Virus record (IMG/VR): IMGVR_UViG_3300032287_002590
Span: 1-43,048 of that record
DNA length: 43,048 bases
Origin: a virus
Reading direction: 5' to 3' (one strand)
In this document: one piece after another, positions 1 to 43,048 of the stretch
Position numbering within the stretch: the stretch's first letter is position 1
Layout: every line of letters starts with the position of its first letter
Translations under genes and position numbers: made by a program
Notes under the pieces: generated by a model
Databases searched by the model: none
What the model was told of the DNA's origin: nothing
What the model saw: the letters and a program-made list of their open reading frames with translations, nothing else

Positions 1-290
1 ACAGTTGGGCCTGTTACGCCTAACTGGCACCGTAACAGAGGCGTAACATCCGAAACCCCTTGGTACGACACGGTTGTTACGTTGTTACGTTACGTTTAAG
101 GATATAGATAGATAGATAGAGAGGTTTTTCCAAAAACGTATCACCGCCTCTGCGTCTCTCCTTGTCTCTATGGGGCTACCTCTCTATCCACCGTAACACC
201 CGTAACGACCGTAACAAACCAGTCATAGCAAGGGATCTCGGCTGTTACGCCACCGTAACAAAATCAAGCAGCGGGATCGACCGTAACAGG
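1..290. repeat. Cluster of GTTACG/CGTAAC hexamers, candidate replication origin
   Basis: Twelve copies of one hexamer in either orientation: GTTACG at 13, 76, 84, 89 and 244; CGTAAC at 31, 42, 192, 201, 210, 254 and 282. The last lies inside the end of the primase-helicase gene, and further copies occur inside that gene at 383 and 625. Such density is far above chance. Iteron-like clusters beside a primase-helicase gene are typical of phage and plasmid origins, so this is a candidate origin or initiator/primase recognition region (inference). No protein-coding gene is seen in 1-263. Confidence 0.55.
105..120. repeat. TAGA tetranucleotide microsatellite (4 copies)
   Basis: Four perfect TAGA units lie between the left and right halves of the hexamer cluster, in an otherwise AT-rich spacer. 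This may be an easily melted element of the candidate origin or a simple repeat with no role. Confidence 0.6.
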
Positions 291-3029
291 CTCCTGAATC
301 GCTGACTCCCCTTGCGCCAGAAGGGATAACGGGATTCCAACCGCCCTTGTGGTGCTCGCCAACCCCTTGAACCGCGTCACCCCGTAACGCTTGGCACCTT
401 GGAGCGAAGCGAGCAGATTCGGCCACCCTCCGGCGTGCCATTGCGTGTCCCTAAGCATCGCTTTAATGCCTTTTGCGACGTTGGAAACGACCAAAAACTG
501 CTTGTCAATCTTGAGTCCATTGCGTCCAAGCTCGGCCTCGGCGGCGCCGATGGTCACGATCCCACCAGCATCTGGTCCGCCTTCGACCACCTCGATCAGC
601 TCCGCAACGGTGCGGTTGACGCTGGTTACGTGGCCTCCGCCAAACTTGTCAAACTGCTCCACCTCTACCCTGAGACGCGTCTGCAGGATGACCTGGAGAC
701 AGTCGCCCTGATCGCCACCAGCTTCATCAGGTTGCCCACCGTGCCGGTCCCAATTGGCGCAGCGGATCATGGCCAGGGCCTGCTCCGTTGTTGGCGCCAC
801 CGCCGATTGCAGCGCCCACGCACCGGCAAGCAAGGTTCCAACCTGATCACCAGTGCGGGCACTGTTAAACTCAACTGCTGCAACACTGGAAAACACTTCG
901 GCGGCTGCACGAATCATTGGAATTAGATTGATCATCCGCGCCAGTAAACGCTTTCCGGTGTCTTTAGTTATGTGGCGCGCCAAATCAGATTCAAGGGCTT
1001 TCCAGTGAGCAGCCTTGTCTTCAGCGGTCAAGCCGTCTGGTGTGCGCAGCATCAATAGGGAAAACCTATTCCGATCCGCACCCTGCTTCAATGCTGTATT
1101 AACGCTTGATAGGACAAACATTGATCGCACATTAAACATGATGGCCTCCGACGACGCGGAACCCTTTAGGGTGTCGCCATCACCCTCGGATGACGCAACG
1201 CGAGCAAGCGAAAGAACTGATTGAATGCGTGTTATATCGGCCTTCTCATTGGACTCCGCTTCATCAAACATCACCGGCAAAGCATCCGATTTCAATCGCT
1301 GCCGGATTCCTGCTTCCGTTGTATTTCCCTTGACTTTCAGGACGACATCAGTAATCAATGGCGTAATGTACTCATTGAAAACAGTTGTCTTGCCAGAACC
1401 GGAAACTGCACTAATCCAAATATGCGGTCGCCACTCCAAAGCACCGCAGATCGGCGCGAGTGCAACCCAGCCAGCCAATAGCATTCCCGACGCTGGCGTT
1501 TCCCAATGAAATTGCTCTGCTATCGAAAGCAGGTTCGCCCCCTCCTGATCCGTAAGCGGTTCCGCCGCACCCGGCCCCTCACGCTTCGGCAACCGCTGAT
1601 AGATGTAATCACTTTGATGCGGTTCCTTGATGGGATATTTAACGCCATCAACAATCAAACGGTCGCCTAAGTGGAACACGGTGCGGCCTTCGTCCCACCA
1701 TGCGCCAACACCACGAATGCGAGACGGGTCGTAGCATCCGACTTTATGCTGCTCAGCAAGCAAATCGCTGTAACACTGCTGCCAGTCGATGCCAGTGAAA
1801 TCACCGTTTTTATTGAACCTTGGATAGGTATTGCGCCAGTATTCAATAGGTGCAATACCATACAAGTTGGTTGACGTATGCCCCCCGCGAGTGATCCGCG
1901 TTACCTGACCGCTGCCCTTGGGTTGGTAGTAGTAATCATCACCACTGAAACCCAACATGACGTATGGCGCAGGTTCGGGGCTGCTGCTGCTAGGTGTTGG
2001 CTGCACCGGGTCATCGCCGTCGCCGTCGCCTCCGGTGTCTCCGCTGTCCTGCAACTCAGGGTCGTAAACATGCAACTCCAAGTAAGCCGCTGCATCACTT
2101 TCGATCCAGGTTTCGGCGTCGGCCAGATCCCAGCCCTGCGGAGCAGCCTCGGGCGGCGCGACCGCAAGCACAGACGCAACGCCAATGCCACGCAAAATTC
2201 CCGTGAGCTTAATGGCGCATTGCTCACCGTCTTGATCGTTGTCGGGCCAGATTATTACATCTCGGCCAACCAGCGGCGACCAATCAGCATGGCCAACAGC
2301 CTTGGAACCGTTTGACCATGAGATAACAACATGCCTTGGAAACAGTAAGCAAGCTGCATCGTAAGTTGTTTCACCCTCGACAACCAAAACAGGCGCTTCC
2401 GGTCTGCGCTTTAATTCGTGCTGGCCAAGTAGTGGTCTAGGTGATGGCCATTCAGATGTAAAGGCATCATTGCGCTTGGGGAAATGCCATTTGTCGTCAA
2501 GCCAGGTGCGATGCACCAGTGTTTTCTTCGGTTTGCCGCGTTTGTCTAGCTTGGATTCATCTTCAAACCGCTGAATCCAATATAGCTGATCGCCGTTTAT
2601 GTCGGTGTAGCACCACTGCGCAACCGCCTTCCCGAGTCTCGGAGCATCCGCTGCGAATGGAGGTTTTTCGGGGATTCGCGCTGGTTTGCCGCGTTTGGTT
2701 GTTTGTTTTAAGTCGGCCACCTCACCACCAAGAAAACGCTTCACTTCACTCGCCGCTTCTTTAAATTCCCAACCCTTGGAACGCATCAGCAGATCAAATC
2801 CGCTAATGGCGCCTCCAGCCTCCTGCTTACCGCCACATTTATTACAAAATCCACCACCGTCACCTTCACGGTCATCCCAACGCCACCGATCCTGACCACC
2901 GCAAATTGGACACGGACCATGTTTGTCCTGTAGAAAATCAGGATCAATACCGCCTAGTTTTGTTAAAAGTTCAAACCATTTACCGTTAGCGAGCTTGCGG
3001 GCGTCATCACTCAGCACCGGCACCCTCAC
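264..3029 (-). CDS. Phage primase-helicase (zinc finger, Toprim, DUF927-like helicase)
   Basis: About 921 residues with a GTG start. The N terminus carries a zinc-finger quartet C40-x2-C43 and C62-x2-C65, typical of phage P4/T7-type primases. A Toprim-like core follows: VVEGE near residue 217 and the acidic run D263-N-D265-Q-D267. A low-complexity linker (about 325-355, rich in D, G, S, P) separates this from a helicase half with Walker A GSGKTT (544-549) and Walker B FDE (588-590), resembling DUF927 helicases. It should unwind and prime phage DNA at the fork. It is leftward, with the hexamer cluster directly downstream, and its start overlaps the end of the small RHH gene, so the two are probably co-transcribed from the 3188-3222 promoter. 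Several GTG codons follow the chosen start, so the exact start is uncertain. Confidence 0.85.
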   Translation of the reverse strand: MRVPVLSDDARKLANGKWFELLTKLGGIDPDFLQDKHGPCPICGGQDRWRWDDREGDGGGFCNKCGGKQEAGGAISGFDLLMRSKGWEFKEAASEVKRFLGGEVADLKQTTKRGKPARIPEKPPFAADAPRLGKAVAQWCYTDINGDQLYWIQRFEDESKLDKRGKPKKTLVHRTWLDDKWHFPKRNDAFTSEWPSPRPLLGQHELKRRPEAPVLVVEGETTYDAACLLFPRHVVISWSNGSKAVGHADWSPLVGRDVIIWPDNDQDGEQCAIKLTGILRGIGVASVLAVAPPEAAPQGWDLADAETWIESDAAAYLELHVYDPELQDSGDTGGDGDGDDPVQPTPSSSSPEPAPYVMLGFSGDDYYYQPKGSGQVTRITRGGHTSTNLYGIAPIEYWRNTYPRFNKNGDFTGIDWQQCYSDLLAEQHKVGCYDPSRIRGVGAWWDEGRTVFHLGDRLIVDGVKYPIKEPHQSDYIYQRLPKREGPGAAEPLTDQEGANLLSIAEQFHWETPASGMLLAGWVALAPICGALEWRPHIWISAVSGSGKTTVFNEYITPLITDVVLKVKGNTTEAGIRQRLKSDALPVMFDEAESNEKADITRIQSVLSLARVASSEGDGDTLKGSASSEAIMFNVRSMFVLSSVNTALKQGADRNRFSLLMLRTPDGLTAEDKAAHWKALESDLARHITKDTGKRLLARMINLIPMIRAAAEVFSSVAAVEFNSARTGDQVGTLLAGAWALQSAVAPTTEQALAMIRCANWDRHGGQPDEAGGDQGDCLQVILQTRLRVEVEQFDKFGGGHVTSVNRTVAELIEVVEGGPDAGGIVTIGAAEAELGRNGLKIDKQFLVVSNVAKGIKAMLRDTQWHAGGWPNLLASLQGAKRYGVTRFKGLASTTRAVGIPLSLLAQGESAIQEPVTVDPAA

Positions 3030-3162
3030 TACCCTTCTCGGCCCGGTTCATAGCAGCGATCAGCGCCCTGCGAACCACCGACGAACGGGACTCCTCCTCC
3101 TCTCGCTGCGAGTCGATCCACTGGAGCAGGCGCGGCGAAAGCCTCATGGTGAACGGATACAT
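3007..3162 (-). CDS. Small ribbon-helix-helix (CopG/Arc-like) DNA-binding protein
   Basis: 51 residues from the ATG at 3162. The segment MRLSPRLLQWIDSQ followed by SRSSVVRRALIAAMNRA fits a ribbon-helix-helix fold: a short strand, a helix, then SxxxxRRAL as the second helix. An upstream in-frame ATG at 3216 is unlikely because it lies inside the promoter -35 element; transcription should begin near 3181. The gene overlaps the primase-helicase start by 23 bases and is expected to be its co-transcribed upstream partner. Such proteins often repress their own promoter, and the duplicated GCTTGC in that promoter is a plausible target (inference). Confidence 0.55.
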   Translation of the reverse strand: MYPFTMRLSPRLLQWIDSQREEEESRSSVVRRALIAAMNRAEKGSEGAGAE

Positions 3163-3187
3163 GGGGTTTGAGGGGAGCAACCTGGGG

Positions 3188-3222
3188 ACCATAGGCGTAT
3201 GCGGTTGCAAGCGCAAGCCTTA
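3188..3222 (-). promoter_or_regulatory. Leftward promoter with 18-base shared element (RHH/primase-helicase)
   Basis: Read on the minus strand: TAAGGCTTGCGCTTGCAA (3222 to 3205) contains a -35 TTGCGC (3216 to 3211), then a 17-base spacer, then -10 TATGGT (3193 to 3188). The same 18 bases recur at 18433-18450 before the cyAbrB gene, with the same TTGCGC and a 17-base spacer. The element holds a direct repeat GCTTGC-GCTTGC that could be an operator. Confidence 0.6.
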
Positions 3223-3274
3223 GATGCTACTGTCTCCGCAAGCCCCCAACCGGGCACCCACCCCACCACATCCA

Positions 3275-3520
3275 ATGCCATCCCCCCAGCCCCCGTGGCG
3301 CTTTAGCCCCGGCGACATTGCTTTTGTGCGTCCTGCGCTTCCGGCCTATCGCGTCAAATTGATTGAACCTGTGATTCGCCTCACTGAGGCTGGAGTCAAG
3401 TTCCCTACATGGGTCGTTGAAAACGACGCAGGCAAGCAAACTGAAGTGCTACAGATCGAATTAAGCGCCAGACCAACATCTATCGCTAAAGGTGTTTTTA
3501 CCTTGCTAAAAAAGCCATGA
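3275..3520 (+). CDS. Hypothetical small protein
   Basis: 81 residues from the ATG at 3275; an upstream in-frame ATG at 3224 sits in the divergent promoter region and would add a proline-rich leader. The body (FSPGDIAFVRPALPAYRVKLIEP and on) looks like a small beta-barrel, SH3-like domain, as seen in proteins that begin with a GD-x-A/V-x-V pattern, but I do not recognise a family. It is the first rightward gene, divergent from the RHH gene, and its stop overlaps the next start (ATGA). Confident as a gene, function unknown. Confidence 0.6.
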   Translation: MPSPQPPWRFSPGDIAFVRPALPAYRVKLIEPVIRLTEAGVKFPTWVVENDAGKQTEVLQIELSARPTSIAKGVFTLLKKP

Positions 3521-3612
3521 TCAAATTCCTGACCAGAAACGTCGAACCAGGCGATTGGTTGCTTGTTTTGTTTTTCACGGCTTTATTTGCCGCGATTGTC
3601 AGCCACGCCTGA
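3517..3612 (+). CDS. 31-residue single-pass membrane protein
   Basis: A very small ORF starting inside the stop of the previous gene (ATGA, 3517-3520). It encodes a short polar N terminus (MIKFLTRNVEPGD) and then one hydrophobic helix (WLLVLFFTALFAAIVSHA). The stop/start overlap is the same as at most real junctions in this window, which supports translation. Function unknown; small phage membrane proteins of this kind often alter host membrane physiology or lysis timing. Confidence 0.5.
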   Translation: MIKFLTRNVEPGDWLLVLFFTALFAAIVSHA

Positions 3613-3631
3613 TCACTAGACTTTGTAGGCA

Positions 3632-4042
3632 ATGCACCCACGCATTGCTCTAGACCCCGTAATGGACTTCGCATTTTACGAGTTCCTTAAGGGACTCCAA
3701 CGCTCAATTCTTTCGCTTACCAAAACCATGTCCGCTCTTGTTGCCCGTATCCAGTCCGTCATCGAGTATTTCCAGTCCGGCGAAGCCGCTCTGAAAGCTG
3801 AACTCGCTACCGTCAAAGAAGAATTGGCCGCCGCTCTTGCTGACGATGCCGCCGACGAGGCTGAAATTGCCGCCGCCAAGGAGGACGCTGCTCTTGCTCG
3901 TCAAGATGCCGATGCCGCCGCTGCCCAGGTCACCGAGCTGCAAAGCCTGGTTGACGCCGATGCCGAGGAGGACTCCGCCATCCTCGCCATCCTTGACTCT
4001 GTGAAGATGGAGCCCACGGAGCCCACGGAGCCCACCGCCTGA
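3632..4042 (+). CDS. Acidic coiled-coil protein, alanine/glutamate rich
   Basis: 136 residues; an alternative ATG at 3662 removes ten. From about residue 45 to 120 it is an almost continuous helix rich in A, E and D with heptad-like spacing (LKAELATVKEELAAAL, then alternating A/E/D), so a coiled-coil oligomer is expected. The C terminus has three EPT units encoded by a 9-base tandem repeat at about 4012-4038. A strong hairpin terminator follows directly. No enzyme motif is visible. Many phages of marine and freshwater cyanobacteria carry short proteins with this composition, but I cannot assign a role. Confidence 0.6.
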   Translation: MHPRIALDPVMDFAFYEFLKGLQRSILSLTKTMSALVARIQSVIEYFQSGEAALKAELATVKEELAAALADDAADEAEIAAAKEDAALARQDADAAAAQVTELQSLVDADAEEDSAILAILDSVKMEPTEPTEPTA

Positions 4043-4062
4043 TTTCCGTCCTGCGGATCTAT

Positions 4063-4098
4063 GCCCTGCTGGGTTGCTATCAGCCCAGCAGGGCTTTA
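4063..4098 (+). terminator. Intrinsic terminator-like hairpin
   Basis: An 11-base-pair perfect stem (GCCCTGCTGGG at 4063-4073 with CCCAGCAGGGC at 4084-4094) and a 10-base loop, followed by TTTA. The U tract is short, so termination may be partial. It closes the 3275-4042 gene group before a new gene starts at 4135. Confidence 0.6.
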
Positions 4099-4134
4099 TG
4101 CTATGATTCAAATACGCCTCCCGCGCCACAATCA

Positions 4135-4488
4135 ATGTCACTTGAATATGTCCGACGCAACAACCTAGTCCTGGGATCTGAAGTCCTTGGAAGGGGCGTG
4201 TTTGTTGACGAACTGCCTGATCTTTCCGATTCCGATCTAAATCGCCTTGTCGCAGAGTGCGAGGTGACTGCAAAGTGCTTGCAAGAGGATCACGATGCAC
4301 TTCCTGAGTCCGACGAAAATCGCATCCATGTGCGCCATAAACGGAACATCTGGAAAACGTACCGCCAAGCCTGCTTGATTGAAAAGCGTTTGCGTGGAGT
4401 TGCTGTAGAAGAAAAGTTTTACATCCTCGTAGCCGAACGCTTGGGTTACGACGAGGCAAAACGTTTAATGGAACTTGCTAAGGGTTGA
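4135..4488 (+). CDS. Hypothetical helical protein
   Basis: 117 residues, mostly charged and predicted helical (for example DSDLNRLVAECEVTAKCLQ and a basic middle RHKRNIWKTYRQACLIEKRL). No family recognised. A TATGAT-like -10 (about 4102-4107) lies upstream, just after the terminator hairpin. A second, better promoter overlaps the end of this gene and drives the ligase-like gene. Confidence 0.6.
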   Translation: MSLEYVRRNNLVLGSEVLGRGVFVDELPDLSDSDLNRLVAECEVTAKCLQEDHDALPESDENRIHVRHKRNIWKTYRQACLIEKRLRGVAVEEKFYILVAERLGYDEAKRLMELAKG

Positions 4489-4513
4489 CGCTTGGGAACC
4501 CATACCCTATGAT
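4485..4513 (+). promoter_or_regulatory. Sigma-70 type promoter TTGACG-17-TATGAT
   Basis: -35 TTGACG at 4485-4490 and -10 TATGAT at 4508-4513 with an ideal 17-base spacer. Transcription would begin near 4520. This places the translation start of the next gene downstream, at the ATG at 4562, rather than at the earlier in-frame start at 4475. It probably drives the long operon of nucleotide and DNA-processing genes. Confidence 0.65.
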
Positions 4514-4561
4514 TGCCGTATCGCCTGCAAGGCGACCTACGCTGAACACTGCGCTGCGCCA

Positions 4562-5098
4562 ATGATTGACCTGGCTCACGGCATTGACGCCGACTTAGAC
4601 GATCTCCGCCAGTACGTCGGCTACTGGCAACAGGAAAAATACCGTGGTGTCCGTCTCTACTGGGATGGCCGCCACGCATGGAGCCGCCAAGGCCGAGAGG
4701 TTCAGCTACCTCCCGATTGGTACGAGTCCATGCCTGACATTGCGCTTGACTGCGAGTTGTACGATGGCGTTGACGGCGAACGCCGTTGCGCCAGTGCTAT
4801 TCGGTTTGGTCCGCAGCACATTACGCCGACCATGCGGATCATTGCGTTTGATGCTCCTAGTAACAGCCAGTACACATGGGAATGCCGCATTAAGCAGGCC
4901 CGCTGTGCTGTCGAAGAAGCCGATTTTGACCGAATTGAATGGGCGCCTTACAGCAAGGTTGAATCGGTTGATTCAATGCTTGCTGCACTCCAGCAGGTTC
5001 ACGATCGGGAAGGCGAAGGTTTGATGCTCCGCCGACCGGGATCGCTGTACCAGGCTGGGTACAGTGGCAACCTAGTAAAACTCAAGCACGCTGCATGA
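4562..5098 (+). CDS. ATP-dependent DNA ligase-like protein, adenylation domain only
   Basis: 178 residues. The nucleotidyltransferase motifs appear in order: motif I-like EKYRGVR (near residue 25), motif III-like ALDCELYDG, motif IV EGLMLR and motif V LVKLK at the C terminus. A normal ATP ligase has KxDGxR in motif I; here D is replaced by R, while the nucleophile-position K and the G and R remain. The usual C-terminal OB-fold domain is missing, so the protein is about half the length of small viral ligases. It could seal nicks with a separate OB partner or be a modified nucleotidyltransferase. The start is fixed by the promoter at 4485-4513. The end overlaps the dNMP kinase start (ATGA). Confidence 0.7.
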   Translation: MIDLAHGIDADLDDLRQYVGYWQQEKYRGVRLYWDGRHAWSRQGREVQLPPDWYESMPDIALDCELYDGVDGERRCASAIRFGPQHITPTMRIIAFDAPSNSQYTWECRIKQARCAVEEADFDRIEWAPYSKVESVDSMLAALQQVHDREGEGLMLRRPGSLYQAGYSGNLVKLKHAA

Positions 5099-5667
5099 AC
5101 TACCTACCCCCAGTTATAGCCCTAATAGCGCCGCGAATGGCTAGCGGCAAAACAACCGTCGCCACATACCTAGCCATTAAATACGGCTATCAAATCACAC
5201 CATTTGCCAAGCCGTTAAGGATGATGATGGCGGCATTGCTGGAGTCGTTTCGTATTTCGGCCAAAGAAATTGCTTTTCTGTTGTCAGAAGGCAAGGAAAC
5301 ACCAATCCTTGAAATCCCTGGCACACCAACACCACGCCGCTTAATGCAGCTCCTAGGAACGGACTGGGGCCGCAAATTAGTACACGATCGAATATGGGTC
5401 GAAGCGTGGGAAATAATGGCAGCAAAAAATAGGTATTCGGTTGCCGATGATTGCCGTTTTCCGAATGAATATAAAGCTGTTAAAACCATCCCTGGTGCTC
5501 AAGTCTGGCGCATTACTCGCCAATCCGCCGTGATCACTAGCGTTCACGCTTCCGAGGGTGCATTAGATACGGTTGCGGTTGACCATGAAATAACAAACGA
5601 CACCACCGTAGGCGAGTTACATCTGAAGATTGATGCGATTTTGGCTGGTCGTGAGAGGTGGAAGTGA
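5095..5667 (+). CDS. Deoxynucleoside monophosphate kinase (T4 gp1-like)
   Basis: 190 residues. A P-loop near the N terminus (PRMASGKTTVA, residues 13-23) and conserved downstream features (RRLMQLLGTDWGR, then DDCRFPNEY with the acidic and arginine residues typical of the family) match phage dNMP kinases. The enzyme phosphorylates dNMPs to dNDPs, supplying precursors for phage DNA synthesis. It sits in a tight run: it starts with an ATGA overlap from the ligase-like gene and ends with a GTGA overlap into the helicase gene. Confidence 0.8.
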   Translation: MNYLPPVIALIAPRMASGKTTVATYLAIKYGYQITPFAKPLRMMMAALLESFRISAKEIAFLLSEGKETPILEIPGTPTPRRLMQLLGTDWGRKLVHDRIWVEAWEIMAAKNRYSVADDCRFPNEYKAVKTIPGAQVWRITRQSAVITSVHASEGALDTVAVDHEITNDTTVGELHLKIDAILAGRERWK

Positions 5668-7226
5668 TTAAACTTCGCCCCTACCAACAAACCCTAAAAG
5701 CAAAAGCTCGCAGCGCCACAGCTAAAACGCGACGGATATGCGTTGTACTGCCAACCGGCGGCGGCAAGTCCGCAATCCTGTCTTCCATTGCTGCCGATGC
5801 TGCCGCTAAAAGCAGAACCGTTTGGATTCTCGCCCATCGCCGCAAGCTGATTCAACAACTCAGCGAAACCGTAGCCAGATGGAACATCGAGCATGGCATC
5901 ATACAATCCGGTAAACCTCAAACCAGTCACACAGTACAAGTCGGCAGCGTTGATACGGTGGTCCGCAGGCTAGATCAATACGCTGCACCCGATCTGATCA
6001 TCGTTGATGAAGCGCATCATTTAAGCAGCGGTAACAAATGGGGCAAAGTTATTGAAGCGTTCCCCGATGCGTACCTCATTGGCTTTACAGCAACTCCAGA
6101 ACGCCTAGACGGCAAAGGTTTAGGAGAAGGCAAAGGCGGTTACATGCGCGAAATTGTGCTAGGCCCCGATGCAAAGTGGCTTACTGATAACGGTTTCCTA
6201 GCCCCGTCTGTAGTTTATTCCTGGCCAACCAAGATCACCGATGGCCTAAAAGTCCGCGCTGGTGATTATGCGCCAGAAAACTCCGCTGAAGCTCTCGACA
6301 AGCCCGCAATCATGGGCGATGTAGTTGCTGCTTATCGCAAACACCTAGACGGCAAAACTGCAATTGCCAACTGCTGTACGGTTGCTCACGCCGAAAATGT
6401 TGCAGCCAGCTTTAACGAAGCAGGGATTGCCGCTGCTGCGATTACTGGCAAAACCGATAAAGTCGTACAGGATTTGTTGTTTGCCGAATTAACCAGCGGA
6501 GCGTTAAAAGTCTTATGTCAATGCGAACTCATTTCGGAAGGAGTTGATGTGCCATCCGTATCCGGCGGCCTGATGCTGCGCCCGACGCAATCTATTGCTT
6601 TGTGGCTGCAGCAATGCGGAAGGGTATTGCGCCCGAAACCCGATGGCAGCAAGGCGGTGATATTGGATTTTGTTGGCAATGCGCTCCGGTTGGGCTTGCC
6701 GACTGATAAGCGTGAATGGAGCTTGGAGGGTAAAGCTAAACGGGCTAAGGATGCTCCAGGTGTTCGGATGTGTAAGGTTTGCTATGCCGCTAACCCTGTT
6801 GGCGTAACAGCCTGCACCGAATGCGGCACCGAATTCCCCGTTAAATCAGTTGATGATATTGCAACTGTTGCTGGTGAATTGACTGCACTGGCACCAAAAG
6901 GTTTGCGCCCTGGCGATCAGGTTTCTACAACGGTTGAGCCAGGCTTGTTCTATGTCGCCAGCAACCCTGAAGACGGACAGGTATTGCTATCCAGAAGCCG
7001 TGTTGGCGCCATTGAAATTCACCGGGGCACCATGAGCCGGGAGCGGCTGGATACCTCGATTGTGGCTCCCCTAGACTCATTAAGTCCCTACGTTGGCGCT
7101 TACAAGCGTGCATCTTCAGGAGCGGGAACATTGACGCAGTTACAGCAAATTGAAAGGCAACGCGGGTATAAGCCTGGTTGGGCAAATCATGTCTATTGCG
7201 CACGGTTGACGAAGGCTGCCAGGTGA
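5664..7226 (+). CDS. SF2 DEAD/DEAH-box helicase with C-terminal zinc ribbon
   Basis: 520 residues from the GTG at 5664 (GTGA overlap; an in-frame GTG lies two codons earlier). Early motifs include LRPYQQ (Q-tip), PTGGGKSAI (Walker A), VDEAHH (DEAH, motif II) and FTATPERLDG (motif III). The second RecA half has SEGVDVPSV (motif V) and QQCGRVLRP (motif VI, QxxGRxxR). After the helicase core is a zinc ribbon C-x2-C (CKVC) and C-x2-C (CTEC). This is the UvrB/RecG-like group of phage SF2 helicases, likely acting on replication or recombination intermediates. The final 120 residues are unassigned. Confidence 0.85.
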   Translation: MIKLRPYQQTLKAKARSATAKTRRICVVLPTGGGKSAILSSIAADAAAKSRTVWILAHRRKLIQQLSETVARWNIEHGIIQSGKPQTSHTVQVGSVDTVVRRLDQYAAPDLIIVDEAHHLSSGNKWGKVIEAFPDAYLIGFTATPERLDGKGLGEGKGGYMREIVLGPDAKWLTDNGFLAPSVVYSWPTKITDGLKVRAGDYAPENSAEALDKPAIMGDVVAAYRKHLDGKTAIANCCTVAHAENVAASFNEAGIAAAAITGKTDKVVQDLLFAELTSGALKVLCQCELISEGVDVPSVSGGLMLRPTQSIALWLQQCGRVLRPKPDGSKAVILDFVGNALRLGLPTDKREWSLEGKAKRAKDAPGVRMCKVCYAANPVGVTACTECGTEFPVKSVDDIATVAGELTALAPKGLRPGDQVSTTVEPGLFYVASNPEDGQVLLSRSRVGAIEIHRGTMSRERLDTSIVAPLDSLSPYVGAYKRASSGAGTLTQLQQIERQRGYKPGWANHVYCARLTKAAR

Positions 7227-7534
7227 CCCACAGCATCGCGTGGTCAGGTTTTAGCATTGCTAATGATGATGATGCAGATCAGGCATTGCTGTTAAGGCGT
7301 TTTCAATTTATACACGCTGATCTTGGGGAAACAGTGTACGAAGGCGCAATAGGATTACGTCTTAACAATGGATATAGCCTTAAACAATACAAACGAATGA
7401 CTGTGCAGCGTTTACTCAAAAATGCTGCAATGAAAGAAGCAACTGTGATCATAAACACGGATGAGGATCTAAAGGCAATGGCGCCTTACCTGCAGATTAT
7501 AGTTGAAAGTTTTTCCGAGAAATTGAGTGAGTGA
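7223..7534 (+). CDS. Hypothetical protein
   Basis: 103 residues from the GTG at 7223, which overlaps the helicase stop (GTGA); a longer in-frame start at 7178 would read well back into the helicase gene. No known motif. The middle (TVQRLLKNAAMKEATVIINTDED) looks alpha/beta. It lies between a helicase and a PP-loop protein in the same operon, which suggests a DNA-metabolism or accessory role but no more. Confidence 0.55.
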   Translation: MTHSIAWSGFSIANDDDADQALLLRRFQFIHADLGETVYEGAIGLRLNNGYSLKQYKRMTVQRLLKNAAMKEATVIINTDEDLKAMAPYLQIIVESFSEKLSE

Positions 7535-7539
7535 TTAAC

Positions 7540-8345
7540 ATGCCACTACAGTATGTATTTTCATGTGGGGGGGCGTTCAGTCGAGCGCTTGCTTAGTGCT
7601 GGCCGCCAATGGCGCTATCCCTTACCGCACGTTCATCTTTGCAAATGTGGGCGACAAGGCTGAAAGCCCCGATACGATTAAGTATATCAATGATGTCCTC
7701 AAGCCCTACGCTACTGGCCACGGCATTGAGTGGATTGACATTCAACGCCTCCGACGCAATGGAACTCCAGTCGATTTGCATGAAGAACTGCATCGCCCAA
7801 TACGTTCGATTGACATACCTGTTCGCGTAAGCAACGGCAGCCCTGGCAACCGTAACTGCACTGTTGAATTTAAGATCAAACCCATCGCAAAATGGATCAA
7901 ACGCAACGTTTCTAACTGCATTCTTGGCAAAGGTATCAGCACAGACGAGCCGCACCGCGCCACGCCAGCCCGCAAAAGCGACGGCTATGCCAGTGCCTAT
8001 CCGCTTATTGAATTAGGTTATAGCCGATCGGATTGCTTAAAAATTGTTGCTGCTGCTGGCTTACCTCAACCGCCAAAATCCGCCTGCTGGTTCTGCCCTT
8101 ACAAAACTACGGATGGCTGGACAACAATGAGGCAAAACCAGCCGCAATTGTTTGATGCTTCCGTAAAACTTGAGCAGTTCCTAAATACAAAAAGAGCTGG
8201 CATGGGCAAAGACGCAATTTATCTAAGTGGGCGCGGCGCGTCAAGATCGTTGCCACTAGATCGCGCAATACCAAATCAGTTGGGCTTATCGCTTGAATGG
8301 ATTGACGAGCAGGATGGCTGTGAATCGGGCTATTGCATGACGTGA
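7540..8345 (+). CDS. PP-loop ATPase / PAPS-reductase-like protein, frameshifted near the N terminus
   Basis: The readable frame begins at an ATG at 7563 (MWGGVQSS, 260 residues), but family members start with a strand and then SxGGGVQSS. An ATG at 7540, five bases after the previous stop, encodes MPLQYVFSCGG in another frame and hits a stop at 7594. One extra base in the G7 tract (7567-7573) would fuse the two into MPLQYVFSCGGGVQSS, a perfect family N terminus. So the gene is frameshifted, or uses slippage on the G tract. Later features: FANVG, a CTVEFKIKP segment, and a Cys pair ACWFCPYK. Phage members of this family are linked to sulphur or nucleotide chemistry and possibly DNA modification; the substrate is unknown. 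Confidence 0.7.
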
Positions 8346-8357
8346 TTAACATGCCCC

Positions 8358-8714
8358 ATGCCCCAGTCCGAACAAGCAATACAGCAATCAATTATCCTTG
8401 CGCATTCCAAGGGGGCTACTAGGCTGCTGCGAAATAATTGTGGCCAGTGCCAAACAAGTGATGGCAGGGTAATAAGATATGGCGTTGGCAACCCAGGCGG
8501 TTCTGATCTGATCGGATTACAAACTGTTACGATCACGCCGGATATGGTTGGTCAACGGCTTGCTGTTTTTACCGCTATTGAGGTCAAGACTCCAAACGGT
8601 CGCGTCAGCGAACAGCAGCAGCGATTCCTTGCCATGGTGCGGGGTTTGGGTGGTATTGCTGGCATTGCTCGATCCGTTCAGGATGCCGCCGATCTGCTGC
8701 AATTCAAGTTTTAG
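8358..8714 (+). CDS. VRR-NUC domain nuclease
   Basis: 118 residues forming a complete stand-alone VRR-NUC (PD-(D/E)xK) domain: N-terminal helix SEQAIQQSIILAHS, then NPGGSDLIGL carrying the catalytic D, then IEVKTPNGRVSEQQQRFL with the ExK pair, and a final GGIAGIARSVQDA. Phage VRR-NUC proteins act as structure-specific nucleases, such as Holliday-junction resolvases. An inverted repeat follows directly, then the serine recombinase gene. The start region GTGATTAACATGCC (8342-8355) is the same as that before the PP-loop gene. Confidence 0.85.
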   Translation: MPQSEQAIQQSIILAHSKGATRLLRNNCGQCQTSDGRVIRYGVGNPGGSDLIGLQTVTITPDMVGQRLAVFTAIEVKTPNGRVSEQQQRFLAMVRGLGGIAGIARSVQDAADLLQFKF

Positions 8715-8753
8715 ACCCTTTTTGCCGCAGGCCAGGATGCGGCAAAATGGGTC
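8714..8753. repeat. 40-base inverted repeat beside the serine recombinase, candidate attP
   Basis: Arms GACCC/GGGTC (8714-8718 and 8749-8753) and TTTTGCCGC/GCGGCAAAA (8720-8728 and 8739-8747) with one T-T mismatch and a 10-base centre AGGCCAGGAT. On both strands the T run comes before the GC stem and the A run after it, so it is not a normal intrinsic terminator. Large serine integrases use an imperfect dyad of about 40-50 bases next to their own gene as attP; this fits in size and place (inference). It could instead be an operator. Confidence 0.45.
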
Positions 8754-8771
8754 CAAACAGCATAAAACCCA

Positions 8772-10151
8772 GTGATTGGAGCGTATGTGCGGGTGTCCTC
8801 CGACCGCCAAGGCGACGGTGAGAGCCCCGAAAACCAGCGCGAGCGACTGAAGGCCGCTGGTGCAAACGAGTTTTACATTGATGTTGTTTCAGGATTCAAA
8901 CTGCAGCAACGGCGCAAAGCATTTGAGTTCCAGCGGCTTACGGCGGACATAAAAGCCGGAAAGTTGACGCAGCTCATCACGACACGGTTTGACCGCATTG
9001 CTCGCAGAGACGAGATTTTCCTAGAGCTAGCCGAACTATGCGAAAAGAAAAACGTTGAGTTTTCAAGCTTGCAAAGCGGGCAAGTTGACACCACAACAAC
9101 ATCAGGTTGGCTAAGCATCAAAATGCAAATGATGCTGGCCGAGCACTACAGCCGCCAACTTTCCGAGAATGTGCGCAACGGACTGGCTGCCCAGATCGCT
9201 AGAGGGGTCCACACAAGGCCCTCGACTGGGCTGCCGTTCCACCTAGCCCCCGATCCAAATAACCGGCGTGGCGTGATCCCAGGCGAGGCATGGGACGACG
9301 CAAGACATGCCATTGAGCAGATACTCGCGGGCCACTGGACGCTTAGCCGTGCGGCGAGATTTGTAGATGACAATCATGGGCGAGTGTGCGTTACAAGTAC
9401 ATTTTCTAGGTGGCTCAAAAACCCAGCAATTTTGGGTCACATGGGAAAACCGGATGGGACAATACAGATTGCCTCATGTTGGCCAGCATTAGTCACTGAA
9501 TCTGAACACGAACAGTTATTAGCAGTAATTGCCCGAGCACGAAAAAAATGGGGTGCAAACAAAGAATCAAAGCTGCCGCCAAAAGCAATATCAGGATTAT
9601 GTGTTTGCGTGTACTGCAACGAAAAGATGTCAATAAATACTTGCAGAGTTGGTAAGTATAAGTATGAGTATTTGCGCTGCATTTCAAGATACGGTTGTTC
9701 AGTTAAAGGCAGAAACACGCAAGCTATCTTGATTGAACAGAAATTGCTTATTCAATATGTGATGCCTCGCATCGAAGAAATAATAAAGTCAGTTGCAAAT
9801 CAAACTCAGCCGCAGCTAGAGCCTACGGCAGAGAAAAGGCAATGGTTGCGAGAGCTGCGACATAGAAAACAAACGCCACCAGAGTTTCTGATGGCGTCCG
9901 ACCGAGAGCGTATTAACGAACTTGAATTGTTGATTGCACGCGCAAACGAGCCGACATCAACAATTGAAACGCCAGATCTAGCTGCATTAGCATTGCGTTT
10001 AACAAATGTAACACTTGACGGAACGTCGTCATGGTTTAGTGACCCACCCCCGGTTCGCAACCGAAGCCTTCGGATGCTGCTGCAAAGCGTCACGGTTGAT
10101 GCGGTAAGGGATCATATTGCATCAGTCACGTTTGCGCTTGACAATCCATAA
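8772..10151 (+). CDS. Large serine recombinase (integrase/XisF-like)
   Basis: 459 residues from a GTG. The resolvase-type catalytic domain (about 1-140) has YVRVSSDRQ with the nucleophilic Ser (S9 or S10), then TRFDRIARRDEIF and the EHYSRQLSENVRNGL helix. A recombinase domain follows (about 150-260), then a zinc ribbon with CVYC (about residues 278-281) and a second Cys pair (LRCISRYGC, about 300-307). It then has a helical C-terminal part. Such enzymes integrate and excise phage DNA by site-specific recombination, and cyanobacterial XisF is a relative. Presence implies a temperate phage or prophage. It sits in the middle of the early genes, next to a candidate attP. Confidence 0.85.
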   Translation: MIGAYVRVSSDRQGDGESPENQRERLKAAGANEFYIDVVSGFKLQQRRKAFEFQRLTADIKAGKLTQLITTRFDRIARRDEIFLELAELCEKKNVEFSSLQSGQVDTTTTSGWLSIKMQMMLAEHYSRQLSENVRNGLAAQIARGVHTRPSTGLPFHLAPDPNNRRGVIPGEAWDDARHAIEQILAGHWTLSRAARFVDDNHGRVCVTSTFSRWLKNPAILGHMGKPDGTIQIASCWPALVTESEHEQLLAVIARARKKWGANKESKLPPKAISGLCVCVYCNEKMSINTCRVGKYKYEYLRCISRYGCSVKGRNTQAILIEQKLLIQYVMPRIEEIIKSVANQTQPQLEPTAEKRQWLRELRHRKQTPPEFLMASDRERINELELLIARANEPTSTIETPDLAALALRLTNVTLDGTSSWFSDPPPVRNRSLRMLLQSVTVDAVRDHIASVTFALDNP

Positions 10152-10180
10152 TAGTAGGAGTCTCACGGAGGACCCACACC

Positions 10181-10852
10181 ATGCTCCATGACCGCATTGC
10201 TAACTCTGAACGCTTTATCAACGAATTTGGCGAGATGCTGCTTTTATGGCGCCAATCAAACGGTTGGAGCGGACAAACCCTAGAAGACTGGGCTAAGGCA
10301 TGTCCAGACATATTGCCTGTCAAAGTTCTGAACAGCGTTATTACTGGGCTTGAACTGAAGCGCAACCGACGTACCGCACCAAACACGTTTCAGGGCCTTG
10401 GCTTAGCCAATGAAATGCTTGCCCAAAAGTTTAGGGGTACGATTCGTGATCGAACCCTGCACGATCGGATTTATCAAGCAGAACCAATTCGGCATGAAGA
10501 TGGTAGGCCTTGGACTGCGGCAGACTTTTTTGCTGCTTTTGTAGGCGAGCTAGAGATCCCTGAACGGTTCAAAATGAGCTATCAGCAGGAGCAGGAGCAA
10601 ACGATCGCAAACGCTGATGATGCAAGGGGCCGGTTCCATGCCTACCGCCGGGCTGAATCGCTGACCCCAACGGCGGCGCTTGCTCGGCTGCTCAGGTTCA
10701 CCCCACGGACCGATGGCGCCATGCGAGAGCGCCTTGAGGCCGTGCTGCTAGGCGGCGATGAGTTCAGCCCTGGAGACGCAGTGGCCTCTCGGTTGCTGGA
10801 ACGCTTGCTTGGTAGCTGGGAGCGCGAGCTATCCCCCGACCCCCCCGCTTGA
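10181..10852 (+). CDS. Putative helix-turn-helix regulator (repressor candidate)
   Basis: 223 residues, preceded by a Shine-Dalgarno-like GGAGG around 10166. The first 60 residues (LLLWRQSNGWSGQTLEDWAKAC and on to NTFQGLGLAN) resemble a lambda-repressor-like HTH: a helix with an RxxNGWS turn, then a recognition-helix-like stretch. The remainder is helical with no recognised family. It lies between the recombinase gene and an operator-rich intergenic region (10865-10919), the position of a lysogeny or operon regulator. Assignment is by pattern only. Confidence 0.45.
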   Translation: MLHDRIANSERFINEFGEMLLLWRQSNGWSGQTLEDWAKACPDILPVKVLNSVITGLELKRNRRTAPNTFQGLGLANEMLAQKFRGTIRDRTLHDRIYQAEPIRHEDGRPWTAADFFAAFVGELEIPERFKMSYQQEQEQTIANADDARGRFHAYRRAESLTPTAALARLLRFTPRTDGAMRERLEAVLLGGDEFSPGDAVASRLLERLLGSWERELSPDPPA

Positions 10853-10864
10853 AATCACAAGGGC

Positions 10865-10919
10865 TTGACAATTCGCATTCGCGTGTGCGAACGTAGGTGG
10901 GTTCGCAACCGAACCCACC
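10865..10919 (+). promoter_or_regulatory. TTGACA element with three alternating TTCGCA half-sites and a hairpin
   Basis: TTGACA at 10865-10870 (a perfect -35, but no good -10 at 17 bases). Half-sites: TTCGCA at 10872-10877, TGCGAA at 10886-10891 and TTCGCA at 10902-10907, giving two overlapping inverted pairs each with an 8-10-base centre. A 10-base-pair perfect stem GGTGGGTTCG/CGAACCCACC (10896-10919, CAAC loop) ends at the base before the GTG start at 10920. This looks like an operator cluster controlling the recombination operon, possibly bound by the product of 10181-10852 (inference). Confidence 0.55.
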
Positions 10920-11282
10920 GTGCTTCACTATTTTTCAACTTGGAACACCGTCAAGCGACAGCAGCGGGCACTATTTAAGGCCCTGGCTCTTTGGCAAAGC
11001 AATGCCGATGAAGAACTCGGTGAATTTGGCCTTTCAGTAACAACTGACATTAGTGTTGAAGCGGGAAGCCTAACCTTTCAGTTCAACCTGCATCACCAAG
11101 CAGGAGGCCAGCACGATTCGGGAATCGTCACGCTACCTTGTGACGCTGAATCCCAAGACTGGGATTGGCTATCTGATGTGTTGAGCCCCTTTTTCAGCGA
11201 ATTTCTGCTGCCAAACACGGTCAGCGACAGCAACGGTCCCGAAATTCAATCGCTTACCAATCTGCGGATTGTTGAGCCATGA
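10920..11282 (+). CDS. Hypothetical protein
   Basis: 120 residues from a GTG directly after the hairpin described at 10896-10919. No ATG alternative exists near the N terminus. Tryptophan-rich and acidic (SQDWDWLSDVLSPFFSEFLLP); no family recognised. It is the first gene of the recombination operon, ending in an ATGA overlap with the RecE-like nuclease. It may be an accessory to the nuclease or a phage anti-host factor. The hairpin abutting the start could limit its translation. Confidence 0.5.
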   Translation: MLHYFSTWNTVKRQQRALFKALALWQSNADEELGEFGLSVTTDISVEAGSLTFQFNLHHQAGGQHDSGIVTLPCDAESQDWDWLSDVLSPFFSEFLLPNTVSDSNGPEIQSLTNLRIVEP

Positions 11283-12169
11283 AAGATGCTGAGTATTTTG
11301 CGCATCCTGCGATAGGAAGCACCAAGCTAAAGGCTGCCGAAACTCTTACAGCTCGCAGTTTTTGGGCAAAAGAGATTGATCCTAACCGAAAGCCGTTTGT
11401 CCCATCAGAGGCGATGCGGCAAGGCTCTCTTGTTGATTGCTTGATTACTTGCCCTGATGAGTTTGATGAAAAATATGTGCTTGCACCTATTGACGCTCCC
11501 AAGCGCCCAACATCAACTCAACTGAATGCCAAGAAACCTAGCGAAGCAACCATCGAAGCAATCCAGTTTTGGCAAGACTTTGATGCCATGATTGGCGTCC
11601 GAGAAATGATTAGCAGCGACTGGTTCATTAACGCAGTTCAAATCACTGAAACACTTGCCAAAGATTCAGTGATTGGCCCAATCCTTGCAATGGAGCGCCA
11701 GTCGCAAGTGCCGCACTTTTGGGTTGATCGAGTGCATGGCCTGGGAATGAAATACAAGCCCGACCTAGAGCCCGCCGATGGATCTCTGCTTGATCTAAAA
11801 AAAGGTGCAACTGCTAAGCCTAGCTTGTTTGAACGTCAAGCCTATTCACTGGGCTATGACATTCAGATTGATCACTATTCAAGCGGGTTTGTTGACCTGC
11901 ACGACAAGCCTCCTACACGTTGTGGGTTTGTTGTGTACGAATGGCGCTACCCGCATGACTGCGCGTTAATAATTGTTGACGATGCCTACCTGGGCTTGGG
12001 CCGCGAGCGCAGGCAGTCTGCGATTCAAAAAATGCGCGAATATGAGCGCTTAGCTGAATACCCAAGCTATGGTGAAGTCACGATTACTCGTCCGAAGTTT
12101 ACTATGTCAGGCAGCGATGCTGCCGATGTAGGCGAATTTGACCCCTCCGCTGAAATTGAGCTTTTCTGA
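11279..12169 (+). CDS. RecE-like exonuclease (PD-(D/E)xK)
   Basis: 296 residues. It has the features of the RecE/exodeoxyribonuclease VIII-type nuclease fold: MRQGSLVDCLITCPDEFDEKYV (helix with the H/S-x-L-D position), GMKYKPDLEPADGSLLDLKKG (catalytic D then D-x-K), and FERQAYSLGYDIQ, the Q/Y helix. It would resect dsDNA ends to give 3' single strands for annealing. It is followed at once (TGATG overlap) by the RecT-like gene, the classic exonuclease-annealase pair. Confidence 0.75.
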   Translation: MKDAEYFAHPAIGSTKLKAAETLTARSFWAKEIDPNRKPFVPSEAMRQGSLVDCLITCPDEFDEKYVLAPIDAPKRPTSTQLNAKKPSEATIEAIQFWQDFDAMIGVREMISSDWFINAVQITETLAKDSVIGPILAMERQSQVPHFWVDRVHGLGMKYKPDLEPADGSLLDLKKGATAKPSLFERQAYSLGYDIQIDHYSSGFVDLHDKPPTRCGFVVYEWRYPHDCALIIVDDAYLGLGRERRQSAIQKMREYERLAEYPSYGEVTITRPKFTMSGSDAADVGEFDPSAEIELF

Positions 12170-13107
12170 TGACTGATTCCGCATTAGCCATTTCCGATGG
12201 CCACGTTTTTTCAGGCATACAAGCGTTTGACGCAGCGCAACGCATGGCGAAAGCCTTGTCGTCTAGTGCATTGGTGCCCAAGATTTACCAGGGGCAAACT
12301 GGTCTAGCTAACAGCCTGATTGCCCTAGAGCTTGCCGGTCGCATGGGTATTTCACCGCTTACGGTGATGCAAAACATGACACCAATTAACGGTAGGCCCT
12401 CATGGTCTAGTTCGTTTCTGATTGGCACGGTGAACGCTTGCGGACGCTTTTCTCCGCTGCGGTTCATCTTCGATGATATTGAAAGTCCTAGCAGTTGCTA
12501 CGCCGAAGCCAATGACATAGCGACTGGTGAGGTGCTACGTGGGGAAAAGATTACGATCGCCATGGCTAAGGCCGAGGGATGGTTTGGTCGCCAAGGGAGC
12601 AAGTGGCAGACGTTTCCAGGGCAGATGCTCCGCTATCGAGCTGGTGCATTTTGGGCCAGGGTTTACTGCCCTGAGATTAGCCTTGGGATTGTCACTAAAG
12701 AAGAAGCGATAGACATTGAGCAAGTTGAAGTCTCAGTTTCCGAACCACAATTGCCTGTGATTGCAGATGACACGGAAACAGAAACCGACACAGCGGAGGT
12801 TGTCATCGGACGGGACGATGTACTTGCCGCCGAGCAAGCCCCAACCGCCGAGCCTGATGTTAGCGTTTCTACCGCTGATCCTGCCCTTACTGCTGATCCT
12901 GTTGCTCTTTCTGACCCAGTAGCCCTAAAGCTACGGGAACGCCAGCAACTTATCAAAACCGTTAACGCTCTTACTCCCGAGCGCAAAGACTCTTTAATCA
13001 CCGCTCTCAAGCAACAGTTTGAATTTAATACCGAAACTCCCATTTCCGGTCAACTCAGCACCCAAGCCCATGCCGACTTCATCAACGCATTTATCTCTGG
13101 TCAATGA
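12169..13107 (+). CDS. RecT-like ssDNA-annealing protein
   Basis: 312 residues. The N-terminal 190 look like the RecT superfamily: FDAAQRMAKALSSSALVP, then LIALELAGRMGISPLTVMQNM and INGRPSWSSSFLIG, then QMLRYRAGAFWARVYCPE, which closely resembles the conserved C-terminal part of RecT folds. A negatively charged linker (about 195-240, rich in T, D, E, A, P) leads to a short helical C terminus that may bind partner proteins. It anneals complementary strands for recombination or replication restart. Paired with the nuclease upstream and an SSB downstream. Confidence 0.7.
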   Translation: MTDSALAISDGHVFSGIQAFDAAQRMAKALSSSALVPKIYQGQTGLANSLIALELAGRMGISPLTVMQNMTPINGRPSWSSSFLIGTVNACGRFSPLRFIFDDIESPSSCYAEANDIATGEVLRGEKITIAMAKAEGWFGRQGSKWQTFPGQMLRYRAGAFWARVYCPEISLGIVTKEEAIDIEQVEVSVSEPQLPVIADDTETETDTAEVVIGRDDVLAAEQAPTAEPDVSVSTADPALTADPVALSDPVALKLRERQQLIKTVNALTPERKDSLITALKQQFEFNTETPISGQLSTQAHADFINAFISGQ

Positions 13108-13544
13108 CTACCTCGATAGCGCCATCGCCAACATGCAATTGGCCGCTGACATTGCACGCCATCGGCAAAACGAATTGCACCACATCGCCCTTGGAGAAGC
13201 CCGCGTCAATGGGCTCATTGATGTTGTCCGATGGGAAACACGACTCCGAGAAGCCTTGCTCACGCTCAAAGACATTCGTAACACGCCAGGCGTGGGTATT
13301 GCAAGCGGGGGAACTGTACTTGCAATCCCTGGAGGAAGGGACAATTCAGTGGACGAGCAACCCAGCGGAGGCGATGAGCTGGCTGGACCCAGAGCTAGCA
13401 GCTTTACGCCTTCGGATGGTAAAGGGATTCCAGCATTCAATGAACTGCTCAAGGCTTGTGGCTATCAAGTTCACTGCACAGATTGGGATTCATCCATTGG
13501 AGTGGAAACATGACCCAAAAACGTCAACCGTATCGGCCCAATAA
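13104..13544 (+). CDS. Hypothetical protein (frame B of two overlapping ORFs)
   Basis: 146 codons from an ATG overlapping the RecT-like stop (ATGA). The first 60 residues look like a shadow of frame A, but from about 13287 the sequence reads WVLQAGELYLQSLEEGTI, then a W-rich acidic segment and ELAALRLRMVKGF, which looks like a small real domain. Internal starts at 13209 or 13221 would give a product of about 110 residues. Either two genes overlap out of frame, or one gene carries a frameshift near 13285. I cannot decide between these. Confidence 0.35.
   Translation: MTTSIAPSPTCNWPLTLHAIGKTNCTTSPLEKPASMGSLMLSDGKHDSEKPCSRSKTFVTRQAWVLQAGELYLQSLEEGTIQWTSNPAEAMSWLDPELAALRLRMVKGFQHSMNCSRLVAIKFTAQIGIHPLEWKHDPKTSTVSAQ
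13133..13513 (+). CDS. Hypothetical protein (frame A of two overlapping ORFs)
   Basis: 126 residues from the ATG at 13133. The first half (LAADIARHRQNELHHIALGEAR and on to REALLTLKDIRN) is a convincing amphipathic helical protein. The second half is low in complexity (G, S, D, P). The stop overlaps the next ATG (ATGA, 13510-13513), as at other junctions, which supports this frame at the 3' end. A second ORF overlaps it in another frame and its middle looks more protein-like than this one; see 13104-13544. No family recognised. Confidence 0.45.
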   Translation: MQLAADIARHRQNELHHIALGEARVNGLIDVVRWETRLREALLTLKDIRNTPGVGIASGGTVLAIPGGRDNSVDEQPSGGDELAGPRASSFTPSDGKGIPAFNELLKACGYQVHCTDWDSSIGVET

Positions 13545-13701
13545 GCCGAAAACGGTATCAGCATCAACCCATATGTGGGCTGACTGCGCCGACGCTGTAA
13601 ACAAATATGCAGCGCAATTCAAGCCCAAGCTAAGCATCAGCGGAGCAATACATAAATTGCTTCGCACTCATCCACTTCTCAACCTAGAGGATTTTCAATG
13701 A
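13510..13701 (+). CDS. Small basic protein
   Basis: 63 residues. A basic N terminus (KRQPYRPNKPK) is followed by a predicted two-helix segment (WADCADAVNKYAAQF and SISGAIHKLLRTHPLL) that resembles a ribbon-helix-helix core. Joined by ATGA overlaps at both ends (13510-13513 and 13698-13701), so it is translated with SSB. It could be a small DNA-binding accessory. Confidence 0.55.
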   Translation: MTQKRQPYRPNKPKTVSASTHMWADCADAVNKYAAQFKPKLSISGAIHKLLRTHPLLNLEDFQ

Positions 13702-14060
13702 GCATTAACACGATCACTCTGACCGGACGCGCAGGCCGCGATCCAGAGGTGAGGTATTTTGAAAGCGGTACGGTGGTTGCTCAAGTTTCCATCGCTGTTG
13801 ATAAATTTAAGCGCGACGACGACAAAGCTGATTGGTTTGAGGTCAAACTGTGGGGCAAGCAAGCCCAAGTAGCCGCTGACTACCTCCGCAAAGGGTCACT
13901 GTTTGGCATTACTGGCCGCCTTGAATGGGAAACTTGGGTAGATAGAAATTCCGGTGAGGAACGCAAAAAGCCAGTTATTGTTGCTGACCGTTTGCAACTA
14001 CTGGGCAGTAAGCGTGATGCTGAGGCCGAACAGCCTAGCGACGAGGAGGTGCCATTTTGA
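13698..14060 (+). CDS. ssb: Single-stranded DNA-binding protein
   Basis: 120 residues, an OB-fold SSB: N-terminal MSINTITLTGRAGRDPEVRY, then VSIAVDKFKRDDDKADWFEVKLWG, a GSLFGITGRLEWETW strand pair and the typical C-terminal acidic tail ending DEEVPF, close to the bacterial DDDIPF consensus that recruits partners. It protects single strands during phage replication and recombination. It is shorter than host SSB and lacks a long linker. ATGA overlap with the preceding gene. Confidence 0.92.
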   Translation: MSINTITLTGRAGRDPEVRYFESGTVVAQVSIAVDKFKRDDDKADWFEVKLWGKQAQVAADYLRKGSLFGITGRLEWETWVDRNSGEERKKPVIVADRLQLLGSKRDAEAEQPSDEEVPF

Positions 14061-14163
14061 TTGCCGCCTGCATAGCGATTGGCTTGCCCGCCAAGTGGCA
14101 GCGCCGCCAGCACGGCAGCGCTGTAAGCCCCACGCTCATCACCCACCCCACCCTCAGACACCC

Positions 14164-14352
14164 ATGCCTGAACAACGACCCCGCCGCTTCGTCACCCTGA
14201 CCCGCACGGTCAACCCGAACGGCAGCCATGTCCTGGATGCAATTGATCAGTTTGGCCGCGCCTGGTGGCTGATCGTCGGCAACGACGAAGCCCCCGCCAG
14301 CTGGACCGAGCTGCTGCCGCTGCCCGGCCCGCGAGGAATTGACCATGAGTAA
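14164..14352 (+). CDS. Hypothetical small protein
   Basis: 62 residues from the ATG at 14164. Begins RPRRFVTLTRTVNPNGSHVLDAID-like and contains WWLIVGNDEAPASW; a compact beta-rich domain. The stop lies 8 bases inside the next gene. About 100 bases between SSB and this gene hold only a weak TTG-started 47-codon reading frame (14057-14200), which I do not call. Confidence 0.5.
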   Translation: MPEQRPRRFVTLTRTVNPNGSHVLDAIDQFGRAWWLIVGNDEAPASWTELLPLPGPRGIDHE

Positions 14353-14647
14353 TTCATCTAATATCTACGACGAACCACCTAGAAAGGTTCGTGCCAAAAG
14401 TCGCCGCAGATCAAAGCCAAACTCGCGCTTGTTTGCAATCAAATGGTTCAGCATTTCTTTTGGTATTTTCCTGCCCTTTGTAGTTGCTGCAGCATGGCCA
14501 ACGACGAGATCAATAAAAGCCCCGCCGACCGATCAGCAGCTGGACCAGGTGGTGCAAGCCATCCAGGGCTTGTCCACGCATCGGGAGCCGGTGGTACGGG
14601 GTCGGGAGATCCTGAAAGGTGCGCTGTACCGCTGGGGGAATCAATGA
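14345..14647 (+). CDS. Small membrane protein with basic N terminus
   Basis: 100 residues. A strongly basic N terminus (about 15-30: RKVRAKSRRRSKPNS) precedes one transmembrane helix (about 34-52: WFSISFGIFLPFVVAAAW), then a helical periplasmic or cytoplasmic tail ending WGNQ. The charge pattern suggests N-inside. Role unknown. It overlaps its neighbours on both sides (8 bases before, ATGA after). Confidence 0.55.
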   Translation: MSNSSNIYDEPPRKVRAKSRRRSKPNSRLFAIKWFSISFGIFLPFVVAAAWPTTRSIKAPPTDQQLDQVVQAIQGLSTHREPVVRGREILKGALYRWGNQ

Positions 14648-14940
14648 CAGGCAACGTAATCGTTCACTGCCCAGAAACCTGCTGGGTTGAAATCCGCAGA
14701 ATCGCCGATGGCAAGGTGCTCTATGACAATTTCCGGAAGGGCAGTCTTGTGCTCCCAGTCGGCGAACCGCCTGCCCCGCCTGCCGCGCCTGCCGGGGGGT
14801 TGGTCAAGAAAGTCATGGTGGCTGGCGAGATTGATTTAGAAGAGAATGCCCGCGCCGCAGTCTGCGAGGTGGCAGTTTGGCTGGATCGGTATGGGCTTCA
14901 CGGCTGCTCGCTTTGGTTGCGTGAGGAGGCGGGCCGATGA
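14644..14940 (+). CDS. Hypothetical protein
   Basis: 98 residues from the ATG at 14644 (ATGA overlap). An in-frame ATG at 14443 would add a leader that is only a shadow of the preceding gene. Contains a proline-alanine stretch (about 40-52) between two small segments (VEIRRIADGKVLYDN, then EIDLEENARAAVCEVAVWLDRYG). No family recognised. Confidence 0.5.
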   Translation: MTGNVIVHCPETCWVEIRRIADGKVLYDNFRKGSLVLPVGEPPAPPAAPAGGLVKKVMVAGEIDLEENARAAVCEVAVWLDRYGLHGCSLWLREEAGR

Positions 14941-15008
14941 CTGACTATCAGACAACATTGTTATTTGGTGCTGTTGTTATTGCCATTGTTGCTTGGGTGA
15001 CCCGATGA
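14937..15008 (+). CDS. 23-residue single-helix membrane microprotein
   Basis: ATG start overlaps the previous stop (ATGA, 14937-14940) and its stop overlaps the next ATG (15005-15008). It encodes a polar start (MTDYQTT) followed by a hydrophobic helix (LLFGAVVIAIVAWV) ending TR. Being bracketed by two 4-base overlaps is strong support for translation of so short an ORF. Role unknown. Confidence 0.55.
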   Translation: MTDYQTTLLFGAVVIAIVAWVTR

Positions 15009-15748
15009 CCACCCCCGACTTCCGTGCCCTGTGCGCTGAGCTGGTTGACGACCTAGAGGTTGTGTACGACGAAATAGAAGCGATTGAAAAGTCGCATGAC
15101 TTGATTGAACGCGTCCACGCCGCCCTGGCGGCTGAGCCGGTGGTGCGTGAAGTCCACTTTGAGTTTGCTGTCGTGGACGGCGATTGCATGCAGCGGGCTG
15201 GCGGGACAGCACTGACCTACGCTCATGCGTTAAGCGAGGGTAGGCATTACCTGGCGCAGCGCCTCCAAGACGGCCCGCACACACTAGAGATCCGCCGCAT
15301 TGAGCAGATGCCCCTGGCCCAGCCGGAGCCGGAGACGCTCGCCGAGGCCCTTGCCGCCCGCCCCTTGTTGGAGAAGGTGGCCCGGTTGGATGACTGCATT
15401 GGACAGCAGACCGTTGGCCAGGTGCAGCAGTTAGCCAGGCAAGCCGCCGCTTGGCTGCGGGGCAATCCTCCAGGCCAGCCAGTTGCGATCGAGCCACGGG
15501 GCTGCCCAGCTCCTGGGGCTTGCTCTTGCGTGGAACCCACCCCGCCAGCGCCGGAGGTGGTCGCGCCTGTTCCTGACAGTGAAATGTCCGCTTACAATCA
15601 TAGGGCGGTGGCACGTTTCGCAATACTTGACCGCCTTGAAAAAGTCATCGACTTTAATTCGTATGGTTGGCAATTAACTCCCAAAGGGGAGCAGTGGACG
15701 CGGCTCATGTCTGAGCAGGGACAAGATGAGTACGAGATGGGGTTGTGA
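15005..15748 (+). CDS. Hypothetical protein (cyanobacterial-type DFRALCAELVD leader)
   Basis: 247 residues. The N terminus (TTPDFRALCAELVDDLE, then ERVHAALAAEP) is a pattern I associate with short unknown proteins scattered through Synechococcus and Cyanobium genomes and their phages. The middle is alanine/proline rich (AAWLRGNPPGQPV and CPAPGACSC). No enzymatic motif. The start is set by the ATGA overlap with the microprotein. Confidence 0.5.
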   Translation: MTTPDFRALCAELVDDLEVVYDEIEAIEKSHDLIERVHAALAAEPVVREVHFEFAVVDGDCMQRAGGTALTYAHALSEGRHYLAQRLQDGPHTLEIRRIEQMPLAQPEPETLAEALAARPLLEKVARLDDCIGQQTVGQVQQLARQAAAWLRGNPPGQPVAIEPRGCPAPGACSCVEPTPPAPEVVAPVPDSEMSAYNHRAVARFAILDRLEKVIDFNSYGWQLTPKGEQWTRLMSEQGQDEYEMGL

Positions 15749-15867
15749 CTATCTCTGACTATCACTTGATGAATTGGACTAAGACTTTGGATCAATACGC
15801 GCAGCGCCAGCAAACCCGCGCCGAACTCCTCGCCATCGCCGACGAGTTGGAGGGGCTCAATGGCTAA
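15745..15867 (+). CDS. Small hypothetical protein (40 residues)
   Basis: GTG start inside the previous stop (GTGA, 15745-15748). The product is helical and charged (LDQYAQRQQTRAELLAIADELEGL). It overlaps the next small gene by 8 bases. Called on overlap evidence; role unknown. Confidence 0.45.
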   Translation: MTISDYHLMNWTKTLDQYAQRQQTRAELLAIADELEGLNG

Positions 15868-16003
15868 CCCCTTCATCCGCATCCACCCCGACTACGGCTG
15901 GGTCGGACGTTTCGCTTGGTGCAATTCCAGCGATTGGGACATTCGCCCATCGTGGGAACCCTTCCGTCTATGGGGAATGACTTGCTGGCTCAATCGCTAT
16001 TAA
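15860..16003 (+). CDS. Small tryptophan-rich protein (47 residues)
   Basis: ATG at 15860 inside the end of the preceding small gene. Rich in W (six) and aromatic residues (HPDYGWVGRFAWCNSSDWD), ending WLNRY. Such composition is unlikely in a random frame. Lies 13 bases before the dCTP deaminase gene. Role unknown. Confidence 0.5.
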   Translation: MANPFIRIHPDYGWVGRFAWCNSSDWDIRPSWEPFRLWGMTCWLNRY

Positions 16004-16016
16004 CCCTCCGACACCT

Positions 16017-16616
16017 ATGAACTCAACCCTGACTCCCGCTGGGCCGATCCCTGACCGGCGCATCCGCGAATTAGCTCAAGATGGCATGATCCATCCGTTT
16101 GAAGCAAGCAAAGTGCGGCACTGGGCTGATGGCTCCGTTATTTCATACGGCTGCAGCTCCTATGGCTACGATTTGAGATTGGACCCCCAAGATTTCCGAG
16201 TCTTCAGGCATGTACCAGGGATGATCGTTGACCCCAAGCAATTTGATGACCGCTGCTTGGCGTCCGCCGATCTGCATCACGACGAAAACGGACACTATTT
16301 TATCCTGCCAGCGCACAGCTACGCGCTCGGCGTGGTGATCGAGCGTTTGGTCTTACCGCCCAACGTCACGGCAATCTTTATAGGCAAAAGCACTTACGCC
16401 CGTTGCGGAGTCATTGTCAATCTTACTCCAGGTGAAGCGGGCTGGCAAGGCTACTTAACCCTAGAAATCAGCAACTCATCGGGCGCCGATTGCCGCATCT
16501 ATGCAAACGAGGGTATATGCCAGGCACTGTTCTTTGAGGGTGCGCCATGCGGCGAGCCCTACGGTGATGGCAAATATCAAAACCAGTCCGCTGGCGTTAC
16601 GGTAGCAAGGATCTAA
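16017..16616 (+). CDS. dcd: dCTP deaminase
   Basis: 199 residues. Dcd signature elements: ISYGCSSYGYDLRL, a FIGKSTYARCGV loop with the conserved S-x3-R substrate-binding pair, and GWQGYLTLEISN carrying the catalytic Glu, followed by IYANEGICQ. It deaminates dCTP to dUTP, raising the pool for dTMP synthesis; some family members also have dUTPase activity. Phage-encoded Dcd is common where the phage needs extra thymidine. Followed within 2 bases by the first sigma factor gene. Confidence 0.9.
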   Translation: MNSTLTPAGPIPDRRIRELAQDGMIHPFEASKVRHWADGSVISYGCSSYGYDLRLDPQDFRVFRHVPGMIVDPKQFDDRCLASADLHHDENGHYFILPAHSYALGVVIERLVLPPNVTAIFIGKSTYARCGVIVNLTPGEAGWQGYLTLEISNSSGADCRIYANEGICQALFFEGAPCGEPYGDGKYQNQSAGVTVARI

Positions 16617-16618
16617 TT

Positions 16619-17476
16619 ATGGATGCTTTTAATAATTACTTGGAAACCATTTCACGATGGCCACTGCTAACACCAGCACAAGAAATAGAACTTTCTAGAT
16701 TGAAGCAAGCTGGAATCAACAGGGCCAAAAGCATTGGCACTTGCAAGCCAACTCGTCAAGACTTACGAGTTATCAAAAGGGGAGAGCGTTCAGTGGAGCG
16801 CATGGTGCTATGTAACTTGCGACTTGTAGTTTCAATTGCAAAAAACTACGTTCGACATTGCAATACCCACACAATTGAAGACTTGGTTCAATACGGATCA
16901 ATCGGCCTTAAGCGTGCGATTGAGAAATTTGACCACGAAAAAGGGTATAAGCTATCGACTTATGCAACGTGGTGGATTAAACAGGAAATCCACCGAGGCA
17001 TTTACAAAGCAGATCGTACAATACGATTACCTGAACACTGCAGGCAATCATGGGCACGACTGCGTAAGCATTCAAACGATTTAACGCAAAAGCTCGGTCG
17101 CGCACCAACGCAAGATGAATTGATAGCTACTGCTGAAATGAGTAAAAAAGATTACGCGCTTATTACAAGAGCAATGGAAGGTATTCTATCGCTTAATAGC
17201 CCAATGGAAAGCGGAGCTGAAATTATTGAATATCTGCCTGATTGCAACAACCGAAACGAAATTGCTACTGATTATACGGCGTTACTTGATACAATTGAAC
17301 TGCTCCGTGATGATGAGCGTGAATTGATTAACAGGTATTATGGCCTTAATGGCTACCCGGCTGATTCAATGGTTGAAATAAGCAAGCAGCGCGGCACATC
17401 AAGGCAAGCTGTTAAAAATCGACTTGACAGAATACAAGCAAACATGAAATTTCGTTTATCAGCTTATCAACAATGA
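16619..17476 (+). CDS. Phage sigma-70 family factor 1
   Basis: 285 residues with the RpoD-type layout. N-terminal region 1.2-like NNYLETISRWPLLTPAQEIEL; region 2 at about 60-135 with LRLVVSIAKNYV, FDHEKGYKLSTYATWWI (2.3) and QEIHRGIYKADRTIRLPEH (2.4, close to the host consensus); region 3 (about 140-200); region 4 with LLRDDERELINRYYGLNG and an HTH (ISKQRGTSRQAVKNRLDRI). This should direct host RNA polymerase to promoters near the host type. Directly followed (ATGA overlap) by a second sigma gene. Group 2/3 cyanobacterial sigma factors are the closest general relatives I can name. Confidence 0.85.
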   Translation: MDAFNNYLETISRWPLLTPAQEIELSRLKQAGINRAKSIGTCKPTRQDLRVIKRGERSVERMVLCNLRLVVSIAKNYVRHCNTHTIEDLVQYGSIGLKRAIEKFDHEKGYKLSTYATWWIKQEIHRGIYKADRTIRLPEHCRQSWARLRKHSNDLTQKLGRAPTQDELIATAEMSKKDYALITRAMEGILSLNSPMESGAEIIEYLPDCNNRNEIATDYTALLDTIELLRDDERELINRYYGLNGYPADSMVEISKQRGTSRQAVKNRLDRIQANMKFRLSAYQQ

Positions 17477-18435
17477 TTATGCAATCTGATCCTTCGCTAC
17501 GAAACTATTTAAGTCAGCTAGGCCGGTATCCACTCCTGCGACCGGAGCAAGAAATTGATCTAAGTCGCAAGGTATCTGCAATGATTGAATTGCTTGAACG
17601 AGAAGCGATGGGAGAAGAAATAACACCAGACCAGCGCCGAACAATAAAACGTGGAGCAAAGGCCAAGCAAAGGTTTATGGAAGCAAACTTAAGGCTTGTC
17701 GTTGATATTGCAAAAAAATATCAATCACGACGCAGAACGCTTGAGTTATTGGATTTGATTCAAGAGGGGAATATAGGCTTGGCGCGTGCTGTTGAAAAGT
17801 TTGACGCAACCAAAGGCTATAAATTCTCAACCTACGCTTACTGGTGGATCAGGCAGGCTATACAACGATCAATACAATGGGATGATTTTATTGTGCGCTT
17901 GCCGCTTCCGATTCACAATCAACTAATCAAAATCGGTAAAGCGCAGGAAGCATTATGCCAAGAGCTTGGACGAGAACCATCGGCGATTGAAGTTGCTAAA
18001 CGTCTAGGGGTAGATATTAAAGTTTTGAATGAGGCAGTTCGCCGCACTCGATATGTTGGCAGCTTGGATGAGCAAATGCCGGGTGGTGATGGAAATGGAA
18101 CGTATGGCGATCTGATAGCCGATCCAGCAGCCATGACCGCCGCCGAGCACCTTGACTGGCTTTCAGACCAACATGATTTTGACCGATTGTCTGATTTCTT
18201 AACAGAACACATTGACCCCCAGGCCCGCGATGTTCTGCTGAGTCGGCACGGTGCCAGGAGCGAGCCGTGGGTTGAAATCGAGAACCGCACAGGCTTGGGT
18301 CGGGCCACGCTGCAGCGCATTGAAGCTAGGGCTTTGAACCGCTGCCGCAGGTTGATGGCTGGCTTGCCCGTAGCGGCTGCGTTGCCGACTGCTGCAAGCA
18401 AAAACCAGGAACAGGTATCGCTGTTTGACCTTTAA
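17473..18435 (+). CDS. Phage sigma-70 family factor 2 with C-terminal clamp-binding-like motif
   Basis: 320 residues. Region 1.2-like NYLSQLGRYPLLRPEQEIDL; region 2 with FMEANLRLVVDIAKKY, KFDATKGYKFSTYAYWWIRQAI and then a divergent segment QRSIQWDDFIVRLPLP, where host-like factors have a basic RTIRLP stretch. Region 4 (about 235-295) holds an HTH (ENRTGLGRATLQRIEARAL). After it, a short linker ends in EQVSLFDL, Q314 to F318 matching the sliding-clamp binding consensus (QLSLF type). T4 gp55 is a sigma factor that binds its clamp by a C-terminal motif during late transcription, so this may be a late sigma coupled to the host clamp (inference). Overlaps sigma 1 by ATGA. Confidence 0.8.
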   Translation: MIMQSDPSLRNYLSQLGRYPLLRPEQEIDLSRKVSAMIELLEREAMGEEITPDQRRTIKRGAKAKQRFMEANLRLVVDIAKKYQSRRRTLELLDLIQEGNIGLARAVEKFDATKGYKFSTYAYWWIRQAIQRSIQWDDFIVRLPLPIHNQLIKIGKAQEALCQELGREPSAIEVAKRLGVDIKVLNEAVRRTRYVGSLDEQMPGGDGNGTYGDLIADPAAMTAAEHLDWLSDQHDFDRLSDFLTEHIDPQARDVLLSRHGARSEPWVEIENRTGLGRATLQRIEARALNRCRRLMAGLPVAAALPTAASKNQEQVSLFDL

Positions 18436-18467
18436 GGCTTGCGCTTGCAAGCTTAATGGTATAGGAT
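18433..18467 (+). promoter_or_regulatory. Promoter of the cyAbrB gene with shared 18-base element
   Basis: TAAGGCTTGCGCTTGCAA at 18433-18450 contains -35 TTGCGC (18439-18444); 17 bases later is -10 TAGGAT (18462-18467). The 18 bases are identical to the minus-strand element at 3205-3222. The promoter overlaps the end of sigma 2 and the earlier in-frame ATG at 18466, so transcription starts near 18474 and translation at the GTG at 18496. Confidence 0.6.
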
Positions 18468-18495
18468 GCGTAAGTCCACCAACCACTACTGCATC

Positions 18496-18876
18496 GTGGC
18501 CCAATTCACCGGAAAGGAACTGCTAGCCAAGGTCAAAGAACTCGGCGAGGCTGCCACCAAAGATCAAGTAGCCCGTGAAACCGGCTACGTCTCCATCAAA
18601 AAAGACGGCACTGAACGTTTCCAGTACAACGCCTTCTATGAGGCGCTGATGGAAGCAAAGGGAATTGGATTTGCCCCCGCAGCCACCAACCGCCCCGGTC
18701 GCCAGCTCAGCTACAAGGCGGTGGTGCAGGCCAGCGGCAATCTTATCATCGGCAGGGGTTACACCACCGCCCATGGCGCCCAGGCTACCGACGAGTTCAC
18801 CATCGAACTCCTTGAGGACGGCGCCTTCAAGCTCACTCCGATCTACGAAGACGAGGCCGTAGCCGTAGCGGCTTGA
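18496..18876 (+). CDS. cyAbrB-family transcriptional regulator
   Basis: 126 residues from the GTG at 18496. The pattern FTGKELLAKVKELGEAATKDQVARETGYVS, then KKDGTERFQYNAFYEALMEAKG, and the C-terminal GNLIIGRGYTT and DEFTIELLEDG segments match the cyanobacterial AbrB family. Host cyAbrB proteins repress nitrogen and carbon metabolism genes and many are nucleoid-associated. A phage copy suggests remodelling of host transcription during infection or lysogeny (inference). It has its own promoter and is closed by a strong terminator. Last rightward gene. Confidence 0.85.
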   Translation: MAQFTGKELLAKVKELGEAATKDQVARETGYVSIKKDGTERFQYNAFYEALMEAKGIGFAPAATNRPGRQLSYKAVVQASGNLIIGRGYTTAHGAQATDEFTIELLEDGAFKLTPIYEDEAVAVAA

Positions 18877-18897
18877 ACTTCCGCTTTGACTGCAAAG

Positions 18898-18921
18898 CCC
18901 CGCTCACAAGCGGGGTTTTTT
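18898..18921 (+). terminator. Intrinsic terminator after cyAbrB
   Basis: A 7-base-pair perfect stem CCCCGCT/AGCGGGG with CACA loop (18898-18915) followed by six T residues (18916-18921). Strong rho-independent terminator for rightward transcription, where the rightward and leftward gene sets converge. Confidence 0.9.
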
Positions 18922-19226
18922 CATGCGTTTAACCATGCTTTGATTGCATCTTGTTTGACAAGATTATAGAAAGTTTGCGTTTCATACCAAGCCCATACAT
19001 CGCAATGGTTTTTGCTTACGTTGCAGCTAGCGCAAGCCGGAACAAGATTGGCCCTCACTGTCATGCCCCCCTTGACCTTTGGAATTATATGGTCGAGCGT
19101 GATTTTTTCAGGCTTATTGCCGCAGTAGGCGCAGTGACCATCCCAAGCGTTGATGATCTCGCGTCGAAAGCTGTTTTTGGTGACACGTTTGGAAACAAGC
19201 TCCGAACCTTCAATTTTGTGGGACAC
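18921..19226 (-). CDS. HNH endonuclease
   Basis: 101 residues. HNH core: CAYC (C32, C35), LDHIIPKVKGG with D45-H46, N60, then CASC (C65, C68) and N69. The four cysteines form a structural zinc site. Such free-standing phage HNH nucleases often assist terminase in packaging or act as homing enzymes. Here it ends the leftward late operon, four bases downstream of the metallophosphoesterase. Confidence 0.85.
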   Translation of the reverse strand: MSHKIEGSELVSKRVTKNSFRREIINAWDGHCAYCGNKPEKITLDHIIPKVKGGMTVRANLVPACASCNVSKNHCDVWAWYETQTFYNLVKQDAIKAWLNA

Positions 19227-19229
19227 TTG

Positions 19230-20375
19230 TTACTCGGTAAAGACCGGGAATGAACCAACAAAACCTTTGTTGCTGTGCAGGAACCTCATGCCCTGCTGAG
19301 GGCGCTCGGGTCGGTAACCCTGGCGATGCGAATAAGGAGCGCAACCCGGCAAGCTGCCATTTGAGGTAGCTCTACCAAAGTTTAATGTATGAAAATGACC
19401 ATGAAAAGTGTTATCTGCCGCTATGCTTTGATCTAAGTTTTTGCAGTGTTTATCGACGTTCCATAAAGGCCCTGCAGCTCCACCGTTATATTTGACCGAA
19501 TCACCGTGAAAGAAGCGCAGCCGTTTGTTGTAAACATTCATGTAAAGGCAGTCTGAATCGGCGATCTGCCACACCAGGCGCGGTTGATCTCTGTAATGCC
19601 TCCTAAGGTTGTGATACATCAAATGGGCAAAGCTATTTTCAGTTGCGTTACTCTGCTGCTTCTTGCTGCATCTGTCGTGATTGCCCACGTTACAGGGCAC
19701 CATAATTTGCTCTAGATCGGAATGCGCCAGTAGGTAATCAAAGCCTCGGACTAACGCCAACTGACAACGGACAATCTGCTGCGTAGTGGTGAGGGTTTGA
19801 TTTTGCACGGCATCTTCATGCAGCTCTCCCTCGATCATGTCGCCGCCGAGCCATACGACCCCCTCACGGATGGTCATGGTGTTGCGCTGACCGTTGATAA
19901 TTTTTAGGGCATTGCGGAACACTGCATCAAGCCGATCATCAAAAATGTCAGGTGAAAATTCGTTCAGTTCGTTTACAATTTGCGGTTTTACTACCATCCC
20001 GCAGTGTATATCGCTAACCATTAGGATTGGTGCCGCTTCCTCCTTCCCTGGATCTTCGGGCGACTCAATTGTGCCTTGATCAAAAATATCTCTGATCTCT
20101 AGGGCTGTGTTTAAGGCATCCTGTACCGTTTCTAATTTGGCTAACGCACGCTCTGCCGAGGCCCTGGCGTCCCTTGCCTCCGCCTTAAGCCTGCGAGCGT
20201 CAAGCTGCAGAGCTAATAAATCTTCAGACGTATCCGATCGCTTGCCATTAGGGCACATACCAGGCAGGCACATCGCCCTACGTTTACCGGATCTTTCATG
20301 CCATTCAATTGCACTTTCAACAAGCCATTCACGACAAGCACTATTCCTTCGGCATTGGAAAGTGCGCTCGCTCAT
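19230..20375 (-). CDS. Calcineurin-like metallophosphoesterase with N-terminal zinc-finger-like segment
   Basis: 381 residues. Five metallophosphoesterase motifs in order: D122-I-H124, G-G-D179, G-N232-H233-D234, H290 (FFHGDS) and H325-G-H327-F-H329. The N terminus has four Cys (8, 14, 36, 41), a possible zinc finger, then a coiled coil (about 55-95). The family hydrolyses phosphomonoesters or phosphodiesters; in phages it may process DNA ends or nucleotides, but the substrate is not known. The ATGA overlap with the peptidase gene places it in the same operon. Confidence 0.8.
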   Translation of the reverse strand: MSERTFQCRRNSACREWLVESAIEWHERSGKRRAMCLPGMCPNGKRSDTSEDLLALQLDARRLKAEARDARASAERALAKLETVQDALNTALEIRDIFDQGTIESPEDPGKEEAAPILMVSDIHCGMVVKPQIVNELNEFSPDIFDDRLDAVFRNALKIINGQRNTMTIREGVVWLGGDMIEGELHEDAVQNQTLTTTQQIVRCQLALVRGFDYLLAHSDLEQIMVPCNVGNHDRCSKKQQSNATENSFAHLMYHNLRRHYRDQPRLVWQIADSDCLYMNVYNKRLRFFHGDSVKYNGGAAGPLWNVDKHCKNLDQSIAADNTFHGHFHTLNFGRATSNGSLPGCAPYSHRQGYRPERPQQGMRFLHSNKGFVGSFPVFTE

Positions 20376-21091
20376 GGCTTTCTACAGGTGAGCATCCACC
20401 CGCCAGTTCCATTAACCATCCAGCGCGGATTCCAATTTAATGTACTATATTTAAGATTGGCTCCGTTGTGATTAGCGGTGTAGCCACCATTTACAAGATC
20501 AGCCTCGCCGTTGGGATCGTTCATTAGCCAGAATCCAGGGCCATGGCCAATTGCTACGCTCCAGTGCCCACCGCCTTGTGGCGCCCGAGCAGTGCCCTTG
20601 TGCAGCCAGCCAACAGCAACGGGTCGGCCCGCGTTCAGCTCTTGCTTCAGTAGCTCTGGGGTGCCATCGGTGCGGAAATTTGCAACCAATCCCAGTGACC
20701 TTAGCGCCCGCAGTTGCGCCTGAGCATCGGTGGAATCCCCGAATTTGGATCGAATCTGGTTGTAGGCATCGTCGGATGACACCTTGCCCCAAAAAGCAGC
20801 GATCATTGCAGAAGAACTTGAGAAGCATTCCCTATATCCCATTCCGCTTAAATTATCACCTTGACTAAACCACGGCACGTTTATTTTGACAGCCGTTTGC
20901 TGCAATGAATCAGACCGTATTCCGTCTTGACTCCATGTAATAAACCAGGGCCGATCACGACGCATTGCAACCGCATAGCCATTAACCCGTAGGTCTTCTT
21001 CTAGCTCTACAACAGCAGCGGCTTGACGAGGGAGCCCTGGCCGCCAAAACCTGAACAGTTGCTGCAGGGTGATGGGCGACGAATTGGACAC
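20372..21091 (-). CDS. C39-like papain-fold cysteine peptidase, endolysin candidate
   Basis: 239 residues from a GTG. A C39-type peptidase pattern: Cys C89 in YRECFSSSSAMIAAFWG, His in GGHWSVAIGH (H176) and Asp/Asn (N191-D192) in WLMNDPNGEAD. The N-terminal 60 residues are variable and may bind the cell wall. It sits directly after two small membrane proteins, the usual holin-endolysin layout. Such a fold can cleave peptide crosslinks in peptidoglycan, so it is the best endolysin candidate in this window (inference). Confidence 0.65.
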   Translation of the reverse strand: MSNSSPITLQQLFRFWRPGLPRQAAAVVELEEDLRVNGYAVAMRRDRPWFITWSQDGIRSDSLQQTAVKINVPWFSQGDNLSGMGYRECFSSSSAMIAAFWGKVSSDDAYNQIRSKFGDSTDAQAQLRALRSLGLVANFRTDGTPELLKQELNAGRPVAVGWLHKGTARAPQGGGHWSVAIGHGPGFWLMNDPNGEADLVNGGYTANHNGANLKYSTLNWNPRWMVNGTGGWMLTCRKP

Positions 21092-21318
21092 TATTGCTGT
21101 TCCTCGGGTCTACGCAACGCCGGATTGTAAGTATTGAATCCAGCCTTAAAACCACCAGCGCCAGCGCCTCCGATGCCCATGATTGGCAGCCCAGTAAGAT
21201 AGCAAGCACTTACAGCTTCAGGGGTTACCGCGTATCGACGGCAATCAATAATGTAAATGCCTCCCATGACAACAGCTAGGAATGATGCGGAGCCGATAGC
21301 GACTGCAATTCTGTTCAT
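21091..21318 (-). CDS. Small membrane protein, holin candidate
   Basis: 75 residues with a hydrophobic helix at 5-25 (AVAIGSASFLAVVMGGIYIID) and a second weaker hydrophobic stretch (AVSACYLTGLPIMGIGGAG). Short basic and charged C terminus. Its stop overlaps the peptidase start (TAGTG) and its start overlaps the previous stop (ATGA). Holin or pinholin role is inferred from position and topology. Confidence 0.5.
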   Translation of the reverse strand: MNRIAVAIGSASFLAVVMGGIYIIDCRRYAVTPEAVSACYLTGLPIMGIGGAGAGGFKAGFNTYNPALRRPEEQQ

Positions 21319-21641
21319 GGCGCTGACCTGTTGATTGACGGACGCTCAGCATTGGACAATGCTTTGGTGATGTAAGGCGCAACAAAGGGAAGCGAAAAAG
21401 TCAAGGCTAGGCATATACCAGTCCATTTAGCAATATCTCTTTCAACATTACTAATCCTGTTTCCTGCTGCACTTAACTCGTCACGCGAAACAGCGCTTTT
21501 TTCTAAAACACCGATTCTGGTAAACGCTGCGTTAATGTCATCTCGTTTTTCACCGACAAGCGTAATTAGGGTAGCAACTTGCCCCTTAAGTTCGCCAATT
21601 TGAACAAGAATATCGCCATGCGTTGGCTCGTTTACAGACAT
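21315..21641 (-). CDS. Coiled-coil protein with one C-terminal transmembrane helix
   Basis: 108 residues. A helical, heptad-like N-terminal half (ILVQIGELKGQVATLITLVGE then RDELSAAGNRISNVERDIAKW) is followed by a transmembrane helix (TGICLALTFSLPFVAPYI) and a short tail. Similar layouts occur among phage holin-like and spanin-like proteins. Overlaps the next gene by ATGA. Confidence 0.55.
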   Translation of the reverse strand: MSVNEPTHGDILVQIGELKGQVATLITLVGEKRDDINAAFTRIGVLEKSAVSRDELSAAGNRISNVERDIAKWTGICLALTFSLPFVAPYITKALSNAERPSINRSAP

Positions 21642-21669
21642 AGCGATGCCGCTTTCAACTAAAGGCTAA

Positions 21670-22632
21670 TCAAGCCCAAGCGCCCTGGCTGATCACGCCC
21701 GCCGCGCCCAACGGGGCAATCTTCATGTAGCCACCAATCTGGGTCGTGTAGGCCCCGCCTGGGGCTGCCGACAGCGTGTACTGGGGAATAAATGTACCCG
21801 CAGCGTTGATACTGACCATTCCCTTAATGATGCCGTAATGAGTGGCATTGGCGCTGCTTAAGGCACTTGAAACAACAGTCGAAGACGCTGATTGCAGAAA
21901 CATCGTGAATGAAGCGCCAGCAGGCGCGGGCGGAAGCGTGCCAGTGTCAAGTGATTGATAGACAAATTGATAGGCAATGTTGTTAAGGGTTGCGGTGCCG
22001 CCAAAGCCCAGCGCAAGAGTGTGGGACGTAGTGCCTGCTGTTTTGGCTAAAGCAAAAACAATTTCAAATTCATACACTGTGCTAGCAATAAGCGTAACGC
22101 CAACGCCAAGCAGGCTTTGGGCCGTGGAAACATCAGAACCAGCTAGCGTTGTATTGCGCCTGTAAATCTGTTGCGCTTGATAAAGCCCAGAGCCCAGGCC
22201 GTTGACTGCTCCGGTCATGTATCCGGTTGCATTAAGCAGCCAACGAGCCAAGCCGCTTGTAGCGGCTGCAATTTCATCGGCATTTCCGGTTGAATAGAAA
22301 CCAGTGTCAGCGCCTCCGCCAACCGTCGTCAGCGAAGGAAGCGCAGCGGTGCCATTGGCCAATATCAACGGTGCTGTCATCGTGCCGCCCGCAAGCGACA
22401 TCAATCCCAAATTTGCGCTCGCAAGAGTACCTACCGTGATCCAAGCGTTGTTGGAGCCATTGCGAATTTTCAGCAATCCAGCCGAAGTGTCAGCCCAGAA
22501 TTGATAAGCGTAGGTAGTCGCAGGAGCGGATGAACCCGAGTTTTGGCTAGCAATGGCCTGAAGTGCGGAGTTCAAATCCGACCTAAATGCCGAGCCAGAC
22601 TGATTGGCAATGTCGTAGTCGTGTTGAGCCAT
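21670..22632 (-). CDS. Tail fibre-like structural protein
   Basis: 320 residues. The N terminus AQHDYDIANQSGSAFRSDLN is a pattern I know from tail fibre or structural proteins of cyanobacterial phages. The rest is rich in G, S, T and A with beta-repeat texture (LMSLAGGTMTAPLILANGT), typical of a fibrous adhesin. Probably host recognition. It follows the three-LamG protein in transcription order. Confidence 0.7.
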   Translation of the reverse strand: MAQHDYDIANQSGSAFRSDLNSALQAIASQNSGSSAPATTYAYQFWADTSAGLLKIRNGSNNAWITVGTLASANLGLMSLAGGTMTAPLILANGTAALPSLTTVGGGADTGFYSTGNADEIAAATSGLARWLLNATGYMTGAVNGLGSGLYQAQQIYRRNTTLAGSDVSTAQSLLGVGVTLIASTVYEFEIVFALAKTAGTTSHTLALGFGGTATLNNIAYQFVYQSLDTGTLPPAPAGASFTMFLQSASSTVVSSALSSANATHYGIIKGMVSINAAGTFIPQYTLSAAPGGAYTTQIGGYMKIAPLGAAGVISQGAWA

Positions 22633-22666
22633 GATATGGTGATGCTATGGGGATAGTCTAGGTGAG

Positions 22667-24739
22667 CTAGGAATCGGGGAATGCTCCAATCGGTGGGGTG
22701 AAGCTTGCCGTATAGCGAGCAACGCCTTTTGTAATGCGTAGTTCATCCATCCACCCTTGAAAGAACTCGCCATCACGGCTTCCTCTGGTTGCAATATGTG
22801 CCCGCCCGAGGCTTATGTTATTGCTATTTGTGACCGTATTAACTAAAACGCCATCTATAAAAACCCGAAGACTGGTGCCCTGACGGCTTGCTGCAACGTG
22901 ATGCCAAGTATCAACAGCAATTGTACCTGCCGTTTGCCCTGAGTTGTACCAAGTCAACTGACCACTCAGAATGTAAAGCGTATCAATATCTCCTGATCCA
23001 AGCCCGATCAATCCTCTATAGTTGTTAACAGATACGGTAGGGCGAATAAACGCCTCTATTGTAAAATCACCCGTGCCCATTTGCAAGGGTACTAACGAAC
23101 TGGCGGTTAACAGGTAGTCATTAGAGCCGTCAAAGTAAGCAGATGAACCACCAAACTTGCTTTGAGCGGTACTAATTTGTGCGCCGTTATAGCCTGTTAC
23201 GGTAATGGCGTTGCTACTGCTATCAATAAATGTTGTGCTGCCGTTTGTGCCGCTAAAGTGCAGCAACAGTGAAACCGACGAGAAATTAGGATCAGGGGGT
23301 AGCCTATCTGGAAACGGTTCAATGGGTGGGGTGAAGTCGGATACATAGCGGGCAACTGCCTTGGAAACGCGCAAATCGTCTATGTAGCCATTGAATACAT
23401 GATAAGGATATGGGCCGCCGCCAAAGAAAAATCTCCCAATTACGTCAATTCGGAAAGTGCCTGTCCAACTGGTATTTGTGCCTCCGATTTGAAAGCCATT
23501 GACAAACATCCGAGTAGAGCTGCCAGCACGGCAAATGGCAACATGCTGCCAAGTATTTGGTGTGATGTTTGCAGCAGTTGGGGAAAAAACCTGAGTGCCG
23601 TTGAGGTAGAAACTTAGACGCCCAGGCAGTCCCCCTTCATTTAATCGAAAAATTTGCGTATTATCATCCGACGTACTTGATGCTGCTATCATATCGTCGG
23701 AACTTAAAGGATAAAGCCAAGCCTCAATAGTAAAGTCCCCAGTCATTTGCAGGCTTGGCTGGGGCGTATATGTAATATATGTATTTCCATTAGCATTATT
23801 AAATAATCCAGACGATCCACCAAACTTACTTTGAGAGGTATTGATTCTTGCACCTACAACGCCAGAAGCCGCCAAAGCATAGCTGCTAGAGTCAACAAAA
23901 GTTGTTGAGTCATTTGCGCCTTGAAAATGCAATAGCAATGAAACCAACGAATAGTAAATATCAGAAGAAGAAGAATTTGTAGAAGAAGGTAGATTATCTG
24001 GGAAGGGTTCACTGGGCGGGCTGAAGTTTGTGGTGTAGCGTGCGGTGCCAACTGTTATCCTAATGTCATCTAAGTAACCAGATATATAGCCGACATTTAA
24101 TTGAGTTGAGCCGCCAATCTGCATTGTAGATTCGCTAAAATTGTTTGTTACTGTGCTGTTGCCGCCAACCTGCGTTCCATTAAAAAATCTGCGCATTACG
24201 GCTGATCCGTCTCGCGTTAAGGCAAAGTGCGTCCAGGTGTTATCCTGAATGGACGTAACAGGCGAATTCTCAAAAATCCAAGTATTTGCAGTGCTAACCC
24301 GACCGTCAGCAAAAATATCAATTCCATTTGTACCAACATTTCCACTTCTTGAATTAAACATTACGCTAGTAGACGGATTTGAGCTGTTGCGATAAAACCA
24401 AAACTCCACAGTAAAAGCGCCCGAACCAAGTCCACCGCTGATACTTGTACTAAGATAGTCTCCATTGCCATCAAATACTGCACTTGCGCCACCGAACTTG
24501 GACTGAGTTGTGCTAATTTTACAATCGCCATTTGGCGTAACCGAACGAGCTGTATTGCTTGAATCAATAAAAGTCGTTGAATTATTAAGGCCGTTGCAGT
24601 GCAGCAACAGTGCAACCGACAAAAAGGAAGCATCACCCGGTAAAATAAGACTTTCAAGCGCCACTTCAGGCAATCGAAAAGGCACTAAGCGACCATCAAG
24701 CGGACGGCTGTAAATTCGTATTACACCGCTGACAGACAT
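22667..24739 (-). CDS. Tail protein with three LamG/concanavalin A-like domains
   Basis: 690 residues. Three tandem copies (about 40-240, 260-465, 480-690) of a LamG jelly-roll, each with SVxLLLHxxGxNxSTTFxDSS, then QSKFGG, a central W-rich segment and a GYxDDxRIT-x-AR motif at the end. These lectin-like folds bind glycans, so the protein probably recognises host surface sugars. A fourth related LamG protein is encoded at 41942-42655. The repeats look like internal duplications. Confidence 0.8.
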   Translation of the reverse strand: MSVSGVIRIYSRPLDGRLVPFRLPEVALESLILPGDASFLSVALLLHCNGLNNSTTFIDSSNTARSVTPNGDCKISTTQSKFGGASAVFDGNGDYLSTSISGGLGSGAFTVEFWFYRNSSNPSTSVMFNSRSGNVGTNGIDIFADGRVSTANTWIFENSPVTSIQDNTWTHFALTRDGSAVMRRFFNGTQVGGNSTVTNNFSESTMQIGGSTQLNVGYISGYLDDIRITVGTARYTTNFSPPSEPFPDNLPSSTNSSSSDIYYSLVSLLLHFQGANDSTTFVDSSSYALAASGVVGARINTSQSKFGGSSGLFNNANGNTYITYTPQPSLQMTGDFTIEAWLYPLSSDDMIAASSTSDDNTQIFRLNEGGLPGRLSFYLNGTQVFSPTAANITPNTWQHVAICRAGSSTRMFVNGFQIGGTNTSWTGTFRIDVIGRFFFGGGPYPYHVFNGYIDDLRVSKAVARYVSDFTPPIEPFPDRLPPDPNFSSVSLLLHFSGTNGSTTFIDSSSNAITVTGYNGAQISTAQSKFGGSSAYFDGSNDYLLTASSLVPLQMGTGDFTIEAFIRPTVSVNNYRGLIGLGSGDIDTLYILSGQLTWYNSGQTAGTIAVDTWHHVAASRQGTSLRVFIDGVLVNTVTNSNNISLGRAHIATRGSRDGEFFQGWMDELRITKGVARYTASFTPPIGAFPDS

Positions 24740-24741
24740 AA

Positions 24742-25095
24742 TCAGATTTCAGTAGGGCCTGACAGTTGAATGGTGACGACACCCGCAGTCGTGCTTTTGG
24801 CTTGTATGCTGTCATTGGGATCGACTAGCACAAGTCCGTCGCCAGGGAACGAATAGCTAATCGTGTCATTTGGCGCCATTGTGACCCTAATAAAACGATT
24901 AACCGCAGATGCTGTGCCTAACGCTCCGCCGGAATTGGGAACGTTGTGAACGTCAACAATTTCATTAGTAGTATTTGTGTTATGCAGTGTTATGCCGCCG
25001 ACATATGATTTAACGCTAGTTGGATTACTGTAAACAGATGCTGCGGTAGATGGTAGTGTTTGGATATTCGCTAGCCGACCGCTGATGATTGTCAT
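24742..25095 (-). CDS. Small virion-associated protein (structural, unassigned)
   Basis: 117 residues with strand-forming segments (VYSNPTSVKSYVGGITLHNTNT and VTIQLSGPTEI). No transmembrane or enzyme motif. Found between the gpJ-related gene and the LamG gene, so a tip or baseplate/fibre connector is likely (inference). Confidence 0.55.
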   Translation of the reverse strand: MTIISGRLANIQTLPSTAASVYSNPTSVKSYVGGITLHNTNTTNEIVDVHNVPNSGGALGTASAVNRFIRVTMAPNDTISYSFPGDGLVLVDPNDSIQAKSTTAGVVTIQLSGPTEI

Positions 25096-25126
25096 TGCAA
25101 TGTAATTTGGGGTATATTCATTTTAG

Positions 25127-26464
25127 TCAAGGTCTGCCCCATATCCACAAGCCTCGACCGCCGCTGCCGCTACCGCCGCCGCCGCCGCCGCCGCCGGACG
25201 CGTTCAACGTTGAACCGGAAATCAATAGATTAGTCCCTGTGTTTAAGTATTCAAGCCGTTGAGTGCCGCTATTCCAAAACAGAATCTTGCTAGTGCTTGT
25301 TGGTACGCCAGCAATCTGCCCGCTTGCCGTTGATAAAACATTTTCCGCATTTGAAGAAACCGTAAGTGTTGAACCCTTGGATATTGTTGCTCCAAGAGTT
25401 GTTGCAATTACATCTTGATTTTCGTCATCAATGATAAGTTTTGCTCTGAACTGAAACGACCGTCCTGACGCAACACACGATACAAGAGGTGTCCATGGGG
25501 TCCAGGTTGAAGCCGACAACAGGGGCTCGGTAGAGCTGCGAAACTCAATAGATACCTCGCCATTACCAGCTCCAGATCCGTCTTCATCAAAATACAGCCA
25601 ATCATCAATCAGTCCAGATCGAGAATCCCATTGTGAAACTGAGACGCGGGAAAACGATCGAACAAGACGGCGCAACTCAAGGCTGCTGACCACTTGTGCG
25701 TCATAGCCAGATGAAAACGTATAATATGCAATAGTGCCATCTTCCCCGTAAGAATCAATTAAAGTTGTAACAGAATCAAAATTTCCATCAGTTGCCAGGG
25801 TATCAAAACTGTCAGCTTCCGTAGAAATAGCGCCGTAAGTATCAATAGGCTGAGTTAAGCTATTTATCAATCCAAGATCATCGAAATATGTTGAATTAAA
25901 CCGAAGGCCGCCTAGGTTGCTATCGTAAATACAGTTAAGTTTTTGACCAGCAAATCCGCCAATAGACTCGTCTATTGTTAAAAGCGTTGACCCGACCAGT
26001 GGTGAAGTAAAGGCCAGTGAGGTTGTCACACCGGACAACAGGCCATAGTCATTTACGAATCGAATTAAGTAAGCGCCAGTCAAGGCAGGAATCAATACTT
26101 GCCCCGAGGATGCCGCTGGATAGTTTGGGCTTAGGGGGTTAGCGGAGCCCCATTGCCCACTAGAATCAGGAGTATGTCTAATTGCAACGCTTAAGCCTGA
26201 CGCTAACGGCACCGACCACGTTAAAAGGGCTAGCGAAGAATTTAGGGCAACAATTGAAGCGTCTTCAACGCTTTCAATGGTTTCGTTTTCACCGTTTATG
26301 GCTCCACTATTGCTACGATTAACCGTTTGGCTTGAATTTATTGGAGCAGAGCGGTTGCCAAAAGCATCAATCGCAATTACTTGAACTTCGTAATTTCCAG
26401 TTGAAACGGATGAAACCGTTAAAGACGGATTATCAGTGCGTAATGTTATCCAGTTAGATGCCAT
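25127..26464 (-). CDS. Second part of the gpJ-like tail tip, starting inside a fibronectin type III domain
   Basis: 445 residues. The first 40 residues (NWITLRTDNPSL, then VSTGNYEVQVIAIDAFGNRSAP) complete a fibronectin type III domain whose first half ends the preceding gene at 26464. The ATG overlaps that stop (TAATG). Later the chain continues through beta-rich segments to a glycine run of about eight, coded by a (CCG)8 tract, and ends GLWIWGRP. It probably forms the distal part of the tail tip. Whether it is a separate polypeptide or the product of a frameshift is uncertain. Confidence 0.65.
   Translation of the reverse strand: MASNWITLRTDNPSLTVSSVSTGNYEVQVIAIDAFGNRSAPINSSQTVNRSNSGAINGENETIESVEDASIVALNSSLALLTWSVPLASGLSVAIRHTPDSSGQWGSANPLSPNYPAASSGQVLIPALTGAYLIRFVNDYGLLSGVTTSLAFTSPLVGSTLLTIDESIGGFAGQKLNCIYDSNLGGLRFNSTYFDDLGLINSLTQPIDTYGAISTEADSFDTLATDGNFDSVTTLIDSYGEDGTIAYYTFSSGYDAQVVSSLELRRLVRSFSRVSVSQWDSRSGLIDDWLYFDEDGSGAGNGEVSIEFRSSTEPLLSASTWTPWTPLVSCVASGRSFQFRAKLIIDDENQDVIATTLGATISKGSTLTVSSNAENVLSTASGQIAGVPTSTSKILFWNSGTQRLEYLNTGTNLLISGSTLNASGGGGGGGGSGSGGRGLWIWGRP
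25173..25196. repeat. (CCG)8 trinucleotide tract
   Basis: Eight perfect CCG units (GGC on the coding strand) giving a polyglycine run near the end of the tail tip protein. Such tracts are prone to slippage and can vary linker length. The flanks (CCGCTGCCGCTACCG) look like diverged copies. Confidence 0.7.
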
Positions 26465-29094
26465 TAAACTGCCCTATAGGAAACTTCATATTCAACTGCT
26501 CCAGGTACAGATGCCCAGCTCAGGTGAAGATCGGTTTGGTTGGTACTGGGGTTAATTGTAGCGGCTGCGGTTGCGCTGACAGGGGATGGCGGCGGGTCGG
26601 TTTTGATGGGCGCGTATTGCGTTTCATCCAATGGTATTTTACGTTCAATGTAGGCATATTTACTTTGATTATACCGAATAGCGTTGACAGTATATTTAGA
26701 ACCATCTTTTTCGTCAATCGTAATTACGCGCCAGGTTGTTGCCACGGCTAGATTGTTGTTAATGTGCCATGTTCCACCGACAAGGGGCGCCGCACTGAAT
26801 GCGGCTGATGGCGAAACTACCGCTGCGTTAATAGATGCAATTGATCGTGATTCTACAGTGCCGTTTACAAGCATTGCAGCAATAGTGGCATCGGGACCGG
26901 ATTGCAGGTCGGTTTGCGAAGTGTTATCAACAGTCAGTGAGCTTGTTGTGCCCGCGACAATTTTTCCTCCGCGTCGAAGCCCTGTCTTCATATCATCCAT
27001 CACGGTGATTAACTGGCCGGGGCGGATCTGCGCTCCGGCGGCAAGGGTGCCTTCAAAAGAAAGAATTTCTGACTCTTGCTGTTCCGTGTAAAGCAGCCAC
27101 TCGCCAAGCCTGCGTGCTTGGCCTCTTGACGTACAGGCAAACGCATCAACATCAATAACAATGGCGCCATAATTATCTATTCCATCGGTATCTTCTATTG
27201 ATTCGTAAAGATAATCCTGAAGATCGTTAGAAAAATACTTTACAACAGCAACGGTGTGCCTGCTGCGCAGGCTGGCGCCAATGTAGCGGAACTGCCCATC
27301 TTTGACATCGCTGTTATGAAAAGTCATAATAGGATTTGATGGCCTATCTTGACTTATGTTCAAAAGGTTGTTGCCCCAATACGGCATAGCCCTAAAAACA
27401 CTACACAGTTGGTTTATCAGATTAAATCCTTCCGATTGGTTTTGGATATTAACTGAGCAGGAAAAGCGCGGCTCGGCGCCGCCCTTTCCGTCGGGGACAA
27501 GCTCAGCGCAGTATTGCGAAGCAGCATAAAAACTCCATTTGTCAAGTGAACTTGGCTGGCAGTGCTGGCCAAATCCATACCGACAGTTGGTGACAAGATC
27601 CCATAGGCACCAGGCCGGGTCAGTTGTCCATTGCGCAGCGCCAAAGTTACCATCCCAGATCCCCGAATAAATCAAACGGCCATTCGTGAGATCAACAGTT
27701 GCATTGTTGGGAATAAATACTTTTATTCCGCGTCGTTTCGTTGAAATTGTTGGCCAAGAATTAAAATACTTAGCATCAATTTGAACGCCAAGTAGCGCAG
27801 AATACGGATAGGAGGCTTTTGCATAGACAATTTCGGTATAGTCGCTCCAGGTCATCGTGTCTTGCACCTTGTCGTCCGTAGAGTCATTGGTGACCCTTAA
27901 CACACGAACGTCAACGGGAAATGGCCCTGAAATGGGAATTTCATGTGAACGCTGGTAGGCGTCACCCGTGCGTCCTTTGACGCTTGTATCAACAACGGTA
28001 GAAAACGATCCGCCCGAGTTGGCAATTTGAATTTGATATTTTACTTCTGTTGCAATAATATCACCTTCCTGTGCATCACCTGGAATGCCTTTTTTTGATA
28101 AATAAGCAGATTTTGCGGAAACGTAATTTCTTTTATTTTTTCGTCTTAGGCCAAAAAAGGATGGATCGGGTTCCTGAAAGTATTGCTGAAGCGCTTGCCA
28201 GGTTAGCGTAACCTTTACAGCATTTATAGTTGTATCGGAAATGCTGCGAGTAATTGCAGTTTCTTTTGTGACTGTCAAGTTAACTGATTTTTGAGACTCG
28301 GATTGATTAAAGCCACCGATGTAACTTTGGTTAGCCGTTCCATTTCTATAGCTTACTACAACACCCTTAAAGTTGTAATCAGAATCTTGCGGATTGCTAG
28401 GGTCAGCCGTTTGCTTAAGAATTTGCGTTTGATTTAAGTAAATATCTTTTAATGCAGCCTTTTCGTAAGCTACTGAGTTTTTGTCATAATCTTTGCCAGA
28501 TGGGAAACCCTCTTGCTCGCCTTCGCCCAGTAAGCATAAGATGCGTGCGTATTGAGTTGAATTTAAGTTATCGTCGGCTGTCCTTGGAGCACGTTGGCCT
28601 GCAGGTTTTTTTTGTTTTTTACCTCCTGAGCCAATGATGTTTTCGTAGCCAAGGCCTGCGTTATGGACACGAAAGCTATTGGCAAAATAAGTATGATGAT
28701 GATCAACAGTTAAGTTGTAAACTGGATAATAACCAAACAATTCTGAACTAAGGAGAGGCCGCAAATGCCCCAGGTCATCAACCAGGCAATCATCTCGATC
28801 CAATGCTCCAATTTCAACAAATGCGCCATATTGGTTTAGCACCCAATGATTACGAGTTGCAAGCAGCTCTCTACCGCCCCACATCTTGTAGCGCCATACT
28901 TCCTCTCGTTCGTGAAAGTGAACTGCATCTACCTTGCATTGATAAATAGAGCCTTGATCATCAAAGGCAAAGATGATTGTCTTGGGCTTTATATCAGAAA
29001 TTTTGATGGCGCCATTCGGGGCACTGATCAATGTATCTCCATGAAAACATCCGCCACCGCCACCAATGCCAGACCCGCGAATTGCGCCAACCAT
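26464..29094 (-). CDS. gpJ-like tail tip/host specificity protein with N-terminal Hint (intein-like) domain
   Basis: 876 residues from the ATG at 29094; a TTG five codons upstream is less likely. A Hint domain occupies about C16-N145: block A CFHGDTLIS, TRNH (T80, H83) and a final FRVHN (H144, N145). The next residue is A146, not C/S/T, so N145-side cleavage rather than normal splicing is expected, as in bacterial intein-like (BIL) domains. Then a canonical gpJ begins (LGEGEQEGF near 190), with a long phage-tail-3 domain and fibronectin-like segments at the end. It forms the tail tip that recognises the host. It stops at 26464 inside a fibronectin domain. Confidence 0.85.
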   Translation of the reverse strand: MVGAIRGSGIGGGGGCFHGDTLISAPNGAIKISDIKPKTIIFAFDDQGSIYQCKVDAVHFHEREEVWRYKMWGGRELLATRNHWVLNQYGAFVEIGALDRDDCLVDDLGHLRPLLSSELFGYYPVYNLTVDHHHTYFANSFRVHNAGLGYENIIGSGGKKQKKPAGQRAPRTADDNLNSTQYARILCLLGEGEQEGFPSGKDYDKNSVAYEKAALKDIYLNQTQILKQTADPSNPQDSDYNFKGVVVSYRNGTANQSYIGGFNQSESQKSVNLTVTKETAITRSISDTTINAVKVTLTWQALQQYFQEPDPSFFGLRRKNKRNYVSAKSAYLSKKGIPGDAQEGDIIATEVKYQIQIANSGGSFSTVVDTSVKGRTGDAYQRSHEIPISGPFPVDVRVLRVTNDSTDDKVQDTMTWSDYTEIVYAKASYPYSALLGVQIDAKYFNSWPTISTKRRGIKVFIPNNATVDLTNGRLIYSGIWDGNFGAAQWTTDPAWCLWDLVTNCRYGFGQHCQPSSLDKWSFYAASQYCAELVPDGKGGAEPRFSCSVNIQNQSEGFNLINQLCSVFRAMPYWGNNLLNISQDRPSNPIMTFHNSDVKDGQFRYIGASLRSRHTVAVVKYFSNDLQDYLYESIEDTDGIDNYGAIVIDVDAFACTSRGQARRLGEWLLYTEQQESEILSFEGTLAAGAQIRPGQLITVMDDMKTGLRRGGKIVAGTTSSLTVDNTSQTDLQSGPDATIAAMLVNGTVESRSIASINAAVVSPSAAFSAAPLVGGTWHINNNLAVATTWRVITIDEKDGSKYTVNAIRYNQSKYAYIERKIPLDETQYAPIKTDPPPSPVSATAAATINPSTNQTDLHLSWASVPGAVEYEVSYRAV

Positions 29095-29098
29095 ATAC

Positions 29099-29665
29099 CT
29101 AGGCCTCAACAGTGGTAATGCCAGCAGAAATGATAATGGCGCCGGTTACGATTTCGCCGTAAACAACATTCACTGGAACAGATTGGCGACTGGTATTTTG
29201 CACGCCACTGATTGAAAACGACTCAACTTGCCGTGGATCTTTTTCCTTTGCCTGAGTCGCTACCTTTGGGGCTAGCAATTGTGCAACGCCACCAAGAACC
29301 AGGGACGCTCCGATGCCGAACAGCACTGGGCCGAGTGCAACACCAAACAACGCAACACCAGGAATAAAAAAGCTGGCTACGACAAGAAATGCTCCGGCAA
29401 TTATTCTCCCTACAGCTCCAGAACCGCTAATTACTGGAATTAAATGAATTTCCTCGTCACAGCCGACCGGGAAATGAATTTCGTCTTCGCCGATATTGTG
29501 GGCACCGCAATAGACGTAATAATCATGGCTAGCGATAAATGCTTCGCACTCAGGGAAATTTGCGACAAGAAATCTGACCGATTCCGCAACGGAGCTTACT
29601 TCAACCTTAAAAGTATCTTGGTCAAGTTTTTCGGCCAACGGGCCGTAGATTCTGACGGTTCTCAT
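29099..29665 (-). CDS. Tail assembly protein I (gpI-like)
   Basis: 188 residues. A ubiquitin-like start (MRTVRIYGPLAEKLDQDTFKV), then GCDEEIHLIPVISGSG, a hydrophobic glycine-rich stretch (about 84-130) and a C-terminal beta segment (PVNVVYGEIVTGAIIISAG), all as in lambda gpI. It assists tail tip assembly. Order K-I-J is kept, with an ATGA overlap to the gpK-like gene. Confidence 0.8.
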   Translation of the reverse strand: MRTVRIYGPLAEKLDQDTFKVEVSSVAESVRFLVANFPECEAFIASHDYYVYCGAHNIGEDEIHFPVGCDEEIHLIPVISGSGAVGRIIAGAFLVVASFFIPGVALFGVALGPVLFGIGASLVLGGVAQLLAPKVATQAKEKDPRQVESFSISGVQNTSRQSVPVNVVYGEIVTGAIIISAGITTVEA

Positions 29666-30396
29666 TTGGTCAGCCTTAGCTTCTCACAGTCTAAGTGACG
29701 TATAATTTTACCAGTTGATTTTTGCAAGCCCTCTCCGTAAAGGTCAAGACTGGAAAGGCGCCATTGAATGTGATGCAGTAAACGATAATCCTTGTCCAAA
29801 ACTCCGATGTGATTCAACCCGGTTGAGCAAATCGCCATTAGCACGGCATCACCCGGCTGTGCGTCCTTACGAGGTACTTCAAAAAATCCAGCGTCAGGAA
29901 AAAAAGATTCAAACAACGGTGACCGCTGAAATTCATCGGGATCAATGGGGCGATCGAAGTCGCGCAATGCAACGCCATGCTCCTCGTACCAATCGCGGAC
30001 TAGGGACCAGCAATCATGTATGCCCCAGACCCATTGTCGGCCAATCAACGGAGCCTTGTATCCGCTTGGCCTGAACGTGTGCCAGCGGCCCTCAGGGGGG
30101 TCCAAGTGAGGTGACACGATATGCCAGGGTAGCTGCCATTTTTCGCAGCTTGCAAGGTCTGCTGGAGATGGCCGAGGGAAGTCGTTGGGATGACTGTGGA
30201 CAATGGCGGCAATCGTGCCAGCAGTGGTGGCCGCAAGGTAGTCGGCGGGTTCTATAACAAAATCGCAATCATCAACGGCAATGTTTCTGCAAGGCCAATA
30301 ATGATCTTTGCCGCGAATGACAACAACAAGGCCGCACGACTCACGCGGGAGGCATTCAATAGCGTGTTTCAATGCTGCTTGCTTAAAGGTTTCCAT
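29662..30396 (-). CDS. Tail assembly protein K (gpK-like), JAB protease and NlpC/P60 domains
   Basis: 244 residues with two peptidase domains. JAB/MPN: E14, H67-S-H69-P with S77 and D80 (HSHPNDFPRPSPAD), the metalloprotease JAMM motif. NlpC/P60: C129 in IHDCWSLVRDW, H196 in GLNHIGVL and a further His near 208. gpK proteins are tail tip components that may open peptidoglycan during DNA entry. ATGA overlap with gpI. Confidence 0.85.
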   Translation of the reverse strand: METFKQAALKHAIECLPRESCGLVVVIRGKDHYWPCRNIAVDDCDFVIEPADYLAATTAGTIAAIVHSHPNDFPRPSPADLASCEKWQLPWHIVSPHLDPPEGRWHTFRPSGYKAPLIGRQWVWGIHDCWSLVRDWYEEHGVALRDFDRPIDPDEFQRSPLFESFFPDAGFFEVPRKDAQPGDAVLMAICSTGLNHIGVLDKDYRLLHHIQWRLSSLDLYGEGLQKSTGKIIRHLDCEKLRLTK

Positions 30397-30403
30397 GGTT
30401 TAA

Positions 30404-31015
30404 TTAGATGTGTGGGTACATCCACCGTTCATTGGGGATGCTAGTTTCAATAAATGGTATTTGTTGCTGAGTTAATCTACCGCGAAATGTATTTACATCA
30501 GGGGCCACTGTAGTCCTCAACATAGAGCCGCTATTATCAACTGCTAAAGCAACGCTTTGAACCGCAGACCAGCTTATCCCAGTGGCAACTTGAATTAAAG
30601 AATAATAATCAGATGGCGCCTGAACTGCACCATACCCATCGTAACGAGCTACGTTAATAGTTGTAGCAACAATATCGGATATTCCAGCGTCAAACAATCG
30701 AGGCCATCTGGACGGATAATTGTAAATTGTATAGCCATAATACCTTGGAACCAAAAGGATAAATCTTTTATCTTGTACATTGGCCAGCCTAGTCTGCCAC
30801 TGACGAGAATTTATTTCATTTGTAAACAAAAAACTTGTCTTGTTGCTCCAGTTTTGCCAGTCTTGGTTAGCGAGTTGCTGATTGTATACATTGTCATCTT
30901 CATCAATAACTGATATTGAATAATGAAAACCGCTGCTAGACAAGGGCGTTGAACACAGCAAAGCATCCCAATCAGCAGTGGGAACGGGCTCAAATGGATT
31001 TAACTGATAAACCAT
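30404..31015 (-). CDS. Tail-associated protein with MIDAS-like DNSGSM motif
   Basis: 203 residues. Two aromatic-rich segments (FHYSISVIDEDDN and RYYGYTIYNYPSRWPRL) and, at 155-165, AVDNSGSM, the D-x-S-x-S metal-ion dependent adhesion site of von Willebrand A domains. A vWA fold needs about 170 more residues, but only about 40 remain, so this is either a partial vWA-like unit or chance. I recall similar short motifs in other marine phage structural proteins. It sits between gpL and gpK, a place with no lambda counterpart, so it may be a tip accessory. Confidence 0.5.
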   Translation of the reverse strand: MVYQLNPFEPVPTADWDALLCSTPLSSSGFHYSISVIDEDDNVYNQQLANQDWQNWSNKTSFLFTNEINSRQWQTRLANVQDKRFILLVPRYYGYTIYNYPSRWPRLFDAGISDIVATTINVARYDGYGAVQAPSDYYSLIQVATGISWSAVQSVALAVDNSGSMLRTTVAPDVNTFRGRLTQQQIPFIETSIPNERWMYPHI

Positions 31016-31017
31016 GA

Positions 31018-31764
31018 TTAGAAATTGTAATTACCAATACCAGGAAAGCCGCCATACGGCAATTGGGCGGTTTGACCAAAACGAGCTTTACAGCTAGTTA
31101 AGCGATGTCCACATTTATCTTCAGAAGCTGAATACACACGGTTATCATTTTCATCAAAAAAATCAGAACCTCTATATCCGCAGCCATCACCCTTGTAAAT
31201 CCATCCACAACGCTTAAGGCATTGGCGCTTTGGCGCTCTGATCCCAGTTAGATCATATCGAGCAACAAGTTCAAATTCAACTAAATCTCTACATTCCATT
31301 GATTTTCGATCTACATAGTAAACCTCATCGGGCATGGTACTGAGCGGATCAGGGGTTCCATACGGGTTGACATTGCCAGTGAAATTAGAATGATCCAAAA
31401 AACGCGCCAACGTTCTGATACGCGTAAACTTGGCTCCAATTAGATCATTGCCAGGATTGTACGCATTGACTTCAGCTAGTATTGACGTAATAGCGCCTTC
31501 CGTGTTGGCAACACGCACGGTCGGCCTAGGCAGAGTTCCTTTGCCTGAATACGAAAAGCCTTCAGCTTCAATTGGAAAAGGCCAGTATTTGTAAGTATTC
31601 CATTGAATTGCGCTTAAACCGTAAGTTGCATTAACGGTGCTAGTAAATCTATAAACTTCATTTGAACCGTGCAACCTAGCGCTAGTTTCAATTTCATATA
31701 GCTCAATAACGGAACTAGGAGTAAGAGAGGCTAGTTCTTGGCGAAGTTCAGTAGTTAAAGCCAT
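31018..31764 (-). CDS. Minor tail protein L (gpL-like)
   Basis: 248 residues. The C-terminal third carries Cys C182, C186, C195, C218 and C225 (CLKRCG, GDGCGYRG, DKCGHRLTSCKARFG). C186, C195, C218 and C225 have spacings of 9, 23 and 7, similar to the [4Fe-4S] ligands reported for lambda gpL. It caps the tail tip. Follows the gpM-like proteins in order. Confidence 0.85.
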   Translation of the reverse strand: MALTTELRQELASLTPSSVIELYEIETSARLHGSNEVYRFTSTVNATYGLSAIQWNTYKYWPFPIEAEGFSYSGKGTLPRPTVRVANTEGAITSILAEVNAYNPGNDLIGAKFTRIRTLARFLDHSNFTGNVNPYGTPDPLSTMPDEVYYVDRKSMECRDLVEFELVARYDLTGIRAPKRQCLKRCGWIYKGDGCGYRGSDFFDENDNRVYSASEDKCGHRLTSCKARFGQTAQLPYGGFPGIGNYNF

Positions 31765-31775
31765 AGGTTTTAATA

Positions 31776-32228
31776 CTAGAAAGAGATGCGTGGAATTAAA
31801 ACGCGATTATCTTTGGTTTTCAAACCAAAGCCGGAGCGCGTGCCGATATAGAAAACGAAAGGCACGACATAGCTCCATTGGCGCTCAAATTCTACATCTA
31901 TTGTGGACCTTACGGGACCATTACGGGTAATCGGCCAACTTTTGCATGACCATAATTCAAGTAAGGCATAAGTTCCATCCGTTGACTCGGGAGTAACCCA
32001 TTCAAATGGAATGCCGTCATAAGCCCTAGCTTCAAGAAAATTAGAAATAGTAGATACATCATTGTTGACTACATTAAATTTTACCTTGTAAATGTCTCTT
32101 ATTGGGTGCAGGCCAAATTTTACGCGGTATGTGTAACCGTCGCCGAGATTTTGATCGGAGGTTACTGCTTCAATTTGCCGATTGATGCTAAAATCAGGCG
32201 CAATAGATGGAAATGTTGGATAGCCCAT
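31776..32228 (-). CDS. Minor tail protein M-like (second copy)
   Basis: 150 residues. Similar to the preceding gene at its start (TFPSIAPDFS, then a central LEARAYDGIPFEW and the C-terminal strand pair) and likely a paralogue; gpM-type minor tail proteins form the junction of tape measure and tip. Lambda has only one such gene. The start lies at the stop of the first copy (1-base overlap). Confidence 0.65.
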   Translation of the reverse strand: MGYPTFPSIAPDFSINRQIEAVTSDQNLGDGYTYRVKFGLHPIRDIYKVKFNVVNNDVSTISNFLEARAYDGIPFEWVTPESTDGTYALLELWSCKSWPITRNGPVRSTIDVEFERQWSYVVPFVFYIGTRSGFGLKTKDNRVLIPRISF

Positions 32229-32572
32229 TATGAAAACCCGTAAAACTCTTGAAAAGTTGCTTTAATCGTAACGTCATTACACGCAGTTTGAGATCGAGTC
32301 CATTTATCACAAACATACTTGCGTTGAGAGTCGCCGGGGTGTGTGTAGTAAAAAAATCTATTATCCCTAACCCTAGCAAACAAAAAATCGCCAATGATCA
32401 AAGAGTTGCTTACATTAACGTGAAACTCTAGTTCGCGTTTAATTGGAGTTCTACCAAGTCCGATAACGCGACTAATGGATGGCTTGGCCTTGAGATCCAT
32501 TCCTTGGAACCTTGGCTCTATTAGAAGTGTTGCAGGAAAAGTTGGCGCAATGTTTGGGAATGTTAATGTCAT
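32228..32572 (-). CDS. Minor tail protein M-like (first copy)
   Basis: 114 residues with the gpM-like layout: N-terminal TLTFPNIAPTFP, then EFHVNVSNSLIIGDFLFARVRDN and F-W/F-rich C-terminal strands. It directly follows the tape measure gene, as in lambda (H-M-L). Confidence 0.7.
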   Translation of the reverse strand: MTLTFPNIAPTFPATLLIEPRFQGMDLKAKPSISRVIGLGRTPIKRELEFHVNVSNSLIIGDFLFARVRDNRFFYYTHPGDSQRKYVCDKWTRSQTACNDVTIKATFQEFYGFS

Positions 32573-35500
32573 TATTCATCACCATAAAGTGTTCCACCAG
32601 GGCGCTTTTCGCGCACAATTACGGCCATAATTTGATCACCCAATAGCTTGCCGAACTCTTGCGATTTCTGTTCATTGCCCTGTGCGCTGCTACCGCTGGC
32701 ATCTACGTTGACCGAGACGTTGACGCCTCCGCCACTCTCTCCTTTGCCGCCCTGCATCGCCACAGGGATGCGCTTGCCATCAGGCAAGGGTACATAGGCC
32801 TCGGGCATTGAACCCTCACCAAACATCGCAAGCTGAGGGGTATTGGCAATGCCTCCGCGAGCGTAGGTGTGGAGTTTCAGGGGTCCTTTGTCGGTCATCA
32901 CGCCGCCTTCGGCGAACTTAAATGGGCTAGCGGTACTAAAGCTAGAAAGATCGCCGCCAATTACAGAGGTTGGCCCACCGAGAATGTTGCGGATCATCTG
33001 CGCAAGCTGTGCAACAACAAGCTGCTGCAAAATCACTTCGGTCATGTCTGTTAACATGCTGATAGCAAATGATCTGAAATCAGTCGCGCCAGTGGTTGCT
33101 AATTCTTTTAGTGCGGTGGTCAATCCGCCAAGTCCTTTCTGCGTCAAACCAGTGACGGCTTCGTTTAACGTTCCAATGGAAATAATGTAACTATCAATGC
33201 CCGTCACAACGCTTTCTTCTAGCTTAAATGTGTAGCGTTTATCGTTCTGGGCCTTGTTTAAGGCTTCTTGGGCTGCAATTTGTTCCTTGTAGGCAGCGGT
33301 TTCTTCGTTAATCTGAGCAGTCTTGGCTTCGTATTGCATAGGATTTTGCTGCTGATTTATTGCCGCAAGCTGAGTTTGGTAAGCGTTTATTGTTGCGGTA
33401 TGAGTTCGGGTTACACGATCAAGGTCTACTTGCTGATCGGCTATTTCTGGGCGAGAGCCCAACCCTTCCTTTCGCAGCCGGTTTGACAGATTAAATTCAG
33501 TAGTCTGATCCAGAATAGATTTGGTTTGTGATTTGTATGCGCTAACATTGCTTGCCGCGTCAAGTGCAATTTGCGCAGCGCGTTGATCATTAATGGCGCT
33601 TGTGATCAATGCTATTGCATTGGCTAGATTTTTGTATTGATCGGGTAGCCTGTTCTTGTCAATTGTGCCTAGCTCGCTTTGAAGCACTTTTAGCTTTTCT
33701 GTATAATCAAGTGTCAGCTGATTTATTTTTATTTGCTGATCAATTACCTCAGAGCGAACGCCTTTAAGCATCAGCTCATTCCGCAAGGTAAGTTCCTGTT
33801 GCTGATCTCGCAGGGCTTTAGTCTGTGAACGATAGGATTCAGTAAAAGAATTGACCTCGGCAAGCACTTTTTGCTGTGAAACTGGACCGATGTTGGCTTC
33901 AACTAATTCTTGTTCCTTTCGGGCATTAAGTAGATTAGCTTCCGAAATTCTTACGTCACCCATGTCAGTGGTAAAGCGCCCTTTTCCGCTGGCTACGCCA
34001 GGTTGAGTGCGGGCTAGGGTGGTGCCTGAGATTTGGTTAAAAACTTGCCGAGCATTAGCCTTGCGTTCATCCATTGCTTTGATGCCGGAACGCTCGTAAT
34101 GCTTATCAAAAAGTAAGGCCGCCTGTTCGGGAGATTGCGCGGTCCTAAGGTTTGTAAGAGAATTGGATTCAGGGCCTCTCATTTCTGAGACTAAAAAGCG
34201 CAGTTGAGTTGCCATATCACCGGCCTGGCTACGGCCTCCGGCAAATCGCACAAGGTCAGTCTGACGGCTGCCGGTCCACTGAGCCAAGCCATAGCCGCCA
34301 ACCCCGCGAGGCAGGCCAACGGCGCCGCCTTCGTTGATGCGTGGGTTCAGGCCTGATTCGCGCATCAGGTTGCCGACGATGCCGGCGACCTGGGCATTGG
34401 TCAGGCCCAGCGCGGATTTCAAGGCGGTGGCGATTTCAGCGCCTGTACCTTTTGCGCCAACGTTAATCGGCATCCCAGCCGCCGACTGCGGAACCTCTGC
34501 GTATCGAGCAGTGTTCTCTGCCGACGCAACCGATGACGTGACACCCTGTTGCATTAGCGCGGTATTCTGCCTGACTTCACGAACCTGCCTGTCCCTGTCT
34601 TCATAGATAGCCTTAAGTCGATTAGCAAAAGCGAGTGCTTCGCGTGCAGGGCCAACAAGTGCTGACTCCTGAGCGCGTCGAGTTGCTTCAATTAAGGAGT
34701 TTTCAAGCTCATAGCGTTTGCGAATCAGGTTTTGCTGATGCTCAAATACCCGATCGGCGAGTCGAATTGCATTGTTAGCAAGCAGTTCTGCGCGACGGCG
34801 TTCTTCGGCGTCAAGCTGCTCTCGTAGCTTGGTTTCCTTGTCGGCTTTAGCAGCGGCCTGCCTTTCGGCTTTGTCGTCGGCAGCGGTTAGGTCGCCGAGG
34901 ATTGGGGCGGATGAACTTTGATTAAAAAGAGTTGGATCGTAGGTAGGAAACAACTTTTGGCCATCAGCCAATCTGTCAGCAAAAAAGTTTCCTTCAGGCG
35001 CATTTTTAGGCAATCCTTCGGCCGGAATGGTGTTAGCCGGTATAAACATCGGCTTGACAACATTATTCGCAAAATTACCTATGCCTTGCAGAGCTTTGAC
35101 CGCAAGTGAATTAGTTTCAAACTTATACATCTCTCGCGCAGCCCAAGCAAATAGGCCGACCATAGTCTTAATGCCTTTCTCCTGAGAGCTGATCCAGTTA
35201 ATGAATTTTGCCGCTACATCTTGAAAACCTGAGCCAACTACTTGGAAGAGCCCGCCGTAAGACTCCGCCATTCTTGTTAAGGCAAGATTTAGCCTTTCGC
35301 CCGCTTTTTCGGGAGATGAGCCAATCAACTTGGCGGCATTGTCGTAATCATTAAGTTGCCCCTTTGCAAACTTGACAAAATCAGCAATGCTTACTTTGCC
35401 GTCTTGTAGATCCTTTGCAAGTTGTGCCAAGGGCCTACCAGTTGCTTGTGCAAACTTTGCGACTGCGCCAGGGATTCGTTCGCCCAATTGCCCTGAAAGT

Positions 35501-38500
35501 TCTTCGGCGCTAATCTTTCCTTTAGATAGAATCTGAGTAGTTGCTGTGATAATGGACTGCAAATCGTCCTGCGATGCACCAAACGCAACGCCCGAGGCAA
35601 GCAAGCCTTTGTAGATAGCTTCCGTATCTTTCAGCGTCAAGCCATTGGCAGTAGCGGCAGCGGTTATCTTTGCGTATCCATCAATTGTGGCTTGAAGTCC
35701 AACGCTGTAATCAGTTGAAACCTGACGAGCAAATTGAAGTTTCTGGTTGTAGTCGGCTTGGCCAGTTGATACCTGAGCAAGAGCTGTTTTGGCAAGGTTA
35801 AGCTCAGCAACCATTTCAGCAACAGCCGTTGCTTGCATCCTTAACTGCTGGACGCCAAGTCCAACAGCGGCGCCAATCTCAGCGCCCGCAGGTCCGGCAA
35901 CGACGCCGCCGATAGTTGCTCCTGCAAGCCCTTCTGGTCCTGCAAAAAAGCCTGCAGCGGCAACACTGGTAGCAGTGCGGCCTAGGTCCTTAAGTTGCCC
36001 CTTGAGTCCCGCTCGCTTACGCGCAGTCACCTGCTCATTCGTCTCAACCAGCGCCAGCTTTTTGTATTGATCCTCTAAAGCAATTAGTTCAAGGCGTAAT
36101 TCTTTATATCTAACACTCGTCATTTTTACGGAAGCCATTTGCTTCTGTAAATGATCAATTCTTTGCCGATATGCGCTTTCGCTTCCGAGTACAGTTGCCT
36201 GGCCCTGCAGACTGCTGCTATTGAGGGATTTCAGTCTTGCTTGTTCGGTGACAAGCTCCCTGATAAGTGCAATTCGTTTATTGTACGCGGGATTACCGCT
36301 TTCTAGGACTGATGCCTCTTGCTGCAGTTGCGCAATTCGCTGCTGCATTCCGGCATCACTAGCTGGACTAATCGCTGGACCAAATTGGCCGAGCCCAGCA
36401 TCGCGGCCCACTCTGCGATCGAATCCTTCACGGCTTGGCCCGAATTGGCCGAGCCCAGCATCGCCCATGCCTTCGTATCCACTCATACGATATGGATAGC
36501 CAATTAAATTGCCATTGGCATCGCGCTGGACTTGCGCAGTGCCTTTGTTTTCCTCATCTTTGCTGCCGGTACGGCCATCGCTAGTATTTGTGTATTGCTG
36601 GCGATCCGCAATCTTATTGGCACGCCTTGCAAATGCTTCCGCCTGCCTGCCAGCTTGCTCGTAAGCATCGCCCATGCCTACAACGCCTGAAGTTAGGCTC
36701 TTGTGTTGATTTTCTAATAGCTGAATTTCGCTGCGAAGTTGCTTGTATTTTGGGTCAAGTGCGCTTAACGCATCAGCCTGCTGTCGAAGGTCAGCAATTC
36801 TTTGTTGATAAGCATCAGAGCTTCCGATGGCTACGGATTGCCCTTTGAGCAAATCATTTTCTAGGCTTTGAAGCCGTTTGTATTCGGCGCCTAACTCTCT
36901 GATCTGATTCTGCAGCTCTTGATACTTAGCGGTGTTCAGTCCAATTGCTGAAGCTTGCTGTTCAAGATCAGCGATTCTTTGCTTAAAGCCTTGATCGCTT
37001 TTCGGGTCTACTGGATATACGTTCTCGCCTGCGTAGCTGCCAGCCAAGAACTGTGCTTGATTGGTCGCATCTTGGGCCTGCTGGCCTGAGTTGTTGAGGT
37101 ATAGGTTGTTTGATCGCTTTGCAGCAGCAAGTTGTTCGGCTGAGAATTGCCTTGCCTTAGCAGTTGCGGTAACATACCCATTACCAACCTCAAATACACT
37201 TGCGGTAAGTTTTTTGTATTCAAGTTCTAAGTTTTTAATTGTTGACGCCTGCTGCCTAAAGGCATCAGTACCCGTAACCGTTTGCCTGAGTTGATCACGT
37301 TCATAGCGCAATCTGGCTTCAAGCGCTGCGGGCGTACCTAGCAGTGTTGACTCTGCCGGTTGCAGCATGACCGGGACGGAGCCTGGCGCTGGCTGAGCAA
37401 TAAACCTCCCATTGGCAAGCTCCGCCTGAGGAGCCCCAGTTCCTTGCGGGTTGAAATAGTTGTTTCTATCTATTAACTTAGCGTCTCGCCTTGTAATCCT
37501 ATTGTAAGTATCTTTTCCGATATTAAGCTCACGATTTAGTAGTCCTTGTGATGCTGCTTGGCTTTTAGTGGCTATGTCAAGATCTTTGACGGTTTGCAAA
37601 TACTGTTCGCTTCCTTTGTCAAGATTTTGTATCCGAGCACTTAATTCAGAAACAAGAAGCGAGTCCGCTGCAAGAGTATTTGGAAGACTTGGAAGATTAG
37701 CAGTTGCGCCATAGCCCGATGCCAGGGTTGCGCCGGAATACGCTTGATTATCCGCGACAACATTTAATCGGTTTTGCCTTAATGATGCTACTGTTTCAAG
37801 TTCTTTTACTCGGGTAAGTGTGGCAATATATTCTGTAGACTTAAAATTAAGGTCATTTATGCCATTTTTAAGCCCTGCAACCTGTGCGGTAAGCTTGTTA
37901 AACGTATTTCCAATGGGTGCATTGACAAGCTGGCCTAGGGTTGCTTGCGCTTGTCCTGCTGACTGAGTAAGCCTGGTGTATTCAGCTTCAAGTTGGGATA
38001 TTTCAAGACGCAATCTTCTGTATCCATCTTCAGTCATCCCAACTACTTGAGCTTGCTTTTGAAGATCAGCAATACGTTGTTGATAATCTTGTGAGCTACC
38101 TTGTGCGTATTGAGCCGGAAGCGTGTTTTCTGCGCCAGAGGTGCCAGCCAAAAACTCCTGCCTTTTATCGGCTTGAATGGTGCCGCTGTTGTTCAGGTAT
38201 AAATTGGTCGAACGTTGTGCAGCGGTAGCAGCAGCGGCAGCAGCATCTTTCTGCGCCTGCGAAAACTCGTTTGCACTTTGCGTTGCTATTTTATATGTTT
38301 TGTCTAAACCAACAATGTTAGTTGTTAGCAGCTTATACTCTTGCTGTATAGCATGAGCTTCGCGGCGGAGCTTTTCGTATTCGCTGGCTGTTAAATCTGC
38401 ACTCTTGCTTGCATTGTGCAAAGCAGCAATTTGAGCTTGCAGATTATTTTCAGTTTTGTCACTTATACTTGCAAATCGCTGAAGCTCCTCGCGCAGCGAG

Positions 38501-38628
38501 GTAAGCGTCTTTTCGCTGGTAGCAGAACCATCGCCCATGCGCTTAAGCGCATCGTGGAACCTGTCGATCTGCCGTGAGTCGGCGTCAATCAGGAACTCAA
38601 ACTGGACAGTCCGCTTGGATGGAGCCAT
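32572..38628 (-). CDS. Tape measure protein with repeats and embedded phage tail lysozyme
   Basis: 2018 residues. From 1 to about 880 it is a helical coiled-coil region with repeated RIADLQ/RIAQLQ modules (about 60 residues each) and two copies of an NLYLNNSG segment; two DAGLGQFGP copies lie near 715. A hydrophobic tape measure domain spans about 900-1120 (VAGPAGAEIGAAVGLGV then LSGQLGERIPGAVAKF). A phage tail lysozyme domain lies about 1390-1535, with IVGNLMRESGLNP (catalytic Glu near 1424). A further helical region and a glycine-serine tail follow. It sets tail length (long, roughly 300 nm if the usual 0.15 nm per residue holds) and can cut peptidoglycan on entry. Confidence 0.9.
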   Translation of the reverse strand: MAPSKRTVQFEFLIDADSRQIDRFHDALKRMGDGSATSEKTLTSLREELQRFASISDKTENNLQAQIAALHNASKSADLTASEYEKLRREAHAIQQEYKLLTTNIVGLDKTYKIATQSANEFSQAQKDAAAAAATAAQRSTNLYLNNSGTIQADKRQEFLAGTSGAENTLPAQYAQGSSQDYQQRIADLQKQAQVVGMTEDGYRRLRLEISQLEAEYTRLTQSAGQAQATLGQLVNAPIGNTFNKLTAQVAGLKNGINDLNFKSTEYIATLTRVKELETVASLRQNRLNVVADNQAYSGATLASGYGATANLPSLPNTLAADSLLVSELSARIQNLDKGSEQYLQTVKDLDIATKSQAASQGLLNRELNIGKDTYNRITRRDAKLIDRNNYFNPQGTGAPQAELANGRFIAQPAPGSVPVMLQPAESTLLGTPAALEARLRYERDQLRQTVTGTDAFRQQASTIKNLELEYKKLTASVFEVGNGYVTATAKARQFSAEQLAAAKRSNNLYLNNSGQQAQDATNQAQFLAGSYAGENVYPVDPKSDQGFKQRIADLEQQASAIGLNTAKYQELQNQIRELGAEYKRLQSLENDLLKGQSVAIGSSDAYQQRIADLRQQADALSALDPKYKQLRSEIQLLENQHKSLTSGVVGMGDAYEQAGRQAEAFARRANKIADRQQYTNTSDGRTGSKDEENKGTAQVQRDANGNLIGYPYRMSGYEGMGDAGLGQFGPSREGFDRRVGRDAGLGQFGPAISPASDAGMQQRIAQLQQEASVLESGNPAYNKRIALIRELVTEQARLKSLNSSSLQGQATVLGSESAYRQRIDHLQKQMASVKMTSVRYKELRLELIALEDQYKKLALVETNEQVTARKRAGLKGQLKDLGRTATSVAAAGFFAGPEGLAGATIGGVVAGPAGAEIGAAVGLGVQQLRMQATAVAEMVAELNLAKTALAQVSTGQADYNQKLQFARQVSTDYSVGLQATIDGYAKITAAATANGLTLKDTEAIYKGLLASGVAFGASQDDLQSIITATTQILSKGKISAEELSGQLGERIPGAVAKFAQATGRPLAQLAKDLQDGKVSIADFVKFAKGQLNDYDNAAKLIGSSPEKAGERLNLALTRMAESYGGLFQVVGSGFQDVAAKFINWISSQEKGIKTMVGLFAWAAREMYKFETNSLAVKALQGIGNFANNVVKPMFIPANTIPAEGLPKNAPEGNFFADRLADGQKLFPTYDPTLFNQSSSAPILGDLTAADDKAERQAAAKADKETKLREQLDAEERRRAELLANNAIRLADRVFEHQQNLIRKRYELENSLIEATRRAQESALVGPAREALAFANRLKAIYEDRDRQVREVRQNTALMQQGVTSSVASAENTARYAEVPQSAAGMPINVGAKGTGAEIATALKSALGLTNAQVAGIVGNLMRESGLNPRINEGGAVGLPRGVGGYGLAQWTGSRQTDLVRFAGGRSQAGDMATQLRFLVSEMRGPESNSLTNLRTAQSPEQAALLFDKHYERSGIKAMDERKANARQVFNQISGTTLARTQPGVASGKGRFTTDMGDVRISEANLLNARKEQELVEANIGPVSQQKVLAEVNSFTESYRSQTKALRDQQQELTLRNELMLKGVRSEVIDQQIKINQLTLDYTEKLKVLQSELGTIDKNRLPDQYKNLANAIALITSAINDQRAAQIALDAASNVSAYKSQTKSILDQTTEFNLSNRLRKEGLGSRPEIADQQVDLDRVTRTHTATINAYQTQLAAINQQQNPMQYEAKTAQINEETAAYKEQIAAQEALNKAQNDKRYTFKLEESVVTGIDSYIISIGTLNEAVTGLTQKGLGGLTTALKELATTGATDFRSFAISMLTDMTEVILQQLVVAQLAQMIRNILGGPTSVIGGDLSSFSTASPFKFAEGGVMTDKGPLKLHTYARGGIANTPQLAMFGEGSMPEAYVPLPDGKRIPVAMQGGKGESGGGVNVSVNVDASGSSAQGNEQKSQEFGKLLGDQIMAVIVREKRPGGTLYGDE

Positions 38629-38641
38629 AGCCCCAGTCTAA

Positions 38642-39303
38642 TCAAGTCTTATTTATTAGCTTCAAAGCATGGCGCTCCATTAGCTGAAGATCCTCAAGCA
38701 TTTCGCGTTTATTCTCTACAGCAAATACATCCATGTACCACTGTAGCGTTTGCTTATTCATGCCGGTGCATGTTCCCATCCCGGCATAAACCCAGTCGGT
38801 GCCCATCCGCAGGAACATCATTGCTGATTCCCAGCAGTCCTCCCAAACTTCCAATGGTCCAAGGGATTCAGCGTCAGCAAGGCTCGGGGAAATCACCTTA
38901 CTGACGCCAAGCGTCTTCTGATCTTCGTTGAGCCCGCCACCCTTGCTGCCAGGGTTGGAAAACCAAAGCTCAACAAAATCAGTTAGTTTCCCGTTCGTGC
39001 CTTCTGCAACGCATCAAAATAAATTTGTGCAAAGCTAATGGAATAAAACTGATCATTCAGCATTTCGGACAAATCCTTTTTGCTAAATGGAATTTCCTTG
39101 CCAGCTTCATCTTGAACGCCGCTCCAGTCAACGACAACGCCTTTCAGTAGTTCAGCGTCACCGGCAAACTTTTGCGCTTCCTTGAAGCCGACACGCTTGA
39201 ACTTGAGGCGAACCTCGGATTCGATCAGCACACCTTCTTCATCGGGTTCACGAATTACGCCAGTCCACCAATATGTGCCACTGGTTTTGCGGGTAAATGC
39301 CAT
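38642..39303 (-). CDS. Tail assembly chaperone GT fusion made by -1 frameshift
   Basis: Combined reading of the G-like ORF (106 residues, 39303 to 38983) and a downstream -1 frame that is open from 38986 to 38642 (114 residues) and ends in a DUF1799-like domain (VWEDCWESAMMFLRMGTDW, then EDLQLMERHALKLIN). The G stop TAA is directly preceded by the slippery heptamer GGGAAAC in the correct phase. A -1 slip gives a 220-residue G-T product, as in lambda gpG/gpGT. The chaperone pair helps load the tape measure before tail tube assembly. Confidence 0.75.
38983..39303 (-). CDS. Tail assembly chaperone G-like
   Basis: 106 residues, the zero-frame product ending at 38983. Alpha/beta protein: a T-S-G-T-Y-W-W start, a central SGVQDEAGKEIPFSKKD and a C-terminal helix FYSISFAQIYFDALQKA. 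Position between the tail terminator and tape measure genes and the slippery site at its end identify it as the gpG equivalent. Confidence 0.8.
   Translation of the reverse strand: MAFTRKTSGTYWWTGVIREPDEEGVLIESEVRLKFKRVGFKEAQKFAGDAELLKGVVVDWSGVQDEAGKEIPFSKKDLSEMLNDQFYSISFAQIYFDALQKARTGN
38986..38992 (-). promoter_or_regulatory. -1 ribosomal frameshift site GGGAAAC
   Basis: On the coding strand the heptamer G-GGA-AAC is in the X-XXY-YYZ phase and the G stop codon TAA follows at once. Lambda uses GGGAAAG for the same purpose. Re-reading the C gives CTA ACT GAT and continues through 114 codons with no stop. Confidence 0.75.
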
Positions 39304-39330
39304 CTGGGGTAGTGTGGTGTTGCCCGCTAA

Positions 39331-39777
39331 TTATAGCGATGTTTGATCACCCTGAGAGTGCCTAAACCTAATCTCATAGGTCAATCCAATTACGCCATCA
39401 TTGCCTTCAATGGCAAAATTAGCGCCTGCTTCAGCTACGTCTTGAACGCCTGGCAAGTTGCCTAGCGTCAAATCCACAAACCCATTAACGGTTGGCAGCA
39501 ATCGCCCGTGTGCATCGCTAATGATTGGGTCAGCTTCCTGATCCGGTACATCGGCGTGTACGATTACTAATACAGCAATTGTCAAAACCTTATCAATTTT
39601 GCAGGCCGAGGTCTGTTGCGTCGGAACCTCGTTTAACGGCTTTACAATAATTGCGGGCATTTCACCGCGAGCAACCATTTCGGCGCGACTGCGATAAGCT
39701 CTGCCGCCGATGCCGTTCGTTGCCTCCAATCGTGAAACAACCCTTTTTAAGATTGTTTCACGAATTGAATCAGCCAT
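39331..39777 (-). CDS. Tail terminator / gpU-like protein
   Basis: 148 residues with the alpha/beta pattern of tail terminators: IRETILKRVVSRLEATNG, then CKIDKVLTIAVLVIVHADV, a charged linker and YEIRFRHSQGD at the end. It would cap the growing tail and join the head. It follows the tail tube gene with a TGATG overlap, which reverses the usual order. Confidence 0.65.
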   Translation of the reverse strand: MADSIRETILKRVVSRLEATNGIGGRAYRSRAEMVARGEMPAIIVKPLNEVPTQQTSACKIDKVLTIAVLVIVHADVPDQEADPIISDAHGRLLPTVNGFVDLTLGNLPGVQDVAEAGANFAIEGNDGVIGLTYEIRFRHSQGDQTSL

Positions 39778-40964
39778 CAGCTATAGACAAGATAAAAGTC
39801 GTCGTTACCAGTTGCGCTGGGAATAGCCGTATAGGGCAGGTTCAGCATCTCAAATCCATCCATCGTGCTGTAAGTCGGTTGGCCAAGGTCACAGCGGGGG
39901 ACAACAAGCGAAACGCGGCGGCCCGCGTCACCGTAGATCACGCTGCTCAGTGCCCCGCTAGTACCGTCAGAAAGCGAGCTGGTAAACGGGTCAAACGTTG
40001 CAATGGCCGTCGCCTCCATCATTACTGTGCCAGAAGACTGGCCATCGGGAATGACGACTTCCTTTGTGCAACCAATGAGTTCCCGGTAGTTGACCGTGTT
40101 ACCTGCGTCAAGGGTGATGCTTTGGAAGCAACCGGCAACACCAAAGAATCGAGTAGCCCGAACGTTATCGGTACGGTAAACAAGAGGCACCGATTGGTTT
40201 GCGTAGGCCAGCGTATAAGTAGACTGAGCGGTATCGGTTGGGTTAGAATAAATACCAGTGATCGTGAAGTTCAGCGTACCAAACTCGCCCAGTGCCATGT
40301 TTAGCGTGAACGTGCCACGGCAACCAAGCAACTTATGCTGCACACCATCAACGTTGTAAGTGATAGTTGCGCTTGTATCCGCAACGCCGCTTGTGGTGCT
40401 GATTGGTCGATACGAAACGTTTGCAGCAATGCTATAGGCGCTTGATGCACCCGGTACAAACGTGGTGCTGATCGGAACTACAGTGGCAACCTTGCTGGTT
40501 CCGTTGTAGGCAGTAATAACGCCAACGTGGCCGTTACCAGTGCCACTGGAAATCGAAATGATTTGCCCGCAATAGAAATCGTTTACCGCGCTAGTGCCAG
40601 CGGCAAGGGTGATGCTATTGGCGGCGCCAGCGGCTGCGGTGCCGGTCACTGCGGAGGCGGTAACGGTTTGAGCAGTTGCACAGCAGCGCAAGAGATCCGC
40701 TACAGCCGATGCCGTGCCTGCAGCGCCAGACCCAGCTAGCTCAACAGAAAAGGTGATACCAACTTGTGTGTTGACGATCGAAGTCTCATATGCACCGCGA
40801 TAGGGGCGGATGATACGACGCTGAGTCGTAGCCCCAGACAACGGCGAAAGCTGCAGATCATCATTGATCAACAGTGCGTTGGAACCAGTAGGAGACGAGT
40901 CAACTCCGTAGCTGGAGCCTTCAGTTTTGACCAACAGCAGCCGCTGTTTAGTTCTCAGTGGCAT
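39777..40964 (-). CDS. Major tail tube protein
   Basis: 395 residues. Beta-rich with the start LRTKQRLLLVKTEGSSYG and DDLQLSPLSGATTQRRIIRP, matching phage tail tube proteins (Phage_tube_2 type). Its middle is Ig-like, with many T, A, G and V strands. Hexamer rings of this protein build the tail tube. It starts inside a small upstream ORF. Confidence 0.75.
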   Translation of the reverse strand: MPLRTKQRLLLVKTEGSSYGVDSSPTGSNALLINDDLQLSPLSGATTQRRIIRPYRGAYETSIVNTQVGITFSVELAGSGAAGTASAVADLLRCCATAQTVTASAVTGTAAAGAANSITLAAGTSAVNDFYCGQIISISSGTGNGHVGVITAYNGTSKVATVVPISTTFVPGASSAYSIAANVSYRPISTTSGVADTSATITYNVDGVQHKLLGCRGTFTLNMALGEFGTLNFTITGIYSNPTDTAQSTYTLAYANQSVPLVYRTDNVRATRFFGVAGCFQSITLDAGNTVNYRELIGCTKEVVIPDGQSSGTVMMEATAIATFDPFTSSLSDGTSGALSSVIYGDAGRRVSLVVPRCDLGQPTYSTMDGFEMLNLPYTAIPSATGNDDFYLVYS

Positions 40965-41121
40965 TGGTCAGTACCTCGGGGGTTTTGCAAGTGGGTGCTT
41001 TAACTGGTGCAGGCTCGGAAGCGCGAGCTTCGCGGGCCGCCAAATCTTTGGACGCAATCGGTTCCGCCTCACCCGTTGCTGGGTTGACGATGTAGATTCC
41101 GCCTCGGGATTGATCGGTCAT
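40948..41121 (-). CDS. Small hypothetical protein (57 residues) upstream of tail tube
   Basis: ATG at 41121, stop at 40948-40950, overlapping the tail tube start by 17 bases. Sequence begins TDQSRGGIYIVNPATGEAEP and is rich in A, E and P; likely an accessory structural or regulatory peptide. The overlap suggests translational coupling. Low-complexity but with a sensible protein start. Confidence 0.5.
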   Translation of the reverse strand: MTDQSRGGIYIVNPATGEAEPIASKDLAAREARASEPAPVKAPTCKTPEVLTNATEN

Positions 41122-41372
41122 GGGCTAATGCTAGTCGGGTTCGGTACTTCACGCTCAGGCCCCAGTGGGGCACGGGTTCCCGCGAGGTAGCTCGGCTGCG
41201 CTGCAGCGGGTGAGTCTATGACTGGGTTTCCTGGCGGAAGCCTGCATGGGTTTTGTGCTCCCACTAGGGGGAGGACTGCAATTGCGAAATCGCAGGCAGT
41301 GACTGGGGTGGGAGTGGAGGTTGAAACATGCTGGCTTAGTTTTGGCTTAGATAGTGGCCTGGACCGTTTATC
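41122..41372. other. Intergenic spacer with small stem-loops
   Basis: 251 bases without a gene. It holds two short stems: GCCCC-AGT-GGGGC at 41159-41171 and CTCCC-ACTAGG-GGGAG at 41258-41273. Neither has a T run on either strand. I see no clear promoter. This may hold an mRNA processing or regulatory site between the head-proximal and tail gene groups. Confidence 0.4.
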
Positions 41373-41942
41373 TCATTCCACCACAGCCCCCAGTGCCTCC
41401 ACGAAATCGGCTGGCAGATCAAATTGCTCGGCCAGCGTCTGCACGGCGGCCAGCAGCTCAGGCGAAATCAGGTTGAGCGCGAGGGCCATGCTCCAGGACG
41501 ACAGGAACACCCTTGCATCGCCGTCAGCCGCCTTGCCCAGACCAACGCCAAGACCCAGGCCCAGGGCTGGCGCCTGCTGCAGGGCTGCACCGAGAAGTGT
41601 ATTGATAGCCGGGCTGCTTTGGACTGCAGCACCGAACTCAACCCAGCGGGGCTGGAGTGTTGCCGGAGGCAGCTCCACCAGCTCCCAGGCTTGCTGCCAG
41701 GCGCCATCGACTAGAACTGGGGCAATCTCAACGGCTTGGAACAAGGCGGGATCGTGCTCAGGTTGCGACGTGGCGCTGTAGGCAACCAGTAGGATCGGCG
41801 GCTCCAGGGCGGCATAACTGGCCAGCTCGGCGCTGTGCGGGTCGTTGCTGACGGATAGGCGTGGTTCGTCCGCTCGCAACTGCGCTGCTGTGTAGGGCCA
41901 TTGGGGGCCGGTGAGCCGTAGGCGGAGGATATGGTTTGCCAT
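41373..41942 (-). CDS. Hypothetical protein, tail fibre-assembly-like pattern
   Basis: 189 residues. The pattern VLVDGAWQQAWELVELPPATLQPRWVEF followed by a helical C terminus resembles the layout of phage tail fibre assembly or chaperone proteins, but I cannot confirm a family. The ATG overlaps the LamG stop by one base (TGATG). Confidence 0.5.
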   Translation of the reverse strand: MANHILRLRLTGPQWPYTAAQLRADEPRLSVSNDPHSAELASYAALEPPILLVAYSATSQPEHDPALFQAVEIAPVLVDGAWQQAWELVELPPATLQPRWVEFGAAVQSSPAINTLLGAALQQAPALGLGLGVGLGKAADGDARVFLSSWSMALALNLISPELLAAVQTLAEQFDLPADFVEALGAVVE

Positions 41943-42655
41943 CAGAAGTCAGGGAATGGCGCGGTCGGTACGGTGAAGTCGGCGGTATAGCGGGCCGCCT
42001 TAGTGATTCTCAATTCATCAATATACCCGTTGTAATTTAATTGACTTGGACTATTACCATCTGCGCCGAGAATAGGACGCGAAGCGCCTACTGAATAATT
42101 GCTGCTGTCTGTAATCGTGCCACCTACCTGCGTGCCATTCAGGAAGCCCCGCAAGCTGCCGCCCGATCGGCAAACTGCAATAAAGTTCCAGGCGTTAAGA
42201 GAAAGCGTGCCATTTATATAGGTGTTATCATTGGCAACGATTGCCAGAGAGGCGTTCGACGTGTACACAATAAGCCGATTTTGTATACTAGCAAAGTTGA
42301 GCGCTCTTGAGTCGAATATCACTTTAATCCCAGTTAATGACAACGGGTAGATCCAGAACTCAACTGAAAAATCCCCAGCCCCGAATGCAAAACTATTTGA
42401 GCCGTCCAGCGTTAAATAATCTCCAGACCCATCAAACGCAATACTGCTGCCACCAAACTTGCTCTGCGCCGTGCTGATCTGCGCACCGCCAACTGTCGTC
42501 ACCGTCTTAGGTGATGGGCTGCTATCGGTGATAGCGGTGGAGCCGTCGGCTCCATTGCCATGAAGAAGCAGGGAGACGTTGGCAAAGTAAGGGTCGGAAT
42601 CAGCGCCACCCAATCCCCCAACAAACCCCAGATCCCGCAGGGTCAGCGTGGTCAT
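41942..42655 (-). CDS. Single LamG-domain protein
   Basis: 237 residues from the ATG at 42655, which overlaps the previous stop (ATGA); a longer start at 42682 is not needed. Contains one LamG jelly-roll with NVSLLLHGNGADGST, QSKFGGSS, a central WIYPL segment and ELRITKAARYT at the end, closely matching each repeat of the protein at 22667-24739. Placed before the tail tube gene, so it could be a head or neck decoration lectin (inference). Confidence 0.75.
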   Translation of the reverse strand: MTTLTLRDLGFVGGLGGADSDPYFANVSLLLHGNGADGSTAITDSSPSPKTVTTVGGAQISTAQSKFGGSSIAFDGSGDYLTLDGSNSFAFGAGDFSVEFWIYPLSLTGIKVIFDSRALNFASIQNRLIVYTSNASLAIVANDNTYINGTLSLNAWNFIAVCRSGGSLRGFLNGTQVGGTITDSSNYSVGASRPILGADGNSPSQLNYNGYIDELRITKAARYTADFTVPTAPFPDF

Positions 42656-43048
42656 GCCTGCACCCCGTAGGCGGCCACGCAATCGCTATCAGCCGTGCCG
42701 AAATAGGTCAGGCTGAGCACCGCAGTCTTGCTGGCAGCAATCGTGGACGGCTTGGTTCCCAGGAACACCCAGCCAGCGGGGAACGTCAGGGCGCGGGCCG
42801 TGCCGTCGCAGATCAGTCGGATCGTCACCTGGCGGCCACTGGCGCGGTTGCTGGTGGTGAGTGTCAGCGCACCTGTCAGGCTGATCGTGCGATACCCGCC
42901 GGCCAGCGCGGCTAGGTCGAGATCGACTGTGGCGGCATAGGTGATCGTGGCGGCGGTGAACGTAACTGGCAACTTCGCGGCGTCGTTGCCGTCGAGCTTC
43001 TGAATTGCCTGCAGAATCGTGTCTGTTGCGGAAACAGCTCCAGCGCCG
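42652..43048 (-). CDS. Tail fibre-like structural protein, 5' partial
   Basis: Open to the right edge of the window; the visible 131 residues are the C terminus. The frame reads through position 43048 and includes AVSATDTILQAIQKLDGND, a segment typical of phage tail fibre-like proteins, then a beta-rich domain (TVDLDLAALAGGYRTISL and RQVTIRLICDG). A TTG at 42972 is an internal codon, not the start. Confidence 0.7.
   Translation of the reverse strand, partial: GAGAVSATDTILQAIQKLDGNDAAKLPVTFTAATITYAATVDLDLAALAGGYRTISLTGALTLTTSNRASGRQVTIRLICDGTARALTFPAGWVFLGTKPSTIAASKTAVLSLTYFGTADSDCVAAYGVQA

Follow-up and report, generated by a model that had tools for sequence, protein, structure and literature searches.

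Background

Coupling of transcription to replication through the sliding clamp is documented for phages of the T4 type, where it involves gp55, gp33 and gp45. The gp55 protein, which resembles sigma factors in region 2 only, carries a C-terminal clamp-binding peptide after a divergent linker that is variable in length (PMC2988020); the clamp-binding peptide of gp33 is essential for activation, and that of gp55 aids it (PMC7892883). The bacterial clamp motifs are short peptides of the QLxLF type, often C-terminal, that seem to have arisen independently on many occasions (PMC4549789, PMC12309361), with a consensus of QxxLF or QL[SD]LF (PMC12309361). In the literature searched, which covered few subscription journals, no sigma factor with a clamp-binding motif was found outside the T4-like phages. 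Here, we describe a full-length sigma-70 factor of host type, from a cyanobacterial siphovirus, that ends in a candidate motif of the bacterial kind.

A sigma factor with a clamp-type C-terminal tail

The window, i.e., the whole stretch of viral DNA that was analysed (43,048 nucleotides; IMG/VR record IMGVR_UViG_3300032287_002590), contains two tandem sigma factor genes with a 4-nt overlap, designated sigA and sigB, and the tail is found on sigB only. The features are as follows.

264..3029, minus strand: primase-type replication protein, 47% identical to the primase of Synechococcus phage S-H1
16619..17476, plus strand: sigA, the second sigma-70 factor, tail-less, directly upstream of sigB
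17473..18435, plus strand: sigB, phage sigma-70 factor of 320 amino acids (ORF translation, Pfam, PHROG, solved sigma factors)
17494..17583, plus strand: sigma region 1.2, sigB residues 8-37 (Pfam PF00140)
17677..17874, plus strand: sigma region 2, sigB residues 69-134 (Pfam PF04542)
17920..18150, plus strand: sigma region 3, sigB residues 150-226 (Pfam PF04539)
18178..18357, plus strand: divergent region 4 helix-turn-helix, sigB residues ~236-295 (PHROG 351, solved sigma factors)
18358..18408, plus strand: sigB linker, residues 296-312, predicted with mostly low confidence (AlphaFold2 pLDDT)
18409..18432, plus strand: clamp-binding-type C-terminal tail EQVSLFDL, sigB residues 313-320 (from the sequence)
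18412-18426, plus strand: core QVSLF of the sigB tail, Q314-F318 (from the sequence)
18466..18876, plus strand: AbrB-like regulator (Pfam PF14250)

The sigB protein is a member of the sigma-70 family, with regions 1.2, 2 and 3 and the sigma fold, and its residues 59-299 are covered by PHROG 351 (phage RNA polymerase sigma factor). Region 4 has no Pfam match, but helices were placed at residues 249-295 and the alignment with solved sigma factors extends to residue 293-296, which leaves the final ~25 residues beyond the sigma fold. The translation ends in ...ASKNQEQVSLFDL before the stop codon. An AlphaFold2 model, built from 24 sequences, matched sigma factors from PDB structures of transcription complexes, although with low global TM-scores (0.3-0.4) that presumably reflect differing domain placement. 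The pLDDT of the model was 73 for residues 291-300 and below 50 for residues 302-320, and since the sigma fold ends earlier, the motif is predicted to belong to a disordered tail rather than to the fold. Judged by its sequence, this tail is a canonical bacterial clamp-binding motif in a flexible segment. The original prediction, namely that the 17473-18435 product is a sigma-70 protein ending in EQVSLFDL, that Q314-V-S-L-F318 fits the clamp-binding consensus (as a motif of the QxxLF or QL[SD]LF type), and that it occupies the extreme, flexible C terminus, was therefore borne out in each of these respects, including the residue numbering.

The other genes of the window encode siphovirus tail proteins, a serine recombinase, RecT-like and SSB proteins and a PDDEXK-like protein, and the AbrB-like regulator suggests a cyanobacterial host. 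The window genes scanned include neither a terminase nor a head gene; thus, the record is incomplete. Two tail-region proteins (22667-24739 and 41942-42682) match the same PHROGs, the first of them being laminin-G/concanavalin-like. In two of the related contigs (G028 and G008), the tail module, spanning tape measure to tail tip, is present in two copies, a sign that these may be joined or chimeric assemblies. A scan for promoters and terminators near the sigma genes of the window gave chance level only, no late promoter emerged, and searches of viral contigs with the sigB C terminus, sigA, a tail protein and the primase returned no close orthologue. Tandem sigma genes, the first tail-less and the second ending in EQLSLFAA, do occur in three other contigs (L307-L309) in the same order as sigA and sigB, and a division of labour between the tandem factors is therefore possible.

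Distribution of the tail among sigma factors

The phage sigma factors closest to sigB are ~42% identical to it and form its sister group in the tree (support 100/98). None of the 133 sequences of this nearest clade carries the clamp motif; instead, they end in another conserved segment after region 4, NPLxxTPLG. This result speaks against the main account, as these sigma factors are tail-less although their phages often encode a clamp; it also argues against a conserved function in the sigB lineage, and a tail fixed within the sigB clade was therefore ruled out. Inheritance from the host was likewise rejected, since 0 of 80 cyanobacterial sigma factors have such a tail. It is to be noted that the tree is compatible with a single origin of the tailed state, so that the nearest clade may just as well have lost the tail as sigB may have gained it. 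The collections searched held no close orthologue of sigB by which selection on its own tail could be gauged.

Tails of the same type were found on the sigma factors of two cultured cyanosiphophages, both of which were among the first database matches and fall in clades separate from sigB, namely KBS-S-2A, ending in ...MLQLPLIP, and S-LBS1, ending in ...LQLVLVEAP. Relatives of the KBS-S-2A factor end in QQLTLVQ or SQLTLIQ, and some other members of that clade in GTLPLLQVQ, with the canonical glutamine lost. Within the S-LBS1 clade, the tails include TEQLSLFAA, GEQLRLF, GDQLELL, GEQLTLL and GTQLALFGPLE, as well as GQLVLPLT, GQLALPLV, GQLSLLVA, GQLTLLAIA and VEQLALI, preceded by linkers that vary in sequence; the KBS clade also combines a conserved tip with a divergent linker. 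A tail is present in 11 of the 19 S-LBS1-clade clusters defined at 80% identity, and 23 tailed sequences were observed in this clade against a shuffle mean of 0.7 (maximum 4 in 2,000 rounds). Codon comparisons pointed the same way. Two of the sequences (L321 and L323) have synonymous differences at each conserved position of QLxLPL and a residue change only at the free position, and among three others (L325, L327 and L335) the free third position varies, as does the L/F of the fifth. We read these patterns in the S-LBS1- and KBS-type tails as signs of purifying selection. The expectation that the tail would be conserved in homologues was thus contradicted in the nearest clade; comparable tails are present in two further siphovirus groups.

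The S-LBS1 sigma factor (L169 4983-5936) and its relatives additionally conserve a second QLVLV motif, HSVQLVLVAV, right after region 4, and some members of the clade (L285-like) have the inner motif only (PDQLVLVPVE).

Frequency of the motif in protein tails

The frequency of the motif was determined in a non-redundant set of 1,530 protein tails taken from related phage loci, 66 from sigma factors and 1,464 from other proteins, with the window excluded. In this set, for which the relatives of S-LBS1 and KBS-S-2A had been collected once the tails of the founders were already noticed, a circumstance that bears on the enrichment counts, Q[LVIM][STDNP][LM][FLIVM] occurred within the last 12 residues of 11 of the 66 sigma tail clusters and 6 of the 1,464 others (p = 4e-12), and QxxLF in 4 and 1, respectively (p = 1.5e-5). 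An earlier set, compiled before the S-LBS1 clade was added, gave 3/28 sigma against 4/887 other tails (p = 8e-4). The fairest sample consists of the six cultured cyanophage sigma factors that had been retrieved beforehand (S-CBS1, S-CBS3, KBS-S-2A, S-LBS1, PSS2 and MaAM05); two of these six have the motif, compared with ~0.7% of other tails, which by arithmetic amounts to roughly 7e-4. The tailed sigma lineages number three with the window included, a small count at the level of clades.

These frequencies bear directly on the possibility that, unlike the genuine tails of the S-LBS1 and KBS factors, that of sigB itself arose by chance or is decaying, and does not serve a clamp. Such a view draws on the position of sigB as the sole tailed member of its clade, with orthologues too distant for selection to be measured. 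Nonetheless, the full pattern Q[LVM][SDT]LF, found in the last 12 residues of 2 of the 66 sigma tails, was present in 0 of the 1,464 non-sigma tails, and shuffling of the last 24 residues of sigB produced it in just 0.06% of cases; moreover, the motif sits at the extreme C terminus of a type of protein that is tailed elsewhere too. We therefore regard chance or decay as an unlikely explanation, and consider it quite probable that the sigB motif is real and functional for clamp binding.

Candidate clamps

No DnaN gene was found in the window, and it had been proposed on this ground that the clamp of the host is used. This reasoning did not hold, and was discarded, because the window is incomplete and breaks off close to where dnaN would be expected: 263 bp remain beyond the stop codon of the minus-strand primase gene (264-3029), and S-H1 and three related contigs have dnaN ~0.5-0.7 kb downstream of the primase, with the terminase after it. 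DnaN is also encoded in 22 of the 31 contigs that carry the nearest sigma homologues, 21 of them scoring above the curated cut-off and one being cut by the contig end. In S-H1, dnaN is located at L165 18187-19236. Among S-H1 and contigs G001-G031, many cyanosiphophages of this group have their own DnaN between primase and terminase, although their sigma factors are tail-less.

The situation in the other tailed clades is different. No DnaN was detected in KBS-S-2A, in S-LBS1 or in 46 contigs that were collected with the S-LBS1 sigma factor, nor was it seen in most KBS-type records; the KBS-clade contig that does have DnaN, G037, has a degenerate sigma tail. Clamp binding in the S-LBS1-type phages and most KBS-type phages would therefore need the host clamp. 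The tendency of phages with tailed sigma factors to lack DnaN, confounded as it is by lineage and by the fragmentary state of many contigs, could mean that the tail serves the host clamp. The DnaE of picocyanobacteria carries QGNLFDL, which appears to be the clamp motif of the host polymerase itself, and the QVSLFDL of sigB is thus close to the apparent motif of that enzyme.

Proposed mechanism and alternatives

We infer clamp binding, the clamp that is used, and the coupling to replication or to late genes, in the following manner. Regions 2-4 of sigB would bind the host RNA polymerase and phage promoters, while the disordered tail QVSLFDL would fit into the hydrophobic pocket of a DnaN sliding clamp, which would come either from the host or from a phage gene located immediately past the left end of the window. 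In this way, the phage holoenzyme would be held by clamps that remain on phage DNA under replication, such that transcription from sigB promoters would rise after the onset of replication and be directed to phage genomes, as with gp55 and gp45 of T4. We consider this account as a whole, in which the sigB tail binds the clamp and couples transcription to replication, to be the likeliest use of the tail, with a probability of about 0.6; by analogy with T4, coupling to replication, and to late genes specifically, is plausible.

The tail may alternatively bind the clamp in order to place the holoenzyme at replication forks, or to compete for it with the host polymerase and with repair proteins in a takeover of host replication, without activation of late promoters. 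The resemblance of the tail to the DnaE motif would suit this role, as would the similar tails on a methyltransferase-like family of these phages, which suggest that clamp docking is not confined to transcription. Nevertheless, the sigB motif is borne by a sigma factor rather than by a small inhibitor, and tandem sigma pairs recur, both of which point to transcription; we thus view action at the fork or in takeover as improbable, to about the same degree as a chance origin. Less probable still is the binding of another partner, such as the RNA polymerase surface, a phage co-activator or a protease adaptor, by a hydrophobic peptide whose clamp likeness is secondary, since the glutamine at position 1, the leucine at position 4 and the free position 3 are hallmarks of clamp motifs (PMC12309361, PMC4549789) and the QLxLPL forms correspond to QLSLPL, a tight-binding E. 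coli peptide, even though the NPLxxTPLG of tail-less relatives shows that the position after region 4 can serve other partners and the KBS-clade members ending in GTLPLLQVQ dispense with the glutamine.

The methyltransferase-like proteins are ~200 amino acids long (MRVLVACEYSGRVRDAFR..., with no Pfam match; L253:1712-2305, L213:1068-1664 and L304:6951-7562) and end in the clamp-type tails QLSLVI, QLSLLG or QLNLLSVA; in two contigs (L304 and L306), the gene adjoins the sigma gene, directly after it. Because this family is also tailed, clamp docking may be a wider habit of these phages. Clamp-type ends, INQQMSLI and IHQQMSLLTCC, were also noted on an unnamed protein of ~248 amino acids with no Pfam match (L202:5077-5823 and L011:1369-2178). 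The N6 adenine methylase of S-H1 (L165 10544-11506) ends in QVSLSLLDDL, and its 95% identical homologue in G037 ends in QVEIAGLDDL, the motif being lost.

Returning to replication-coupled transcription, the odds seem evenly balanced for a broader reading in which at least three cyanosiphovirus sigma lineages have repeatedly gained clamp tails, and in which transcription coupled to replication through the beta clamp is widespread and independent of T4, using the host clamp in S-LBS1-type phages and possibly a phage clamp in the S-H1-like group. If coupling holds true for full-length sigma-70 factors of small siphoviruses with bacterial DnaN, the principle would be general and would have evolved more than once, and it would explain the timing of gene expression in small temperate cyanophages. 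It also raises the question of why some relatives have their own dnaN and yet tail-less sigma factors.

Comparison with known systems

The short QLxLF-type peptides of bacterial clamp partners, such as QLSLF of PolC, the tight-binding QLSLPL peptide and those of IS transposases, are similar to the sigB tail, but none of these proteins is a sigma factor. The cyanobacterial group 2 sigma factors are ~40% identical to sigB through regions 1.2-4, and differ in ending directly after region 4. The sigma factors of S-LBS1 and KBS-S-2A are closer in design, as they belong to the same protein family, have a C-terminal clamp-type motif (QLVLVEAP and LQLPLIP, respectively) and are encoded at a similar position, near a lysozyme gene in S-LBS1; nonetheless, they represent separate sigma clades and their genomes lack DnaN. 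The S-LBS1 paper does not mention a clamp. The likeness to T4 gp55 lies in the arrangement, since sigB and the KBS and S-LBS1 factors all have, as known here from sequence, a hydrophobic clamp-type peptide at the extreme C terminus after a variable linker. Homology of sigB to gp55 was ruled out, however, by the full-length sigma architecture of sigB, with regions 1.2, 2 and 3 and a region 4, as opposed to region 2 only; moreover, the sigB peptide is of the bacterial QxxLF type, as would suit the dimeric DnaN rather than the trimeric gp45.

Follow-up and report, generated by a model that had tools for sequence, protein, structure and literature searches.

The window analysed here, a 43,048-nt stretch of DNA from an uncultivated virus (IMG/VR record IMGVR_UViG_3300032287_002590), carries tail genes in the order L-K-I-J, and the body of its gpJ is a clear homologue of lambda gpJ (Table 1). 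The frame called gpJ stops partway through an FN3-like region, and gpJ homology carries on in the next open reading frame (25127-26464); the NCBIfam lambda_TipJ score is 351.6 bits against a full-length cut-off of 1950. The ATG at 29094 is supported by the starts of relatives (L005, MVAIRGAGGTG; L043, MAEIRGAGGGG). Lambda gpI is ubiquitin-like in nature (PMC1779556), and the gpL/gpI/gpJ junction is a hypervariable site for extra domains (PMC13243795). The phage group of the window is variable at this junction.

Table 1 Features of the gpJ locus in the window.
Feature	Positions	Strand	Basis or remark
gpJ-like tail tip protein ORF, 876 aa	26464..29094	-	ATG at 29094, stop at 26464; NCBIfam lambda_TipJ 7.5e-105, phrog_31 central tail fiber J 2e-182, Pfam FNIII-A_GpJ 6.5e-30
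N-flank ("N-extein") MVGAIRGSGIGGGGG, aa 1-15	29050..29094	-	like native N terminus of Hint-less gpJ
Hint / BIL-type autoprocessing domain (predicted activity), C16-N145, 130 aa, no endonuclease insert	28660..29049	-	profile, PDB sequence, fold, family
Cys16 = Cys1 of Hint, predicted N-S acyl shift nucleophile	29047..29049	-	invariant in 44-row alignment A2
Block B, T80-R81-N82-H83	28846..28857	-	T, N, H invariant (A2); TxNHW in 66/66 distinct domains
Block F Asn127, position of conserved Asp of canonical inteins	28714..28716	-	Asn in 66/66; aligns with gp41-1 Asp and Asn of BIL domain 2lwy
Block G His144-Asn145, predicted C-terminal cut by Asn cyclisation	28660..28665	-	invariant in family
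+1 residue Ala146, first residue of predicted mature gpJ (AGLG)	28657..28659	-	Ala 82, Gly 7 of 89 members
IIGSGG, aa 153-158, repeat of the native gpJ start motif on the C-terminal side of the Hint	28621..28638	-	C-flank motif in 89/89; equals start of Hint-less gpJ
gpI-like protein just upstream of gpJ; N domain ubiquitin-like, tail PVISGSG	29099..29665	-	phrog_32 tail assembly protein 1.2e-43
gpK-like, JAB and NlpC/P60 peptidase domains	29662..30396	-	Pfam Prok-JAB 3.1e-11, NLPC_P60 1.3e-9
gpL-like hub protein	31018..31764	-	phrog_18 1.6e-73

Hint domains are known to drive protein self-processing in polymorphic toxins and hedgehog proteins as well as in inteins and bacterial BIL domains. 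A sequence-only reading of the window had recognised Hint motifs between C16 and N145 of gpJ, and all of them are present: C16, TRNH (T80-H83) and VHN (V143-H144-N145), followed by Ala146. The domain itself proved real. When residues 1-166 were scanned, the NCBIfam model intein_Nterm scored 28.3 bits (cut-off 24.5) with a match starting exactly at C16, and intein_Cterm scored 23.9 bits (cut-off 15.6) with a match ending exactly at N145. Pfam PT-HINT (PF07591) reached 26.8 bits on the window member against a curated cut-off of 27.7, and it matched 17 of 17 scanned family members at E<=0.01 (best member, E=1.2e-11); a Pfam Hint_2 search of the window's own viral record gave no match, detection coming from the intein_Nterm, intein_Cterm and PT-HINT models. 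Searched as a single sequence, the window Hint matched inteins and BIL domains in the PDB (best E=2e-6), and a 17-row profile (A1) returned the BIL domain 2lwy as its top match (E=1.8e-13), with 54.1 bits versus 43.9 bits for the best intein, although some inteins outscore the BIL domain when the window sequence is used without a profile. The AlphaFold2 model of the Hint had a mean pLDDT of at least 95 in every 10-residue block from 21 to 140 and matched PDB structures of Hint fold (2lwy, rmsd 1.9 A); among 65 structural matches at E<=0.001, the best 50 were inteins, BIL or hedgehog domains. The predicted HINT fold, N-terminal Cys, block-B TxxH and C-terminal HN are those of the Hint superfamily, and the +1 residue without a nucleophile, together with a family profile nearer to BIL domains than to inteins, is as in A-type BILs. 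As judged from sequence and model, the N terminus of gpJ is a Hint domain of the BIL kind.

Many metagenomes, as well as bacterial genome assemblies, yielded 89 loci of identical architecture, each with an open frame into gpJ and the Hint (66 distinct domains) always at the same insertion site. Copies of gpJ-Hint occur in Oxalobacter (L084) and in a betaproteobacterium (L083). The domains are 130-131 aa long and contain no homing endonuclease; overall identity with the window member in alignment A2 is 43-56%. The motifs TxNH, HT[FY] and terminal HN occur in 66/66 distinct domains and none of the 89 copies is degenerate, in pattern-based searches that favour well-conserved domains; Cys1 is kept in all 44 rows of alignment A2, in which its invariance was judged, the other motifs being judged in the 66 distinct domains. 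Asn replaces the block-F Asp of inteins in every distinct domain. The +1 residue is Ala in 82 and Gly in 7 of the 89, never Cys, Ser or Thr, and this family-wide fixation bears out the earlier view that Ala at +1 argues against normal splicing. One locus (L034) carries a tandem module whose two copies are 75% identical and both retain full catalytic motifs. Median dN/dS over 87 pairs was 0.04 for the Hint versus 0.08 for the gpJ body, a rough comparison, since dS (median 1.5) approaches saturation and Hint similarity guided the choice of pairs; such ratios indicate that the Hint is under strong purifying selection. Divergence of the Hint correlates with that of the body (Mantel r 0.74; 0/999 permutations as high).

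The module is patchy on the gpJ tree, with at least 8-10 presence/absence changes. Only 4 of 76 gpJ proteins retrieved by the body alone carry it, and because the other 72 live without it, any function of the Hint is dispensable in general. It is apparently absent from the gpJ of about 1,500 gpJ-bearing phage records; single-sequence tblastn with the Hint and one relative against 50,697 phage records gave distant inteins and unnamed ORFs but no clear gpJ-Hint, and no isolated phage with the module was found by tblastn in the phage collection searched.

Hint-less gpJ proteins start with M..IxG[AS]GGGG or shorter. In the window, a motif of the IxG[AS]GG type lies on both sides of the Hint, before C16 and just past the AGLG that follows N145, and the flanks AGLG and IxGAGGGG are conserved in the family. 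Mature gpJ had been proposed to start at AGLG, as typical gpJ sequences would. This is partly borne out: IIGSGG equals the native start, but none of the 72 Hint-less gpJ proteins starts with AGLG, the typical start being the IxG[AS]GG motif about 7 residues beyond it. Judged by these motifs, C-terminal cleavage would restore a near-native gpJ N terminus, and the N-flank itself resembles a native-type start. The Hint occupies a disordered N-terminal arm that is not conserved, rather than a conserved active site; since an arm of this kind forces no retention by itself, an active excision domain retained there would be one that is used.

We consider it likely (probability about 0.7) that the gpJ Hint is a working BIL-type (A-type BIL or PT-HINT-like) autoprocessing domain, predicted to remove itself from the tail tip protein. 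The conserved motifs, Ala or Gly at +1, Asn in block F and a dN/dS of about 0.04 make a cleavage-prone BIL-type domain the best reading, rather than a splicing intein or a relic. Its catalytic residues are intact and some 90 further uncharted phages have the module in the same place, so self-cutting of the tail tip during maturation is probable. The Hint would fold while gpJ is still being made, flanked by two flexible, Gly-rich arms. Asn145, helped by His144, would cyclise, and the cut between N145 and A146 would free a gpJ starting with AGLG and then the native-type IxGSGG; Asn in place of the block-F Asp may leave this cyclisation unrestrained. Replacing that Asp leads to more C-terminal cleavage in the Mtu RecA, Npu DnaE and gp41-1 inteins (PMC12245125, PMC9033041), and BIL domains without a +1 nucleophile give mainly cleaved products (PMC7664689). 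C-terminal cleavage as in BIL domains was what the sequence-only reading had suggested, and the BIL type of the Hint agrees with it; taken alone, however, it leaves the invariant Cys16 and block-B TxNH unexplained. As C-terminal cleavage does not need these residues, N-terminal thioester chemistry may take place as well: Cys16 and TxNH would form a thioester with Gly15, water or another nucleophile would resolve it, and the 15-residue Gly-rich peptide would leave. With Ala or Gly at +1, the two arms would be ligated only as a minor side reaction. The purpose might conceivably be that of a removable N-terminal pro-domain, holding off gpJ trimerisation, or its packing against gpL/gpI, until the proper moment.

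Were the Hint instead to splice, it would be excised and the arms ligated to MVGAIRGSGIGGGGG-AGLGYENIIGSGG..., giving a gpJ with a longer Gly-rich arm and an intein-like element fixed in gpJ. Cys1, TxNH and HN are all retained, as splicing requires, the N-flank is conserved and native-like, and a single constant insertion site with patchy presence is also seen with inteins; ligation by a BIL domain without a nucleophilic side chain is reported in a title (Aranko 2013) cited in PMC7664689. Splicing is nevertheless unlikely in view of Ala or Gly at +1 in 89/89, Asn for the block-F Asp in 66/66, the missing homing endonuclease and a site in a non-conserved linker. Class 1 inteins require Cys, Ser or Thr at +1, absent in the family; class 3 inteins have no Cys1, a block-F Cys and Thr before HN, whereas Cys1, a block-F Asn and VHN are present here. 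Cys103 was rejected as an extra, class-3-like nucleophile, as a second Hint subfamily has Ala at that position. A mobile intein with a homing endonuclease was rejected on domain length; homing endonucleases are missing from some inteins too. Less probable still, the Hint could be kept as a decoration that serves tail tip structure or binding, its motifs persisting for folding only: a junction hypervariable for added domains (PMC13243795), in a phage group variable there, would suit this, but folding alone does not call for invariant catalytic residues such as Cys1 and the final Asn, and no degenerate copy occurs among the 89.

By analogy with BIL2 of Tetrahymena BUBL1, the Gly15-Cys16 thioester could also be attacked by a tail-protein lysine to give an isopeptide bond. 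The gpJ Hint would then be an ATP-independent conjugation device, passing the thioester at ..GAGGGG-Cys1 to a lysine of gpI, gpL or another gpJ so that tip subunits are covalently joined or tagged, with the gpK JAB as matching isopeptidase. BIL2, the second-ranked structural match, makes isopeptide bonds (PMC8616854), the gpK JAB and gpI Ubl (PMC1779556) adjoin gpJ, and gpI Ubl tails (PVxAGAGxxG in 110/161 loci) resemble the gpJ arm IxGAGGGG. This glycine-rich likeness may be chance, however, no Ubl domain lies ahead of the Hint in gpJ, and Hint-less phages have the same gpK and gpI types; we regard conjugation as very improbable. The idea that the Hint takes the place of the JAB peptidase was rejected, as JAB-type gpK is present in phages with and without the Hint. 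In Stenotrophomonas phage CUB19, ORFs that lie between I and J were considered as Hint relics but are HNH genes. An assembly chimera or wrong start call, with the Hint no part of gpJ, might be suspected of an uncultivated contig, but is refuted by the 89 relatives of diverse origin and is scarcely credible.

The A-type BILs, such as BIL4 of Clostridium thermocellum (PDB 2lwy), are close counterparts, with which the gpJ Hint shares its fold, Cys1, TxxH, block-F VYN..HT[YF], terminal HN, a non-nucleophilic +1 residue and the lack of an endonuclease. BIL domains are described from hypervariable, non-conserved bacterial proteins (PMC7765530), whereas the gpJ Hint has a fixed place at the N-terminal end of a phage structural protein that is itself conserved, and its flanks are conserved as well. 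In polymorphic toxins, PT-HINT likewise immediately precedes the portion that is to be set free (PMC3482391); that portion is a C-terminal toxin there, whereas here it is predicted to be the tail tip protein gpJ. Ubiquitin-like and JAB proteins encoded nearby recall BUBL BIL2 (Tetrahymena thermophila, PDB 6y75/6tmm), but the gpJ polypeptide has no ubiquitin-like domain and isopeptide chemistry is a feature of BIL2. Phage inteins (terminase, helicase and nrd genes) share fold, motifs and patchy presence at one insertion site; the gpJ Hint differs in lacking a +1 Cys/Ser/Thr, the block-F Asp and a homing endonuclease, and in its non-conserved host site. Lambda gpJ (TipJ) shares the homologous body and gene order, and differs in lacking the Hint.

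Siphophage tail assembly has been studied for decades in lambda. Sections of PMC10721106 and PMC11101478 held no mention of N-terminal processing of lambda gpJ, titles and abstract openings in the open-access literature held no description of a Hint or intein in gpJ or a tail tip protein, and self-cutting of a gpJ-type protein is, as far as could be found, apparently undescribed. With Ala or Gly at +1, the 66 distinct mini-Hint domains form a large natural family that appears tuned for cleavage, and they share a gene cassette with a ubiquitin-like protein and a JAB peptidase. If the proposed self-removal is true, a conserved Hint on the central tail tip protein would add a maturation step new to siphophage tail assembly, and phage tails would gain a built-in, protease-free timer.

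The Hint domain that the sequence-only reading had placed at the start of the tail tip protein gpJ was confirmed as real by profile scores and fold comparison. Within residues 1-166 of the window gpJ, intein_Nterm scored 28.3 bits (cut-off 24.5) and began exactly at C16, and intein_Cterm scored 23.9 bits (cut-off 15.6) and ended exactly at N145. Searched against the PDB, the single sequence matched inteins and the BIL domain 2lwy, and a profile of 17 relatives ranked 2lwy first (E=1.8e-13) with inteins behind. AlphaFold2 modeled the Hint domain confidently with both flanking arms disordered (pLDDT <50 at 1-12 and 148-172), and Foldseek matched this model to the Ssp DnaB mini-intein, BIL2 of Tetrahymena BUBL1, 2lwy and gp41-1.

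The host ORF matched NCBIfam lambda_TipJ (7.5e-105), phrog_31 "central tail fiber J" (2e-182) and FNIII-A_GpJ (6.5e-30), with lambda gpJ family homology from about residue 342 onward. Its tail genes follow the lambda order L-K-I-J plus one additional ORF, which had no Pfam or PHROG match and contains DNSGSM, recalling a VWA metal-binding motif. The gpJ ORF terminates partway through an FN3-like region, and homology to gpJ resumes in the next ORF, whose ATG shares one base with the gpJ stop; the phrog_31 match is split over both (positions 387-909, then 914-1093), reflecting either a split gene or a contig sequence error. LamG_3 (concanavalin A-like) proteins near both ends of the tail genes are possible sugar-binding tail decorations.

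Tail genes and neighboring features of the window
Feature	Position	Strand	Remark
gpL	31018-31764	minus	5' of gpJ, same direction
Extra ORF, 203 aa	30404-31015	minus	between gpL and gpK
gpK, JAB + NlpC/P60 domains	29662-30396	minus	5' of gpJ, same direction
gpI	29099-29665	minus	5' of gpJ, same direction
gpJ ORF, 876 aa	ATG 29094 to stop 26464	minus	ORF translation
gpJ break	25127-26470	minus	
690-aa protein, three LamG_3 domains	22667-24739	minus	3' of gpJ
One LamG_3 domain	41942-42682	minus	near opposite end of tail genes
Papain-like (C70/C39) peptidase domain, weak match	20372-21091	minus	3' of tail genes

An IMG/VR scan with the Hint query returned 107 relatives, 80 of which were kept (49-57% identity); in the readable ones the domain is N-terminal, or nearly so, within a gpJ-type ORF. 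Four additional relatives came from 84,980 prokaryote genomes, including records labelled Oxalobacter sp. and a Betaproteobacterium, where the domain likewise sits on gpJ, and three more viral loci fall in that subfamily. Profile detection in the fetched ORFs gave 89 domains in total (66 distinct) of 130-131 aa without an endonuclease. All 89 carry the full motif set, none being degraded, with TxNHW, HT[FY] and HN in 66/66 distinct domains. Because a regular-expression count stretched six domains to an upstream Cys, the invariance of Cys1 was taken from a 44-row alignment. One gpJ (locus L034:7530-8390) bears two complete N-terminal modules in tandem, 75% identical and both with full motifs; AGLG and an IHGA motif come after each of them.

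A scan by gpJ body alone, which carries no bias toward Hint carriers, gave 80 loci, of which 4 had the domain, 72 lacked it and 4 were cut off. Hint-less proteins typically start M..IxG[AS]GGGG(K)GGGG..TPTEA, and Hint-bearing ones read M..IxG[AS]GGGG - C..Hint..HN - AGLGxx - IxG[AS]GGGG(K)GGGG..TPTEA, so that the native N-terminal motif flanks the module on both sides. AGLG (GGHR in the second subfamily) co-occurs with Hint and starts no Hint-less gpJ seen, contrary to the proposal that it marks the usual gpJ start. The typical start motif lies 7 residues downstream, however, so C-terminal cleavage would still yield a near-native N terminus, and the proposed maturation is partly supported.

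Class-1 splicing requires Cys, Ser or Thr at the +1 position, which is Ala in 82 and Gly in 7 of the 89 domains. BIL domains without a +1 nucleophile give mostly cleaved products (PMC7664689), and the block-F Asp of canonical inteins restrains C-terminal cleavage: when it is mutated, Mtu RecA, Npu DnaE and gp41-1 cleave faster (PMC12245125, PMC9033041). The equivalent N127, aligned by profile with the gp41-1 Asp and an Asn of 2lwy, is Asn in 66/66 distinct domains. Together with the +1 Ala or Gly, this suggests a domain tuned for cutting at N145|A146, which would leave gpJ with the near-native start. Since C-terminal cleavage alone does not explain the invariant Cys1 and TxNH, N-terminal thioester chemistry is probably used in addition; it would release the 15-aa arm, arm transfer being less likely.

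Such transfer chemistry has a precedent in BUBL1 BIL2, which makes isopeptide bonds (PMC8616854), and lambda has a ubiquitin-like domain on gpI and a JAB peptidase on gpK (PMC1779556). In 110/161 loci the ubiquitin-like portion of gpI terminates with PVxAGAGxxG (PVISGSG in the window), resembling the gpJ arm IxGAGGGG. A conjugation device acting with gpI and gpK is nevertheless speculative and very improbable, because the same kinds of gpK and gpI also occur in Hint-less phages.

Hint and body identities are correlated (Mantel r 0.74; 0/999 permutations as high). Over 87 pairs the median dN/dS was 0.04 in the Hint domain against 0.08 in the gpJ body, a rough comparison given dS near saturation and pairs picked by Hint similarity. 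On the gpJ body tree (FastTree; the window gpJ sits on a long branch) presence switches at least 8-10 times, indicating repeated gain or loss. The gpJ body matched 1,522 phage records by tblastn, and two Hint sequences found no clear gpJ-Hint among 50,697 phage records; no description of the module on phage tail tip proteins was found in the open-access literature searched.

The gpL/gpI/gpJ junction is a hotspot for added domains (PMC13243795). Stenotrophomonas phage CUB19 has an HNH endonuclease gene, broken into two ORFs, inserted exactly between gpI and gpJ (L102:1945-2493), so the junction accepts other elements as well. In lambda, the N-terminal region of gpJ combined with gpL and gpI is the counterpart of the single-chain T5 hub (PMC10721106). 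Taken with this correspondence, the focus of domain addition at the junction makes a removable pro-domain delaying hub assembly a plausible role. Overall, gpJ-Hint is a BIL-type autoprocessing module that is probably active and is conserved family-wide on phage tail tip proteins.
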